Shown here one piece after another: positions 1-64,000 of a stretch of DNA of 64,000 nucleotides (within the stretch, counting starts at the first letter, position 1; every line of letters starts with the position of its first letter). The stretch lies in assembly GCA_008107755.1 (NCBI GenBank), contig VIRH01000093.1, positions 1-64,000 on the forward strand. The letters are read 5' to 3'. The notes below the pieces were generated by a model. That model had not been told where the DNA came from. It worked only from the letters and a program-made list of their open reading frames with translations, and made no database searches. The DNA comes from Rhodobacterales bacterium. Lineage in GTDB: Bacteria; Pseudomonadota; Alphaproteobacteria; Rhizobiales; Stappiaceae. A program made the translations under genes and the position numbers.

Positions 1-750
1 CCTTGTTTGAAAGATCAGCGTACCTGCGTAACTCTTAAAACCACCAAACACCCGAAAGTATCCGATGATCGCAAGGCCAACGCCGCCTACGCTTCCCTTC
101 CTTCATCATATCCAATTGTCAAAGAACCATTCGCGCTTTGCAAATGTGGCTTCAGGAGCCTCAACCGAAGACACCAGAACCTTCACCCGTTGCCGGGTCT
201 CAAGGACCAAGATGTCTGGTAGAACCAACAGCGAGGAGCGCCGTGTTGGCGGCGCCGCCGTCGATGGAGGGCGTTATACGCAGACCCCTTTTCGGAGTCA
301 ACAGACTTTGTCAAAAAAGATTCACATAATTGCGCACCATTCGATTTGCTGAATAATTTCAGATGGTTATCTTTGGTTCTAGCGTGCACTGCAGCAAGAT
401 CGTGCCGGAAACCCAGGATCGGATGTCCGGCGACCCTGCTGCCCTCGCCGGTCCGTTCCAGCCATTATATATAAGGCTCCCTCGTACCCCCGTATAAAAG
501 GCTCGAACACATCCCCGGCTGCCCCCTCCTCGGCGTACGCGTGACCACAGAACCGTCAAATTTCGAATTTACGCACGTTTGGTGCGGGAGAGAGTCGTGG
601 GACTCCGCATAGAAACAATTGACCTTTTTAACCAAACACTGCATTTAGCAGTCTCTGTTACGTTCGACGCTACCGATAGACAGTCCCTCGTCATAATGAT
701 GGGTGGCAGATACCGGCACGAACATTGTTTGAAGGACCGGACAGGTACAA
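1..750. other. Left-edge stretch without a convincing gene
   Basis: The small open frames here overlap on both strands and none has a good ribosome binding site or recognisable protein. The DNA is more AT-rich than the genes to the right. Two imperfect copies of a TATAA(AA)GGCTC motif lie about 24 bases apart at 470-479 and 493-504, inside a C-rich tract. The last part must contain the promoter and leader of the M23 peptidase gene. I could not match the region to a known RNA. Confidence 0.5.
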
Positions 751-2727
751 ATGCATTTTGGCCCGTTCCATAACTCACAAAGCCTCAGCGTCGAACTCGG
801 CGATGAACCTCCGCTCCGCGGCTATGAAGGCCGCAGCGGGATGTCGGATCGCCGCCAGGTTTCCCTGCGCTGGTTTACCGGAACCGTTCTCACCGGCGTG
901 ACCTCACTGGTTCTCATGGGCGGAGCCCTGATGGCCGCGTTCGACGGCCAGTACAGCGTCGCGGCGGCACCGTCCACCGAAGGTTATCTCGGCGACTTCG
1001 GCTCCGGCGGCATCGGGGGTCGCAAGGGCGACCGCATCCTGAAGACCGCTGCCGAATATTCCAGCAAGCACGAGATCGACGTCAATGTCGTCACCCGCGA
1101 GGGGGATCGCGACTTCATCCGGGTTCAGCCGCACACCTTCGTGAGCGCGACGCTTGCGACACGCAAGGATCCGGAGCTGGCCGACCGCATTCCCAAATTC
1201 AATCCGCTGAGCATGTTCGCCGACAACCAGGACGACGATGCGCCTTCGGCCTCCTCCGATGGAAGCACATCTTTGCTGGCCGATTCCCTTTATGGCGCGA
1301 AACTGGAAAACGAAGTCAGCATCAGCCTGATGCCCTTCCCGGAAAAGAGCGACGAGATCGACCCGGAAGAAACCCCGTCGGAAGCCCAGGTGGAAATGGC
1401 CGTGCGTGAAATCGCGCGCACCATGTCCATTGATGCTGTCGAAACCGCGGAAAAGACGCTGGTCGATCCGGCCAGGTTCGATTTCAATCTAGCCATGCAG
1501 CCGGACCTAGAACGCTACGCCGTGCGGATCACGCCGGAAAACGTCTCCTTTGTCTCCAAGCGCGATGAGGACATCCGATTTGCCGGAATGGACGAGAGCA
1601 TCGTGCCGGTCACGCAGGATCAGGATCTTGTCGACATCCTGATGGACTATGATGCGACCGAGGAAGAGGCCAAGACCATCGCCACCGCCTTCGACAGCGT
1701 GTTCGGCATTGCCGGGCTCAGCGACGGCCAGCGCCTTCGGATCGCCTATGCCCCCTCGCCGGAAAATCTCGAGCGCATGCGCCCGGAACGCGTCAGCCTT
1801 TATGCGGACACGGAGCATCTTGCGACCGTCGCCCGGTCCGACAGCGGAGAATATATCGAGGCGATGGAGCCGAGCAACTTCCTGGCCAACGCCTTTGCGG
1901 AGGCCGACCGCGTTTCCTATGGCGGACCGACGCCGACGATCTACGACAGCCTCTACCAGACAGCCCTGGAACAGGACATGCCCGGCGAGGTCATCGACGA
2001 TCTCGTGCGCATGTTCTCCTTCGACGTCGATTTCAACGCCCGTGTCCAGCCGGGGGACTCGCTCGATCTTTTCTTTACGGAGGGCGACGGGACCACCGCT
2101 CCGAAGATCCTCTATGCCGCGCTCAACACCGGCAGCAGCCAGCGTGAGTTCTACCGCTACCGCACACCGGACGACGGGGTGACGGATTACTACGACGCCT
2201 CCGGCCAGAGCGCGAAGAAATTCCTGATCCGCAAGCCACTCAACGGCGGCAAGTTCCGCTCCGGCTTCGGCATGCGCCGGCATCCCATTCACAAATACAC
2301 CAAGATGCACCGCGGTGTGGACTGGGCGGCTCCCCGCGGAACGCCGATCATGGCCGCCGGCAACGGCACCATCGTGAAGGCCGGCTGGAGCTCCGGCTAT
2401 GGCCGCCGTATCGAACTGCGCCATACCAACGGCTACACCACGACCTATAACCACATGACCGGCTTCGCCAAGGGCATCCAGCAAGGTGGACGCGTCTCGC
2501 AGGGCCAGATCATCGGCTATGTCGGTTCGACCGGCCTGTCGACCGGCCCGCACCTTCACTACGAAGTGCTGGTCAACGGACGTTACGTCGACCCGATGCG
2601 CATCAAACTGCCCAAGGGCCGCACGCTGGAAGGCGAGATCCGGGCCTCCTTTGAAGCCGAACGCTACCGTGTCGACGAGCTTCTGGAACGCGCCCGCAGA
2701 CCGTCGCGCGTCGCCGCGGTCAACTGA
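751..2727 (+). CDS. M23 family metallopeptidase, membrane-anchored
   Basis: Predicted cell-wall endopeptidase or divisome activator of 658 aa. One membrane segment lies at about residues 43-64. A long extracytoplasmic region follows, and a C-terminal M23 (LytM/peptidase) domain begins near residue 500. The zinc-site signatures are visible: H-R-G-V-D (HxxxD) and H-L-H-Y-E (HxH). The start at 751 keeps the N-terminal SLSVELGDEPPL segment that I recall as conserved in rhizobial homologues. A shorter start at 841 is possible, and neither has a strong Shine-Dalgarno sequence. The gene converges on clpB with a shared hairpin terminator between them. The family assignment is firm; whether it is an active hydrolase or a LytM activator is not decidable here. 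Confidence 0.9.
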   Translation: MHFGPFHNSQSLSVELGDEPPLRGYEGRSGMSDRRQVSLRWFTGTVLTGVTSLVLMGGALMAAFDGQYSVAAAPSTEGYLGDFGSGGIGGRKGDRILKTAAEYSSKHEIDVNVVTREGDRDFIRVQPHTFVSATLATRKDPELADRIPKFNPLSMFADNQDDDAPSASSDGSTSLLADSLYGAKLENEVSISLMPFPEKSDEIDPEETPSEAQVEMAVREIARTMSIDAVETAEKTLVDPARFDFNLAMQPDLERYAVRITPENVSFVSKRDEDIRFAGMDESIVPVTQDQDLVDILMDYDATEEEAKTIATAFDSVFGIAGLSDGQRLRIAYAPSPENLERMRPERVSLYADTEHLATVARSDSGEYIEAMEPSNFLANAFAEADRVSYGGPTPTIYDSLYQTALEQDMPGEVIDDLVRMFSFDVDFNARVQPGDSLDLFFTEGDGTTAPKILYAALNTGSSQREFYRYRTPDDGVTDYYDASGQSAKKFLIRKPLNGGKFRSGFGMRRHPIHKYTKMHRGVDWAAPRGTPIMAAGNGTIVKAGWSSGYGRRIELRHTNGYTTTYNHMTGFAKGIQQGGRVSQGQIIGYVGSTGLSTGPHLHYEVLVNGRYVDPMRIKLPKGRTLEGEIRASFEAERYRVDELLERARRPSRVAAVN

Positions 2728-2778
2728 GTGGAACCCCATCCGGCCAAGGCTGGTTGACGGCCGAATGACAGACAGACA

Positions 2779-2815
2779 AAAGCCCGCGGAACCGAAAGGT
2801 CCGCGGGCTTTTTCG
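2779..2815. terminator. Bidirectional intrinsic terminator between M23 gene and clpB
   Basis: A perfect 10-bp stem, AGCCCGCGGA (2781-2790) with TCCGCGGGCT (2800-2809), is followed by a T run on the + strand and preceded by A residues that give a T run on the other strand. It serves both converging genes. Confidence 0.85.
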
Positions 2816-2862
2816 TTTGAACCTGGAGGAGCTGCCCGTCCGGGCAGCCCCATTTGCGAGTG

Positions 2863-5460
<2,598 letters not shown>

Positions 5461-5574
5461 GAGCTAACTCCTGCCCGTTCTCTCCACCCGAAGCGTGGGG
5501 AACGTTTGAGATGCAGACCCCTGATGCGGGCATCTGCACGGCCCCGAAAACAAGGTCCCCGGCGCCGCACATTT

Positions 5575-5603
5575 TATATAGTGTTGCATTTTCACAACAA
5601 AAG
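5575..5603 (-). promoter_or_regulatory. Candidate clpB promoter
   Basis: Read on the minus strand, CTTTTG (5603-5598) is followed after 17 bases by TATATA (5580-5575), within aCTATATaa. This resembles the alphaproteobacterial RpoH pattern of a CTTG-like -35 and a CYTATnT-like -10. A second CTTGTTT (minus strand, beginning at 5554) with CCCGCAT 17 bases further on is an alternative. Heat-shock control is expected for clpB; the choice of site is inference. Confidence 0.4.
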
Positions 5604-5632
5604 CCCCTGAGCCGGAAAACAGCGCAACAAAA

Positions 5633-5666
5633 AGAAACGGCGCCCCGAAGGACGCCGTTTTTTTTC
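5633..5666. terminator. Intrinsic terminator after the DUF4167 gene
   Basis: The stem AAACGGCG (5635-5642) pairs with CGCCGTTT (5653-5660), with A/T runs on both sides. On the minus strand it ends the DUF4167 transcript before the clpB promoter. Confidence 0.85.
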
Positions 5667-5689
5667 ATATCTGCCTGTTTCCGGGCTGA

Positions 5690-6403
5690 CTATTCGCCAG
5701 CCGGAGCCTCAGCCGATGCTTCTTCGGTAGCCTTGGTCCGGCGCGGGCGTGTGGTCCGGCGCCGCGGCTTGGGCTGTTCCTCGTCGCTCTTGCCTTCGGC
5801 AGCAGCAGCCGGGGCCTCGCCGCCTTCGCTCGCCGTATCGGATGCGGCTTCCGCTGCGGCGCGACGTGGTGCGCGCGTCCGCGGCGTGCGGGCACGCCGG
5901 CGGGGCTTTTCCTCGCCATCACCGTCAGAGTCGGCCTTCTGGCCGGAGCCGTTCACCTGGCCTTCCTGATCAATGACAGGCATGTCCTCGATATAGGGCT
6001 GCGGGCTGTCCTCATCCAAGACTTCCCCTTTCGGAGAAACCGTCTCGGGCGCCGGACGCTCTGCGCCATTGGCGGGGCTTCCGGATCCGTTTGAGGCGGC
6101 GGCCTGCTCGTAATCATCGTCGGCGTCATTGCGGGACGACGGTTGTACGGCCGGCTGCTGCGGCTGAGCGGCAGCGACTATACGGAGATAGTGCTCCGCA
6201 TGCTGATTATAGTTCTCGGACATGACTCGATCGCCAGATGCCTGGGCATCGCGAGCGAGCTGCTGATACTTCTCCGCGATATGCATGGCAGTGCCGCGGA
6301 TCTTCACATCAGGACCGTTCGATTCGTAAGTCCGGGTTAACGGGTTGGGTCCTTTGCGGCCCCTTCCGCGCATACGCTTATTGCTTTGATTTCCTGGTCT
6401 CAT
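5690..6403 (-). CDS. DUF4167 domain-containing protein
   Basis: 237 aa. The N-terminal part, about residues 1-75 (RGRGRKGPNPL, then HIAEKYQQLARDAQASGDRV), is the conserved DUF4167 domain of alphaproteobacteria. The rest is low-complexity, acidic and proline-rich, ending in an Arg-rich tail (RRRARTPRTRAPRR and a KPRRRTTRPRRTKA stretch) that suggests nucleic-acid or ribosome association. The ATG at 6403 is preferred over an upstream one because the domain starts MRPGNQSNKR in relatives as I recall them. It lies downstream of prmC in a conserved order. Function is unknown. Confidence 0.88.
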   Translation of the reverse strand: MRPGNQSNKRMRGRGRKGPNPLTRTYESNGPDVKIRGTAMHIAEKYQQLARDAQASGDRVMSENYNQHAEHYLRIVAAAQPQQPAVQPSSRNDADDDYEQAAASNGSGSPANGAERPAPETVSPKGEVLDEDSPQPYIEDMPVIDQEGQVNGSGQKADSDGDGEEKPRRRARTPRTRAPRRAAAEAASDTASEGGEAPAAAAEGKSDEEQPKPRRRTTRPRRTKATEEASAEAPAGE

Positions 6404-6764
6404 CCTGCCGTTTTCTCTTGCGGAACGGCGGCCAGCGCAGGGCTGACCCAACATCGGAATTGCCTAAAACCGATACGAAAAACTTACCGAAACCAACAGT
6501 GCTGGTTAGCGGCTGTCATTGAAAACACACGCAACGCGTCACAGCCCGAAGGCCAACGCTTTTGGTTTTTTCTTCGACAGTCCGAAACACCGGAGCCCCA
6601 AATTGCAGCGGCTTCCATCACGCAGAAAATGCGCCTGTCACCACGCTGCCGGTTGCGTATGCCCCGCTGAATGCTGATAACATCTCCGGTTTCGGCGAGT
6701 TGAACCTAACCGTTTCCGTCCTGTTTTCCAAGTGCTTTTTCGGCTCGGGGGTAAAAGCGGAAAA
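6404..6764. other. Intergenic stretch upstream of the DUF4167 gene
   Basis: About 360 bases between prmC and the DUF4167 gene. Short frames here lack ribosome binding sites and family resemblance. It probably holds the DUF4167 promoter. I see no hairpin terminator or RNA motif I can name. Confidence 0.4.
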
Positions 6765-7607
6765 TCAACCTTTGATCGCGGTCACAACCCGATCGTTCCC
6801 ACCAAGATCCCGCGTCACCTCAACGTCAGCAAATCCTTGAGCAACAAGGATCTTTTCAAGATCTTGCGCCTGGTCGAAGCCTATTTCAAGGGCTATCCGG
6901 CCCTTCGGGCGGAGGACCCGCATGGCATCAGTGACAATACTTAGATAAGCATCCAATCCACTTTCCCCACCGTCAAGCGCGAGCAGCGGATCGTGCTGAA
7001 TCACTTCCCGATCAAGATCACGAAGAGCCTGCGACCGGATGTAGGGCGGATTGCTGATCACCCAGTCGAACCCGGCCCCGAAAGCGGACAGATAGTTGGC
7101 GCAGACAGCGGCAAACCGAGCATCAACCGCGTTGAGACGTGCATTGCCCGCAGCGCATTCCAGCGCCCTTTGCGAAATGTCGGACGCAACAGCGAAACTG
7201 GAGGGCCTCTCGGCGAGCAAAGTCACGGCAATTGCTCCGGTCCCGGTGCCGATGTCACACAGGACGAAAGGCTCGTCCGCTCCGGTTCTGCCCAAAACGG
7301 CATCGATCAGGGTTTCGGTATCGGGGCGCGGCTCCAGTGTTGCCTCGTTCAGCAGAAAAGGTCGGCCGTAGAACTCGCGTTCCCCCAGAATTCGCCCGAC
7401 CGGCATGCCCAAAAGACGCTGCTGTGCGAACGCCTCGGCCCTGTCGCCCGCGGCCTGCGCAACCTCGTCGTGTTCATTGAAGATCAGGTCCGCGGGGCGC
7501 ATCCCTGTCGCGGAAGAAACAAGCAGCCTTGCATCGAGTTCCGGCGTTGGAAGATCTGCAGCGCGGAACCGGTCGCGCACCAGCCTGTAGAGCTGACCGG
7601 CGCGCAT
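6765..7607 (-). CDS. prmC: Peptide chain release factor N5-glutamine methyltransferase
   Basis: Methylates the glutamine of the GGQ motif in release factors using S-adenosylmethionine. The 280-aa protein has the usual N-terminal helical domain and a Rossmann methyltransferase fold with motif I CDIGTGTGAI and the diagnostic catalytic NPPY (SNPPYIRSQ). It starts 2 bp after the prfA stop, so substrate and modifier are made from one message. Confidence 0.96.
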   Translation of the reverse strand: MRAGQLYRLVRDRFRAADLPTPELDARLLVSSATGMRPADLIFNEHDEVAQAAGDRAEAFAQQRLLGMPVGRILGEREFYGRPFLLNEATLEPRPDTETLIDAVLGRTGADEPFVLCDIGTGTGAIAVTLLAERPSSFAVASDISQRALECAAGNARLNAVDARFAAVCANYLSAFGAGFDWVISNPPYIRSQALRDLDREVIQHDPLLALDGGESGLDAYLSIVTDAMRVLRPKGRIALEIGFDQAQDLEKILVAQGFADVEVTRDLGGNDRVVTAIKG

Positions 7608-7609
7608 CG

Positions 7610-8683
7610 TCAGGCGACTTCCGAAGCCAGCAGGTTCGCCTGGTGATCCACGATCAGCGCGTCGATGACCTCGCCCAGGCCCTCGCCCGCCACGATCTGT
7701 TCCAGCTTGTACAAGGTGAGCCCGATCCGGTGATCGGTGACCCGTCCTTGCGGAAAGTTGTAGGTCCGGATGCGTTCCGACCGGTCGCCGGAACCGACCT
7801 GAAGCCGGCGCGCTTCGGTGCGTTCGCTCGCGGCCCGCTCGCGTTCCTCGTCGTAGATGCGAGCCCGCAGAAGCTGCATTGCCCGGGCCTTGTTCTTGTG
7901 CTGCGACCGTTCGTCCTGCACCGCGACGACGATGCCGGTCGGGATGTGCGTGATACGAACGGCGGAATCGGTCGTATTGACGTGCTGACCGCCGGCACCG
8001 GAGGCCCGGAACGTATCGATGCGCAAATCGCTTTCCTGGACGTCGACATCGACATCCTCCGCCTGCGGCAGAACCGCGACCGTCGCCGCGGACGTATGGA
8101 TGCGCCCGCCCGATTCGGTGGCAGGCACGCGCTGGACCCGGTGAACGCCGGATTCGAATTTCAGTTTGGCAAAGACATTCTCGCCGGAAACGGACGCGAT
8201 CACTTCCTTGTAGCCTCCGACCTCGCCCTCGCTCGCGGACAGGATCTCGACCTTCCAGCCACGCAGCTCCGCGTAGCGCTGGTACATGCGGAAAAGATCG
8301 CCCGCGAACAGCGCGGCTTCGTCGCCGCCCGTACCGGCCCGAACTTCCAGGATGGCGTCGTTGGCATCCGCTTCGTCCTTCGGCAGCAGGCCGATCTGAA
8401 CCTCCTGGGTCAGATCCTCGACCTTTCCCGAAAGCTCGTCCCGCTCCATTTCCGCCAGTTCGCGCATTTCGGCATCGGTCTGGGGATCGGCAAGCATTGC
8501 CTCGGCCCCCTCCAGTTCGTCCTCAGCCTTCTGAAGCGCGCGGATCTTCATGATCAGCGGTTCCAGCCCCGCGTATTCCCGTGACAGCTTCACATAGGCT
8601 GACGGATCAGGGCTTGCCGACATCAGATGTTCGATCTCGGCGAAGCGTGACAGCAGGTTGTCGAGTTTATGCCGCGCCAGCAT
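7610..8683 (-). CDS. prfA: Peptide chain release factor 1
   Basis: Recognises UAA and UAG stop codons and triggers peptide release. The 357-aa protein has the P-A-T tripeptide anticodon ([10 protein letters not shown]) that marks RF1 rather than RF2, and the catalytic GGQ loop ([16 protein letters not shown]). It lies between ptsP and prmC with short gaps, probably in one operon. Confidence 0.98.
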
Positions 8684-8737
8684 GAGCGCCGTTACTCCTA
8701 AAAAGCCCTCTTTCGGGGGTGATTGAGACCGCAGTCG

Positions 8738-11005
8738 CTAAAGCGCAACATCCGTTTCGTCGGCGAAGCGCTTCAGAGCGTCGCGGATATTGCTGTCGTC
8801 ATGCCCGGGTTCCAGCCGCGGCAACAGCCGTGCCGACAGGCGGCCCGCATCCAGCGTGCGCAGCATGGCCTTGACCGGACCCAGCGCGGACGGGGACATC
8901 GAAAGGTCCCTGAACCCGAGCCCGATCAGGGCCATTGCTTCCAGAGGCCGTCCGGCCAGCTCGCCGCACAACGTCACGGGAACATGAGCCTTATTTGCAG
9001 CATCGATGATGGATTTCAAGGCCCGCAGGAAGCCGACGCTCAAGGTGTCGAAGCGATCGGCAACGCGGGTATTGCCCCGGTCGGCCGCGCAGAAGAACTG
9101 GAAGAGATCGTTTGAGCCGACTGACACGAAGTCGACGAGCTCAAGCAACTCGTCCAGCTGGAAGAGCAGCGAGGGAACTTCGATCATGACACCGAGGCGG
9201 ATATTCTCCGGCACCGCGTGTCCGTGCCGGCGCAGGTGACGCACCTCCTTGTCGACGAACGACTTGGCCTGGCGAAACTCGTCGACGCACGCGACCATCG
9301 GAAACATCAGCTTCAGGTCCCGTCCGGCGGCCGCATGCAGAAGGGCGCGGATCTGCGTGCGCAGCAGCCCGGGACGGTCCAGACCGAGCCGGAGCGCCCG
9401 CCAGCCCATCGCCGGATTTTCCTCCTGGATGGAGCGCAGGTAAGGCAGCACCTTGTCGCCGCCGATATCCAGCGAACGGAAGGTCACCGGCCGGGTCTTC
9501 GCGGCATCGAGGATCTGATTGTACTGGGCCTGCTGCTCGTGCATGCGCGGAAAGGACGACGCGACCATGAACTGGAGTTCCGTGCGGAACAGGCCGACGC
9601 CGGCCGCACCCGATTCCTCCAGATGCGGAAGGTCGACCAGAAGGCCGGCATTCATCTGCAGCGTCATCTCGACGCCGTCCTTGGTCACGGATGGCTTGCC
9701 GCGCAGACGCCGGTACTGTGCCTGGCGGCGCGCCCGGAAACGAACCTTTTCCGCGTAGGCATTCTCGAGATCGACCGCCGGGCGCAGATGCACTTCGCCA
9801 CTGTCGCCGTCAACGATGATGGCATCGCCGCCGTCTGCGAGGCTGACGATGTCGTCCACCAGTCCGACCGTCGGAATGCCGAGGGCCCGGGCCACGATGG
9901 TCACGTGGCTCGTCGGGCCACCTTCTTCCAGAACCAGACCGCGGATCCTGTCGCGGCCGTAATCCAGAAGTTCGGCAGCCCCCATGTTGCGCGCGACAAT
10001 GATCGCGTCCTGAGGCAATTCGGCGACGCCCGGTCCGTGCTCCCGGCCCATGAGTTCCCGGATCAGCCGGTGCGCCAGATCGTCCAGATCGTGCAGCCGC
10101 TCACGCAGATACGGATCGGTCTGTCGCAGCATCCGCGCGCGCGTGTCGCTCTGCACTTTCTCGACAGCCGCCTCGGCGGTCAGACCGTTCTTGATCGCCT
10201 CTTCGATCTTGCGGATCCATCCCCGGTCATAGGCGAACATGCGATACGCCTCGAGCACCTCCCGGTGCTCACCGGTCGCCGCGATCTCGCCGCTCGCCAG
10301 AAGATCGTCGATCGACAGCCGCAGCCGGTTGATCGCCAGATCCAGACGCGATTTTTCCGTGTCCGTATCTTCGGCAATGAGGTTCGTGACGACAACGCGC
10401 GGCTCGTGCAGCACGACGTGGCCGAGGCCGACGCCTTCGGCCAGCCCCGCACCGACCGCCGTGATGGGCCGGGACAGGTCGAGACCCGTATCCTTCTGGG
10501 ATATCGCTTCCAGTTCGCCCGCCGCGACCATTTCGGCAATGACCATCGCGGTCGTCTGCAGGGCCTCGACCTCGTCTTCCAGATAGGTCCGGTGCGACTG
10601 GTTCTGAACGACGAGAACGCCGAGCGTGCGGCCCGCGCGCAGGATCGGCACGCCGAGAAACGAATTGTAGGCTTCTTCCCCGGTTTCCGGCAGATAGGCG
10701 AAGCCGGGGTGAGCGCTGGCGTTCGGAAGATTGAGCGGACGGGCTTCAGCCGCGATCAGGCCGACGAGACCCTGGCCGACGCGCAGCGAGGCGTTGTGCA
10801 CGGCTTCGCGCTTCAGGCCTTCGGTGGCGTAGAGTTCAAGGACGCCATCGGCACGCAGAATATAAACGGAACAGACTTCGGCAACCACGTTCGAGGCGAT
10901 CAGCACCACGATCTTGTCGAGTCGCTCCTGCGCCGTGATCGGCTCCGCCATGACCTCGCGAAGCCTGCGGAGCAGTAGGCGCGGTCCGGCTAAATTGCTG
11001 CGCAT
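8738..11005 (-). CDS. ptsP: Phosphoenolpyruvate-protein phosphotransferase of the nitrogen PTS (EI-Ntr)
   Basis: First phosphotransferase of the regulatory PTS-Ntr chain (PEP to EI-Ntr to NPr to EIIA-Ntr), which senses nitrogen and carbon state. 755 aa: an N-terminal GAF domain (about residues 20-170) separates it from the sugar-PTS enzyme I. The EI N-domain follows, with the phospho-histidine in GGPTSHVTIVAR, and the C-terminal TIM-barrel PEP-binding domain includes SVGSNDLFQF and the catalytic cysteine region VTLCGELAGRP. The position directly downstream of lysC is typical of Rhizobiales. Confidence 0.97.
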   Translation of the reverse strand: MRSNLAGPRLLLRRLREVMAEPITAQERLDKIVVLIASNVVAEVCSVYILRADGVLELYATEGLKREAVHNASLRVGQGLVGLIAAEARPLNLPNASAHPGFAYLPETGEEAYNSFLGVPILRAGRTLGVLVVQNQSHRTYLEDEVEALQTTAMVIAEMVAAGELEAISQKDTGLDLSRPITAVGAGLAEGVGLGHVVLHEPRVVVTNLIAEDTDTEKSRLDLAINRLRLSIDDLLASGEIAATGEHREVLEAYRMFAYDRGWIRKIEEAIKNGLTAEAAVEKVQSDTRARMLRQTDPYLRERLHDLDDLAHRLIRELMGREHGPGVAELPQDAIIVARNMGAAELLDYGRDRIRGLVLEEGGPTSHVTIVARALGIPTVGLVDDIVSLADGGDAIIVDGDSGEVHLRPAVDLENAYAEKVRFRARRQAQYRRLRGKPSVTKDGVEMTLQMNAGLLVDLPHLEESGAAGVGLFRTELQFMVASSFPRMHEQQAQYNQILDAAKTRPVTFRSLDIGGDKVLPYLRSIQEENPAMGWRALRLGLDRPGLLRTQIRALLHAAAGRDLKLMFPMVACVDEFRQAKSFVDKEVRHLRRHGHAVPENIRLGVMIEVPSLLFQLDELLELVDFVSVGSNDLFQFFCAADRGNTRVADRFDTLSVGFLRALKSIIDAANKAHVPVTLCGELAGRPLEAMALIGLGFRDLSMSPSALGPVKAMLRTLDAGRLSARLLPRLEPGHDDSNIRDALKRFADETDVAL

Positions 11006-11076
11006 TGCGCCCCCGTTGATCCCGCGTCAGGTTGGCGGCGGCACGATGATGTGCCGCAGCCCGATTGCCGGATAAA

Positions 11077-12327
11077 CTATCCGTCTAACCCGTATAGCGA
11101 ATGCAGAGTCCGCACCGCAAGTTCTGCGTAAGCGGAATCGATCAGGACGGAGATTTTGATTTCGGAGGTCGTGATCGCCCGGATGTTGATCCCCTTGGAC
11201 GCAAGACCGCGGAAACACTGCGCTGCGATCCCTGCGTGGGAGCGCATGCCGATGCCGATCACCGACACCTTGACGACATCCGAGGCGCCTTCCAGGTTCT
11301 GGAAACCGATCGCTTCGCGATTGTTCTCCAGCACTTGCCGGGCCCGCTCATAGTCGCTTTCCGGAACGGTGAACGTAATGTCTGTCGTCTTCCCGTCCGG
11401 GGAAATGTTCTGGACGATCATGTCCACGTTGATGCTGGCGTCGGCCAGCGGCCCGAACACGGTTTCCGCAACGCCCGGCTTGTCGGCCACGTCACGGAGA
11501 GAGATCTGGGCTTCGTCCTTGGCATAGGCGATGCCGGTGACAACCTGCTGTTCCACGAGTTCTTCCTCGTCGCAAATAAGAGTACCAATCGGCAGGCCGT
11601 TCTCCCCGACCTGCGGTGCTTCCGGATCGTCAAAACTGGAGCGCACGAATGTCCGGACCCCATGCACCATCGCCATTTCGACGGAGCGGACCTGAAGAAC
11701 CTTCGCCCCGAGCGACGCCATTTCCAGCATTTCCTCGAAGGACACCCGGTTCAGGCGCTGCGCCTTGGGCACGATGCGCGGGTCCGTGGTGTAGACGCCG
11801 TCGACATCGGTGTAGATGTCGCAGCGATCAGCCTTGATGGCCGCCGCGATCGCGACCGCGCTCGTGTCCGAACCGCCACGGCCCAGCGTCGAGATCCGGT
11901 TGTCCGGCGAAAGCCCCTGGAAACCGGCAAGTACGGCGACCTGTCCCTGTTCCAGACGCTCCACGAGGAACGACCCGTCGATGTCGCGGATGCGGGCCGC
12001 GCCATGGCTTTCGTCGGTCTTGATCGGAACCTGCCATCCCTGCCAGGAGCGGGCATTGACGCCCATGTCCTGAAGCACGATCGCCAGAAGTCCGGACGTC
12101 ACCTGTTCGCCGGAGGCGACAACGGCGTCATATTCCCGGGCATCGTGAAGAGGCGACGCTTCGCGGCAGAACTCGACCAGCTTGTTCGTCTGGCCGGCCA
12201 TTGCCGACACCACGACGGCAACCTGATGGCCGGCTTCCACTTCCCGTTTGACATGGCGCGCGACATTACGGATGCGATCGAGATCGGCAACCGAAGTCCC
12301 GCCAAATTTTAAAACCAGTCGGGCCAT
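11077..12327 (-). CDS. lysC: Aspartate kinase
   Basis: Phosphorylates L-aspartate, the first step towards lysine, threonine, methionine and diaminopimelate. The 416-aa protein begins [19 protein letters not shown] with the kinase signature KFGGTS, and carries two C-terminal ACT domains (about residues 265-410) for feedback inhibition. It diverges from ubiG; the 190-bp gap must hold both promoters. ptsP follows 71 bp downstream. Confidence 0.98.
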
Positions 12328-12519
12328 ACCACTCGTAATCTTTTTATCGGTTCAAAAGGCGCCTTGCGCGCCGGATGGATCGGCGCACATGCATACAGTC
12401 TGTACCGCGTTGCTGCAATGGGCTCCCTTGACAAATGGCGCGGGAACTTGGATCGACAGCACAGAGCTGATTTTCCGGACGGATCGTCCGGCAACCGGGG
12501 GCATGAAAAGGATCGACCG

Positions 12520-13281
12520 ATGACAGTGAGGCCCGACGCCACACAAGGCACAATCGACAGTGAAGAGGTCGCCCGCTTTTCCGCAATGGCGCAGGACTGG
12601 TGGGACCCGACAGGCAAGTTCAAGCCGCTTCACAAGTTCAACCCGGTTCGCCTCTCCTACATCAAGCAGGAAGTCTGTCGCCAGTTTGGCCGCGACCCGA
12701 AGGCGGTCGACGCCTTCAAGGGCCTGCGGTTTCTGGACATCGGCTGCGGCGGCGGCCTGCTGAGCGAGCCCATGGCCCGGCTCGGCGCGGACGTCGTCGG
12801 GGCGGATCCGTCCGAGACCAACATCGAGATCGCGCGCCTCCACATGAAGACCTCCGGTCTGGAAATCGACTATCGCGCGGAAACCGCCGAGAGCCTTGCG
12901 GCGGCCGGCGAGAGCTTTGACGTCGTCCTGAACATGGAAGTGGTCGAGCACGTTGCCAACGCGCCCCTGTTCCTGAAATCGACGGCAGGAATGGTGCGGC
13001 CGGGCGGCCTGATGTTCGTTGCGACCATCAACCGCACGCTGAAAGCCTACGCCCTGGCGATCGTCGGCGCGGAATACGTGCTGCGGTGGCTGCCCAAGGG
13101 CACCCACAGCTACGAGAAACTGGTCCGACCCGGCGAGATCGAGGCACCGCTTGGCGAAGCTGGCCTGTCGATCGTCGACCGCCTCGGCGTCACCTTCAAT
13201 CCGCTGACCGACAGCTGGTCGCGCTCGCGCGACATGGACGTGAACTACATGATGCTGGCCGCCCGGGAGCAGGCTGAATGA
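12520..13281 (+). CDS. ubiG: Ubiquinone biosynthesis O-methyltransferase
   Basis: Catalyses the two SAM-dependent O-methylations in ubiquinone synthesis. 253 aa. Motif I is [20 protein letters not shown]; the UbiG-typical [16 protein letters not shown] lies near the N-terminus. The ATG at 12520 with AAAGGA upstream is chosen over earlier in-frame codons because the protein then starts like its family. Its stop overlaps the next gene's start as ATGA (13278-13281), indicating translational coupling. Confidence 0.96.
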
Positions 13282-13973
13282 GCGAGCCGATCGTCTTCGT
13301 TCCCGGCCTCCTGTGCACCGAAGCACTCTTCGCCTCACAGATCGCGGCCTTTTCGGACCGTCCGATCATGGTGGCAAATCACCGGGACGACGACAGCATC
13401 GACACCATTGCCGCCCGCCTCCTGAACGACGCGCCTGAGCGCTTTTCCCTCATCTCCCTGTCCATGGGTGGCTACATTGCCATGTCCGTGATGCGTCAGG
13501 CGCCCGAGCGGGTCTCCCGTCTGGCGTTGCTGAATACGAATGCGCGGGCGGACACGCAGGACCAGAGCGAGCGGCGCCGCTTTCTTGTGGACCTGGCGCG
13601 CAAGAAAGGCCTGGGGAAGATCCCGCCCCTGCTCTACCCCGGCTTCGTTCACGAAAGGAATGAGGACAACGAGACGCTCCGCGCGATCGTCAGGGAGATG
13701 GCGATGGACTGCGGAGCCGATGCCTTCGTCCGTCAACAGACCGCAATCATCGGGCGGCCGGACGCACGCCCGCACCTTGCAGACATCGGATGTCCCACCC
13801 TTGTGATCGCTGGCGACGGCGACCGGCTGATGTCGGTGGATGTGGCGGGAGAGATCCATCGTCTCATTCCATCAAGCGACCTGAACGTAATTGAGAATTC
13901 CGGCCACCTGACGCCCCTCGAGACCCCCGAAACCGTGACGAGACTGCTTCGGGATTTCCTGAACCAAGCCTGA
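13278..13973 (+). CDS. Alpha/beta hydrolase
   Basis: 231 aa. [11 protein letters not shown] gives the oxyanion-hole region and [10 protein letters not shown] the nucleophile elbow (Ser in S-M-G-G type). A late Asp ([10 protein letters not shown]) and a His (NSGHLTPLE) complete a plausible Ser-Asp-His triad. It is coupled to ubiG by a 4-bp overlap, but a role in quinone metabolism is only suggested by position. The substrate is unknown. Confidence 0.85.
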
Positions 13974-14219
13974 TCTCTACCTTCCCTCCTGCCAGCCCAC
14001 TGCCTGCCAGCCCTCCACCTGAATGCGCGCCTTGGTCGCATGCTGAAACCCTTCTTGTTGGCCTTGCATTGATTCGTGTCATTGACCGGCCTTGAAGTGA
14101 GGGTACAGTTACGTCAGTCTGGTGAGCATGCGCAAAGCTTGACGCGCATCACGCCAGGCCAGCAGCCGGCCGTTTCTGCTTTGCCGCGCCGGGCTGCGAC
14201 AATCAAGTGGAGGTGTTTC

Positions 14220-14729
14220 ATGCCGACAAAGCGCGATACAGATGCATTCGACTTCAGCAACTGGATGTCCGAATGGCCGTTGCCGGGTTTCTCCAACTGG
14301 GCGTACGCCGAGCGCGAAGACCAGATTGAGGCCCGCACTGTCGCCGGCGTTCAAAAGATGGGAAAGACCATGTGGTCGCACGCCGAAAAGGCGTTCGAAG
14401 ATCACATGAAATTCGTCAGTCACCGCCTTCAGCAGGACTTCGAATGCGTCAAGTCGCTGAGCCAGTGCTCGGCGCCGGAAGAAACGATGACGACGCTTCA
14501 GACCTTCTACGCGAAGATGGCAACCGAATATCAGGACCATTTCGAGAAGCAGGCAGCCCTTTTAAGGGAAAGCTTTTCCGAAAATGCAGCGGTCGTCGAA
14601 GAACTGAACGAAACGGCCATGGTCAGCGTCAACGAGCTGAGCAAAGCCGCCGAAGAGAACCTTGAAGAGGTGAAGCGCGCTGCCAAGCCCGCGTCCACTC
14701 GCAAGTCCCCGGCGAAGTCCCGCAGCTGA
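14220..14729 (+). CDS. Phasin family protein
   Basis: 169 aa, mostly amphipathic helix, matching the phasin family that coats polyhydroxyalkanoate granules: a central helical region (about residues 50-140) with an AKMATEYQDHFEKQ-like stretch, then an Ala/Lys/Ser-rich tail. The start at 14220 has GGAGG upstream and gives MPTKRDTDAF. No PHA synthase is in view, so it may cover granules made from genes elsewhere. The presence of mcd in the same window fits an acetyl-CoA/PHB-active cell. Confidence 0.85.
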   Translation: MPTKRDTDAFDFSNWMSEWPLPGFSNWAYAEREDQIEARTVAGVQKMGKTMWSHAEKAFEDHMKFVSHRLQQDFECVKSLSQCSAPEETMTTLQTFYAKMATEYQDHFEKQAALLRESFSENAAVVEELNETAMVSVNELSKAAEENLEEVKRAAKPASTRKSPAKSRS

Positions 14730-14811
14730 GCCGACGGGTTGAGACTGGTAGATGGCGGCCAGACGCCTAAAGGCGTGTGCCGTCTTTGATACTTGCCATG
14801 CCGGTTGAAAT

Positions 14812-14842
14812 GCAAAAGACCGAGGCACCTGGTGCCTCGGCC
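14812..14842 (-). terminator. Intrinsic terminator of the phytochrome operon
   Basis: CCGAGGCACC and GGTGCCTCGG (14820-14840) form a perfect 10-bp stem. On the minus strand the stem is followed by a T-rich tail (TCTTTTGC), placing it downstream of the bacteriophytochrome gene. Confidence 0.75.
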
Positions 14843-14945
14843 CTGTCAAATCAAGATCAGCTGCTTGCGGACGCAAATTTGAAAATGCCTCAAGCCGCCG
14901 CAGCTGTCGCGCCCATTGCTTGTAGGCACAGGCGTTTCCCAGCCG

Positions 14946-17486
14946 TCACGTCGCCGTCTGGAACAGCGACGTGATCGTATCCTTGTCATAAGGTTTGCTG
15001 ATCCGGAAGACCTCCATCAGCTCCTTGGGACCGTCGACATCTTCGCCATAACCGGACGCGAACGCGAAGGGGACATTCATCTCCAGCAGGCGACTGGCGA
15101 TCCCGTAACTCGTTTCCGAGCCGAGATTGATGTCCAGAAGCGCGAAGTCGAACGGCCGTTCGCGACTGTCGATTTCCTCGTATGCTGCGTCCACGGTGGC
15201 GACGACGCTCACCTCCTCGGTGCCCAACCCACGGAATATATCCTCCGCGTCCATCGCAATGATGAGGTTGTCCTCGACGATAAGGACCGCCTGTGGTGCA
15301 TCGATCTTTTGAATGTCAGTCCTGCCTTTCTTTTCCGGAGCGACGAAATCGGCTTCTCCCAGGATCACAAACTCCTTCGGAATCCGAAACGATGCCTGGA
15401 CTCCCTCCGATGGATAGTCGATTGCCGCCTCACCCTTCAGTTCGAAGGGGACGGTGCGCTCGATGATTGTGGAGCCGAAGCCCCTGCGTTGCGGTGGCTT
15501 GACCGGTGGACCGCCGACATCCCTCCAGGCAATGTCGAGTCCATCGTCGTCATTGATGGTGAGGCCAATCTCCACCGTGCCATGCTGATCTGAAATCGCA
15601 CCGTATTTTGCCGAATTCGTGATCATCTCGTGCATCACCAGCGCCAGCGCCGAGAAAGCCGGTGGCGTCAGCAGGATCTGCGGGCCCGAAATGATGACCC
15701 GATCCTTCTTGTCCAGCAGGTAGCTTTCAGCTTCCGTTTCGATAAGACCGGAGAAGGAAGCCGGAGACCAGTTGTGCCGGGTGATCTGATCATGAGCGCG
15801 GGCAAGAGACTGAACACGACTGTCCAGCTTTCGCACGAATTCGGCTGTCGTGTCCGTGCCCGAATTGCTTTGCGAGATAAGGCCGCGCACGAGACCCAGG
15901 ATGTTTCTGACCCGGTGATTGAGTTCCGCGATCAGCAGTTCCTGCTTCTCGTTGGCGACCTTTCTCTGCCGCCCGGCTTCATCGGCCATGCGAAGCACGA
16001 CTTCCAGCAGCATGATGCGGAGCTGAGATGCGACCCTGAGATCGCCTGCCGTCCAGTCAGTGCTCTGCTCGCGCACGGTGACCTGCCAGGTCTCGAAGCT
16101 TTTTCGCGGTGTCAGCCGGGCACCGTTAGGGCCATAGGTTACCGGCTTTTCCGGATTGCCCGCCCACTTCACCTTGCGCTCCAGCTCTTCTCTGTAAAAG
16201 AGAATATAGTCGCGCGGTGACCGCGAGATCGGGATCGCCAGAACGCCCGCGGCGACACCCGGACCGCCGTCCCACCCGCCGACCAGCGCCGCGATGTGGT
16301 TCGTCGCGAAGACCTCGTTGCCCGGAAGCTTGTTGACCTCCTCACAAAGCGCAAGAATTCCGTCCTCATCCGGCGTCTTGCCGGAATTGAGAATGATGTC
16401 TTCCTGAACGACAGAGAAACCGTCCGCCTGCAGCACCTCACAGAACGCCTCCGCGGAAGAGCGAAGTAACTGAGGTGAAGATGAATTCGACGTCAGCGCG
16501 CGCGAAATTTCTGTGGTGAGTTGCGCGACCCGCGCGTCCTTTGATCTTTCCTCTTCGGCAAGTCGACTCTGCAGAACCAGGGACAGCATCTGCCCGAAAA
16601 GTAGCGCGCAATTGCGTGCGCGCATGCCGGGGACCAGAGGACTGTTGTGATGACAGGCAATCAGGCCCCACAGTTCTCCATGAAGGATGACGGAGATCGA
16701 CATGGAGGCTCCGACGCCCATGTTACGCAGATATTCCAGATGAATCGGAGACACCGACCGAAGCCGGCTGCCGGAAAGGTCGATCGGAACATCCGTCTCG
16801 GCCTTGTCGAGGTGCAGGACCGGCGCACCGTCTTCGTGAACATCCGCGATCAGCCGGATCGGATTTTCCAGATACAGCGCGCGGGCCTGTTTAGGGATAT
16901 CGGTCGCCGGATAGCGCAGGTTCAAAAAAGGTTCCATACCGTGACGCTTGGCTTCTGCAACGACCTCTCCGGAGCCGTCGGTCGCGAACTTGTAGAGCAT
17001 CACCCGGTCGAAGCCTGTTATCATCTTGATGAAGCGAACGGCCTGCGAATAGATCGAATTCACGTCAGGAAGCTCGGCCATCCGGTCGATTGCGTTGCGG
17101 ACGTTTGCCGTATCGTTGCTTTCGCCCTCGAGTGAGCGGGCTGGCTCGAACTCCAGGATAATATTGGTTTCCAGAGCATGGATCGAGACGTCGAAATGGT
17201 CGTCCACTCCCTCCAGCTTCAGGTCGTAGAGAACTTCAACGCCGCGGCGCGGCTGAAGAAACTGCAGCCGATTGCGTATCGCGTGAACGCTTTGTGCCGG
17301 AATGAAGTCGAGCGAGTGCTTCCCGAGCATTTCCTCGGGCGCGAACGGCAGGAAACCTGAAACATTGTCGGAAACATGCGAAATGAACCAGTCAGGCGTG
17401 ACCGCAACCAGAAAACCGAATGACTGGATCTTTCCTAGAAGATGGATCGGCTCGCGATCGCAGTTCGTAAGATCAACTTGTTCCAA
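14946..17486 (-). CDS. bphP: Bacteriophytochrome histidine kinase with C-terminal receiver
   Basis: Red/far-red photoreceptor, 846 aa. In order: an N-terminal PAS domain with the biliverdin-binding Cys9 (TNCDREPIH); a GAF domain with the DIP motif at 196-198 and pyrrole-contact histidines H249 and H279/H280; a PHY domain with the tongue motif PRKSF at 460-464; an HWE-family histidine kinase with H524 (ELNHRVRN), N-box MHEMITNSAKYGA and WRDVGGP (Asp where the family usually has Glu); and a receiver domain with phospho-acceptor D785. Its start overlaps the heme oxygenase gene by 14 bp. HWE kinases commonly feed the alphaproteobacterial general stress response; that link is inference here, supported by an EcfG-type promoter ahead of the operon. 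Confidence 0.95.
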   Translation of the reverse strand: MEQVDLTNCDREPIHLLGKIQSFGFLVAVTPDWFISHVSDNVSGFLPFAPEEMLGKHSLDFIPAQSVHAIRNRLQFLQPRRGVEVLYDLKLEGVDDHFDVSIHALETNIILEFEPARSLEGESNDTANVRNAIDRMAELPDVNSIYSQAVRFIKMITGFDRVMLYKFATDGSGEVVAEAKRHGMEPFLNLRYPATDIPKQARALYLENPIRLIADVHEDGAPVLHLDKAETDVPIDLSGSRLRSVSPIHLEYLRNMGVGASMSISVILHGELWGLIACHHNSPLVPGMRARNCALLFGQMLSLVLQSRLAEEERSKDARVAQLTTEISRALTSNSSSPQLLRSSAEAFCEVLQADGFSVVQEDIILNSGKTPDEDGILALCEEVNKLPGNEVFATNHIAALVGGWDGGPGVAAGVLAIPISRSPRDYILFYREELERKVKWAGNPEKPVTYGPNGARLTPRKSFETWQVTVREQSTDWTAGDLRVASQLRIMLLEVVLRMADEAGRQRKVANEKQELLIAELNHRVRNILGLVRGLISQSNSGTDTTAEFVRKLDSRVQSLARAHDQITRHNWSPASFSGLIETEAESYLLDKKDRVIISGPQILLTPPAFSALALVMHEMITNSAKYGAISDQHGTVEIGLTINDDDGLDIAWRDVGGPPVKPPQRRGFGSTIIERTVPFELKGEAAIDYPSEGVQASFRIPKEFVILGEADFVAPEKKGRTDIQKIDAPQAVLIVEDNLIIAMDAEDIFRGLGTEEVSVVATVDAAYEEIDSRERPFDFALLDINLGSETSYGIASRLLEMNVPFAFASGYGEDVDGPKELMEVFRISKPYDKDTITSLFQTAT

Positions 17487-18042
17487 ATGCCAGCTTCCTG
17501 TTGTGGTCGTGTTCCTGCAGCACCTTCAGGTAAACCTCAAAAAGCAGTCTTGCCGATTGTGCAGCCGTCTCGGTTGCGGTTGGCGAAAAATCCTGTTTCC
17601 CGAGCCACGTCAAGTAAGATTTCCACAGACTGCGCTCTCTCCCGTGGCGCAGGAACGCCGTTGGGTATTCCGAGCCGGAATTCTTGAGCAAAGAACTGAG
17701 ATGAGCCGCGCCGAGACGCGAGCCTTCCAATACGTAACAAATACCCGCAACTGAGGAATCGTCATTTAAAAAAGACATACTCGCCTGCGATGGCGGCGAC
17801 ATATCGAAGGCGTCCAGATCCTCCTTCAGCTGCTTGCCGCGCAAGCGCTCGGAGGCATCAGGCAACGTCTGAAATTCAGGCCTTTCGATGAGCCAGCTTT
17901 CGGCAGCCGGAATCACACTCGCGTGCATGTGCAGAAAACGCGAGTATCCCAACCGCGTCGAAATAGGGTGTTCGGAGACGGTCAGATCAAGTTGTTCGTG
18001 AAGGGGCGTCGTGGCTTCCCGTAACGCTTGAAGCAGCTGCAT
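17473..18042 (-). CDS. bphO: Biliverdin-producing heme oxygenase
   Basis: 189 aa. Cleaves heme to biliverdin, the chromophore of the adjacent phytochrome. The proximal histidine is visible in TTPLHEQLD (H15), and YVLEGSRLGA matches the distal-helix signature of phytochrome-linked heme oxygenases. It lies between the receiver gene (33-bp gap) and bphP (14-bp overlap), so chromophore enzyme and apoprotein are translated together. Confidence 0.92.
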   Translation of the reverse strand: MQLLQALREATTPLHEQLDLTVSEHPISTRLGYSRFLHMHASVIPAAESWLIERPEFQTLPDASERLRGKQLKEDLDAFDMSPPSQASMSFLNDDSSVAGICYVLEGSRLGAAHLSSLLKNSGSEYPTAFLRHGRERSLWKSYLTWLGKQDFSPTATETAAQSARLLFEVYLKVLQEHDHNRKLAFGTS

Positions 18043-18075
18043 GTGTCGAGTCCCGGCAAACCAGTCCGCTGAAAG

Positions 18076-18468
18076 TCAGTCGGACTTGAGTCGGGTAAAC
18101 GCGTTCTCGACTACATTCTGAAGAAGAAGAACATTCGACGGCTTCAACACCACCTGAGCATCACCGTAACGGCGTTTCAGGTCAACTCTGTCCGTGTTAC
18201 CGGTATGGAAAATGATCGGAACCTTCTTCTCGTACAGGGAATCCGCAAGCGGGTAGACCGCTCCATCCGCAAGATCAACATCCAGAACCGCGAGCTGAGG
18301 CTCTTCTGAAAGCGCACATGATCTAGCCTCCGCAACGGTCGCGAAGGGCCCGACAACTTCAAGCCCCATTCCCGCAAGAGCGTCCTCAAGCATCCACGCG
18401 ATGAGCGGCTCATCTTCGGCAACGATCACTTTTATCGGTTCTGGTGTGTCCATCAAGGATAACGACAT
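18076..18468 (-). CDS. Single-domain response regulator of the phytochrome operon
   Basis: 130 aa consisting of one receiver domain with no output domain. The acidic pocket is AEDEP, the phospho-acceptor is in AVLDVDL, and HTGN supplies the conserved Thr position and a K follows in VLKPS. The ATG at 18468 has GAGG 8 bases upstream and is preferred over the longer frame. It is first in an operon with bphO and bphP. A single-domain receiver beside an HWE photoreceptor kinase resembles the Caulobacter lovK/lovR pair, where LovR drains phosphate and dampens the stress response; this comparison is inference. Confidence 0.9.
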   Translation of the reverse strand: MSLSLMDTPEPIKVIVAEDEPLIAWMLEDALAGMGLEVVGPFATVAEARSCALSEEPQLAVLDVDLADGAVYPLADSLYEKKVPIIFHTGNTDRVDLKRRYGDAQVVLKPSNVLLLQNVVENAFTRLKSD

Positions 18469-18526
18469 ACATGGGCCTCGGCACAGATTTCGGTTGCGGT
18501 TGTTCTTTAGCACCCTCACCGATATC

Positions 18527-18551
18527 AACGTGAAAAGTTTAACCTAGTTCC
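18527..18551 (-). promoter_or_regulatory. EcfG-type promoter of the phytochrome operon
   Basis: On the minus strand GGAAC (18551-18547), 16 bases, CGTT (18530-18527): a perfect match to the EcfG (sigma-T/RpoE2) consensus. It lies about 60 bp upstream of the receiver gene start. Confidence 0.75.
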
Positions 18552-18603
18552 CTTGCAAATAAAAGTTTTTTCCAGAAAGCACAACTTTAATCACCGTTAA
18601 CAA

Positions 18604-18621
18604 TTACTAAGGAGTTACTAA
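18604..18621. repeat. Tandem TTACTAA direct repeat in the phytochrome promoter region
   Basis: TTACTAA occurs at 18604-18610 and 18615-18621, spaced 11 bases start to start (one helical turn). A related TTTAGTAG in opposite orientation is at 18667-18674. The whole gap 18529-18716 is unusually AT-rich for this genome. The spacing suits a dimeric regulator; which one is unknown. Confidence 0.5.
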
Positions 18622-18716
18622 ATAACAATATACGAAAGAAAGTCCTTAGTTTTGACGATACAAAAATTTAGTAGTTCCACAGTACTTCAAAAGCTAAGCA
18701 TCCTCGGGAAAAGCAC

Positions 18717-19472
18717 TTAGAGGAAGGGTCGGCACTCGGGAGGGCTGCTTTTCCAGCCAGAGATCCTTTGCAAACCTTCGATATCGAGAACCTCACAGCG
18801 ACTATCCATCCAGCGAATCAAATTCGACTGGACCAGTTTCCGCAACGTCTTGTTGGTATGAACCAGCGACAGGCCCAGCGTGTCTGCGACATGCGTCTGG
18901 GTGACCGGCAAAAGGCGATGTTCCGGAGCAAGTTCCTGCAGGTTCTCCACACGCTGATGGAGATAGGCAAGCAGATAGGCGGCGCGCTCCAGTGCGGTGC
19001 GGCGGCCGACGCTCAGGAGATGTTCGTCCAGAATCCGCTCCTCGCGCGCGGCGATCCACGTGACGTCATAGGCGAGCGAACCGAAGCGTTCCCATACGTC
19101 GGCGAGCCTGCTGCGTTCGAATACACACACTGTCAGCGGCGTTAGCGCTTCCACCGTGTGCTGCATTTCGCCAAGCAACGAGCCCTGGAGGCCGATCAGG
19201 TCGCCCGGCAGCACGTAATTCAGGATCTGACGCCGCCCGTCCTCCAGAACCTTGGACCGAAACGCCCACCCGGACAGAACCGTGTAGAGATGCGCACTGC
19301 GCGCGCCCTCCATCATCAGCGTCGCACCCGGGTTCACGGTGAACTCACCGGTCTTGAAGTTGCTGACGAACTCAAGCTCCTTGTCGTCGAATTCCCGGAA
19401 ATGGCTATTCGACCGCAAAGGGCAGCCCGAACAGGATATCCGGCCGATTTTTGGCTCTACTTGTTTGTTCAT
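18717..19472 (-). CDS. Crp/Fnr family transcriptional regulator
   Basis: 251 aa. An N-terminal cyclic-nucleotide-binding-like beta-roll (about residues 30-150) is followed by a C-terminal helix-turn-helix (THVADTLGLSLVHTNKTLRKL). Cysteines C14 and C17 (SCSGCPLRS) and C116 (LTVCVF) match three of the four FNR cluster ligands in position. The fourth Cys is absent; H24 lies near its expected place. The protein may therefore sense redox or oxygen in a modified way or have lost sensing. It lies upstream of the phytochrome operon on the same strand and may regulate it. Confidence 0.9.
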   Translation of the reverse strand: MNKQVEPKIGRISCSGCPLRSNSHFREFDDKELEFVSNFKTGEFTVNPGATLMMEGARSAHLYTVLSGWAFRSKVLEDGRRQILNYVLPGDLIGLQGSLLGEMQHTVEALTPLTVCVFERSRLADVWERFGSLAYDVTWIAAREERILDEHLLSVGRRTALERAAYLLAYLHQRVENLQELAPEHRLLPVTQTHVADTLGLSLVHTNKTLRKLVQSNLIRWMDSRCEVLDIEGLQRISGWKSSPPECRPFL

Positions 19473-19629
19473 TCGGTTGCCCCCTACTCGCTCGCCCGAA
19501 GATCACCCGGACATTTTAAGAAATTATCCCGGTTTGTGAATTTGCATCCCGAGACCATCTGGGAATAATTCGGCCGCCGAATGCCCACTTGCACAAGTCC
19601 GCAGGCCGCGCAAGACGCCGCACCGTGTT

Positions 19630-20151
19630 TCAGTTCTTGTCATCCGGCAGGTCAGGCAGAGCTACGACGGAAATTCCTTCCTCCAGCAGCTCCTGCGCAT
19701 CCTTCAGTGACGTCTGGCCATAGATGCTGCGCTCTTCCGCCTCGCCGTAATGAATTTTCCGGGCTTCTTCCGCAAATCCGGCACCCACGTTCTCCGAGGT
19801 CTGGAGAATGTGATTTCGCACGACGCGCAGCGCTTCCATAACCTCCTTTTTGCGAAGGTCATCCGGAACGAGCGCGGCGGCATGCCCTTCCGTCTTTGCA
19901 GCCACGGCCGGCGCAGCGCCGTCTGCCCTGCCGGCCACGGCATCAGGCCGCTGCGGCGGTTCCGCGGGACGCGACTCCTTCTTGCGAGCGGTCGAGACCG
20001 CCGGCGCCATCAGCGACTTGCCGACATTCGTGCTGCCGCAATCCGGACAGACAACGAGCGAACGCCCACACTGCGCCTCAAAGTCATCTGAATTCCGGAA
20101 CCAGCCTTCGAACGAATGCGCGGCATCGCACACAAGCGTGTATCTGATCAC
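19630..20151 (-). CDS. DUF1178 family protein
   Basis: 173 aa. The N-terminal IRYTLVCDAAHSFEGWFRNS and a Cys-X2-Cys pair (VCPDCGSTNV) give a small zinc-ribbon-like module, followed by a conserved acidic C-terminal part. The start is taken as GTG at 20151 because AAGGAG lies 8 bases upstream and the family begins IRY. The GTG overlaps the nitrilase stop (GTGA), so the two are translationally coupled. Function is unknown. Confidence 0.9.
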   Translation of the reverse strand: MIRYTLVCDAAHSFEGWFRNSDDFEAQCGRSLVVCPDCGSTNVGKSLMAPAVSTARKKESRPAEPPQRPDAVAGRADGAAPAVAAKTEGHAAALVPDDLRKKEVMEALRVVRNHILQTSENVGAGFAEEARKIHYGEAEERSIYGQTSLKDAQELLEEGISVVALPDLPDDKN

Positions 20152-21041
20152 GCGTGCATCTCCTTCGCATCGCCCACGAGCGAGCACGCGAATTCCCGCT
20201 CGTTGGCAATCGCCGGAATGCGCTGACGCGCCTTGGCGACCTTGTCCGTATCGATCTCGGCCAGGACGTAACCCGGCTCGTCATGTTCAGCTTCGGCGAC
20301 GATCTTGCCCCATGGGTCGACAATCAGGCTGTGGCCATAGGTTTCCCGTCCGTCTTCATGCGTCCCGCCCTGGGCCGACGAAATGACATAGGCGCCATTC
20401 TCTATGGCGCGCGCCCGCTGCAGCACGTGCCAGTGCGCATCCCCGGTCTGACGGGTGAAGGCAGCCGGCGCGGTAAGGACTTCGGCCCCTTCACGCGCCT
20501 GCGCCCGGAAGAGCGCCGGAAAGCGGATGTCGTAGCACACGGCCAATCCGATTTTCGCAAGCGGCGTCTCAAGCACCGGAGAAACCGTGCCGGACCGGTA
20601 GGTCGACGACTCGCGCCAGGTTTCGCCATTGGGCAAATCGACGTCAAACATATGGATCTTGTCATAGCTTGCCACGACCACCCCCGCGGGCGAAATCATG
20701 AAGCCCCGGTTGGCGACCTTGTCGTCGCCGGCCAGCACCGCAAGCGATCCGACGTGAAACCAGACGGACAGTTCCGACGCTAGCGCGCGGGCCATTGCCA
20801 GAAACGGATCCCGAGCCTCGTCGGTGATGCTGTCCATGAGTTCGCTGCGACTGCGCACCAGAATGTTTGACATTTCCGGCGTTTGCACCAGCTTTGCCCC
20901 GTCCTTCACGGCCGCACGCACGAGCTCTTCAGCGCTGGCAGAGTTCCGGGAAATGGACTTGCCGCTTCTAAGCTGGATACAGGCTGCGGTGAAGGAGGTC
21001 ATTGGCTTCGCCTGTTGGTCCGATCTCTTGTCATGCGCCAT
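20148..21041 (-). CDS. Carbon-nitrogen hydrolase (nitrilase family, Nit1-like)
   Basis: 297 aa. The nitrilase Glu-Lys-Cys triad is visible: Glu in QTPEMSN, Lys in YDKIHMFDV, Cys in AVCYDIRFP. Close relatives include deaminated-glutathione amidases, and the neighbour grxC would fit a thiol-repair role; the substrate is inferred. An alternative ATG at 21002 (MTSFTAACIQ) starts closer to the domain. The longer start leaves a 6-bp gap to grxC. Confidence 0.9.
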   Translation of the reverse strand: MAHDKRSDQQAKPMTSFTAACIQLRSGKSISRNSASAEELVRAAVKDGAKLVQTPEMSNILVRSRSELMDSITDEARDPFLAMARALASELSVWFHVGSLAVLAGDDKVANRGFMISPAGVVVASYDKIHMFDVDLPNGETWRESSTYRSGTVSPVLETPLAKIGLAVCYDIRFPALFRAQAREGAEVLTAPAAFTRQTGDAHWHVLQRARAIENGAYVISSAQGGTHEDGRETYGHSLIVDPWGKIVAEAEHDEPGYVLAEIDTDKVAKARQRIPAIANEREFACSLVGDAKEMHA

Positions 21042-21047
21042 ACTTAA

Positions 21048-21305
21048 TCAGGATGCGAGCAAGGCGTCCAGTTTGCCCGATCTGTCCAGGTCGTGCAGAT
21101 CGTCACAGCCGCCGACATGGGTCTTGCCGACGAAGATCTGCGGGAAGGTCGACCGGCCGTTCGCATTCTGAATCATCTGCTCGCGAAGCTTGGGATCGAA
21201 TGTCGCATCGTGCTCCGTGTAGTCGACGCCCTTCTTGTCCAGCAGGCGTTTTGCCGCCGTGCAGAAACCGCAGAGCTGGCGTGTATAGATAACCACTTCG
21301 GCCAT
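21048..21305 (-). CDS. grxC: Glutaredoxin 3
   Basis: 85 aa. A dithiol glutaredoxin with active site C-G-F-C (RQLCGFCTAAK) and the cis-Pro and GSH-binding region TFPQIFVGKTHVGGCDDL. The ATG at 21305 with AAAGGA upstream is preferred. It sits in a comF-grxC-nitrilase-DUF1178 block conserved in Rhizobiales. Confidence 0.95.
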   Translation of the reverse strand: MAEVVIYTRQLCGFCTAAKRLLDKKGVDYTEHDATFDPKLREQMIQNANGRSTFPQIFVGKTHVGGCDDLHDLDRSGKLDALLAS

Positions 21306-21414
21306 CGGGTTATGTCCTTTCAGCATCAGGTCATCAATCGGTCATCTGTTCATAACCGCGCGCCCGAGGCGCGTCTCCTGAGTCGGGCGTAATATGCGTG
21401 CGATTCGTAAAATC

Positions 21415-22182
21415 TCAAGAGAGCGACGTCTTGCCGCCACTCGGCGAAGCCTCTCCGGCGACGTCCGCATGCGCGAAAGTCAGCACGTCGACCGACTCGG
21501 CACCAGCCCCGAGCAGCGTTCTGCAGCAAGCGGTCACGGTGGAACCGGTGGTGATGACGTCGTCGATCAGAATGACGTGACGGCCCTGCAGATCGGCGAG
21601 GCGGTCATCGCTCACGGTGAAGGCGGTGCGCACATTCTTGCGCCTGTCGGCGGAGGACAGCCCGACCTGGCGACGTGTGCGCCGACTGCGTCGCAAAAGC
21701 ATCGGCTCGAAACGGCCGCCGCCGGCGCCGGCCACTGCCCTGGCGAGATCCGCCGACTGGTTGAACCGTCGCGCAATCAGCCGCGACCAGTGCAGCGGCA
21801 CGGGAACGATGAGACTTTCGCCTGTCAGCAGTTCCTGTCCGGCCCGGGCCATCCAGCTGCCCATCGGTCCGGCCAGGTCGCGCCGGCCGCCAAATTTCAA
21901 CCCATGCACGAGATCACGTGCGGGCCCCTCGAAGGCGGCCACCGATCGCAGCCGCCCGAATTCCGGCGGCGAGGCGATGGCACGGGGGCTCCAGACCTCC
22001 GCGCCCATGTCGTAGGAAAAGGGGGTCCCAAGCCGGTAACACCAGGGTTTTTCGTAAAACGGCATCTTCTGCCAGCAACTGGCGCACAACCCGTGCTCGG
22101 ATGAGACGCGGCGATCACAGGAGAGGCATCGGACCGGCAAAAGGAAATCCAGCGCAAGCCGGGCCGCGACCTTCAGCGTCAT
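21415..22182 (-). CDS. comF: ComF family protein (phosphoribosyltransferase-like)
   Basis: 255 aa. An N-terminal zinc-binding pair of Cys-X2-Cys motifs (CLSC and CASC) precedes a phosphoribosyltransferase domain with the PRPP motif VILIDDVITTGSTV. ComFC proteins take part in DNA uptake in Gram-positives; in Proteobacteria the role is less clear. The ATG at 22182 (MTLKVAARLALDFLLP) is chosen by family similarity. Diverges from the methyltransferase gene. Confidence 0.92.
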   Translation of the reverse strand: MTLKVAARLALDFLLPVRCLSCDRRVSSEHGLCASCWQKMPFYEKPWCYRLGTPFSYDMGAEVWSPRAIASPPEFGRLRSVAAFEGPARDLVHGLKFGGRRDLAGPMGSWMARAGQELLTGESLIVPVPLHWSRLIARRFNQSADLARAVAGAGGGRFEPMLLRRSRRTRRQVGLSSADRRKNVRTAFTVSDDRLADLQGRHVILIDDVITTGSTVTACCRTLLGAGAESVDVLTFAHADVAGEASPSGGKTSLS

Positions 22183-22316
22183 CGATCGTCCAGGATGCGT
22201 TATCCGCACAGCAACCCCCACCGTCGGCAAAGCCCCTGCCATCGAACCCCGGCTTTGACCTTCCACGGCAGATACCATATGTGAACGCCAGCGAACCGTC
22301 CAAGGCCGAGTTATCC

Positions 22317-23210
22317 GTGACCGCACAATCCGAGCTTTTCGACCGCAGCCTTCTGATGCGCCACCGGCAGAGAGCCCTGCAGGCAGCCAAACCGGGTGCC
22401 GATTTCCTGCTGCAGAGCGTCGCCGGCGACCTCGAAGACCGGCTTCGTCTGGTCAAGCGTTCGTTCAAGGCGGCAGTCGATCTCGGCGGGCACACCGGGC
22501 ATGTCTCCCGGGCGGTTCTGGAATCCGGCGCCGCCGAGCATATCGTCAGGGCGGATCTCTTTGTCGCCGACCCGAACCTGCCGCCTCCCGACCTCGTCTG
22601 CGACGACGCGCTGCTGCCGTTTCGCGACGGATCGCTCGATCTGGTCGTCTCCGCGCTGAGCCTCCAGTTCGTCAACGACCTGCCTGGAAGCCTGATCCAG
22701 ATCCGGCGGACGCTGGTCCCCGACGGTCTTTTCCTGGCAACGCTGCCGGGAGCTGGGACGCTCACGGAACTTCGCGACAGCCTGACCCGGGCGGAACTCG
22801 AGATAACGGGTGGCGCAGCCGCGCGGGTTCTGCCCTTCGCCGATACGCGTGATCTGGGCGGCCTGCTCCAACGCGCCGGTTTCGCGTTGCCGGTGACGGA
22901 CCTCGACACATTGACCGTTCGCTATGACAGCATGTTCGCCCTTCTGGCGGACCTGAAGGCGATGGGCGCCACATCGGTTTTGAAAGAGCGCGCGCCGACA
23001 CCGCTCACGCGGCAGATCCTTTTGCGTGCGGCCGAGCTTTATGCGGAAAACCATTCCGACCCGGACGGACGCATCCGCGCGACCTTCGCCATGGTGACGC
23101 TGCTCGGCTGGTCTCCGGACGAAAGCCAGCAAAAGCCCCTTCGCCCGGGCTCGGCGAAAACACGGCTGGCCGATGCTCTCGGCGTAGCTGAACGGAAACT
23201 GGATGAATAA
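22317..23210 (+). CDS. SAM-dependent methyltransferase/hydroxylase-like protein (NDUFAF5/BioC-like)
   Basis: 297 aa from a GTG start (22317); a GTG at 22281 is an alternative. The methyltransferase fold is recognisable (AVDLGGHTGHVSRAVL, then SLDLVVSALSLQFVNDLPGSL). FDRSLLMRHRQRAL near the N-terminus is typical of alphaproteobacterial relatives of mitochondrial complex I assembly factor NDUFAF5. A complex-I-related role is inference from homology. Confidence 0.8.
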   Translation: MTAQSELFDRSLLMRHRQRALQAAKPGADFLLQSVAGDLEDRLRLVKRSFKAAVDLGGHTGHVSRAVLESGAAEHIVRADLFVADPNLPPPDLVCDDALLPFRDGSLDLVVSALSLQFVNDLPGSLIQIRRTLVPDGLFLATLPGAGTLTELRDSLTRAELEITGGAAARVLPFADTRDLGGLLQRAGFALPVTDLDTLTVRYDSMFALLADLKAMGATSVLKERAPTPLTRQILLRAAELYAENHSDPDGRIRATFAMVTLLGWSPDESQQKPLRPGSAKTRLADALGVAERKLDE

Positions 23211-23244
23211 AGTCCGGGTCGGCGCCTGAGCGCCCCTGCGTCGA

Positions 23245-23478
23245 TCAGCCTGAAATGACGGACTGCATCATGCTGACGACCTTGCCGAAGACATCGTCGC
23301 GCAGTTGCTCTCCGATGGCAGCGATCGTCACGATTAGTGTGACGGCAATAAGCGCTACGATCAGGCCATACTCAATTGTGGTGGCGCCTTTTTCATCCCG
23401 GACGAAAGCCCGCAGAAGCGGCGAGAAACGGTTACTTTGCAAAAACTTGATCAAATCGCCCACTCCAGCATGCGCCAT
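23245..23478 (-). CDS. Flp-type class IVb pilin
   Basis: 77 aa. The prepilin motif is clear: DEKGATTIEYGLIVALIAV, with cleavage expected after the Gly and Glu at +5, then one hydrophobic helix. No tad/cpa assembly genes are nearby, so this is an orphan pilin that would depend on a Tad system elsewhere. Confidence 0.9.
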   Translation of the reverse strand: MAHAGVGDLIKFLQSNRFSPLLRAFVRDEKGATTIEYGLIVALIAVTLIVTIAAIGEQLRDDVFGKVVSMMQSVISG

Positions 23479-23574
23479 ACGGCTCTCGGAAAGTACTCGT
23501 CCGGCCCCCTCTCAGTCACAACGCCCCGAGGGCGTATCGAAAGAATAAGTCGACAAGGCGCCAGAGACCCGCGG

Positions 23575-23976
23575 CTAGACCGCGTCCATCAGATGAGGGA
23601 TGAGCGGTTCATCCGCCGCTGGCATTGGATAATCCCTCAGCTTGCCTGACCGAACCCATTTCAGGGCCTGGTTCTCGCGTCCCTGCGGAACTCCCTCCCA
23701 CCTGCGACAGATGTAAAGTGGCATAAGAAGGTGAAAATCTTCATAGGAATGGCTGGCAAACGTGAGCGGTGCCAGACACGCTTCGTTAACCTCGATGCCC
23801 AGTTCCTCGTGCAATTCACGGATAAGGGTTTCTTCCGGGCGCTCGCCGGATTCGACCTTTCCGCCGGGAAATTCCCACAGTCCGGCCATGGATTTTCCTT
23901 CCGGCCGCTGTGCGAGCAGGATGCGCCCGTCGGTATCGACAAGGGCACAGGCAGCAACGAGTACGATCTTGGTCAT
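23575..23976 (-). CDS. mutT: 8-oxo-dGTP diphosphatase (Nudix)
   Basis: 133 aa. The complete Nudix box GX5EX7REUXEEXGU is visible (GGKVESGERPEETLIRELHE followed by ELGI). Sanitises oxidised nucleotides. Downstream of argJ, a pairing common in alphaproteobacteria. Confidence 0.93.
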   Translation of the reverse strand: MTKIVLVAACALVDTDGRILLAQRPEGKSMAGLWEFPGGKVESGERPEETLIRELHEELGIEVNEACLAPLTFASHSYEDFHLLMPLYICRRWEGVPQGRENQALKWVRSGKLRDYPMPAADEPLIPHLMDAV

Positions 23977-24062
23977 GAGTGGGTGTCCTGTTCCGGATCA
24001 CCCTGGAAACGGGTCATTAAGCAAACCTTGCAAGGAGCGTGCGAGCCGGCCGGCATTCGCCG

Positions 24063-25304
24063 TCAGCTCCGGTAATCGCCGTTGATCGCGACATATTCCT
24101 TGGTGAGATCACACGTCCAGATGCTGGCCTTGCCCTCGCCGAGACCGAGATCGACGCGGATGATGACGTCCTCTTCCTTCATCACCGCGGACGCTGCGTC
24201 CTCGCTGTAGCTGGGGTCCCGTTCGCCCTCGAAGGCGACCCTCACGTCACCGAACCAGATCGCAAGCCTGTCCCGATCGGCCGGCTCACCTGCCTTGCCC
24301 ACCGCCATGACGACACGGCCCCAGTTGGCGTCTTCGCCGGCAATGGCCGTCTTGACCAGCGGCGAATTGCCGATCGACAGGGCGATCTTCTTAGCCGATG
24401 CGTCGCTCTCCGCGCCCTCGACGCGAACCTCTATGAACTTGCGAGCCCCTTCACCGTCGCGAACGATCTGATGCGACAGGTCGACCATGACGTCTCCAAG
24501 CGCCGCGCGCAGCACCTCAAAGCGGGGATCATCGAGCGACTCGACCGCTTCCACGCCCCTTGCTTCCGCTGCGCCGGTCGCAAAAAGCAGAACCGTGTCG
24601 GAGGTCGAGGTGTCGCTGTCGACGGTGATGGCATTGAAGCTGCCGTCGGTTTCGCCACTCAGCATCGCCTGCAGCACCTGCGGGGCGATCGGCGCGTCCG
24701 TGAAGATGAAGGACAGCATGGTGGCCATGTCCGGCGCGATCATGCCGGCGCCCTTTGCGATGCCGTTGATGGAGACCGTAATGCCGTCGATCTCGACGCT
24801 TGCCGTCGCGACCTTGGGATAGGTGTCGGTGGTCATGATGGCTTTCGCGGCATCCAGCCAGCCGGCATTGCCCTGCCCGGCCTTCAGCTCCTCGACCACG
24901 CCCGAGAATTTTTCTGCCGGAAGCGACTCGCCGATCACGCCGGTGGACGCCAGAAAGATCTCGCCGTCCGAACACCCCATTGCCCCGGAGACGATCTGCG
25001 CGGACAGTTCGACCGCAGCCTTGCCCTTCTTTCCGGTAAAGGCGTTCGCGTTGCCGGAGTTGACGAGAAGCGCGCGTGCCTTGCCGCCCGGCACCCGCGC
25101 CTTGCACCAGTCCACCGGAGCAGACGAGCATTTGGAGCGAGTGAAGACGCCCGCGACCGCAGTTCCTTCCGAAACGGTCGCCAGCAGCACATCGGTGCGA
25201 CCCTTGTACTTGATTCCAGCCGAGGCGGTGGCGAATGCCACGCCCTCGATGTCCGGCATGTCCGGATAGGATTTCGGGGCAAGGGGAGATACGGTCATCG
25301 ACAT
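24063..25304 (-). CDS. argJ: Bifunctional glutamate N-acetyltransferase/amino-acid acetyltransferase
   Basis: 413 aa. Transfers acetyl from N-acetylornithine to glutamate, closing the arginine acetyl cycle. The self-cleavage site is visible in [12 protein letters not shown], where the Thr becomes the N-terminal nucleophile of the beta subunit. The ATG at 25304 ([11 protein letters not shown]) has GGAA upstream; the longer frame to 25538 runs through the downstream PPIase gene and is rejected. Confidence 0.95.
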
Positions 25305-25400
25305 CGGTCTATTCCGGTGAGATTCAGATGGAACAGTCCCTAGCCAAAAGCGCGCTGCAAGCGCAAGTCCTTTCGAGCGTACCAGGCAACTGCTCATATG

Positions 25401-25433
25401 AAAAACCCGGCGGCACGGAGCCGCCGGGTTTTG
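25401..25433. terminator. Intrinsic terminator between the PPIase gene and argJ
   Basis: AAACCCGGCGGC (25403-25414) pairs with GCCGCCGGGTTT (25420-25431). On the minus strand it ends the PPIase message and is followed by a run of T. Confidence 0.85.
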
Positions 25434-25455
25434 AGTTTCAGGCTGCCGCAGGCGC

Positions 25456-26355
25456 TTATTCGCTTGCGGAACCGCTTTCCGAGCTGTCGCTGTCCTCGGC
25501 GGCAGCGCCGTCATCGGTGGCCGGCTCGGGGGCAGCATCGATAACCTCGATCGTCGTGTCGGCCTTCAGCTGCGCCATTTTTTCTTCATAGCGTTCGCGG
25601 AAGATCTGCTGGCGCAGGGTATCGGCAACCTCTTCCAGGGTGGGCTTTTCCTGGGCGCGCTTGTCTTCCAGCTTGATGACATGCCAGCCGAACTGGGTTT
25701 CCACCGGTTCCTTGGTGTAGGAGCCCGGCTCCAGTTCGAATACCGCATCCTCGAACGGCTTTACCATCTGGCCCTTCGTGAAGTAGCCGAGATCACCGCC
25801 ATTCGGGCCGGACGGACCCGTCGACTTTGTCTTCGCCAGTTCGGAGAAGTCGGCCCCTTCGTCCAGTTCCTTGATGATGGCCTCGGCTTCCGCCTTGTCC
25901 TTCACCAGGATATGACGGGCATTGATTTCGTCCTCGCCGACGTAGTCCCCGTACTCCTTGTCATAGGCCGCCTGGATGTCCTCGTCGGAAATCTCGCCAC
26001 CGAGCTTCTGCGTCAGATAGGCGTTGCGAAGGGCCTGGAGTTCGAGGAACTCGACCTGCCTCTTGAAATCCGGATCCTGGTCGAGCCCATCTTCCTTGGC
26101 CGCCTTGGCCAGAAGTTCCATGTCGACGACGGCATCGATCAGAAGCTGACGCCACTGGGCGGGCGGAAACCGCTGCAGCTGCTGGCCGAGATCCTTGGCC
26201 GCGAATGCAATATCGGCCTCCGTGATCTCCGCATCACCGACCTTTGCGACCACGTCGTCCGGTTCGGCGGCCGACAGGGAAGCAGATCCGAGCGTCAGGG
26301 CCAGAAGGGAAACGGCGACAGCCTGAGCCGGCCTGCGCATCGAAATTCGGAACAT
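25456..26355 (-). CDS. Periplasmic peptidyl-prolyl isomerase, parvulin type
   Basis: 299 aa. Signal peptide in residues 1-30 (cleavage near SLSA/AE). A SurA/PpiC-like helical N-domain follows, then a rotamase domain (about 160-265) with [20 protein letters not shown] and [12 protein letters not shown], and an acidic Ser-rich tail. ATG at 26355 with AAAGGA upstream. Divergent from secA, which fits assisting folding of exported proteins. Confidence 0.92.
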
Positions 26356-26624
26356 GAGAAGTCCTTTGCGTATAGGAACTGTTTCTATTCTTTCCCTCCA
26401 ACGGGAGGGCGTGGGTACATTGCCTATTCCAGCGACGTTGACAAGCATTGAGCCCCCTCTTATCTCTCGGGCGTCCCTGCTCATCGGGCGGGAAGGCATC
26501 ATTTCGGCCGCATTTGCCGGCCAGCGCGTTACGCTCGGTCGGCAACGTGTACACCAATTGAGACGATTTCATGGGCGGGCGCCAGATTGCCATTCGACGC
26601 CGCCAGTAAAGGAAGGACCGCCAC

Positions 26625-29393
26625 ATGGCTGGCCTTGGCGCCTTAGCACGTAAGATCTTCGGGTCCGCAAACGACAGGAAGATCAAGACTTTCGGGGGGA
26701 AGGTCGATCAGATCAACGCTCTTGAAGAAGAAACCAGGGCTCTGTCTGACGAGGCGCTTCGCGCCAGGACAGCCGAATTCCGCCAGCAGCTGAAAGATGG
26801 CGCGAGCGTAGATGACCTTCTGGTTCCCGCCTTCGCGACGGTACGCGAGGCAGCCCGCCGCGCCCTAGGCCAGCGGCATTACGACGTCCAGCTCATCGGC
26901 GGCATGGTTCTCAACTCCGGTCAGATCGCTGAAATGCGTACCGGTGAAGGCAAGACCCTGGTCGCAACCGCGCCGGTCTACCTCAACGCATTGACCGGCA
27001 AGGGCGTCCATGTCGTCACGGTCAACGACTATCTGGCGCAGCGCGACAGCGACTGGATGGGGCAGGTCTATCGCTTCCTCGGCCTTACGACCGGATGCAT
27101 CGTCCATGGCTTGTCCGACGAAGAACGCCGCGCCGCATATGCCGCCGACGTGACCTACGGCACCAACAACGAATTCGGCTTCGATTATCTTCGTGACAAT
27201 ATGAAGCACGACCGCGAGTCCATGGTTCAGCGCGGCCATGCCTATGCCATCGTCGATGAAGTCGACAGCATCCTGGTCGATGAAGCGCGGACGCCGCTGA
27301 TCATTTCCGGTCCGCTGGAAGACCGGTCCGAGTTCTACAACACGGTCGACACGTTCATTCCTCACCTGACCGAGGAAGACTACGAGCTCGACGAAAAGCA
27401 GCGCTCGACCTCCTTCACCGAAGCGGGCAACGAGAAGCTGGAAAGACTGCTCGCCGAGGCAGGCCTCCTGAAGGGAGACTCGCTTTACGATGTCGAGAAT
27501 GTCTCCGTCGTGCATCACCTGCAGCAGGCCCTGAAGGCCCACAAGCTGTTCCAGCGCGACAAGGACTACATTGTACGCAACGACGAAGTGGTCATCATCG
27601 ACGAATTCACGGGCCGCATGATGCCGGGTCGCCGGTTCTCCGAAGGTCTCCACCAGGCCCTCGAGGCGCGCGAGAAGGTGCGGATCCAGCCGGAAAACCA
27701 GACACTGGCGTCGATCACCTTCCAAAACTACTTCCGCATGTATGGCAAGCTGGCCGGCATGACCGGTACCGCCTCCACGGAAGCGGACGAATTCGCCGAC
27801 ATCTACTCTCTGGAAGTCGTCGAGATCCCGACAAACGTGCCCGTACAGCGCAAGGATGACGACGACGAGGTCTACCGGACCGTTCAGGAAAAGTTCAACG
27901 CCATCGTCAAGCTGATCGACGACTGCAAGGAGCGCGGCCAGCCCATCCTGGTCGGCACGACCTCGATCGAAAAATCGGAACTGCTGGCGGATATGCTCAA
28001 GCAGCACGGCTACAAGCAGATCGATCTCAGCGATCCCAAGGCCTTCGCCGCCGCACAGAAGAAGAATGACGGCAAGTCGAAGATCTTCGCCGTTCTGAAC
28101 GCGCGCTACCACGAACAGGAAGCCTTCATCGTTTCCCAGGCCGGTCTGCCCGGCGCCGTGACCATCGCCACCAACATGGCCGGCCGCGGTACCGACATTC
28201 AGTTGGGCGGCAACGCCGACATGCAGATCCAGATGGAACTGGAGGACATGCCGGAAGGCGAGGAACGCAGCGCGAAGGAAGCCGCGATCCGCGCCGAAGT
28301 CGAGGAACTCAAGCAGAAGGCACTGGCTGCCGGCGGTCTTTACGTGATCGGCACCGAGCGCCACGAAAGCCGCCGTATCGACAACCAGCTTCGAGGCCGC
28401 TCCGGCCGTCAGGGCGACCCCGGCCATTCCAAGTTCTTCCTGTCCCTGCAGGACGACCTGATGCGCATCTTCGGCTCCGAGCGCATGGATTCCATGTTGC
28501 AGAAGCTTGGGCTGGAAGAAGGCGAAGCCATCATCCATCCGTGGATCAACAGGGCTCTGGAAAAGGCGCAGCAGAAGGTCGAATCCCGAAACTTCGACAT
28601 CCGAAAGAACCTGCTGAAGTTCGATGACGTGATGAACGACCAGCGCAAGGTGGTCTTCGATCAGCGTATCGAACTGATGGACAGCGATGCCATTCAGGAA
28701 GCCGTGGCCGACATGCGCCACGACGTCATCGAGGACCTGGTTTCGAGCCACATTCCCGAGCGCGCCTATCCCGAACAGTGGGACACCGAAGGCCTGCAGC
28801 AGGAAGTTCGCAAGTACCTCAACCTCGATGTACCGGTTCAGGAATGGGCCGACGAGGAAGGGATCGCGGACGAAGAGGTCAAGGGCCGCCTGCATCGTGC
28901 CGCAGACGAGGCGATGGCGCAGAAGGTCGCGAAATACTCGCCGTCCGTCATGCGTCAGGTCGAAAAGGCAGTCCTTCTGCAGACGCTCGACAACCTCTGG
29001 CGTGAGCATCTGGCGAACCTCGATCACCTTCGGTCCGTCATCGGTTTCCGCGGCTACGCCCAGCGCGATCCGCTGCAGGAATACAAGACCGAAGCCTTCA
29101 CGCTGTTCGAAGCCATGCTGACGCAGCTGCGCCAGATGACCACCGCGCAGCTCCTGCGGGTCGAACTGGTGACCGAGCAGCCGCCGCAGATGCCGGACGA
29201 GCCGGAAATGCATGCCCACCACATCGATCCGCTGACCGGCGAGGACGAGATGGCCATGGCGGATGCGCAACTGGCCGCAAGCGCGCAGCGCGACCCCAAC
29301 GATCCCTCGACCTGGGGCAAGGTCGGCCGCAACGAGCTCTGCCCATGCGGATCAGGCAAGAAATTCAAGCATTGCCACGGGGTTCTGGTCTGA
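26625..29393 (+). CDS. secA: Protein translocase ATPase SecA
   Basis: 922 aa. Motor of the Sec general secretion pathway. Walker A is MRTGEGKT, with the [15 protein letters not shown]-like box, the helicase core and the C-terminal SecB/zinc-binding tail [17 protein letters not shown]. Good AAGGA upstream. The 801-aa frame on the opposite strand is a shadow. Confidence 0.98.
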
Positions 29394-29432
29394 CGCCGGG
29401 TACGTCTGATCCGTGACACCACTGACGATATT

Positions 29433-29468
29433 GAACCCGGCGCCTCCAGCAGGCGCCGGGTTTGTCTT
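29433..29468 (+). terminator. Intrinsic terminator of secA
   Basis: AACCCGGCGCCT (29434-29445) pairs with AGGCGCCGGGTT (29451-29462), followed by TTGTCTTGTT. Confidence 0.85.
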
Positions 29469-29593
29469 GTTCTGCCGACAAGCGGGCAGAGACCGGCAGC
29501 GCATGTTATTTTCGCGGACGACGCAGCCATGGGCTGGTGTTTTCGTTTCGTTTCCGGCAGTTTGCCGCCAGAAACGAACCAGACCGATAGTCC

Positions 29594-30628
29594 ATGCAGC
29601 CAAATAAACCGTCCCAGATATATGTAGACCGGCGAAAGACCTCACGTCCCGCGGCGCCTCTCGTCAGCCTTGTCGTCCCCGTCTACAATGAGGAAGCGGT
29701 TATCGACCACTTTCTGGAGGCCACCCGCCCAGTCCTGGAAAGCACGGGGCTTGCGTTCGAATATATCTTCATCGACGACGGCAGCCGTGACCGGACGGCG
29801 GACATTCTGGCTACAGCGCTGGAGAACGGCTTGCCGGGGCGACTTCTCGGCCTTTCCCGAAATTTCGGCAAGGAAGCGGCGCTGTCGGCCGGTCTCGACG
29901 CGGTGCGGGGCGATCTCGCAATCATCATCGACGCCGACCTGCAGGATCCGCCGGAGCTGATCATCGGCATGATGGACGGCTGGCGCGCAGGCTACGATGT
30001 CGTCTACGGCGTCAGGGTCGACCGTTCCTCCGACACGCTGATGAAACGCTCGACCGCCGGCATGTTCTACCGGCTGTTCAACAGGCTGGCCAACATCGAC
30101 ATGCCCGCCAATGCGGGCGATTTCCGCCTGATCGATCGGGCCGTCATCGATGCGCTGCTGAAGCTGCCCGAACGCAACCGCTTCATGAAGGGTCTTTTTG
30201 CCTGGGTTGGCTTTCCCGCCATGGCGGTGCCCTATGAACGGCCGCCGCGCAAGGCGGGAACCGGCAAGTTCAACTACTGGAAGCTCTGGAATTTCGCGCT
30301 GGACGGACTGACCGGGTTCACCACTCTTCCGTTGCGCGTCTGGTTCTACGGCGGCGCGCTGATCGCCTTTGCCGCCTTTGCCTATGCGCTTTACCTCACC
30401 CTGCGCGTGCTGTTCTACGGTGTCGACTGGCCGGGCTATGCGTCGCTGATGGTCGCGCTTCTGTTTTTCTCCGGCATTCAGCTTCTCTCCATCGGCATGA
30501 TCGGCGAATATGTCTCCCGCCTCTTCGGTGAAGCCAAACAGCGTCCGGTCTATATCCTGCAGGACGTCATCGAAGGTGCCCCGCCGCTTGACGCAAAAAC
30601 ATCACCCACGGTCGCCGATGGCGAGTGA
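29594..30628 (+). CDS. Family 2 glycosyltransferase (GtrB/DPM1-like)
   Basis: 344 aa. A GT-A domain with VPVYNEE and the metal-binding IDADLQDPPE is followed by two C-terminal membrane segments (about residues 250-272 and 283-308). Such enzymes put a sugar on undecaprenyl phosphate. The next two genes, GtrA-like and GT39, complete a lipid-linked sugar transfer set. Its end overlaps the start of the next gene by 11 bp. Confidence 0.92.
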   Translation: MQPNKPSQIYVDRRKTSRPAAPLVSLVVPVYNEEAVIDHFLEATRPVLESTGLAFEYIFIDDGSRDRTADILATALENGLPGRLLGLSRNFGKEAALSAGLDAVRGDLAIIIDADLQDPPELIIGMMDGWRAGYDVVYGVRVDRSSDTLMKRSTAGMFYRLFNRLANIDMPANAGDFRLIDRAVIDALLKLPERNRFMKGLFAWVGFPAMAVPYERPPRKAGTGKFNYWKLWNFALDGLTGFTTLPLRVWFYGGALIAFAAFAYALYLTLRVLFYGVDWPGYASLMVALLFFSGIQLLSIGMIGEYVSRLFGEAKQRPVYILQDVIEGAPPLDAKTSPTVADGE

Positions 30629-31049
30629 GGCCCGTTACCACCGACTGAAGACCGAAACCGCGTCGGCCGGAAAGTTCGCGATCGTCGGCATCCTGGCAAC
30701 GCTCACCCACGCCGCCGTCGCCGGAGGCCTGTTGCAAAGCGGAGCCTTGCCGCCACTCGCTTCGAATCTCTGCGGGTATCTCGTCGCGTTCTGGGTGTCC
30801 TTTTCCGGCCACTATTACTGGAGCTTCTCGCATCTGCGCCGGGACGGCACGGCGCTGAGAACCATCCTGAAGTTCCTGATCGTTTCCATATCCGGGTTCC
30901 TGCTCAATTCGACCATCCTCACCCTGTGGCTGATGCTGACGCCCTGGCCGGAAATGGCCGGGCTTATGTTCTCCATCGCGATCGTGCCTGCCCTGACCTT
31001 TCTGGCAGCGCGGCTCTGGGTGTTTTCCCATCCTCCCGCAGAGACCTGA
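30618..31049 (+). CDS. GtrA family membrane protein (putative lipid-linked sugar flippase)
   Basis: 143 aa with four predicted membrane helices, as in GtrA/DPMS3-like proteins thought to flip undecaprenyl-phosphate sugars. The start at 30618 lies inside the end of the glycosyltransferase gene, implying coupling. Confidence 0.88.
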   Translation: MASEARYHRLKTETASAGKFAIVGILATLTHAAVAGGLLQSGALPPLASNLCGYLVAFWVSFSGHYYWSFSHLRRDGTALRTILKFLIVSISGFLLNSTILTLWLMLTPWPEMAGLMFSIAIVPALTFLAARLWVFSHPPAET

Positions 31050-31070
31050 GACCGAAAGGCCACCTGCAAG

Positions 31071-32576
31071 ATGACCGCACCGCGCGCCGCCCTCTGGTAT
31101 GTCGGCATTGTCTGCCTGCTTTATGCGCTGGTTCCGACGCTGACCTTCCCCGGCCCGCCTCTCGACGTGGTGGAGGGCTTTGCCTGGGGGCGCGAACTCC
31201 AGCTCGGATACACCAAGCACCCGCCCATGAGCGCCTGGCTGCTGGAAGCGAGCTATCATCTCACCGGCGGGCATTATTTCGGCGGCTACTGGCTCAGCGC
31301 TCTCAGCGCGGCAGCCGGATATGTCTTCATCTGGCGACTGGCCCGGCGTCTCGGCCTGTCGGATTGGCAGGCTTTCTGGGCCATCGTCCTGACCAGCGTG
31401 ACATTCTACTTCACGCTGCCGATGCCGGAGTTCAATCCCAATATCCTGCAGATTCCCGTCTGGGCGGGCATGATGCTTTTCTTCCACCGCGCGCTGGAAA
31501 AGGGACGCTGGTTCGACTGGCTCGCACTCGGTCTGCTCGCAGCCTTCGGGCTCTATACGAAGTATTTCGTCCTGCTTCTGATCGGCGCCATCGGGCTTTA
31601 CACACTGGTCTTCGCCGATGCCCGCCGCCACATTCGGACGCTTGGCCCGTGGCTGACGATGGTCGTCTGCGCCGCACTCATGCTGCCCCACATCGGCTGG
31701 CTGCTTGAGACGGACTTCCTGACGCTGCAATATGCCGCCAGCCGCAGCAAACCCGCTGAGACGCTTGTCGATCACATCGTCAACCCGCTAGCCTTCCTCG
31801 TCGCCCAGATAGGCAATCACGCGGCCCTCTTTCTGGTCGTCATTGCGGGCCTTGGCTGGACGGGCGTGCGAACCTTCCGATCACGCCGCTCCGTCGAAGC
31901 GTCCCCCACGGACCGCACCGCAGATCGCTTCCTGCTGTGGTTCGCCTTCGTGCCGCTCGGTGTCGTGCTTCTGGCCTCGGCCGCCACCGGCAACGAGTTC
32001 GAGCATATGTGGGGAACACCCCTCTTCGTGCTCTCCGGCATCGCCGCCGTTCGGTATCTGGCCTTGCCGTCGCTCTGGCCACACCCGAAGCGCGCCCTTG
32101 GCACGGCTATCGCCGTCCAGTGCATCTTTCTGGGTGTCATTTTCGGCCAGGGGGTTCTGGAGCCCTACTGGAAGGCCAAGGCGACACGGATACATTATCC
32201 CGCCGGCCCAATCGCCGACGAGCTCGCAGCGATCTGGAAAGCGCGCATGGGCACCGACCTTGCCTATGTCGCCGGCGACATGTGGTCGGCTGCCAACGTG
32301 ACGCTCCACGGACCGGGCCGTCCCTCGATGTTCTATCTCCACGATCGGGTTCTGAGCCCGTGGATCGATTTCGACGACGTTCAGGCCAGGGGTGTGATGA
32401 TCGTCTGGCGCGGCGACAGCGACAGGCCGATCCCCGAGATCCTCGACTACTATCCGGAAGCCGTCAGGGAGGGACACAAGTCCTTTGCCTACCTCGCGCC
32501 GGGAAAGATGCCGGCCGCCATGGTCAACTGGCTCATCATTCCTCCGGGCAGCGTCGCGGGCAAGCCCGCGAACTAG
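31071..32576 (+). CDS. Family 39 glycosyltransferase (ArnT/PMT_2-like)
   Basis: 501 aa with about ten membrane helices. The acidic first loop (PPLDVVEGFAWGRE) and YTKHPPMSAWLLEA match the PMT_2/ArnT family, which takes a sugar from undecaprenyl phosphate on the periplasmic side and gives it to lipid A or another acceptor. Third gene of a GT2-GtrA-GT39 operon. The acceptor is unknown. Confidence 0.9.
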   Translation: MTAPRAALWYVGIVCLLYALVPTLTFPGPPLDVVEGFAWGRELQLGYTKHPPMSAWLLEASYHLTGGHYFGGYWLSALSAAAGYVFIWRLARRLGLSDWQAFWAIVLTSVTFYFTLPMPEFNPNILQIPVWAGMMLFFHRALEKGRWFDWLALGLLAAFGLYTKYFVLLLIGAIGLYTLVFADARRHIRTLGPWLTMVVCAALMLPHIGWLLETDFLTLQYAASRSKPAETLVDHIVNPLAFLVAQIGNHAALFLVVIAGLGWTGVRTFRSRRSVEASPTDRTADRFLLWFAFVPLGVVLLASAATGNEFEHMWGTPLFVLSGIAAVRYLALPSLWPHPKRALGTAIAVQCIFLGVIFGQGVLEPYWKAKATRIHYPAGPIADELAAIWKARMGTDLAYVAGDMWSAANVTLHGPGRPSMFYLHDRVLSPWIDFDDVQARGVMIVWRGDSDRPIPEILDYYPEAVREGHKSFAYLAPGKMPAAMVNWLIIPPGSVAGKPAN

Positions 32577-32653
32577 ATGGATTTGTCTTCTGCAAGACCT
32601 CTTCCCGAAGGCTCCCGCTGGCATCCGGCAAAAAAGATAACTACCTTGGCGCC

Positions 32654-33844
32654 ATGATCGACATGGCGGATATCGACAGTATTGAAGACTGGCTGATCGA
32701 CCAGGCCCTCGGACGGCCTGAACTGACAGACATGTTTGCCGAATTGTGCGAAAGGCTGCGCCTTTGCGATGTTCCGGTCGACCGGGCCATGATCGGGTGG
32801 TCGACGCTTCATCCGCTGATAGAAGCCGAAACCGCGACATGGGAAAACGGATTCGGCATCGAATACGAACAGATCGTCCATGCGGCGGAGATGCGGGAGG
32901 ATTGGCTGCAAAGCCCTGTCCGGGCCGCTCTCCTCAGCGGTGACCCCATGCTGCGCCGACGCCTGACGGAAAACAATGCGCCGATGGAATTTCCCCTGCT
33001 GTCGACCCTCGCCGAAAAGGGCTACACGGATTATCTCGTGTTGCCGACCGAGTTCGCCATGCCGTCCTTTCCGAACGAGCATACCAGAAGCGGCATCGTC
33101 GTCAGCTGGGCCACGAAAGAGGCGCACGGATTTTCGGATGAGGCTCTGGCCGCCATCCGCTACATCCAGAAGCGGTTTGCGCTGGCCGCCCGCGCAACAC
33201 TGGAAGGACAGATCAGCCGAACCATCGCCGAGACCTATCTGGGCCGGATCGCCGGCGAGAAAGTTCTCAAGGGCCAGATCCGCCATGGCGACGGCGAAAC
33301 CATCGAGGCGGTCATCTACTTCAGCGACATGCGCAACTCGACGTCCATTGCCGAAACCCTCGGGCCGGAAAGCTACCTTCGCTGGCTGAACACCTATTTC
33401 GACGTGACCGCCGGCGCGGTTCTGGACAATGGCGGAGAGGTGCTGGACTTCATCGGCGACGCGGTGCTGGGCGTCTTTCCCATCGGGTCCCAGGGCCTGG
33501 ATGTCGCGGTCGAGAAAGCCATTGCCTCAGCCGATGACACCTGCCGGCGGCTCGAAACCCTCAACAAGGCGCCTCTGTTCGGCACGTCGATGCAGTCGGG
33601 CATCGCCTTGTCGGTTGGCTCGGTGATGTTCGGCAATATCGGCGTCGCACACCGGCTGACATTCTCCGTCATCGGTCAGACCGTTCATGCCGCCACCCGG
33701 ATCGAAAGCCTGACCAAGTCACTTGGTGTCGGCGTCCTGATGACCGAGGACATTGCCAGGCGCGCCACGGACCGGTCCCGCCCGGTCGGAGCCTTCGAAC
33801 TCGGCGGCTTTGCCGCTCCGCAACCGCTTTACGCTCTGGAATAG
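32654..33844 (+). CDS. Class III adenylate/guanylate cyclase, cytosolic
   Basis: 396 aa. The C-terminal catalytic domain (about residues 215-396) has the metal-binding aspartates D225 (YFSDMRNST) and D269 (FIGDAVLGVF) and a GNIGVAHRLTFSVIGQTVHAATRIE segment for the transition-state residues. The first 210 residues have no membrane helix and resemble no domain I can name with certainty; a GAF-like sensor is possible. A second messenger role is likely; cAMP versus cGMP is not decidable. Confidence 0.88.
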   Translation: MIDMADIDSIEDWLIDQALGRPELTDMFAELCERLRLCDVPVDRAMIGWSTLHPLIEAETATWENGFGIEYEQIVHAAEMREDWLQSPVRAALLSGDPMLRRRLTENNAPMEFPLLSTLAEKGYTDYLVLPTEFAMPSFPNEHTRSGIVVSWATKEAHGFSDEALAAIRYIQKRFALAARATLEGQISRTIAETYLGRIAGEKVLKGQIRHGDGETIEAVIYFSDMRNSTSIAETLGPESYLRWLNTYFDVTAGAVLDNGGEVLDFIGDAVLGVFPIGSQGLDVAVEKAIASADDTCRRLETLNKAPLFGTSMQSGIALSVGSVMFGNIGVAHRLTFSVIGQTVHAATRIESLTKSLGVGVLMTEDIARRATDRSRPVGAFELGGFAAPQPLYALE

Positions 33845-33910
33845 GGGCTCCGATCCGCCCTGCTCCAGACCGTCGCACTCTCCCCTCCAGTACAGGACCA
33901 TGCGTTTCAC

Positions 33911-34705
33911 ATGATCGATCTCACCCCGTCCTCCAGTCCGCATCTGCCCTACCGCGAGCAGGAGGCAACCGCCGCCGACAGCGGAGCGCCGGTCGTTCTT
34001 CTCCATGGGTTCGGCGGCGACCGTCAGACCTGGCTGAACATCCAGACGGGCCTTGCCCCGCACAAGCGTTCGATCGCTTTCGACCTGCCCGGCCACGGCG
34101 AAGCACTGGACTGGCCGCGCATCGGCAACGCGGGGGTTGCGGCCAAGGCGGTGACGCAGTCGATGGAACAGATCAATCTTGGAAAGGTGCACCTGGTCGG
34201 TCACTCCATGGGCGGCGCCGTCGCAGCGCTGATCGCCCTTCGCAATCCCGACCTCGTGGCCAGCCTGACGCTTCTTGCGCCCGGCGGCTTCGGGCCCGAG
34301 ATCAACCACCGCCTTCTGCGCCGCTACGCGGCGGCAACCGACGCGGCCGAGATGGAAATGCTGCTGGAACAGTTCTTCGGCTGGGAGTTCAAGTTGCCGA
34401 AGTTTCTGGCGAAAACCGCTGCTGAAGCCAGGTCCCGGCCGGGGGCTGTCGCAACGCTCGAGGCCGTTGCCGACGAAATCATCGACGGCAGCGTGCAGAA
34501 AACCCTGCCGCGCGATGAGCTGGCCGCCCTGCCCATGCCGATCAAGGTCATCTGGGGAACCCAGGACCGCATCCTGCCAACCCGCCAGTCCCACAAGCTG
34601 CCGGGGATGATCGGGACCCATATCTTCGAAAGGGTCGGACACATGGTGCATCTGGAAATCCCGAAGGATGCAGTCCGGCTCATTCTCCAGAACGCAGGTT
34701 GCTGA
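33911..34705 (+). CDS. Alpha/beta hydrolase
   Basis: 264 aa. LLHGFGGDRQTW gives the oxyanion hole and VGHSMGGAVAAL the nucleophile elbow with Ser. WGTQDRILP (Asp) and VGHMVHLE (His) complete the triad. Similar to lipoyl-E2-associated acetoin hydrolases and haloperoxidase-like esterases; the substrate is unknown. Confidence 0.88.
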   Translation: MIDLTPSSSPHLPYREQEATAADSGAPVVLLHGFGGDRQTWLNIQTGLAPHKRSIAFDLPGHGEALDWPRIGNAGVAAKAVTQSMEQINLGKVHLVGHSMGGAVAALIALRNPDLVASLTLLAPGGFGPEINHRLLRRYAAATDAAEMEMLLEQFFGWEFKLPKFLAKTAAEARSRPGAVATLEAVADEIIDGSVQKTLPRDELAALPMPIKVIWGTQDRILPTRQSHKLPGMIGTHIFERVGHMVHLEIPKDAVRLILQNAGC

Positions 34706-34823
34706 TCCCCGGACCCAGAAATTTTCACCGCTGTCTGGCCCCCCGGAACGGTTTGGGATAGGTAGCACACCGAAACCCGGCCGGTCGGACGGCGGGACCA
34801 GTCTGAGCCGAGCCGGAGTGCGC

Positions 34824-35786
34824 ATGTCAGCCGAAATGTCTTCAGCCAACGATGTCATCGTCACGGCAGTTTCGGGCTATGAACCGAAACACATGGCTGC
34901 CTGGTACAATTCCCTGAAGGCAACCGGATACCGTGGCCGCACGGTTGCCGTGGCTTACGATGTCAGTGAAGCGCTTGTCGAGTACATGCAGCACATGGGC
35001 TCGCTGGTCATCACCTTCAATCACGACGCCGGCAAGAAGCGCTATTCCTATTCGCAGATTAAGGAAGAGGTCGCCGATCATTCCGATGGTGGCAAGGTCT
35101 ATGCCGACAGACGCTGGACCTGGAACAAGCGCATCCTGCGCTTCAAGGACAAGATCTACGACAGGCGCTTTTTTCACGCCAGCCACCTGGTGAAGCAGCA
35201 TCTGGATGCCATTGGCGAGCCTGTGCGCTTCGTCGCCTTCTCCGATGCCCGGGACGTCGTCTTCCAGTCCGATCCCTTTGCGTGGCTGGAAGCCAATCTT
35301 GCCCCCGGCAAGGATCTTCTGATCGGTGAGGAAAGCATCACCCACGAAGATCCCTGGAACCGCCGGAACGTTCTGAAGACCTACGGCCGCCACGCCTACG
35401 ACCGTGTGGCGAAGGTTCCCGTATGCTGCGCAGGCTATTTCGCCGGCCGCTATGAGGCCATGATGGATTTCATGCTGGCCGTCTATTATTTCGACCAGAC
35501 CAAGCGCAGTGGCGATCAGGCGGCCTTCAACCAGCTTCTGACCTTCTGCGGCTGGAAGGAAAAGGCCGAGAAAGTGAACTGGCGGGTTCCCTGGCTGCTG
35601 CATGCGGTCAGTGCCAATGTCGGTACGAATGCGCCTGGGTTCTGCATGCCGAAGGAAACTGCACCGGTTTTCGAGGACGGGCTGGTCAAGACCTCCGACA
35701 AGCAACCCTATGCGATCGTCCACCAATACGACCGCAACAAGGACATGACCGCGTATTTCCTGGAGAAATTCGGCAAGGTGGAATAG
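34824..35786 (+). CDS. Putative glycosyltransferase-like protein (GT-A fold)
   Basis: 320 aa. No classical family hallmark is obvious, but FSDARDVVFQSDPFAWL is the DxD-type metal motif of nucleotide-diphospho-sugar transferases, and AGYFAGRYEAMMDFM and KRSGDQAAFNQLL fit the acceptor-side helices of that fold. The ATG at 34824 has GGAG 8 bases upstream. No signal peptide or membrane segment. Donor and acceptor unknown. Confidence 0.7.
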   Translation: MSAEMSSANDVIVTAVSGYEPKHMAAWYNSLKATGYRGRTVAVAYDVSEALVEYMQHMGSLVITFNHDAGKKRYSYSQIKEEVADHSDGGKVYADRRWTWNKRILRFKDKIYDRRFFHASHLVKQHLDAIGEPVRFVAFSDARDVVFQSDPFAWLEANLAPGKDLLIGEESITHEDPWNRRNVLKTYGRHAYDRVAKVPVCCAGYFAGRYEAMMDFMLAVYYFDQTKRSGDQAAFNQLLTFCGWKEKAEKVNWRVPWLLHAVSANVGTNAPGFCMPKETAPVFEDGLVKTSDKQPYAIVHQYDRNKDMTAYFLEKFGKVE

Positions 35787-35891
35787 CCGCAGGCACAGGG
35801 TGCGGTCATCAAACCCGCGTCGGCCCCATGCTTGGGAGCGCCAATCACTTCAACCGCTGGACTTCAGGTGCCAAACCTCAGGCGCCGATGT

Positions 35892-37076
35892 TCAGGCATC
35901 CGGCAGCAGGTCATCGCGCCAGCTTTCGCCGATCACCCGGCGCGCCATCATGTGCGAGCGCGGCGAGTTGATGCTGTCGACGGCGATCAGGATGCCGTCC
36001 TTGAGATAGGCGACATAGAACTTGAGCGCTTCAGGCGAGCCGACCACGACGGTATCGTCATAGCCTTCCGAAAGTCCTGCAATCTGCAGCTTGATGTCAT
36101 ACTGGTCCGACCAGAACCACGGCAGCGGATCGTAATCGACATCGTGCCCGAGCAGCGCCTGGGCGGCCAGCTTGGCCTGATCGATCGCGTTCTGGACGCT
36201 TTCCATCCGCACCGAGCGCTTGTAGCGGTTGGAATAAAAGCGCGTGCAGTCGCCAATCGCATAGATGTCCGGATCGCTGGTCTGACATGCCCCGTCGACC
36301 AGAATGCCGTTGTCGGTCTCCAGCCCGGCCTCTGTCGCAAGGTGATCGTTCGGCTCCGCGCCCACGGCCACGAGAACAAGCTCGGCGGGCAGAAGCTCGC
36401 CATCCGCCAGGCGTACACCGGTTACGCTGCCTTCTCCCTCGATGGCCTCGACACCGGTGTTGAGACGCAGATCGATGCCGCGGTTCTTGTGCAGATCCGT
36501 GAAGAACGACGAGACGGCCTCGCTGACGACGCGTTTCATCGGCCTGTCCTGCGCTTCCAGAACCACGACGTCCTTGCCCAGCGTCTTAGCGACGGCAGCG
36601 ACCTCCAGACCGATATAGCCGGCACCGATGATCACGATCCTCGGGCTTGTCTGAAGCCGCTCGCGGATGAGATCGACGTCGGCGATGGACCGCAGCGTGA
36701 CGACGCCCTGCTTGTCACCACCCGGCAGTGTCAGACGGCGCGCGTTCGTCCCCGTTGCAAGCACCAGCTTGCCATAGGAAATCCTGTCGCCGTTCTGCAA
36801 CGTCAGGCGTTTTGCCTTCGGATCGATCGAGGCGACTCGCGTGTTTGGAATGAGATCGATGTTGTTGGTCGCAAAAAAGGCTGACGGACGCAGCCACAGA
36901 CCTTCGGCGTCGATTTCCCCGGCGAGGAATTTCTTGGAAAGCGGCGGTCTCTGATAGGGGGGATGCGTTTCATCGCCAATGAGACGCAACGGGCCTTCAA
37001 ACCCGCCCTGGCGCAGCGACTGCGCGATCTGCGCACCGGCCTGGCCGGCTCCGACGATGACGATTTCTTCCTGCAT
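35892..37076 (-). CDS. NAD(P)/FAD-dependent ferredoxin/rubredoxin reductase
   Basis: 394 aa. FAD-binding VGAGQAGAQIAQSL at the N-terminus, NAD-binding IIGAGYIGLEVAAV near residue 150, and TSDPDIYAIGDC near residue 270 are the three signatures. HPPYQRPPLSKKFL is typical of reductases for ferredoxins serving oxygenases or P450s. No oxygenase partner is adjacent. Confidence 0.92.
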   Translation of the reverse strand: MQEEIVIVGAGQAGAQIAQSLRQGGFEGPLRLIGDETHPPYQRPPLSKKFLAGEIDAEGLWLRPSAFFATNNIDLIPNTRVASIDPKAKRLTLQNGDRISYGKLVLATGTNARRLTLPGGDKQGVVTLRSIADVDLIRERLQTSPRIVIIGAGYIGLEVAAVAKTLGKDVVVLEAQDRPMKRVVSEAVSSFFTDLHKNRGIDLRLNTGVEAIEGEGSVTGVRLADGELLPAELVLVAVGAEPNDHLATEAGLETDNGILVDGACQTSDPDIYAIGDCTRFYSNRYKRSVRMESVQNAIDQAKLAAQALLGHDVDYDPLPWFWSDQYDIKLQIAGLSEGYDDTVVVGSPEALKFYVAYLKDGILIAVDSINSPRSHMMARRVIGESWRDDLLPDA

Positions 37077-37194
37077 TCCTCTATGCCCTCTGCAAGCTTG
37101 TTTGCAAAAGGCCTAGCACGAAGACAGGCCGCCCGCCAAAGGGCGAATTGCCGCGATGCTCATGCCGTGTCGCGGCACTCCATGACAGAGCCGC

Positions 37195-39201
37195 TCAGGC
37201 GCTGCGGACATTCGTCAGAAAACCGGCAATTTCCTGCCGGATGAGTTCGCCTTCCTTGCCGAGAGATTCCGCCAGCGTGTGAACCTCCGCGCCATTGGAA
37301 CGTGCCAGATCCGCTGCCATGCCCACCTGTTTCATGCGCTCCACACCGGTGTCGGAGCGGTCCGACGCATGGCTGACATTTTCGGAAATTGCCCGGACGG
37401 CCTGATCCTGCTGCACCACCGCGGCCGCCACCGCAGAGGCGAGATTCTCCATGTCCGAAATGATCCGGCTAACCTCGTCGATTGCCTGAACCGCCTGGCC
37501 GGAAGAGCCCTGGATCGCCTCGATCTGCGTTGCAATGTCCTCGGTCGCTCTGGAGGTCTGATCCGCAAGCTGCTTGACCTCGGCGGCAACCACCGCGAAT
37601 CCCTTGCCGGCGTCGCCGGCGCGGGCGGCCTCGATCGTCGCGTTCAGGGCAAGCAGGTTGGTCTGGCTCGCGATGTCCCGGATCAGGCCCATGACTTCGC
37701 CGATCCGGTCTGCGGCGCCGGACAGTTCGCGCATCGTGGCAACCGTCGACGTCGCCTTTCGAGCCGCGTTCTGTGCGACCTCGGTCGACTTTTCCGCCTG
37801 GCCGGAGATCTCGGAGATCGAAAGCGCGAGTTCTTCGGCAGACTGGGCGGCCGATGTCACGTTCTCGGCGGCATCCCGGACCGCATCAGCGGCTTCGTCG
37901 GACTGGTTGGCGACATCATCGGCCGCCTGCTCCATCGAGTGTGAGGTCTGGCGCAATTCGTCATTGGCCCGGTCAAGTCCATCGAGGGCCGAGGAGACGG
38001 TTCCTTCGAACCGGCCGATCAGCCCGTCCAGCCGCGCAACGCGGTCCTCGCGCTGCCGGTTCTCGATTTCCTGGGAGGCCGTCAACTGGTGTCGCTCGAC
38101 CGCATTTTCCCGGAAGACGGCGACCGTGCGGCTCATCGACGCCAGCTCCGCCTTGCCACCGAAGACCGGCAAGTCAATATCCGTTTGCCCTTCCGCCAGT
38201 GCCTCCATCGCGCGCTGCAGGCGCTCCAGCGGACCTGCGATGCTCTGTCCGATCAGGAGCGCAATGGCGGGCAGGACCACCAGCAGCGCGATGATGGTGC
38301 CGCCGATCGCAAGGCCCGCAATCGCCCTGGTGCTTTCGAACTGCTCCACCGCATTCTGCTGTTCCGTGCCGGCCGCCTGATTGAGCGTTGCCACCTGGGG
38401 AGGAACCAGCTGGAACAGGGTCTCCAGCGTGTCTGCAACCTCCGTCTTGTCGGCCTTCGCAGCGTTGTAAAGCGCGAAAGTCTCCTTGTAGACGGCCATG
38501 TTGTCGGCAAAATCCTTCTTGATGGCGTCCGAAATATAGACCTTTTTCAGAAGCTTCTCGAAAGCGGCGAACTGCTGCTCGAAGACAGCCACGGCCTCCG
38601 GCGTCCCGTTCAGGGTGTATTCCTTCTCGGCGAGCTGAACCGCGAGGATCGCGCGGGCGAGCTTTTCAAAGTCCGGTCCGCCGCCGAATTTCATTTCCTC
38701 TGCCAGGCGCGCCTTGACCGCGCCAGCGCGCTCGTTGAGCACCGACCGATATCCGCTCGCCTCGTCATAGCCGATCTGGGCCTGAAGCTCGTCCAGCCTC
38801 GAAAAAGCGGTCTGCGTCCTGGCAAGTGTCTTCGAGATCTCCTCGATCTCGGCGCCGTACCCGGCCACGCCAGGATTGCCGGCAATGACGGCAAGCTGTT
38901 CGCCTGCATCCTGCAGTTGGGTATCGAATGCCTGGAAAAGCTCGGAGGATGGCGCGCTCAGGTAGCGCTTCTCGATCGTGCGCAGCGCCGAGGTGCTTTC
39001 CGACAGGGCCGCAGCCTGCTGCTTCAGGACGGCACTGCCGCTGATCCGGTCGAATGCCTCGTCCAGCCTGCCCTGGCTCCAGTAGTACACCCCGCCGATT
39101 GCCAGCAGCCCGGCGATCGTGAGCGCGCTCAAGGCTTGTATGCGCGATTTGACCGATAGTCTGGAAAGGAAGGGAGAAGGAGATTGCGATCGAAAGCCCA
39201 C
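37195..39201 (-). CDS. Methyl-accepting chemotaxis protein
   Basis: 668 aa from a GTG at 39201 with AAGGGA 9 bases upstream; a TTG at 39246 gives 15 more residues but lacks a good ribosome binding site. One membrane helix near residues 22-42, a helical periplasmic sensor of about 250 residues, a second helix near 295-320, HAMP, then a long cytoplasmic signalling domain with the hairpin tip [20 protein letters not shown]. The ligand is unknown. Confidence 0.93.
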
Positions 39202-39332
39202 GGGCGTATGTCCCTTAAAAACCCTGCATCGGACCAGACTGGACAAAAACTACCAAAATCGGGTTAACACCCAAGAATAATTAAGATTTTGGTCCCGGTC
39301 CGATCGGCATCTCCACCTGCTTGAGGCAGTGC

Positions 39333-40208
39333 GTGACGTATCTGACCAAAGCCGCCCCGGCTATTTTCGTCCTTTTGTGGTCCACGGGTTTCGTCGGCTC
39401 GAAACTTGGCGCGCCTTTCATCGAACCGATGGTCTTCCTGACGATCCGCTTTGCCGCCGTCTTGCCGGTGCTCATCCTGATCGGCCTTGCCCTGTCCACA
39501 CGCTGGCGCCTGTCGGCAAGGGACATCGGGCACTGTATCTTCGCGGGCATGCTGGTTCACGGCATTTATCTGGGCGGGGTTTTCTGGGCGATCAAGCAGG
39601 GCATGCCTGCCGGAGCGTCCGCCATCATCGTCGGCCTGCAGCCCGTCCTGACAGCGCTCATGGCCGTGACACTGCTCGCAGAGACAATCGCCCGCCGCCA
39701 CTGGCTCAGCATGGCCATCGGCGCAGCCGGTCTGGCCCTTGTGCTCGGACCGAAGCTGGATCTGACCGGAACCGGGATTACCCCCACGACGATTGCCGCC
39801 GTGATCGCTGGCGTCGCGGCCATCAGTTTCGGCACCGTCTACCAGAAGCGCTACGCGCAGAACCTCAATCTGTGGGCCGCCACTGTCTGGCAATATGTCG
39901 GAGCGCTGGCGATCACCCTGCCGCTGAGCGCTTTCGAAAGCTGGCAGATCGTCTGGTCGGGCGACCTGATCTTTGCCATGGCCTGGCTTGTGCTGGTTCT
40001 GTCCGTCGGCGCGATCCTGCTTCTGATGCTCCTGATCCGCGAGGGCATCGTCTCGCAGGTCGCGAGCCTCTTCTACCTGGTGCCCGTGGTAACCGCGGTG
40101 GAAAGCTACTTTCTCTTCGGCGAGACCCTGTCGCTTGTCCAGATCGTCGGCATGGTTCTGGTGATGAGCGCTGTCCTGACGATCCGGTCCTCGCGGCGCA
40201 GGGTCTGA
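39333..40208 (+). CDS. DMT-family (EamA) transporter
   Basis: 291 aa with about ten membrane helices in two EamA repeats (ends of repeats near LALVLGPKLD and LVMSAVLTIRSS). The start is taken as GTG at 39333 with GAGG 6 bases upstream. Likely metabolite exporter; the substrate is unknown. Confidence 0.9.
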   Translation: MTYLTKAAPAIFVLLWSTGFVGSKLGAPFIEPMVFLTIRFAAVLPVLILIGLALSTRWRLSARDIGHCIFAGMLVHGIYLGGVFWAIKQGMPAGASAIIVGLQPVLTALMAVTLLAETIARRHWLSMAIGAAGLALVLGPKLDLTGTGITPTTIAAVIAGVAAISFGTVYQKRYAQNLNLWAATVWQYVGALAITLPLSAFESWQIVWSGDLIFAMAWLVLVLSVGAILLLMLLIREGIVSQVASLFYLVPVVTAVESYFLFGETLSLVQIVGMVLVMSAVLTIRSSRRRV

Positions 40209-40210
40209 GA

Positions 40211-41143
40211 TCAACCGTCGCCTGTCGCCGTTGTCCTGCGCTGTTGCTGCCGCCGCTCCCACAAACGCCGCTGCCGCGAGATGGCAGCGTTGAGTTCGCC
40301 CCCGAGGATGAACACCAGCGCGCAGATATAGAGGAAGATCAGCGCGGTCATGATCCCGGCGAGGCCGCCATAGGTCGAAACGTAATTTGCAAATGTCGCA
40401 AGATACGTCCCGAAGGCAGTGCCGGAGATGATCCACATGATCAGTGTCGCGACAACGCCCGGCCACAGGTCTCGAAACGTCCGCTGTCCGGCGGGCAGCA
40501 GCCAGTGGGTAAAGAACAGCCCGATCACCAGCAGCGAGCCGGCGAGCGAGTAGCGGGCGACGTTGATTGTTGACAGCGAACTCTCGATCTGCGGCGCGTA
40601 GCGCTCGAGCGCCGCAAGCGCGAGCGGCGCCAGAACCACCAGAAACGTATAGGCCAGCAGCACCGCTGCCCCCAGAATGACCAGCGCCAGAGACTGGAGA
40701 CGCAACAGGATGAAATTCCGGTACTCGTGCTGCCGATAGGCGCGGTTGAGTGCGGTGCGCAGGGCTTCGACGCCGTTCGACGAAAACCATAGCGCGGCCA
40801 CGGCACCAAAGGTCAGAAGGTCGCCGCGCCGGACGGTCAGCACGTTCTGCACTTCACGGGCGACCGGGGCCGCGACACTTGCCGGCCAGGTGTCGAACAG
40901 AAGCGCGGACGCGGTGTCGGCCGCACCGGTGAAGCCGAAGAAGGCCGCCAGAGACGCGATGAAGATCAGAAGCGGGAAGACCGCCAGCAGTCCGGACAGC
41001 GCGACATGGCTTGCCATGGCAAAACCGTCGTCGCGCGCGAAATGTCCGATTGCGTCCTTCAGGACAGCGTAAATCACGAGCAAGGTCTGGCGGGCGTTCA
41101 TGAATTTGATGTGGCCCGCCAACAGCGTGCCCGTCAAGTGCAT
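40211..41143 (-). CDS. YihY/BrkB family membrane protein
   Basis: 310 aa with six predicted membrane helices and the family's FFGFTGAADTA and FGAVAALWFSSNGVEALRTA segments. Called virulence factor BrkB in older annotation, but its role is unsettled. An alternative ATG at 41101 (MNARQTLLVIYAVLKD) would give a shorter N-terminus. Confidence 0.9.
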   Translation of the reverse strand: MHLTGTLLAGHIKFMNARQTLLVIYAVLKDAIGHFARDDGFAMASHVALSGLLAVFPLLIFIASLAAFFGFTGAADTASALLFDTWPASVAAPVAREVQNVLTVRRGDLLTFGAVAALWFSSNGVEALRTALNRAYRQHEYRNFILLRLQSLALVILGAAVLLAYTFLVVLAPLALAALERYAPQIESSLSTINVARYSLAGSLLVIGLFFTHWLLPAGQRTFRDLWPGVVATLIMWIISGTAFGTYLATFANYVSTYGGLAGIMTALIFLYICALVFILGGELNAAISRQRRLWERRQQQRRTTATGDG

Positions 41144-41263
41144 GCATCAGATCCGCACCCTCCAAAAGGCGGATAATTTCACACTCGACAAACAGGGGAG
41201 TGCGACGCAACATAGCTGCAACAAAGATCGCTTTTGCGAAATAAATGGAAACGGAGAGCGCCC

Positions 41264-42952
41264 ATGTCCCCTGCAGCAGCGGAGACAGAGAATTCGCCCG
41301 AGACCCTTACGGATCGAACACAGTCAGCCGTTCAAACGCTTGACCGGATGCTGGATCTCGCAGCGCAGCGTGTCCGTGCCCTTGTCACGGAGGGAGATGG
41401 CATCTCCGCCACGGCAATGGAGCGTGAGCAAAGGGCAACCCACGGTCTCGCCTGGCTGGCGACCTATGTGGAAGCCCTGCGTCAGCTCGATGCCTATGCG
41501 CGCCGGCTGATCGACGAAGGACGTTACGGCAAGCTGGAAGAGCAGATCGTTCAGCTTGGTTTTGCGGAGTATCTCGCGCAGATCTTTGGCGGCATACCCA
41601 TGAACCAGGGCGAAACGGTACGTCTCTCCGACCTCTCCATTTCCGCAAACGATGCGCTCACCTACCGCACCGAGGACATCGAGACGCTGATGGAGACGGG
41701 CAACACGCCCGAAATCCGGGCAGAGATCACCCGTCTGGTGCGCGATCAGGCCGGCCACTCCACATTCGGCGACCCGGGTCTGGACGAGACCATGGAGCAG
41801 ATCCGCAACGAGATGCGCCGCTTCGCCGAGGACACGGTCGTGCCCAACGCCCACGCCTGGCACCTGAAGAACGACTATATCCCGCTGGAAGTAATCGATC
41901 AGATGTCGGAACTCGGCGTCTTCGGACTGACCATTCCGGAGGAATACGGCGGCCTCGGCCTCGGCAAGGAGGCGATGTGCGTCGTCTCGGAGGAACTATC
42001 GCGAGCCTATATCGGCGTCGGCTCTCTCGGCACCCGCTCGGAAATCGCGGCAGAACTCATCCTGTGCGGCGGAACGGAAGACCAGAAGCAGCACTGGCTG
42101 CCTATGATCGCCTCAGGCGAAGTGCTGCCGACAGCCGTCTTCACAGAACCCAACACAGGCTCCGATCTGGCGTCGCTCAAAACACGGGCGGTGAAGGAAG
42201 GCGACGTCTGGAAGGTCTACGGCAACAAGACCTGGATCACGCACCCGGTCCGGGCCGATATCATGACCCTTCTCGCCCGCACGAACCCTGACGAACCGGG
42301 CTACCGGGGGCTGTCCATGTTCATCGCGGAGAAACCCCGCGGATCGGACGAGGATCCCTTTCCGGCGGAGGGCATGAGCGGAGGCGAGATCGAGGTACTC
42401 GGCTATCGGGGCATGAAGGAATACGAGATCGCCTTTGACGGCTTTGAGGTCAAGGATGAGAACCTTCTCGGTCATGTCGAGGGAGAAGGCTTCAAGCAGC
42501 TGATGCAGACGTTCGAAGGCGCCCGCATCCAGACGGCGGCACGCGCGCTTGGCGTTGCCCAGTCCGCACTGGACCTGGGACTGCGCTATGCGGAAGAGCG
42601 CGTGCAGTTCGGCAAGGCTCTGGTCAACTTCCCGCGCGTTTCCGACAAGCTGGCCATGATGACCACGGAGCTGATGATCGCGCGGCAGCTGACCTATTTC
42701 TCCTCCTGGCAGAAGGATTCCGGCAAGCGCTGCGACCTGGAGGCGGGAATGGCCAAGTTGCTGGGAGCTCGGGTTGCCTGGGCAGCCGCGGACAATGCGC
42801 TGCAGATCCACGGAGGCAACGGATTTGCGCTGGAGTATGCAATTTCCCGCGTGCTATGCGACGCCCGTATCCTGAACATCTTCGAGGGTGCGGCGGAAAT
42901 CCAGGCCCAGGTCATTGCGCGCCGGCTGCTGGAGACGCGCGGCAACGCCTGA
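41264..42952 (+). CDS. mcd: (2S)-methylsuccinyl-CoA dehydrogenase (ethylmalonyl-CoA pathway)
   Basis: 562 aa. Flavoprotein that oxidises (2S)-methylsuccinyl-CoA to mesaconyl-CoA. The acyl-CoA dehydrogenase core (about residues 180-560) carries TEPNTGSDL, the FAD loop and IHGGNGFALEYAISRVLCDARI with the catalytic-base region. The extra N-terminal domain of about 170 residues (RVRALVTEG, EREQRATHGLAWLATYVEALRQ) is the mark of Mcd as opposed to ordinary acyl-CoA dehydrogenases. The ATG at 41264 has GGAG upstream. The other pathway enzymes (ccr, ecm, mch, mcl) are not in this window. Confidence 0.9.
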   Translation: MSPAAAETENSPETLTDRTQSAVQTLDRMLDLAAQRVRALVTEGDGISATAMEREQRATHGLAWLATYVEALRQLDAYARRLIDEGRYGKLEEQIVQLGFAEYLAQIFGGIPMNQGETVRLSDLSISANDALTYRTEDIETLMETGNTPEIRAEITRLVRDQAGHSTFGDPGLDETMEQIRNEMRRFAEDTVVPNAHAWHLKNDYIPLEVIDQMSELGVFGLTIPEEYGGLGLGKEAMCVVSEELSRAYIGVGSLGTRSEIAAELILCGGTEDQKQHWLPMIASGEVLPTAVFTEPNTGSDLASLKTRAVKEGDVWKVYGNKTWITHPVRADIMTLLARTNPDEPGYRGLSMFIAEKPRGSDEDPFPAEGMSGGEIEVLGYRGMKEYEIAFDGFEVKDENLLGHVEGEGFKQLMQTFEGARIQTAARALGVAQSALDLGLRYAEERVQFGKALVNFPRVSDKLAMMTTELMIARQLTYFSSWQKDSGKRCDLEAGMAKLLGARVAWAAADNALQIHGGNGFALEYAISRVLCDARILNIFEGAAEIQAQVIARRLLETRGNA

Positions 42953-42961
42953 TGGGTCGGA

Positions 42962-43453
42962 TCAGTCCTGCTTGTCCTGACTATATCGTTCACCGACAGC
43001 ACCGACGATGGCAAGGACCACCACCACCAGGACCGTCGCGATCACCGCAAGGCCGAGTTGCCCGGCACCGCACGCCATGCCGACCGCACCGGCGAGCCAC
43101 ATCGACGCGCCTGTCGTCACGTTGCGGACGGTCCCGTTTCGCGAGAAGATCAGCCCAGCCGACAGGAAGGCAACGCCGGCCGTGACGGCTTCGACGAGCC
43201 TCAACGGATCTATTCGCTGCTCGTTCACATTACCGATCTGCAGTTCCGCCAGTTCCTGACTGATGAGAAGGAAGAGGCATGAGGCGAAGGCGATCAGCAT
43301 GTGCGTTCGAAGGCCTGCATCCTTTCCCCGCCCCTCACGCTCGAAGCCGATGACACCGCCGAGCGTGATCGCCGCCACCATCCGCAGCAGCACGATCGGG
43401 ATCGGCAGTGAACCGATATGGAGACGGAATTCGGAAAGGATGAGATCCAGCAT
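42962..43453 (-). CDS. MgtC/SapB family membrane protein
   Basis: 163 aa with four to five membrane helices. IGFEREGRGKDAGLRTHMLIA is the MgtC-family signature. These proteins support growth under low magnesium or acid and modulate the F-ATPase in some bacteria. The ATG at 43453 (MLDLILSEF) is preferred. Convergent with mcd (9 bp apart). A perfect EcfG-type promoter lies 73 bp upstream. Confidence 0.9.
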   Translation of the reverse strand: MLDLILSEFRLHIGSLPIPIVLLRMVAAITLGGVIGFEREGRGKDAGLRTHMLIAFASCLFLLISQELAELQIGNVNEQRIDPLRLVEAVTAGVAFLSAGLIFSRNGTVRNVTTGASMWLAGAVGMACGAGQLGLAVIATVLVVVVLAIVGAVGERYSQDKQD

Positions 43454-43525
43454 GCAAAAGCCCGGTGGTTTGAAAATTGATCGAGCGGCCGGCATTCCTC
43501 CGAATGCTCCGCTCCAGACAGGAAA

Positions 43526-43550
43526 AACGCACCGGTTGAGCGGAAGTTCC
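43526..43550 (-). promoter_or_regulatory. EcfG-type promoter of the mgtC-like gene
   Basis: Minus strand GGAAC (43550-43546), 16 bases, CGTT (43529-43526). It stands back to back with the next site on the other strand. Confidence 0.7.
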
Positions 43551-43583
43551 TGAGGCCCGCGGCAACTCGTCCCAAAGAGGCGT

Positions 43584-43607
43584 GGAACAGATCATCTTCG
43601 TCGCCGT
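43584..43607 (+). promoter_or_regulatory. EcfG-type promoter of the host-attachment gene
   Basis: GGAAC (43584-43588), 15-16 bases, CGTT (43604-43607; the spacing is one base less certain by count). About 40 bp upstream of the gene start. Confidence 0.7.
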
Positions 43608-43645
43608 TGTTATCAGGTAGAGCAAAGACATAAGGGAGACCTGAG

Positions 43646-44104
43646 ATGAACGGAACGCATCAGCTCAAGCACAATGGCTGGGTCGTCGTCGCAGACGGCT
43701 CTAAGGCGCTGTTCCTGCGCAACGAAGGGGACGAGAAGTTTCCCAATCTCGAAGTCTTCCGCAAGGAAGAGCAGGAGAACCCGCCGACTCATGAGCAGGG
43801 CACAGACAAGCCTGGTCGGTTCAATGACGGTCCGCAGGTTCATCGAAGCGCGGTGGCAGAGACGGACTGGCACCAGCTGGCGGAAGAGAATTTCGCGTCC
43901 GACCTTGCAGACATTCTCTACAAGCGCGCGCACAAGGGCGATTTCGACAAGATGATCCTGGTGGCCGCGCCGTCGGTCCTCGGACAGGTCCGCAAGCAGC
44001 TTCACAAGGAAGTCGCGGATCGCGTCGTCGCTGAAATCGACAAGGACCTGACCAACCATCCTGTCGACCAGATCGAAAAGCTGGTTCTGGGCGAGCCGAG
44101 CTGA
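43646..44104 (+). CDS. Host attachment family protein (PF10116)
   Basis: 152 aa. WVVVADGSKALFLRNEGD at the N-terminus, a HEQGTDKPGRFND middle and DKMILVAAPSVLGQVRKQL near the C-terminus match the host-attachment/AtsE-like family, an eRF1-domain-3-like fold. The name comes from Agrobacterium attachment work; many members behave as stress-induced proteins. Likely co-transcribed with exoD. Confidence 0.9.
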   Translation: MNGTHQLKHNGWVVVADGSKALFLRNEGDEKFPNLEVFRKEEQENPPTHEQGTDKPGRFNDGPQVHRSAVAETDWHQLAEENFASDLADILYKRAHKGDFDKMILVAAPSVLGQVRKQLHKEVADRVVAEIDKDLTNHPVDQIEKLVLGEPS

Positions 44105-44141
44105 GGACAGGCGTCAGACAACAGGAAAGCGGACGGAAATC

Positions 44142-44741
44142 TTGCAGCGTGTGAACGAGAGCCAGGACGACATCCATTCGCTGGGTGAGGTCATCGACCG
44201 GACATGCGAAGTCGCCCGGCGAAAGGAAGTGTCCGTTGGGCACATTCTCGGAGCGTTCGGTCAGGCCGGATTTCCGCCGCTTCTGTTTGTCCCGGCGCTT
44301 GCCGTCGTGACGCCGCTCAGCGGCATTCCGGCCTTTTCGAGCCTCTGCGGCATCATGATCTTCCTGATTGCCGGGCAATGGATGATCGGACGCACCAGGG
44401 TCTGGATACCGCGCTGGCTCAGGACCCGGAGATTGAGCGGCGCCAGGCTGCGCGAAGCGATCGAGAAGGTACGTCCGGCTGCAGACTGGCTCGACCGACA
44501 TTCCAGAAAGCGGCTTCGCTTCCTGTTTCATCGCCCATTACGATATCTGCTGCCGGTCACCTGCATGATGTTCGGCGCGATGATGCCACTGCTCGAATTC
44601 GTGCCGTTCTCATCGTCATTTCTGGGCGCTGCAGTTTGCCTGATAGCGTTTTCCCTGATCACCCGCGACGGACTTTACGCCCTGATCGCACTTGTGCCCG
44701 TGGGCGGTGTCATCTGGATGGTAAGCTATCTCATCAGATAG
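44142..44741 (+). CDS. exoD: ExoD family exopolysaccharide synthesis protein
   Basis: 199 aa with four predicted membrane helices and the ExoD domain (LGAFGQAGFPPLLFVPALAVV, then SGIPAFSSLCGIMIFLIA). ExoD mutants of Sinorhizobium have altered exopolysaccharide and alkali sensitivity. The start is TTG at 44142 with GGA-rich sequence upstream, or GTG at 44151. It lies 37 bp after the host-attachment gene, probably in one stress operon. Confidence 0.88.
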   Translation: MQRVNESQDDIHSLGEVIDRTCEVARRKEVSVGHILGAFGQAGFPPLLFVPALAVVTPLSGIPAFSSLCGIMIFLIAGQWMIGRTRVWIPRWLRTRRLSGARLREAIEKVRPAADWLDRHSRKRLRFLFHRPLRYLLPVTCMMFGAMMPLLEFVPFSSSFLGAAVCLIAFSLITRDGLYALIALVPVGGVIWMVSYLIR

Positions 44742-44757
44742 ATCTGTGACCGCGCCC

Positions 44758-45792
44758 TCAGACAGCGAATGCCTGGATGGCAATGGCGCCACCATAAATG
44801 GCCAGCAAACTGACGCTTTCGAAGCCGATCCCGCCCGGCCCGGATTTCTGGCGAACGATCAACCCGGTCAACAGAACACCCGTCATCAGCACACCTGTCG
44901 CTAGCCAGAACAGGTCGTCACGACCGATGGCGTGGTAGAGTGAGCCCTCACCATAGGCCACGTCTGACAGTGTCAGGAACAGTGTGTCGAAGGTATTGCC
45001 ACCGATAATGCCGCCGATCGCAAGCTGAAGGGCGCCCCTGTGAACAGCGGCAAGTGTCGTGACCAGTTCCGGGAGCGAGGTGACGACCGCCGTCATCAAC
45101 GCGCCGATGAGCGACGCTGACAGGCTGTAGCGATCCGTCAGGACGCTGGCGACCTGAGCGATCGCCCAGCCCATCAGGCCCATCACCACCATCAACACCG
45201 TAAAGACCGTGAAGAGCCGGATGTTTCCTGCAAAATCCGAAGTCTCCTCCTCCGGCTCGTCGTGCTGGGTCTCATGCGTCCCCACAGGCTTCCACATCGG
45301 TTCTTCGCGCACCTTTTTGGATGCACGCACGCCAATCAAGTAGACCGCCACAAGAACGAGCGAGGCGGGATGAACGCCGAAGAATGCCGTCTCCGGAGCG
45401 GCATAGGCGAAGATCGGAATGCTGAGCAGAAGCACCAGAAGCGCGCATTGAAAGACGATCGCAAGGTCCGCCGCCGCGTGCTCCAGGTTCGCCTTTCGCC
45501 AGATGATATCCGCAAACGCCAGGAAAGCGGTCTGTGCCGCGATGCCGCCAACGGCATTCGAGAACGCCAGCGAAACACGGCCGTCCAGTGCGGCGGTCAC
45601 CGAAACGACGGTCCCGGACAGCGACGTTGCCGCCCCCAAGAGGATGCCCCCCACCAGAGCCTCCCCCAGGCCCGTCCGGTCGGCAATCCGGTCCGCAAGG
45701 CCGGTCATCCGGATGCCACAGACCAGGATGACGAGCCCGGCAACTGCAAAAATCGCCAGAAGTCCCCAAAGTGGCAGTGATCCGAACAACAT
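44758..45792 (-). CDS. CaCA family cation antiporter
   Basis: 344 aa with about ten membrane helices and two alpha-repeats: GEALVGGILLGAATSLSGTV with SNAVGGIAAQTAF, and GALMTAVVTSLPELVTTLAA with GGIIGGNTFDTLF, as in sodium/calcium exchangers. The second repeat has the typical TSLPE acidic residue; the first reads TSLSG instead. An acidic loop (DEPEEETSD) separates the halves. The ATG at 45792 has AAGGA upstream. Ion specificity is unknown. Confidence 0.88.
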   Translation of the reverse strand: MLFGSLPLWGLLAIFAVAGLVILVCGIRMTGLADRIADRTGLGEALVGGILLGAATSLSGTVVSVTAALDGRVSLAFSNAVGGIAAQTAFLAFADIIWRKANLEHAAADLAIVFQCALLVLLLSIPIFAYAAPETAFFGVHPASLVLVAVYLIGVRASKKVREEPMWKPVGTHETQHDEPEEETSDFAGNIRLFTVFTVLMVVMGLMGWAIAQVASVLTDRYSLSASLIGALMTAVVTSLPELVTTLAAVHRGALQLAIGGIIGGNTFDTLFLTLSDVAYGEGSLYHAIGRDDLFWLATGVLMTGVLLTGLIVRQKSGPGGIGFESVSLLAIYGGAIAIQAFAV

Positions 45793-45886
45793 GAAATTTT
45801 CCTTTTGCCCCAGCGCCTTGCGAATAACTTGAGTGATTACCACCCGAATTTCCGGCAGTTTTCTGCGGTTCCCTCACCCCAATCCG

Positions 45887-45911
45887 GGAACATGTCCGCC
45901 TGACGAGCGTT
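45887..45911 (+). promoter_or_regulatory. EcfG-type promoter of the 54-aa gene
   Basis: GGAAC (45887-45891), 16 bases, CGTT (45908-45911). It lies 64 bp upstream of the small ORF at 45975 and points only at it. Confidence 0.7.
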
Positions 45912-45974
45912 AGCATCTCAAGAGAGCGCTGACGCCCTCGGAATGACATTGGCCACTCAACGAATGAGGCGGAA

Positions 45975-46139
45975 ATGATCTATCACGGGTTTCACTACGA
46001 ACCGCGCAAGGCTCCTGCGATCGATGGTTCCGATGCCGGATACGTCTCCACACTGCGCCATTCGCGTCTTTTCATAGGGTTCGGGTTAAGCGGATTGATC
46101 CTCGCCCTGATCGCAGTGATTTTCCTGTTTATCTATTGA
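45975..46139 (+). CDS. Small single-pass membrane protein (54 aa)
   Basis: A short gene that length cut-offs would miss. It reads MIYHGFHYEPRKAPAIDG, continues to RHSRLFIGFG, and ends in one hydrophobic helix (about residues 33-54, LSGLILALIAVIFLFIY). AGGCGG precedes the ATG, a perfect EcfG-type promoter is upstream and a hairpin lies after the stop. No family is recognised. The stress promoter suggests a membrane stress role. Confidence 0.75.
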   Translation: MIYHGFHYEPRKAPAIDGSDAGYVSTLRHSRLFIGFGLSGLILALIAVIFLFIY

Positions 46140-46149
46140 GGCCATGAAA

Positions 46150-46188
46150 TGACCCGACCCGGGGATTGTCGATCCTCGGGCCGGGTCA
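46150..46188 (+). terminator. Hairpin after the 54-aa gene
   Basis: TGACCCG pairs with CGGGTCA, with inner CCCG/CGGG and GGA/TCC, about 14 paired positions with two mismatches. There is no T run, so it may be a weak terminator or a stabilising 3' hairpin. Confidence 0.5.
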
Positions 46189-46196
46189 TGCATGTC

Positions 46197-46235
46197 GAAA
46201 ACCCGGCAACCGAGCGCCGCTCAGGTTGCCGGGTC
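46197..46235 (-). terminator. Intrinsic terminator of the glycine-zipper gene
   Basis: ACCCGGCAACC (46201-46211) pairs with GGTTGCCGGGT (46224-46234). On the minus strand the stem is followed by TTTT. Confidence 0.8.
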
Positions 46236-46240
46236 AATCT

Positions 46241-46501
46241 TTAGCGGCAGTTCGCCACGTACTCGCGGCCATACTGGTCGCGGTAGACACATTTGCCTGG
46301 CTCGGTCGCACGGCCGACAAGCGCGCCAGCTGCAGCGCCCACCGCACCGCCAACCAGGGCACCTTGCGCGTTACCGGTCGCAGCGGCACCGATCGCGGCA
46401 CCACCGGCGCCACCGACAACGGCGCCCCGCTGCGTATTGTTGCAGGCCGTGAGCCCCGTCAGACCGACGATAGCCGCCGCCACAAGTACTTTCTTCAGCA
46501 T
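46241..46501 (-). CDS. Glycine-zipper lipoprotein
   Basis: 86 aa. N-terminal signal peptide with lipobox LTAC (LTGLTACNN), then a glycine-zipper membrane segment (VVGGAGGAAIGAAATGNAQG, ending ALVGRA) and a C-terminal YRDQYGREYVANC tail. Similar to small outer-membrane stress lipoproteins (Gly-zipper/YMGG families). The ATG at 46501 has AGGGAG upstream. An EcfG-type promoter lies 35 bp upstream. Confidence 0.9.
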   Translation of the reverse strand: MLKKVLVAAAIVGLTGLTACNNTQRGAVVGGAGGAAIGAAATGNAQGALVGGAVGAAAGALVGRATEPGKCVYRDQYGREYVANCR

Positions 46502-46535
46502 CTCGTTCTCCCTGGGTTCAAATGCATGGGGGTAC

Positions 46536-46561
46536 AACGAAACCACCCTGACAAAAGTTCC
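46536..46561 (-). promoter_or_regulatory. EcfG-type promoter of the glycine-zipper gene
   Basis: Minus strand GGAAC (46561-46557), 17 bases, CGTT (46539-46536). Confidence 0.7.
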
Positions 46562-46679
46562 AGCGGATTTTTTCGGATGGTCATGGGCCCTGCTCCAGTT
46601 ACTTCAAGCCTGCCATCGATCATCAGATCTGTCGGCAAGATCGCACGCTGACAAGGTTGAAAATCGGGCGCCTCGATTC

Positions 46680-46704
46680 GGAACCGATGTTTGAGTCAGG
46701 CGTT
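46680..46704 (+). promoter_or_regulatory. EcfG-type promoter of the PRC-barrel gene
   Basis: GGAAC (46680-46684), 16 bases, CGTT (46701-46704). The gene begins about 93 bp downstream. Confidence 0.7.
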
Positions 46705-46796
46705 TCCAGAGGGAACGGGTGCGAGAGAGCCTTCCCGGGCCTCCGCCTCAAAGACAATTCATTCGAACGGTCCCAGAGACCAAGGGAGGGCTCAAC

Positions 46797-47192
46797 GTGC
46801 TCCGCAAGATCTTGGCATCCATCGCTTTCGCCGCTGTCATGACAGCAGGCACCGCTTACGCGCAGGACAAGACTGTCGACCAGACGTCCGTCTCCGCTCA
46901 GGAGCTCATCGGCGTGAAAGTTGTCGACACGCAGAAGCAGGAAATCGGAGCAGTGTCGGATATCATCCTGGGGGCGGGCGAAGACAACGTTAAAGCCTTT
47001 ATCGTCAACCTCACCGGCGAGGAAACCGGCAAAAAGCAGATGGCCTTCGCCGCGACTGGACTGGATATCTACAAGAACCAGCAGGGTGAGTTGACGGTCT
47101 ATTCCAACGTCACGCGCGAGATGCTGGAAGCCATGCCGGCCTACGACAAGGCATCCTTCACCAAAGACCCGGACAGCGTTCTGGTCAAGTAG
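46797..47192 (+). CDS. Secreted PRC-barrel domain protein
   Basis: 131 aa. Signal peptide (cleavage near AYA/QDK), then a PRC-barrel domain (ELIGVKVVDTQKQEIGAVSDIILG, FIVNLTGEE, AFAATGLDIYKN). The start is GTG at 46797 with AAGGGAGG upstream. Periplasmic PRC-barrel proteins are common general-stress-regulon members in Rhizobiales; the molecular role is unknown. Confidence 0.88.
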   Translation: MLRKILASIAFAAVMTAGTAYAQDKTVDQTSVSAQELIGVKVVDTQKQEIGAVSDIILGAGEDNVKAFIVNLTGEETGKKQMAFAATGLDIYKNQQGELTVYSNVTREMLEAMPAYDKASFTKDPDSVLVK

Positions 47193-47292
47193 TCGGCGGG
47201 ATGGCGCCTAAGGCAGAGGCCAAGCCCCCCACTCCATCGCTCCAAGACTTCACGTCGGCGACACGTCGACACCAGCTGCAGGAAAACAGACC

Positions 47293-47541
47293 ATGTCCAG
47301 CCACACAAGAGACAGGATCGCTGCTGTTCTGAAAGATGACAGCCGCAGCAAGCAGGACCGGATCGAAGAACTGCTGACAATGCGTGAGGACGCTCGTGCC
47401 CTCCAGAGGGCAGGTACGGAAAGTCCCATGAATGAAGACGAGGACGAGTCGAACGGATTGCAGGACATCGACCGTGCTCTCGAAAAACTCGGCTACGACG
47501 AAGTCCCCGAAGCCGATGAAGACAGCGCCGCAACGCTTTGA
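47293..47541 (+). CDS. Small acidic protein of unknown function
   Basis: 82 aa, very acidic in the C-terminal half (NEDEDESN, VPEADEDS), with a helical N-terminal half rich in Arg/Lys/Glu (KQDRIEELLTMREDARALQRA). AGGA lies ahead of the ATG. It sits 100 bp after the PRC-barrel gene and may share its transcript. No family recognised. Confidence 0.7.
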   Translation: MSSHTRDRIAAVLKDDSRSKQDRIEELLTMREDARALQRAGTESPMNEDEDESNGLQDIDRALEKLGYDEVPEADEDSAATL

Positions 47542-47582
47542 GCGAGCTTCTTGCTCAGGAGTTTCCGATTAAGACACACTGA

Positions 47583-47714
47583 TCTGGTCCGGGCATCGTT
47601 ACCTCCAAAATGGAACGACCCTCACGCCCATGAATGGACCAGACCAGGTGGGAGCCGTCACCTTAGAAGTGATGCTCCGAAAAAGGGCCGCGTGCGCTGC
47701 ACGCGGCCTTTTTC
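47583..47714 (+). ncRNA. Candidate structured small RNA with intrinsic terminator
   Basis: Three hairpins follow one another with no good ORF. Hairpin 1: TCTGGTCC (47583-47590) with GGACCAGA (47636-47643), enclosing GGGC/GCCC and a TCGTT/AACGA stem whose loop exposes CCTCC (47602-47606), an anti-Shine-Dalgarno sequence. Hairpin 2: GGAGC/GCTCC with TCAC/GTGA (47651-47678). Hairpin 3 is the terminator at 47680-47714. The architecture resembles trans-acting sRNAs of Rhizobiales. I could not match it to a named family. The promoter is not clear. Confidence 0.6.
47680..47714. terminator. Strong intrinsic terminator
   Basis: GCCGCGTGC pairs with GCACGCGGC around a three-base loop, with A-rich sequence before and TTTTT after the stem. 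It ends the sRNA candidate and isolates the DUF1232 gene. Confidence 0.85.
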
Positions 47715-47859
47715 GCATATCGGTCAATGACGTAGCCCGATCAACCTTCTGCCCTTACGCGGGAAGAAACCACGCGAGAGAATTGCGAAAGTCGCAAATT
47801 ATTGAATTCGGCCCTGGCCGGACCTATTTAATGAGGGAACCAGATTGAGGGAGTTCTTC

Positions 47860-48234
47860 GTGGACAGAACATTTGAAGACCTCGGCTTTGATCCGGAAAT
47901 TCTGGGCCCCGAAGACGAGCAAAAGAAATCGGTTCGCCAAAAGCTGATGGCGACCCTGAAGAAGGCTGCGCGACAGGTTCCTTTCATGGAAGACGTCGTC
48001 GCAGGCTATTATTGTGCCCTGGATCCGGCAACGCCGAAGAAGGTGCGCGGGACCGCGCTGGCGGCTCTCGCCTATTTCGTTCTTCCAATCGACGTGATCC
48101 CCGATTTCATTATCGGAATCGGTTTCGGTGACGATGCCACGATTCTTCTGGCAACGATCAGCATGATCCGCGCACATCTGCGCCCGGACCACTACGAAGC
48201 CGCGCGCGAGGCGCTGAAGGACGGCGATCTGTAA
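47860..48234 (+). CDS. YkvA family protein (DUF1232)
   Basis: 124 aa. RGTALAALAYFVLPIDVIPDFI is the DUF1232 signature, with one or two membrane helices. The start is taken as GTG at 47860 because GAGGGAG lies 6 bases upstream; a TTG at 47845 is an alternative. Function unknown; often in stress regulons. Confidence 0.88.
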   Translation: MDRTFEDLGFDPEILGPEDEQKKSVRQKLMATLKKAARQVPFMEDVVAGYYCALDPATPKKVRGTALAALAYFVLPIDVIPDFIIGIGFGDDATILLATISMIRAHLRPDHYEAAREALKDGDL

Positions 48235-48268
48235 CACGCCGGATGCCGCGAAAGGTCTCGCGGGCGCC

Positions 48269-48727
48269 TCAGTCGTGCGGTCCGCCGCTCGGCAGGTCGC
48301 CCGAAAGGCTTGTTCGCCAGCATCCGGATGTCCGGCCCGCAACCAGCCAGTAGACCGACCCTGCCAAAAAACCCGCCGCAAGTGCAATGACGCTGCCCGG
48401 ACGCAGGCCTTGCGCCTGTTCGGCTTCTCCCAGGGTCCACATCAGGAATGCGATCCCCCCGCCGGCGGCCAGGAAAAAGATCAGGCTTCGCAGCCTTGCA
48501 ATCTCCGCTATGGCGATCGCGATGGACGCGGGGACGAATGCACCTGCGCCGAGGACGCTTGCTCCCACGAGACCGGATCCGATCATGGCCGCAAAGGCGA
48601 CGGGATCATCGTTGGGGTAGGATGCCTGGAAGAACCCCCAGGAGAGGAAAAGTCCCGACACGATCAATCCGCAAATGAACGCGACCACAATCCTGAGAAG
48701 CTGAAACACCAGTTTTCCGCCGTCCAA
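48269..48727 (-). CDS. Hypothetical membrane protein, four helices
   Basis: 152 aa with four predicted membrane helices (about residues 8-30, 44-66, 70-96 and 108-130). It starts with TTG at 48727, preceded by GAAGGG. The C-terminal tail is soluble and Gly/Ser-rich. No family recognised. Confidence 0.65.
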   Translation of the reverse strand: MDGGKLVFQLLRIVVAFICGLIVSGLFLSWGFFQASYPNDDPVAFAAMIGSGLVGASVLGAGAFVPASIAIAIAEIARLRSLIFFLAAGGGIAFLMWTLGEAEQAQGLRPGSVIALAAGFLAGSVYWLVAGRTSGCWRTSLSGDLPSGGPHD

Positions 48728-49078
48728 ACCATTCCCTTCCCTGTTCGACTTTCACATGCGGGTTCCGCGGGGACCTGCGGTGCATGGGGCGCATGTCGCC
48801 CTCTTTGTGGAGCCGTGAAACGAGGATTGCAACTTTATGCTCGCCGACGGGTTATAGGATTATCGTCGGCGTGCCCACCCGCTGTGGAACGTCAAATGCG
48901 ACAGGAAGCCGCCAAAACCGCTGTTTTCGGTTGACTTTTTGCCGTTTTCGCAGGAGCTTATACACATGGCGTTAGGAAACGCGCAACGGCTGCCTTGGTA
49001 CTTGTGTTCCGAGGGCGGTTGCGTTTGAACCGAGCCAAACCTTAGCGCCTAGTTGAAACCAAAGAGGAGATTGCGACC
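48728..49078. other. Intergenic region upstream of infC
   Basis: About 350 bases. The left part is the leader of the four-helix membrane protein gene. The right part is the infC leader and contains a 20-codon ORF (48966-49028). A GGAAC-N17-CGTT match on the minus strand at 48985-49010 has no nearby start codon to serve. Confidence 0.5.
48966..49028 (+). CDS. Possible leader peptide upstream of infC (20 aa)
   Basis: ATG at 48966 with GGAG about 10 bases upstream; the product reads MALGNAQRLPWYLCS and ends GGCV. It stops 50 bases before the infC start. Its size and place suit an upstream ORF acting in translation control, but nothing proves translation. Confidence 0.35.
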   Translation: MALGNAQRLPWYLCSEGGCV

Positions 49079-49618
49079 ATTCGCCGTCCATTCCGCGCCC
49101 CGCCTCCTACGAAGGAAGGCCCGCGCACAAACCAAGAAATTCGCGTACGCGAAGTCCAGTTGATTGATCATGAAGGCGCCAACCGTGGCGTGATCCCGAC
49201 AGAAGAAGCGATGGGTATCGCTATGGATGCGGGTCTGGATCTAGTTGAAATCCAGCCGAACGCAAATCCGCCTGTCTGCAAGATCCTGGATTATGGCCGG
49301 TACAAATACCAGGCCCAGAAGAAAGCCGCAGAAACCCGCAAGAAACAGAAGACCGTCGAGATCAAGGAGATCAAGATGCGTCCGAACATCGACACTCACG
49401 ATTACGAAGTGAAGATGAAGAGCATGCTGCGGTTCTTCGGCGAAGGCGACAAGGTGAAGGTCACGCTCCGGTTCAGGGGCCGCGAAATGGCGCACCAGGA
49501 TCTGGGCATGAATCTCCTCAACAAGGTGCGTGAGGAAACCGCTGAAATTGCCAAGGTCGAATCCAACCCGAAGTTGGAAGGCCGACAGATGGTCATGGTG
49601 CTGGCACCGCTGAAATAA
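49079..49618 (+). CDS. infC: Translation initiation factor IF-3
   Basis: 179 aa. Checks start codons on the 30S subunit and prevents premature 50S joining. The reading frame extends upstream of the first ATG to a rare ATT start at 49079 ([25 protein letters not shown]), with AGAGGAG 9 bases before it. ATT is the start codon IF-3 discriminates against, allowing autoregulation as in E. coli. The N- and C-domains are complete ([45 protein letters not shown]). rpmI and rplT are not adjacent. Confidence 0.95.
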
Positions 49619-49644
49619 GCGCGCGCCGTAAGCCTCAGAAATTC

Positions 49645-49673
49645 GAAAACCCCGCCACTGGCGGGGTTTTTTG
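49645..49673. terminator. Intrinsic terminator of infC
   Basis: AAACCCCGCC (49647-49656) pairs with GGCGGGGTTT (49660-49669) with a T run after it. The stem may also serve the converging FUSC gene. Confidence 0.88.
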
Positions 49674-49716
49674 TTTTTGACCTGTACCTGCCGCTGCCGC
49701 TCCAGCTATCGGCCCG

Positions 49717-50862
49717 TCAGGCCTTCGCTTTTGCAGCATGATGGCGGGCAAGATGAAGTCTGTCGGTTTCGGAGGAAAAGAGCACCGCGATCGCAATGCC
49801 GACCATCGCGCCGACAATGGTATCGAACATGCGCTCCGGCGCCATCGAGGCACTGACCTGCCCATGAGCTGCAAGATAGGTCATGAGAAGCGCCATCGGC
49901 GTAACGAGAATCTGGCCGAGGGCATAATTGGCGCCGATGACGAATTCGGTAGCGATCTGCAGAATTGCCACGATCAGGATGACCGACCAGAAGGGCGGCT
50001 GCTGTGCCAGTAGCAGCCACACAACTGCCGCACCGACGAGTGTGCCAGCCATACGCTGGAAGGCACGTGTCACGTTGGTGTGCAGGTTTACACCCTGAAG
50101 CACCACAACGGTTCCCATCATCGCCCAGGTCGGGTGCCCAGCCCCCGCCCACACGACAGCGAAACCGGCGAGAGCGGTTCCAAGGACGATCCGACCTGCC
50201 GCTTTCAGACGTTCATCCAAGGGCGGCAATGTGTCCGGGGGAAACGGTACTCCAGAATTGCTGGTGTGCCGCAGCGGCTCCGTTGCCGCGCAGATCAGCC
50301 ACGCCAGAAAAGCACCGGCCGCCGTTGCCAGGCTGCGTTCCAGCAGCATCTGCAGCCCCTCGATCGGCGCCATGGCAGCACCCGCAGCGAAGATGAAGAG
50401 CAGCGCGCCTGGAGGACCGAACCGGCCCTTGAGGGAAACCAGAAAGAAAACGCCACTGAGACCTGCCAGCAGCAGCAACCGGCTCCAGTCCGGAAATCCG
50501 GCGACGCCTGTCGCCGACATGAGGAACACGCCAGCCACCTGCGTCAGCCCACAGGCAAGAACGATTCTCCGCCGTGTTCTGGCGCGCGGTGCAAAGCGTC
50601 CGAACAGGGCCATGAGGGCACCGAGCGCCGCAAAGCCTGCCAGATGCGGCCAGGGTGACAGGTAATAAATGACGGGCAGGATCAGGCTGGAACTGAAAGC
50701 GGCCTGAACGCCGGCCAGCACGGAATTTCGCAGCCAGGGCTGGGCGCTCAGGGAGAGGCATTCCTCGATCCGGTGGTGGTGCAGCAACACGCGGGCCATG
50801 TCGCGGCGTCTTGCTGTCTCTAGCGCGCCGTGTGAAGGCTCGGTCTGTCTGCATTCGTTCAT
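49717..50862 (-). CDS. FUSC family membrane protein (aromatic acid/efflux type)
   Basis: 381 aa with about ten membrane helices in two blocks, matching FUSC_2/AaeB-like putative efflux proteins. Its ATG overlaps the marR stop (ATGA, 50859-50862), so it is the likely target of that regulator. The substrate is unknown. Confidence 0.88.
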   Translation of the reverse strand: MNECRQTEPSHGALETARRRDMARVLLHHHRIEECLSLSAQPWLRNSVLAGVQAAFSSSLILPVIYYLSPWPHLAGFAALGALMALFGRFAPRARTRRRIVLACGLTQVAGVFLMSATGVAGFPDWSRLLLLAGLSGVFFLVSLKGRFGPPGALLFIFAAGAAMAPIEGLQMLLERSLATAAGAFLAWLICAATEPLRHTSNSGVPFPPDTLPPLDERLKAAGRIVLGTALAGFAVVWAGAGHPTWAMMGTVVVLQGVNLHTNVTRAFQRMAGTLVGAAVVWLLLAQQPPFWSVILIVAILQIATEFVIGANYALGQILVTPMALLMTYLAAHGQVSASMAPERMFDTIVGAMVGIAIAVLFSSETDRLHLARHHAAKAKA

Positions 50863-51332
50863 CGTGTACCCTCGTGTTCCTGCCGCGTCTGTACCTCCCG
50901 TAGCCGCGTCTCGATTTTCGAAAATTTTGCGAGCATCTCTTCCAGATCCTTATCTGCAAGATCCGCCAGAAGCTCCTCCTCCACCCGGCAGAGTTCCTGC
51001 TGGATCTCCCCGACCCGTTCTTCCCCGTCGGCGGTCAGAAAGATGAGCCGCGCCCGTGCGTCCTTTGCATCGACCCGTCGCTCGACAAGTCCCTGCCGTG
51101 ACAGGATATCAATCAGGCGAACGAGACTGGACGTATCGATACCGACCAGATGGGCCAGTTCCTTTTGCGTGATGCCGCCGCCCGTCTCCTGGAGATGGAC
51201 AAGCGGCACCCAGGTCGCATCCGACAATCCCGCCGCGGCAATGTGGCGATCGAGAAAGCGCCGCCAGCTCCGCGCCAGAAGGGCGAAGCGCATGCCGAAA
51301 CGATATCGGGGAGAAGTTGCGTCAAGTGTCAT
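50859..51332 (-). CDS. MarR family transcriptional regulator
   Basis: 157 aa. Winged helix-turn-helix with ITQKELAHLVGIDTSSLVRLIDILSRQGL and the wing VDAKDARARLIFLT. The ATG at 51332 follows AGAGGG. Coupled to the FUSC gene. A palindrome lies 33 bp upstream and is the likely operator. Confidence 0.93.
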   Translation of the reverse strand: MTLDATSPRYRFGMRFALLARSWRRFLDRHIAAAGLSDATWVPLVHLQETGGGITQKELAHLVGIDTSSLVRLIDILSRQGLVERRVDAKDARARLIFLTADGEERVGEIQQELCRVEEELLADLADKDLEEMLAKFSKIETRLREVQTRQEHEGTR

Positions 51333-51354
51333 GCCACCCTCTCTCACACATTAG

Positions 51355-51379
51355 TTTGAATTGCAAATCAAATTGATTT
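51355..51379. promoter_or_regulatory. Palindromic operator candidate ahead of the marR-FUSC operon
   Basis: AAATCA-AAT-TGATTT (51365-51379) is a perfect inverted repeat, overlapping an imperfect one, TTTGAATTG/CAAATCAAA (51355-51372). It occupies the 46-bp gap between the dgdR stop and the marR start, where an autoregulated MarR site is expected. Confidence 0.6.
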
Positions 51380-52245
51380 CAGGCGGACGCATTTCTATGC
51401 GTTCTCAGATACGACGTCACGTAGTCACCGAACGCACGAACGACCGCAGGCGGCTCCCCGGAGGCGTAAACGAGACTGATCCCCAGATCCGGCAAAGGCG
51501 GCAACGGTGCGCCCAGAACATGAAGATCTGCCGGTACTGCGGAGCGCGTGATCACGCTGATCGCCTGACCCGAGCGGGTGACTGCGAGGAGACCGGCAAG
51601 ACTGTTGCTGGCGAAGGCGATACGATACGTGCGCCCCACCCTCTCCATCGCCGAGCGCGCGGCCTGATGGTCCAGGGTATCCGGTGCGGACAGCGCCAGA
51701 GGGATCATGTCCCTGTTCAGGATTTCAGGGGCCGGATCGTTGGCGACCCAGACGAAGCTCTCCGGGCGGATGACATGATCACCCCGTTCCTCCCCGGGCA
51801 CCGACACCAGCGCAAGGTCGATGCGCCTTCGTTGCAGAAGAGGCCTGAGCTCCACAGTCGGCGCGCACACCACCTCGATCTCGACCCCGGAGTGCCTTTC
51901 CCCGAACCCCTTGAGAAGAGCGGGAAAGAAAACGGTCAGATAATCCTCCGGACAGCCGAATGTCAGGGCGCCGCGAAGACCGGACCCCGGCAGGCTGGAG
52001 AGCGCATCATCATGCGCGCCCAGGATCCGCTCCGCATGCGCCAGCAGCCTTTCGCCAGCCGCTGTCAATTCCACACCCGTTCCCGTTCTGCGCAACAGCG
52101 GCTGACCGGCAATCGCTTCCAGCCGGCGCATCTGCATGCTGACGGCCGATTGTGTCCGACCGACCCGGCGGGCCGCGATGCTGACAGACCCGGTTCGGGA
52201 CACGGACACGAAACTGCGCAGCAGGAGAATGTCGAGCACCGGCAT
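51379..52245 (-). CDS. dgdR: LysR family regulator of dialkylglycine decarboxylase
   Basis: 288 aa. N-terminal helix-turn-helix (GSVSIAARRVGRTQSAVSMQMRRLE) and a C-terminal LysR substrate domain. Divergent from dgdA, 119 bp apart, as dgdR/dgdA are in Burkholderia cepacia. That arrangement and the strength of the dgdA match support the name. The ATG at 52245 is chosen to begin MPVLDILLL. Confidence 0.82.
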   Translation of the reverse strand: MPVLDILLLRSFVSVSRTGSVSIAARRVGRTQSAVSMQMRRLEAIAGQPLLRRTGTGVELTAAGERLLAHAERILGAHDDALSSLPGSGLRGALTFGCPEDYLTVFFPALLKGFGERHSGVEIEVVCAPTVELRPLLQRRRIDLALVSVPGEERGDHVIRPESFVWVANDPAPEILNRDMIPLALSAPDTLDHQAARSAMERVGRTYRIAFASNSLAGLLAVTRSGQAISVITRSAVPADLHVLGAPLPPLPDLGISLVYASGEPPAVVRAFGDYVTSYLRTHRNASA

Positions 52246-52253
52246 GACAGTAT

Positions 52254-52275
52254 CAATCTCATTGAAATCAGATTG
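52254..52275. promoter_or_regulatory. Inverted repeat between dgdR and dgdA
   Basis: CAATCT (52254-52259) and AGATTG (52270-52275) form a perfect inverted repeat with a 10-base spacer, 9 bp upstream of the dgdR start. Position and form suit a LysR-type site controlling both genes. Confidence 0.55.
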
Positions 52276-52286
52276 CCATATTATGA

Positions 52287-53710
<1,424 letters not shown>

Positions 53711-53934
53711 GAAACCGAAATCCTTCGAGATAAGATGAAGTCGTGACGGTTTTCGGCAAAAGCCGCAATGTGGGGTATGGCCGACACTCGAAAAGGTGTC
53801 GCTTCGCTCATTTCATGACACGGCTTGCGTGTAGCCAGATGCCTCGCCAAGTTGTAACGTCACAAGACGAATTGGAAATATTCCGAATTTTACTTTGAAA
53901 GAACTCATACTTTAATGCCTGTGAGGATGCAGCA

Positions 53935-54678
53935 ATGCGCATTTCTCGACATTTCCTTGACCTGATCGCTCTCGCTGCCGCAGTTTTTTCCCATTCCGCC
54001 GCCAGCGCAGAAGACCTGATTGCAGAGGCAGCGGTATCGTCTCTTCAGGAGAGCTACGACGAGGCCTCTCCCACATCGGGCATTCCACTGGCCGGCCTCG
54101 CTTTGGGCATCGCCTCCGGTAACGTCGATTTGGACAATGTGCGCCTGACAGCTCACCAGGAAGGTAATCGTATGGCCTGTGTAATCGGCAGGACCAGAGA
54201 TGGCCGCTTCTACAGCGAAAATCCCTATCTGGTCCCCGGGGCATCCGGTTCCGATACTACGGCGCGACTGGACCGCGTAACGGACCAGTTTGCCCAGCAG
54301 CTCGCAGTCTATGATGCGCGAGCCGTTGCGTTTGTGGGACGAGTCATCAGCGGCGACAACTGCAACAGTCCGGCAAGCGCATATTTGCCGCAGGTAATTG
54401 ACCCGTTCGACGACAGACTGAGTGTCGCGGTAAACAGCGGAAGCGGCTCAAGCTACGTGAGCGCAAACCTGCTTCACGCGGCGACCGGCCTTGAACGCGC
54501 CTTCCATTGCGAAACGATACAGGACGGGGCCACCATAGCCTTCGATACCGAGTGCTTTGCGGACATAAGCGATCTCAGGGGGCATACTGTCGACCTTGAG
54601 CTGGTGCTTGATGACGGCATTGGCGAAATGAGACATGTCTACAGCGTTGTCGTTCCCGCCCGCGGTACCAGTCAGTGA
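53935..54678 (+). CDS. Secreted protein of unknown function (first gene of a three-gene set)
   Basis: 247 aa. Signal peptide in residues 1-25 (cleavage near ASA/ED). The mature part has four cysteines (MACVIG, GDNCNS, FHCETI, ECFADI), which could form two disulfides, and looks beta-rich. No family recognised. The stop overlaps the next gene's GTG start (GTGA). Base composition and codon use are visibly less GC-rich than dgdA upstream, hinting at transfer. Confidence 0.75.
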   Translation: MRISRHFLDLIALAAAVFSHSAASAEDLIAEAAVSSLQESYDEASPTSGIPLAGLALGIASGNVDLDNVRLTAHQEGNRMACVIGRTRDGRFYSENPYLVPGASGSDTTARLDRVTDQFAQQLAVYDARAVAFVGRVISGDNCNSPASAYLPQVIDPFDDRLSVAVNSGSGSSYVSANLLHAATGLERAFHCETIQDGATIAFDTECFADISDLRGHTVDLELVLDDGIGEMRHVYSVVVPARGTSQ

Positions 54679-55823
54679 AGTATCTGGCTTTACACCGGAT
54701 CACGGCCCATTTTCGCAAACCGCCCGGAACCAGGGGCAACGCGTCTGTTATCTTCCTTCTGTCGGCACTGGTGACGGCAATGTTCCTGCTGGTGCTCTTC
54801 GCTATTCCGCGCAAAAGCCCGCTGATCGTCGTCGAAGCGGAAACCGAGCTGCTCTCTTACGTCGTCATGAGACCGGAACTGGCAGCCATACCTTTCAACA
54901 ATGTCCGCCTTAGAGGAGGCAAGCTCGAAAACTGTACCGGCCTTGCCGCCAGCGGCGATCTGTTTACGGGTATTGTCCAGCCAACTGCAGGTGTCCAGGT
55001 CTGGTACCGCTTCGTCGACGGCAACCCTTTGATCGAACTCAGGGCCGGCAACCGAAAAACGGACGATACGGGTCACCTTCAATTCGAGAACGGCACACGC
55101 TGCGCAATTCAGTCCCGGCTCGTCATTCGACTCGCGAACACCACCAACTCTGACAGCGTGAACGCGAGGCCACTTCCCATAGCGGGCCCTGCACGCCTGG
55201 GCACGGAATTAAGCGCGCCCCTCATCAATGAAAGCTCTCGTCGCATGTCGGGTCTCCTGCTTTCGGGCAGCTTGCGCATTCTAGGGCGCGCGTCTGACCC
55301 GTCAGCAGCCGATGCGCTCTATCCTGCGATCGATGAAGAGATCGTCATTCCCGCTGGCAGTCGACTAAGTTCGTTCACGGACAATGGTCAAGAGCTTCAG
55401 GAGCCGAGTTCCTGGTATGGCATTGCAACGATAGGAGACGGCTCTTACAGCGTTGCCGCGACAACAGAATCTGATTTTCTGCGCCTGTATCGCCCGGGAC
55501 AGAGCCAGGATGCCGAGAGTTTCAGGACGTCACTTTTCGCGCAGGTTTTCAACGACCCGAGTTTGGCAACCATGTCTCTCGCGCTGGTCGTGCTCTCTAT
55601 CGTATTTCAGACGCTTCTGGCCTGGCTCGGCCTTCCGTCCCGGATCGAAAATGGACCTTCACGCAAAGCGCCCGCCGTTGACACTGGAACCGCCGATACG
55701 GGAGTTCAATCGACCTTGTTTGCTCCCGGACACCCCGCCGTGCGCGACCCTTCCGACACGCCGCTGACGGAAGATCGTACATCGCGTTCCGATGGAGAGA
55801 TTCCGGGCAAACAAAAGGACTAG
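54675..55823 (+). CDS. Two-pass membrane protein of unknown function (second gene)
   Basis: 382 aa from a GTG start coupled to the previous gene. One membrane helix near residues 25-45, a large extracytoplasmic domain (about 46-295), a second helix near 300-322, and a Pro/Thr/Ser-rich cytoplasmic tail. No family recognised. It may anchor or present the two secreted neighbours. Confidence 0.72.
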   Translation: MKYLALHRITAHFRKPPGTRGNASVIFLLSALVTAMFLLVLFAIPRKSPLIVVEAETELLSYVVMRPELAAIPFNNVRLRGGKLENCTGLAASGDLFTGIVQPTAGVQVWYRFVDGNPLIELRAGNRKTDDTGHLQFENGTRCAIQSRLVIRLANTTNSDSVNARPLPIAGPARLGTELSAPLINESSRRMSGLLLSGSLRILGRASDPSAADALYPAIDEEIVIPAGSRLSSFTDNGQELQEPSSWYGIATIGDGSYSVAATTESDFLRLYRPGQSQDAESFRTSLFAQVFNDPSLATMSLALVVLSIVFQTLLAWLGLPSRIENGPSRKAPAVDTGTADTGVQSTLFAPGHPAVRDPSDTPLTEDRTSRSDGEIPGKQKD

Positions 55824-55830
55824 CGGTCAC

Positions 55831-56988
55831 ATGAAACGTCTGTTCCACGTCTTCATCATCAAGCCGGCTCTCGCGGCAGTCATGGTCATCGCGACCGCTG
55901 TGCCGCAACCGGCCTTGGCCGAACGCGTGTACGTGACCCGTTCGAACGGCGAACAGGGGCAAGGCTGGTTGTTTGGTGCCAAGGACCGCGCCGGCGACCT
56001 GCGGTGCTGGGTGGCATTGCCGTCCCACGTTGTTGGCGAACGGAGCCGGTTCGAGGATCCGCAATTGCATCCGTTCGATTTCAGGACGGCGTCGGGAAGA
56101 TCAGGTTCATCCGGTGTGCCCGTTTCCGTCAGACAGCTGGACAATGCTGAAGCCGTTCTAGGCCGCAATCCCGATCTTGCCTTCGCAGCCGTTTCGGGTT
56201 TCAGAGGCGGCGAGTGCCTGTCCCGGCTTGGTCTTCCGGAACTTGTCTATGACCTCAAGGCACGCCAGAACCTCGAACTCGATGTGGTCACCATAGGCGA
56301 CGGTAGACAGAATATTTTCAGGATGCGCGTCAGCCGCACGGGATTGGACGGGAACAAGGCCATCCAGTTGCTCGATCCCCTGACCGACGAAGACGCCGCC
56401 AAGTATCTGAAGGGCGGAGTATCGGGAGCAATCGCCACGTTTCCGTATCTCGGCGATGATATCCCGTTTGCTATGATCGTCGCGAACCTGGACAACTCGG
56501 CCCGCGCGATACGGTTCGACGCAATTCGGAAATCCTTCGAACCAATCAAGAGAAAAATCCTGATGCGCGATGTCAAATCGTCAGCGGATACAGCCGGCAC
56601 GATCCCCTACAGAATTGTCCGCCTTGACGGGATTTCGGTGCTGAATGACTCAGGGATGGAAAGATTGTCCGATCCGGCGAAGTGCTGGAAAATGGCTCCC
56701 AAAGGCGGCAAGACAGCGGTTGTTCTTGAACTGGAACCTGATCTGGACCTACCACTTTCGGGAGTTGTCTTTCGCCGCGATGACACCTGCGGCACCGGCG
56801 GCATCGATATAGGTATTGACGTAAGCTACAACGAAGGCCGCTCATGGTCCCGGGTATCCGACTGCGCCCTTGAGGAACAGATGGAAGAAACCTACTGCCG
56901 CTTCAACCTGAGAAAAGCAGCGTCCATCAGAATTTCAGCAAAAGCCCGGGTTGCCGCTTTCTCGCAGATCCTGCTTCAGCCCAAATGA
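55831..56988 (+). CDS. Secreted trypsin-like serine protease (third gene)
   Basis: 385 aa. Signal peptide to about residue 30 (ALA/ER). The chymotrypsin-fold triad can be read as H66 (CWVALPSHVV), D115 (NPDLAFAAV) and S198 (LKGGVSGAIA). The spacing of 49 and 83 residues is close to chymotrypsin's. C59 and C129 could form a disulfide. Residues 240-385 form an extra beta-rich C-terminal domain with further cysteines. It starts 8 bp after the previous gene. The family call rests on motifs and spacing, not on overall similarity. Confidence 0.65.
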   Translation: MKRLFHVFIIKPALAAVMVIATAVPQPALAERVYVTRSNGEQGQGWLFGAKDRAGDLRCWVALPSHVVGERSRFEDPQLHPFDFRTASGRSGSSGVPVSVRQLDNAEAVLGRNPDLAFAAVSGFRGGECLSRLGLPELVYDLKARQNLELDVVTIGDGRQNIFRMRVSRTGLDGNKAIQLLDPLTDEDAAKYLKGGVSGAIATFPYLGDDIPFAMIVANLDNSARAIRFDAIRKSFEPIKRKILMRDVKSSADTAGTIPYRIVRLDGISVLNDSGMERLSDPAKCWKMAPKGGKTAVVLELEPDLDLPLSGVVFRRDDTCGTGGIDIGIDVSYNEGRSWSRVSDCALEEQMEETYCRFNLRKAASIRISAKARVAAFSQILLQPK

Positions 56989-56998
56989 AGTCCCTAAG

Positions 56999-57670
56999 TC
57001 ACAAGAGCGGGCCGGATACCGGTATCGCCCAGAGATCATCGCATGCGAACGTTCCATCCAATCGCGCCCCATCTGCCAGCTCGACATGAAGGTCGCATCT
57101 CCATTGACGTCCCGCGTCGATTAAACCTGTCCAGTTTATACTTGATCCGATGATCGTTGCCTGACCGTCATAGCCATCTGCAGGTTCGGTATTGCGGACA
57201 ATTGAAGCCCACGTCGACCGCCTTGACCCCATCTCGGCATCCTTGATGGCAAACGACAGGCCATTGCGGATCAGCGAATACAAATGCGTGATATAATATC
57301 CGTCGATCTTCGCCTTCTTGGCCTTGTCTTTGCCAGCCTCTTCGTAGGCTTTCTCAAGCTCGGGCGGAATTTTCGTTTCGAAGATTATTCGGCCCGTCGC
57401 AGCAACCGCAGCCCGCAAAGCCAGATTGCGCGTGTCCTCAGAATCGCTGTTCAAGGCTTGCCGGAGACAAACCCTGAGAATGGACTGGTCGCCGTTTTCG
57501 ATGGCGGCTTCCAGATATCCCATCTGAAGATCAGGATCCATATCGGAGCATTGAGCGCGCCACGTCTTCAGGTCTGCCGCCCGTTCGGCGGCAGAACCGG
57601 CCGCCAATGCCTGATCGCCAAAAGCACTTGCCGCCAACAAGAGAACGGCCAAAGAAAAAAATCTAATCAT
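56999..57670 (-). CDS. Secreted protein of unknown function, convergent with the protease operon
   Basis: 223 aa. Signal peptide (cleavage near ALA/AG). The mature part has a helical first half with a TPR/Sel1-like look (MGYLEAAIENGDQSILRVCL) and a beta-rich second half ending WRCDLHVELADG and FACDDLWAIP, with four cysteines. It ends 10 bp from the protease gene. Its secreted nature, cysteine pairs and position suggest it belongs with the three genes opposite; this is inference. Confidence 0.68.
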   Translation of the reverse strand: MIRFFSLAVLLLAASAFGDQALAAGSAAERAADLKTWRAQCSDMDPDLQMGYLEAAIENGDQSILRVCLRQALNSDSEDTRNLALRAAVAATGRIIFETKIPPELEKAYEEAGKDKAKKAKIDGYYITHLYSLIRNGLSFAIKDAEMGSRRSTWASIVRNTEPADGYDGQATIIGSSINWTGLIDAGRQWRCDLHVELADGARLDGTFACDDLWAIPVSGPLL

Positions 57671-57906
57671 TGCAATGATAACCCCAAATACAAAATAGTA
57701 GCCCGAAGATATAGTAAGCTGTCTGCTACCGGGATGAAACCCTTGGTCGAAGACGCCGAAGAGCCACCACCCGCAATCCGCCAGGTCAGAAGACGACGCG
57801 GCGCAGGCGCAGCCGCCGAGTGAAATGCAGACCCGATGCAGGGCAATTCCGTCGGGAATGCCTGCTGCGCTACGGCGAACCGGATGCGAAAACGTCAAAT
57901 CGAACT

Positions 57907-58881
57907 TTACGGTCTCGCCGAGTCGTGTCGCTGGTCGATATCGCCAGAACGGGACGTCCCTTCTGACGCCCTTGAGCCTTGTCGCCTGTACTGGTCCCGG
58001 AATGATCCCGGTGACAATCCGCTCAGGCGCGTGAAGAGCCTCGAAAACGAAGGCACATCATTATAACCGACCGAAAAGCAAATCTCCGAGACGCTGTCTT
58101 CCGTCTCGATCAGAAGCTCGCGCGCGCGCTCCATCCTGAGTTCCTGCAGATAGTGCACAGGTGACAAGCCTGTCGCCAGCTTGAAGCGTCGCAGGAATGT
58201 TCGCGCTGGCAACCCGGCAATTGCGGCAAGCTCTCCTGCGCTCACACCGGAGGCGGAGTGTTTTTCCAGCGCATGCTGAACCTTGAGGATGGCCCTGTCT
58301 CCGTGCCGAAGATCCGGCATGAACCGGCGGAAACGCCGCTGGTCGCGCCGTCTGAACTCCACGATGAAGTGACGCGCGGTTTGAACGGCGACCCCGTAAC
58401 CTAGAAAGCGTTCGACGAGCGCAAGCGCCAGATCGATCCACGCCATCAGCCCGCCTGCCGTGATCAGATCGCCGTACTCGATCAGGATGCTGTCCGTGTC
58501 GAGGGTCAGGCCGGGATAGGCGTGCTTGAGGCGCGTTTGAAGTGCCCAGTGCGTGGTGACCGGACGCGCTCCGGCAAGACCGCTCGCTGCGACGAAGGTC
58601 AGGCCGGTACATGCAGAGCACACGACCGCGCCGGCTTCATGCTGTCGCTTCAGGAAAAGGGTGAGTTCGGGTACATCTTCCGCCCGGACCTCCCCCATCG
58701 ACGGCGGAAGGATGATCGCATCAAAGCGCCGCGTCTCCCTCTCGAACCTCGACAGAACATGAACCGCGACTGCGCCGCCGCCTGCCTGCCCGGCAAAGGC
58801 GAAGACATCCTGCAGGCCGAGCACGGCGGACTGCATCGCCCCGGGATACTCGACGACAGCTATCTCGACCAGGTGATCCAT
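57907..58881 (-). CDS. GlxA-type AraC family transcriptional regulator
   Basis: 324 aa. An N-terminal DJ-1/PfpI-like domain with the nucleophile-elbow cysteine (AVVCSACTGLTF) is followed by a C-terminal AraC helix-turn-helix pair (AGELAAIAGLPARTFLRRFK; SVSEICFSVGYNDVPSFSRLF). Divergent from the MBL gene, which it may control. Confidence 0.92.
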   Translation of the reverse strand: MDHLVEIAVVEYPGAMQSAVLGLQDVFAFAGQAGGGAVAVHVLSRFERETRRFDAIILPPSMGEVRAEDVPELTLFLKRQHEAGAVVCSACTGLTFVAASGLAGARPVTTHWALQTRLKHAYPGLTLDTDSILIEYGDLITAGGLMAWIDLALALVERFLGYGVAVQTARHFIVEFRRRDQRRFRRFMPDLRHGDRAILKVQHALEKHSASGVSAGELAAIAGLPARTFLRRFKLATGLSPVHYLQELRMERARELLIETEDSVSEICFSVGYNDVPSFSRLFTRLSGLSPGSFRDQYRRQGSRASEGTSRSGDIDQRHDSARP

Positions 58882-58976
58882 TTGGCGAATTTACCACATA
58901 GATTGTCATTTACGCCACTCGCTGATGGTCCATCGGCGCGCCAGAGTGCGGTCATCGACAAGACAGGAGTGCAACT

Positions 58977-59825
58977 ATGATCGATCGTTATCCCTCCGCC
59001 CCTTCGCTCGCTCTCGGCGACGTGACGGTTTCCAGCCTGTCGGACGGATTTCTCGATATCCCGGCAGACTATTTCCCCGACGCAACTCCCACGGAACGGC
59101 GAATGGTTTCACCGGTCACCCGGTTCGGAGCGAATGTCTGGTTGGTGACGACACCAACCCGGAAGATACTCATAGACGCCGGATCGGGAGACTGGCTGAA
59201 GCAGCGTTTTCCCGAAACCGGCCAGCTTGCATGGCCGGATCGCCGCGATGGCGCTGCGCATGGGATCACGGATATCGTTCTCACGCATATGCATGCCGAC
59301 CACATCGGCGGGCTGGTCACGGGGAGCCGCAGCCTGTTTCCGGAAGCGACCCTTCATGTCCAGGAGGAGGAATGGAACTACTGGACCGACGAGAGCCTGG
59401 CGGAGAGGTCGTCGGATGCCATGAAGCCGGCGATCAACCTCGTCCAGACGCTTGCGCGTCGGCTGGAGGACCAGGTGACGCGACATGAAGGAGCGGCGGA
59501 TCTCGGCGAAGGGGTGATGCTCCGTCCGGCGCCGGGCCACACACCGGGTCACCAGATCGTGCATCTCGCCTCCGGCAAGCAGCAGGCCCTGCTTCTTGGA
59601 GACGCCGTTGTCTCGCAGGATCTGCAGGTCGCCAATCCCGAGGCCCGCTACGCACTGGAGACAGACCCGGCGCTTGCCGCGGAAACCCGCAAGTCCCTGT
59701 TCGCGTGGATTGCCTGCGACAAGATCCCGTTTGCGGCGACGCATCTGCGCACTGCCGCATACGCTCACCTCGAGAAAGAAGGCGACGGCTACCGGTTTTC
59801 AGGCGCCGCCGCCTCCGGAGACTGA
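58977..59825 (+). CDS. MBL-fold metallo-hydrolase
   Basis: 282 aa. The HxHxDH zinc motif is visible (THMHADHIGGL), with later GHTPGHQ (His) and LLGDAVV (Asp). The overall layout resembles AHL-lactonase/parathion-hydrolase-like members. AGGAG precedes the ATG. Its stop abuts the next gene's stop with no gap. Confidence 0.9.
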   Translation: MIDRYPSAPSLALGDVTVSSLSDGFLDIPADYFPDATPTERRMVSPVTRFGANVWLVTTPTRKILIDAGSGDWLKQRFPETGQLAWPDRRDGAAHGITDIVLTHMHADHIGGLVTGSRSLFPEATLHVQEEEWNYWTDESLAERSSDAMKPAINLVQTLARRLEDQVTRHEGAADLGEGVMLRPAPGHTPGHQIVHLASGKQQALLLGDAVVSQDLQVANPEARYALETDPALAAETRKSLFAWIACDKIPFAATHLRTAAYAHLEKEGDGYRFSGAAASGD

Positions 59826-60833
59826 TCAGTCGACGTCGGCCCAGCCGCCCTTTTCGGCGGAGGCGAAGAGAGCGTCCAGGATCTTCATGTTCTGGACCGC
59901 ATCTTCCACACCATGGGGCAGAGGAGCTTCGCCGAGGATTGCACGGCCAAACACGTCGGCCAGTTCGCCATACTGGTCGCAGGGCGGAATGATCTGGCCT
60001 TCCATGGCGCCGTCAGCCAGCAACGAACCGTCATCCGTACGGATTTCCACGGCCTCGCCCTGAGGCGCATTCACCGGAATGACGATCTCCAGCCGCTTTT
60101 TCGTACCGACGAGGTTGAAGCGCTGATACGGCGTGAGCTGGGTGGAGACGATGAAATTCAGGTGCCTGTCATTGCCGAAATCCAGAAGCGCGCTCGACAT
60201 CCGGTCGGTGCCGAATTCCGGATCCCGGTCGAGCAGCGACACGACACGCTTCGGCTCGGCATCGAAGAAGTACCGCCCGGCCAGCATCGTGTAGCAGCCG
60301 ATGTCGTAAAGCGCGCCGCCGCCGATATCGGCCATGTTGCGGATGTTGGACGGATCGTCGTTGTAATAGCTGAAGAAACACTGGATCGCCTTCAGGTCGC
60401 CAAGCTCCCCCGAGCGGACGATCTCGCGCGCCTTGATCCACTGCGGATGCGCCCGCACCATGAAGTTTTCCGCAACCAGCTTGTCTCCGGGCAGGTTCAG
60501 CAGCTTCGAAGCTTCCTCCGCATTGAGCGCCATCGGTTTTTCGCAAAGCACATGCTTGCCCGCTTCCACCGCCTGGATCGTCACCGGCACGTGCAGATGG
60601 TTCGGCAAAGGATTGTAGACGGCGTCTATCTCCGGATCGGCAAGAAGATCTTCATAGGAGCCGTAGGCCTTCTCGATTCCGAGATCCTTTGCGGCGGCCT
60701 CGGCCTTCTCCATGCTTCGCGAAGCGATCCCCGCGACGATCCCGGTCTTCGACTGCTGAATGCCCGGAATAACCTTTTCGATGCCGATTCTGGCCGTCGA
60801 AACGATCCCCCAGCGAATTTTCTTGTCTGCCAT
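59826..60833 (-). CDS. Gfo/Idh/MocA family oxidoreductase
   Basis: 335 aa. N-terminal NAD(P)-binding domain (IRWGIVSTARIG), LCEKPMAL with the catalytic Lys, and a C-terminal Gfo/Idh domain (GGGALYDIGCYTM). The ATG at 60833 has GGGAGG upstream. The sugar substrate is unknown. Confidence 0.92.
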   Translation of the reverse strand: MADKKIRWGIVSTARIGIEKVIPGIQQSKTGIVAGIASRSMEKAEAAAKDLGIEKAYGSYEDLLADPEIDAVYNPLPNHLHVPVTIQAVEAGKHVLCEKPMALNAEEASKLLNLPGDKLVAENFMVRAHPQWIKAREIVRSGELGDLKAIQCFFSYYNDDPSNIRNMADIGGGALYDIGCYTMLAGRYFFDAEPKRVVSLLDRDPEFGTDRMSSALLDFGNDRHLNFIVSTQLTPYQRFNLVGTKKRLEIVIPVNAPQGEAVEIRTDDGSLLADGAMEGQIIPPCDQYGELADVFGRAILGEAPLPHGVEDAVQNMKILDALFASAEKGGWADVD

Positions 60834-60934
60834 GCTGCCAACCCTCCCTGCTTGAGGCACGCTCCTCAATTGGCACGGAACCCGATTGCCCGCAAGGCCG
60901 GTAGTGCGGAAGTCTGCAGGGTATGCGTGTGCGG

Positions 60935-61062
60935 CTCATCCTTCGAGACGCCGCTGACGCGGCTCCTCAGGATGTGAGTGAGGGTGGCGCCGCGCTTTCT
61001 GTCTTCCCGGCATTCGCCGCCCTCATCCTGAGGAAGCGCGGAGCGCTGTCTCGAAGGATGGG
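60935..61062. repeat. Pair of inverted CATCCTTCGAGAC...CCTCAGGATG elements
   Basis: One copy at about 60938-60974 runs CATCCTTCGAGAC through to CTCAGGATG; a second in opposite orientation at about 61024-61060 runs CATCCTGAGGA to TCGAAGGATG. Each is itself a stem-loop. Elements of this type are scattered between genes in many alphaproteobacteria. Confidence 0.75.
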
Positions 61063-61232
61063 CGACACCTGCTGTCCACGGCGGAGCCCTTGTGTGCGAA
61101 CTGCGGAGAGCCGGCTCTGAGAACGAATGGCGGTCAGGACGCTTGCCCAGACACCGCATGCGTCCACCCCGGTTTTTTCGAAATTGCCCATGGAACTCCT
61201 GCGGAGGACAGGACACGAAAACTCTCACGATG

Positions 61233-61342
61233 GTCATCCCCGACTTGATCGGGGATCCACTCGCTCCCAGAGCGTTCCGGAAAAGACCGCCGCCTTCGCC
61301 TGCGGGACCGGGCATTGGATCCCCGATCAAGTCGGGGATGAC
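61233..61342. repeat. 27-bp perfect inverted repeat (palindromic intergenic unit)
   Basis: Positions 61233-61259 (starting GTCATCCCCGACTTGATC) and 61316-61342 (starting TGGATCCCCGATCAAG) are exact reverse complements with a 56-base spacer. Each arm itself contains a palindromic core. This is a typical alphaproteobacterial intergenic repeat. Confidence 0.8.
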
Positions 61343-61432
61343 GCCGAAGCATGCAGGCAAAACTGTTTTATCGGAACGCTCGCCGAAGCAAGAAGGTCCC
61401 TCTCGAAAGGCGCGTTGCGTATTCCCGACCGA

Positions 61433-62341
61433 TCAGTATTTCTCCGGAACGTAGAGATGTTCCGGCAGTACCTTGCGCTCGTAGTCGGAATTGTAGCGTC
61501 GTTCGGGAAGCTGGATCGGATCGTGGGGAATTTCCTCGTAGGGCAGCATCGACAACAGATGGTCGATGCAATTGAGCCGCGCCTGTTTCTTGTCGTTGCC
61601 TTCGACGATGAACCATGGAGCTTCGGGAATATTGGTCCGCTCGAAGGTTTCTTCCTTCGCCTTGGTGTAATCCTCCCAGCGCACACGGGATTCCAGATCC
61701 ATGGGCGAGAGCTTCCACTGCTTCAACGGATCGTGGATGCGCATCAGGAAGCGCAACTGCTGCTCCTCGTCCGAAATCGAGAACCAGTACTTGATCAGCC
61801 TGACGCCGGAGCGAACGAGCATGCGCTCGAATTCTGGCACGTCGTTGAAAAACTGCTCCACCTCGTCGTTGGAGGCAAACCCCATGACACGCTCGACGCC
61901 GGAGCGGTTGTACCAGGAGCGGTCAAAGAGAACCATTTCGCCCGCGGCGGGCAGATGCGGCACGTAACGCTGGAAATACCACTGCGTCTTTTCGCGCTCC
62001 GTGGGCGCCGGCAGCGCGACGACACGGGCAACGCGCGGATTGAGGCGCTGGGTGATCCGCTTGATCACGCCACCCTTGCCCGCCGCATCCCGGCCTTCGA
62101 ATATGACAACGATCTTCTGGCCCGTGTGCTGAACCCAGTCCTGCAGCTTGACCAGCTCCGACTGAAGGCGCAGCAGCTCGTGGAAGTAGGTATTCCGGTC
62201 GAGCGGCGACTTGTGTTTCTTGTAGGAGATGAAGGCAAGATCCCGGGCGATCAGGAAATCGTCGATTTCCATCTCCAGTTCCTCATCGAGACTGTCCGCC
62301 CATTCCGCTTCGACCCAGCTCTTTGCACTATCGTCTTTCAT
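61433..62341 (-). CDS. ppk2: Polyphosphate kinase 2
   Basis: 302 aa. Walker A FEGRDAAGKGG, lid region TEREKTQWYFQRYVPHLP, and Walker B FDRSWYNRSGVE mark a single-domain PPK2. Uses polyphosphate to phosphorylate nucleoside diphosphates (or the reverse). The ATG at 62341 follows AAAGGA; longer starts lack a ribosome binding site. Divergent from the TetR gene. Confidence 0.93.
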   Translation of the reverse strand: MKDDSAKSWVEAEWADSLDEELEMEIDDFLIARDLAFISYKKHKSPLDRNTYFHELLRLQSELVKLQDWVQHTGQKIVVIFEGRDAAGKGGVIKRITQRLNPRVARVVALPAPTEREKTQWYFQRYVPHLPAAGEMVLFDRSWYNRSGVERVMGFASNDEVEQFFNDVPEFERMLVRSGVRLIKYWFSISDEEQQLRFLMRIHDPLKQWKLSPMDLESRVRWEDYTKAKEETFERTNIPEAPWFIVEGNDKKQARLNCIDHLLSMLPYEEIPHDPIQLPERRYNSDYERKVLPEHLYVPEKY

Positions 62342-62524
62342 CCATCGATCCTTTGACATCTGAAGGCGACATATTCCGGAGCCGGGGTTGCGCGGTCTGC
62401 GCGCCTCCGGTCCGTCGGCCTTGCTCCCCATGACTGTGAACAGGTTATCCATGAAAGTTTTTTGACAACGCTGCCTGTTCGCAAGGCTTAATTTGGGAAG
62501 GGAGCATCGCCATTGCCCGGTCGC

Positions 62525-62560
62525 GACAAGAATTTTCTTGTCAGTGAATGAACGTTCATT
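62525..62560. promoter_or_regulatory. Two adjacent palindromes ahead of the TetR-mccB genes
   Basis: GACAAGAATTTTCTTGTC (62525-62542) is a perfect 18-bp palindrome; AATGAACGTTCATT (62547-62560) is a perfect 14-bp palindrome, the form of a TetR operator, 26 bp upstream of the TetR start. The two centres are 18 bp apart. Confidence 0.7.
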
Positions 62561-62585
62561 TATTTTCAGGTCATGGGAGGACGAT

Positions 62586-63215
62586 ATGGCAGCACATGCC
62601 CTGCCGGCTCAGAACCGGACAAAAGGCCGTGAAACCGCCGAACGGGTCCGAAAGGCAGCCCTGACGCTTTTCGCGAATTCCGGTTTCGCCGCAGTCTCCA
62701 TGCGGGAGATTTCGGCGGCTGTCGGTGTGCAGCCCGGCGCGCTCTACAATCATTTCCCTACGAAGCAGGACATCCTGAAGGACCTGATGCTGACCCATAT
62801 GGCCGAGCTTCTGGCCGCGTGGGAGGAAGCGCATCGGCCCGAGGGCGTCGACCCTCTGGAGCATTTCGTCTGCTTTCATATCCGCTACCACCTGGACCGC
62901 CCGGACGAGGTCTTCGTCGCCTATATGGAACTCCGCAGCCTCGAGCCCGAGAATTTCGCCGCTGTGGAAACCGAGCGCAGGCGCTACGAGACCATTCTGA
63001 CCGACATTCTGGCGGCCGGCACCACGGCAGGGCGATACGCCGTCGAAGACGCGAAGGTCGCCACCCGCGCGATCATCGCCATGCTGACCGGCATCCCGAC
63101 CTGGTACCGCGAAGGCGGATCCCTGTCGAAGGATGCCGTCGAAGATCTCTACCTGACCATGGTACAAAAGTCTGTGGCGCCGACACCAGGACACGCCCCG
63201 AGGGAGGCCGGATGA
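62586..63215 (+). CDS. TetR family transcriptional regulator
   Basis: 209 aa. N-terminal helix-turn-helix ([20 protein letters not shown]) and a ligand-binding C-terminal domain. GGAGG precedes the ATG. It ends one base before mccB, so it likely controls the leucine/methylcrotonyl-CoA operon and itself through the palindrome upstream. Confidence 0.93.
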
Positions 63216-63216
63216 C

Positions 63217-64000
63217 ATGAGCATCCTCAAATCGAATCTGTCGCCCAGAAGCGCCGAGTTTGCGGCCAACCGGAAGGCCCATGAAGCCGCAATGGAGACG
63301 GTACGGGAGGCTGCACGGACAGCGCTGGACGGCGGCGGAGAAACCGCGCGCGAGCGTCATGTGTCCCGCGGCAAGATCCTGCCCCGCGAACGCGTCTCGC
63401 GGCTCCTTGATCCGGGCTCGCCTTTCCTCGAAGTCGGCATGCTGGCCGCGCACGGCCTCTACGATGGCGCAGCGCCCTCCGCCGGAATGATTGCCGGCAT
63501 CGGCCGGGTCGAGGGTCAGGAAGTGATGATCCTGGCCAATGATGCCACCGTGAAGGGTGGCACCTACTATCCGATGTCGGTGAAGAAGCACCTGCGCGCG
63601 CAGGAGATTGCAGCGGAGAACAATCTGCCCTGCATCTATCTGGTCGACAGCGGCGGTGCGAACCTTCCCAACCAGGACGAGGTCTTTCCCGACCGCGACC
63701 ATTTCGGACGGATCTTCTTCAACCAGGCCAACATGTCGGCAAAGGGCATTGCCCAGATCGCGGTCGTCATGGGGTCCTGCACGGCGGGCGGCGCCTATGT
63801 GCCGGCCATGTCCGACGAGACCATCATCGTCCGCAATCAGGGCACCATCTTCCTGGCAGGTCCTCCGCTGGTAAAGGCGGCCACGGGCGAGGAAGTCACG
63901 GCTGAGGATCTCGGCGGCGGCGATGTGCACACGCGCCTTTCCGGCGTTGCCGACCACCTCGCCCGCGACGACGCCCACGCCCTTGCCCTTGCCCGCCGCT
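63217..64000 (+). CDS. mccB: Methylcrotonyl-CoA carboxylase beta subunit (truncated by window end)
   Basis: The first 261 codons are in the window. Carboxyltransferase domain of the leucine-degradation enzyme: [67 protein letters not shown] and [12 protein letters not shown] match MccB more closely than PccB. GGGAGG precedes the ATG. Geranyl-CoA carboxylase is a less likely alternative. The mccA partner should lie beyond the window. Confidence 0.93.

Follow-up and report, generated by a model that had tools for sequence, protein, structure and literature searches.

On a Roseibium contig, three minus-strand genes for, in this order, a single-domain receiver, a heme oxygenase and a bacteriophytochrome form an operon that very probably belongs to the EcfG general-stress regulon, as suggested by an EcfG-type promoter that is kept in its relatives. 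We also lean towards a fuller model, in which this EcfG-driven phytochrome operon feeds back to PhyR.

The operon and its promoter

The operon lies in the window, by which we mean the whole stretch of 64,000 nucleotides that was analysed, and its features are summarized in Table 1. The genome is Roseibium-like: among named loci, those of Stappia sp. BW2 and Roseibium aggregatum were nearest, and the genomes that matched belong to one and the same genus. Pfam agreed with the initial annotation for all three genes, including the HWE kinase type of the phytochrome and the receiver that it carries itself. The phytochrome and heme oxygenase genes overlap by 14 bp, and a gap of 33 bp separates the heme oxygenase gene from that of the receiver. 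The start given to the latter by the ORF finder (TTG 18528; Response_reg reading frame 18076-18528) was rejected because it falls within the promoter, and the gene starts instead at ATG 18468 (MSLSL...), a start kept in two relatives.

Table 1. Features of the phytochrome operon and perfect EcfG-type sites elsewhere in the window
Feature	Position	Strand	Evidence or remark
Phytochrome, PAS_2-GAF-PHY-HWE_HK-Response_reg	14946-17486	-	Pfam
Heme_oxygenase gene, source of biliverdin chromophore	17473-18042	-	Pfam
Single-domain receiver (Response_reg)	18076-18468	-	Pfam; start codon conserved; alignment
EcfG-type promoter GGAAC-N16-CGTT, GGAACTAGGTTAAACTTTTCACGTT	18527-18551	-	exact match; conserved; enriched in 119 loci
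Near match GGAAC-N16-CGTC, GGAACTACTAAATTTTTGTATCGTC	18654-18678	-	one mismatch; no counterpart in relatives
Crp/Fnr-family regulator (crp), upstream co-directional neighbour	18717-19472	-	Pfam; tblastn; tree
Perfect EcfG-type site	43526	-	ahead of MgtC-family gene
Perfect EcfG-type site	43584	+	ahead of baeRF12/host-attachment and ExoD genes
Perfect EcfG-type site	45887	+	no obvious target
Perfect EcfG-type site	46680	+	ahead of PRC-barrel gene

The perfect EcfG-type promoter that had been noted ahead of the operon was confirmed as an exact match, with the -35 element at 18547-18551 and the -10 element at 18527-18530, about 59 bp ahead of the receiver ATG, and a leader of about 50 nt would be expected. 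In any one stretch of 60 bp, a perfect site would occur by chance on a given strand with a probability of about 3e-4. The near match further upstream, which had been proposed as a second site, was not conserved and was rejected as probably due to chance; the window contains 33 sites with one mismatch to the motif, against 16.7 expected. In the whole genome there were 97 perfect sites and 66 matches to the reversed control pattern, so that about two thirds of the perfect sites may be fortuitous, and this count was too weak to serve as proof. Four of the perfect sites belong to a second cluster in the window (42962-48234), which looks like a cluster of stress genes.

The comparison of relatives was more informative. 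Among four distinct loci with the order receiver, heme oxygenase and phytochrome (the window, Stappia BW2, R. aggregatum and Rhizobiales AFS011520), all four have the perfect site at the equivalent position. The spacers of the window and AFS011520 have diverged, those of Stappia BW2 and R. aggregatum are similar to each other, and one of the four loci (L062) has unrelated flanks yet keeps the site. We then counted the motif GGAAC-N16/17-[CG]GTT across 119 loci of HWE phytochromes and found it in 19, compared with a mean of 0.62 and a maximum of 4 in shuffled sequences. The reversed pattern gave 3 and the antisense strand 7; the loci are related and the counts are therefore not independent, although several separate lineages are counted among them. 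The frequency differed with the first gene of the operon, being 4/4 for the receiver, 13/62 for heme oxygenase and 2/53 for the phytochrome. All 14 further loci of heme oxygenase and phytochrome from a genus of large rhizobial genomes also have the motif, nearly always 124-145 bp ahead of heme oxygenase. Nearly all of the rhizobial loci of this type have a perfect site about 125 bp ahead of heme oxygenase (L123, L128, L130, L133, L134, L138, L139, L157 and L216-L230); the exception is L219, whose stretch contains no heme oxygenase.

The conservation and the enrichment thus speak well for the EcfG control that the initial annotation had predicted for the operon. The contrary reading, that the motif is fortuitous and that transcription of the operon relies on a different promoter or on read-through of crp, agrees with the expected share of chance matches in the genome and with the orientation of crp, which is co-directional and has no terminator-like site that we could find between it and the operon. 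However, it does not account for a site kept in all four loci, even between unrelated flanks, and enriched over the larger set, and our search for a sigma-70-like site for the operon found none; we regard this reading as very improbable.

The photosensory kinase and its receivers

The phytochrome has a PAS-GAF-PHY photosensor in Pfam and alignment, with the chromophore Cys in its N-terminus (LTNCDREPIH) and the DIP motif (PATDIP). The HWE_HK domain matched at 7.5e-21, and the match to the C-terminal Response_reg domain (5.5e-5) is under the curated Pfam cut-off, with the receiver residues present in the alignment. The closest solved structure is 6g1y, which we take to be Agp2, a bathy phytochrome. 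The window phytochrome has Leu where 6g1y has Gln, six residues ahead of the Asp of DIP, and with this difference in the pocket we do not conclude a bathy type from the likeness to Agp2. Bathy phytochromes have been interpreted as sensors of near-infrared light or of light versus dark (PMC11021371, PMC12582566). The operon had been called a red-light counterpart of the blue-light systems, and this is unproven because neither the spectral type (canonical or bathy) nor the sign of the response can be read from the sequence; red as the input colour is a guess.

The domain order is the same as in Agp2-type bacteriophytochromes, and an HWE kinase with a C-terminal receiver has been described for phytochromes of Agrobacterium and Allorhizobium (PMC11021371), but unlike these, the window phytochrome is encoded together with a single-domain receiver, in an operon that has an EcfG-type promoter. 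The latter receiver has the Asp, Thr and Lys of a receiver that should be phosphorylatable.

In combining a photosensory kinase of the HWE family with a single-domain receiver, the operon resembles LovK/LovR of Caulobacter and LOVHK/LovR/PhyR of Brucella. Brucella LOV-HK phosphorylates both PhyR and LovR, and the PhyR dependence of lovR in that organism is a likeness to the stress-regulon promoter of the Roseibium operon (PMC4438053). The only non-phytochrome matches of the phytochrome kinase domain in the PDB were likewise to Brucella LOV-HK. In contrast to LovK and LOVHK, which are LOV proteins with flavin, the sensor here is a phytochrome with bilin, the kinase has its own C-terminal receiver and the operon includes a heme oxygenase. 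We suggest that the operon acts in the manner of LovK/LovR modules, its sensor being a phytochrome; membership in that family would depend on a putative phosphotransfer to PhyR or effect on EcfG activity, for which the evidence is that of gene neighbourhood.

A second comparison is with Sphingomonas melonis, whose kinases, such as Pak, reach PhyR through the single-domain receiver SdrG and the phosphotransferase PhyT (PMC5898713). The shared features are kinases with the HRxxN motif of PhyR-activating HWE/HisKA_2 kinases, which reads HRVRN in the window phytochrome, a single-domain receiver and an HWE protein at the phyR locus. Unlike SdrG, the single-domain receiver of the operon does not have the FAT GUY motif PFxFATG[G/Y] and reads PIIFHTGNT in the alignment, and it is the receiver of the phytochrome itself (PFAFASGYG) that is one change away from this motif. 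Beyond the His, the H-box of the phytochrome (HRVRNILGLVRGLISQ) is unlike that of the kinase adjacent to phyR (HRSKNLLAVIQAMARQ) at several positions, and it differs also from that of LOV-HK (HRFKNSMAMVQSIANQ).

Phytochromes, the stress core and the neighbouring crp gene

The host genome has a complete phyR-nepR-ecfG locus, to which the phytochrome operon is not linked. In 13 genomes from about five lineages, however, the distance between a phytochrome gene of this kind and nepR/ecfG is 3-19 kb. It is 7-14 kb in six Novosphingobium, about 14-15 kb in three Erythrobacteraceae, 11-12 kb in G109 and G357, 18.7 kb in G796 and 3 kb in G273. Both genes were seen on one stretch except in G796, where they are on the same contig. 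For linkage within 20 kb, a limit that was picked after the data had been seen, about 0.4-1 lineages would be expected by chance, and the probability of at least five linked lineages is roughly 4e-5 to 3e-3, the range being set by how many genomes are counted as independent. The most compact case is G273 (L231 1-8609), in which heme oxygenase, phytochrome, receiver, HWE kinase, PhyR, NepR, EcfG and crp are found within 8.6 kb. Three further cases of nearness of nepR to a phytochrome (L054, L036 and L058), suggested by coordinates alone, were rejected, as the stretches concerned (L212, L214 and L215) hold ecfG and no phytochrome.

In the tree, the crp gene next to the Roseibium operons clustered (support 98/97) with those that immediately follow nepR-ecfG in genomes resembling Hoeflea, and was separate from Roseibium's own crp paralogue near the stress locus. 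Most crp paralogues of Roseibium (L239-L248 and L250) have a neighbouring receiver gene whose product is 36-41% identical to the phytochrome receiver domain, and they are about 8-9 kb from nepR where nepR was located.

Similar phytochromes with receivers were also found in three gammaproteobacterial genomes without NepR (L057, L061 and L063), and therefore this class of sensor can work without the NepR stress system. A few alphaproteobacterial genomes carrying similar phytochromes gave no NepR match either. Two Methylocystis genomes (L065 and L085) had an unusual multiplicity of NepR matches, nine and five, respectively.

These observations bear on the possibility that the operon is purely an output, EcfG increasing the level of a light sensor whose signal goes elsewhere, to a diguanylate cyclase, motility or adhesion, with no return to PhyR. 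The phytochrome BPHP-15570 of Erythrobacter (Qipengyuania) flavus, encoded like ours with a heme oxygenase and having HK and REC domains, has been reported to act on c-di-GMP by activating the diguanylate cyclase DGC-0450 under infrared light (PMC12172448). Its homologue in Q. flava DSM 16421 (L050) is 44% identical to the window phytochrome and shares the residue numbering of BPHP-15570 (H524 and D742) in the alignment; its operon has no receiver gene, and no EcfG motif was found ahead of it. In L050, D742 is part of an acidic pair (VEDS) where the receiver begins and is not the usual phospho-acceptor Asp, so that the published D742G may not directly test phosphorylation of the latter. A purely output role is in accord with this precedent, with the divergent H-box and with the same kinase type in Gammaproteobacteria without NepR, but it leaves unexplained why phytochromes of this kind are repeatedly linked to the stress core, in about five lineages, and why a stress-locus type crp lies beside the operon, and it seems to us somewhat unlikely. 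The phytochrome input to the stress response that had been proposed in the initial annotation is thus upheld in part, by the genes found near such phytochromes in other lineages and by the crp next to the operon, and may be weakened by the differing H-box.

Control of photosynthesis genes, as by phytochromes in some phototrophic rhizobia, with the stress promoter as a mere boost, was also considered. The host has pufL- and pufM-like genes on its contig C87 (two reaction-centre genes, PF00124, at G000 C87:85789-87470) and is probably an aerobic anoxygenic phototroph. However, the operon and the puf genes are on different contigs, and two relatives that share the operon do not have reaction-centre genes; this as the main role is disfavoured and appears highly unlikely.

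Proposed feedback and its meaning

In the model that we favour, EcfG-RNA polymerase would transcribe the receiver, heme oxygenase and phytochrome genes together, as the promoter supports, and a stressed cell would therefore contain more light sensor and more chromophore. The phytochrome would autophosphorylate under light control, as is established for the family, and both its own receiver and the single-domain receiver would take up the phosphate. The single-domain receiver could be a phosphate sink, the role proposed for LovR, or could relay the phosphate onwards, as SdrG has been shown to do. The phosphorylation of PhyR, and hence the activity of EcfG, would then be altered directly or through the HWE protein adjacent to phyR, which would close the loop. 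The indirect route is possible because the S. melonis kinases use SdrG and PhyT, and in the host genome, too, phyR adjoins the gene of an HWE protein (L185:3324-5126) that has an ETR1-like membrane domain.

LOV kinases are an established route by which blue light acts on the alphaproteobacterial general stress response, and long-wavelength light may feed this response in much the same way. A literature search, with subscription journals largely outside its scope, found no paper linking bacteriophytochromes with EcfG, PhyR or NepR. We tentatively put forward that phytochromes could be a recurrent photosensory input of this stress response, signalling to PhyR through receiver intermediates, and that EcfG control or adjacency to phyR-nepR-ecfG could have been gained several times independently. 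Novosphingobium with the linked loci and the large rhizobial genus with EcfG-type promoters are candidate organisms for its study. The operon supplies a testable partner pathway for HWE phytochromes, and a recurrent phytochrome input, if true, would give the general stress response a long-wavelength light gate.
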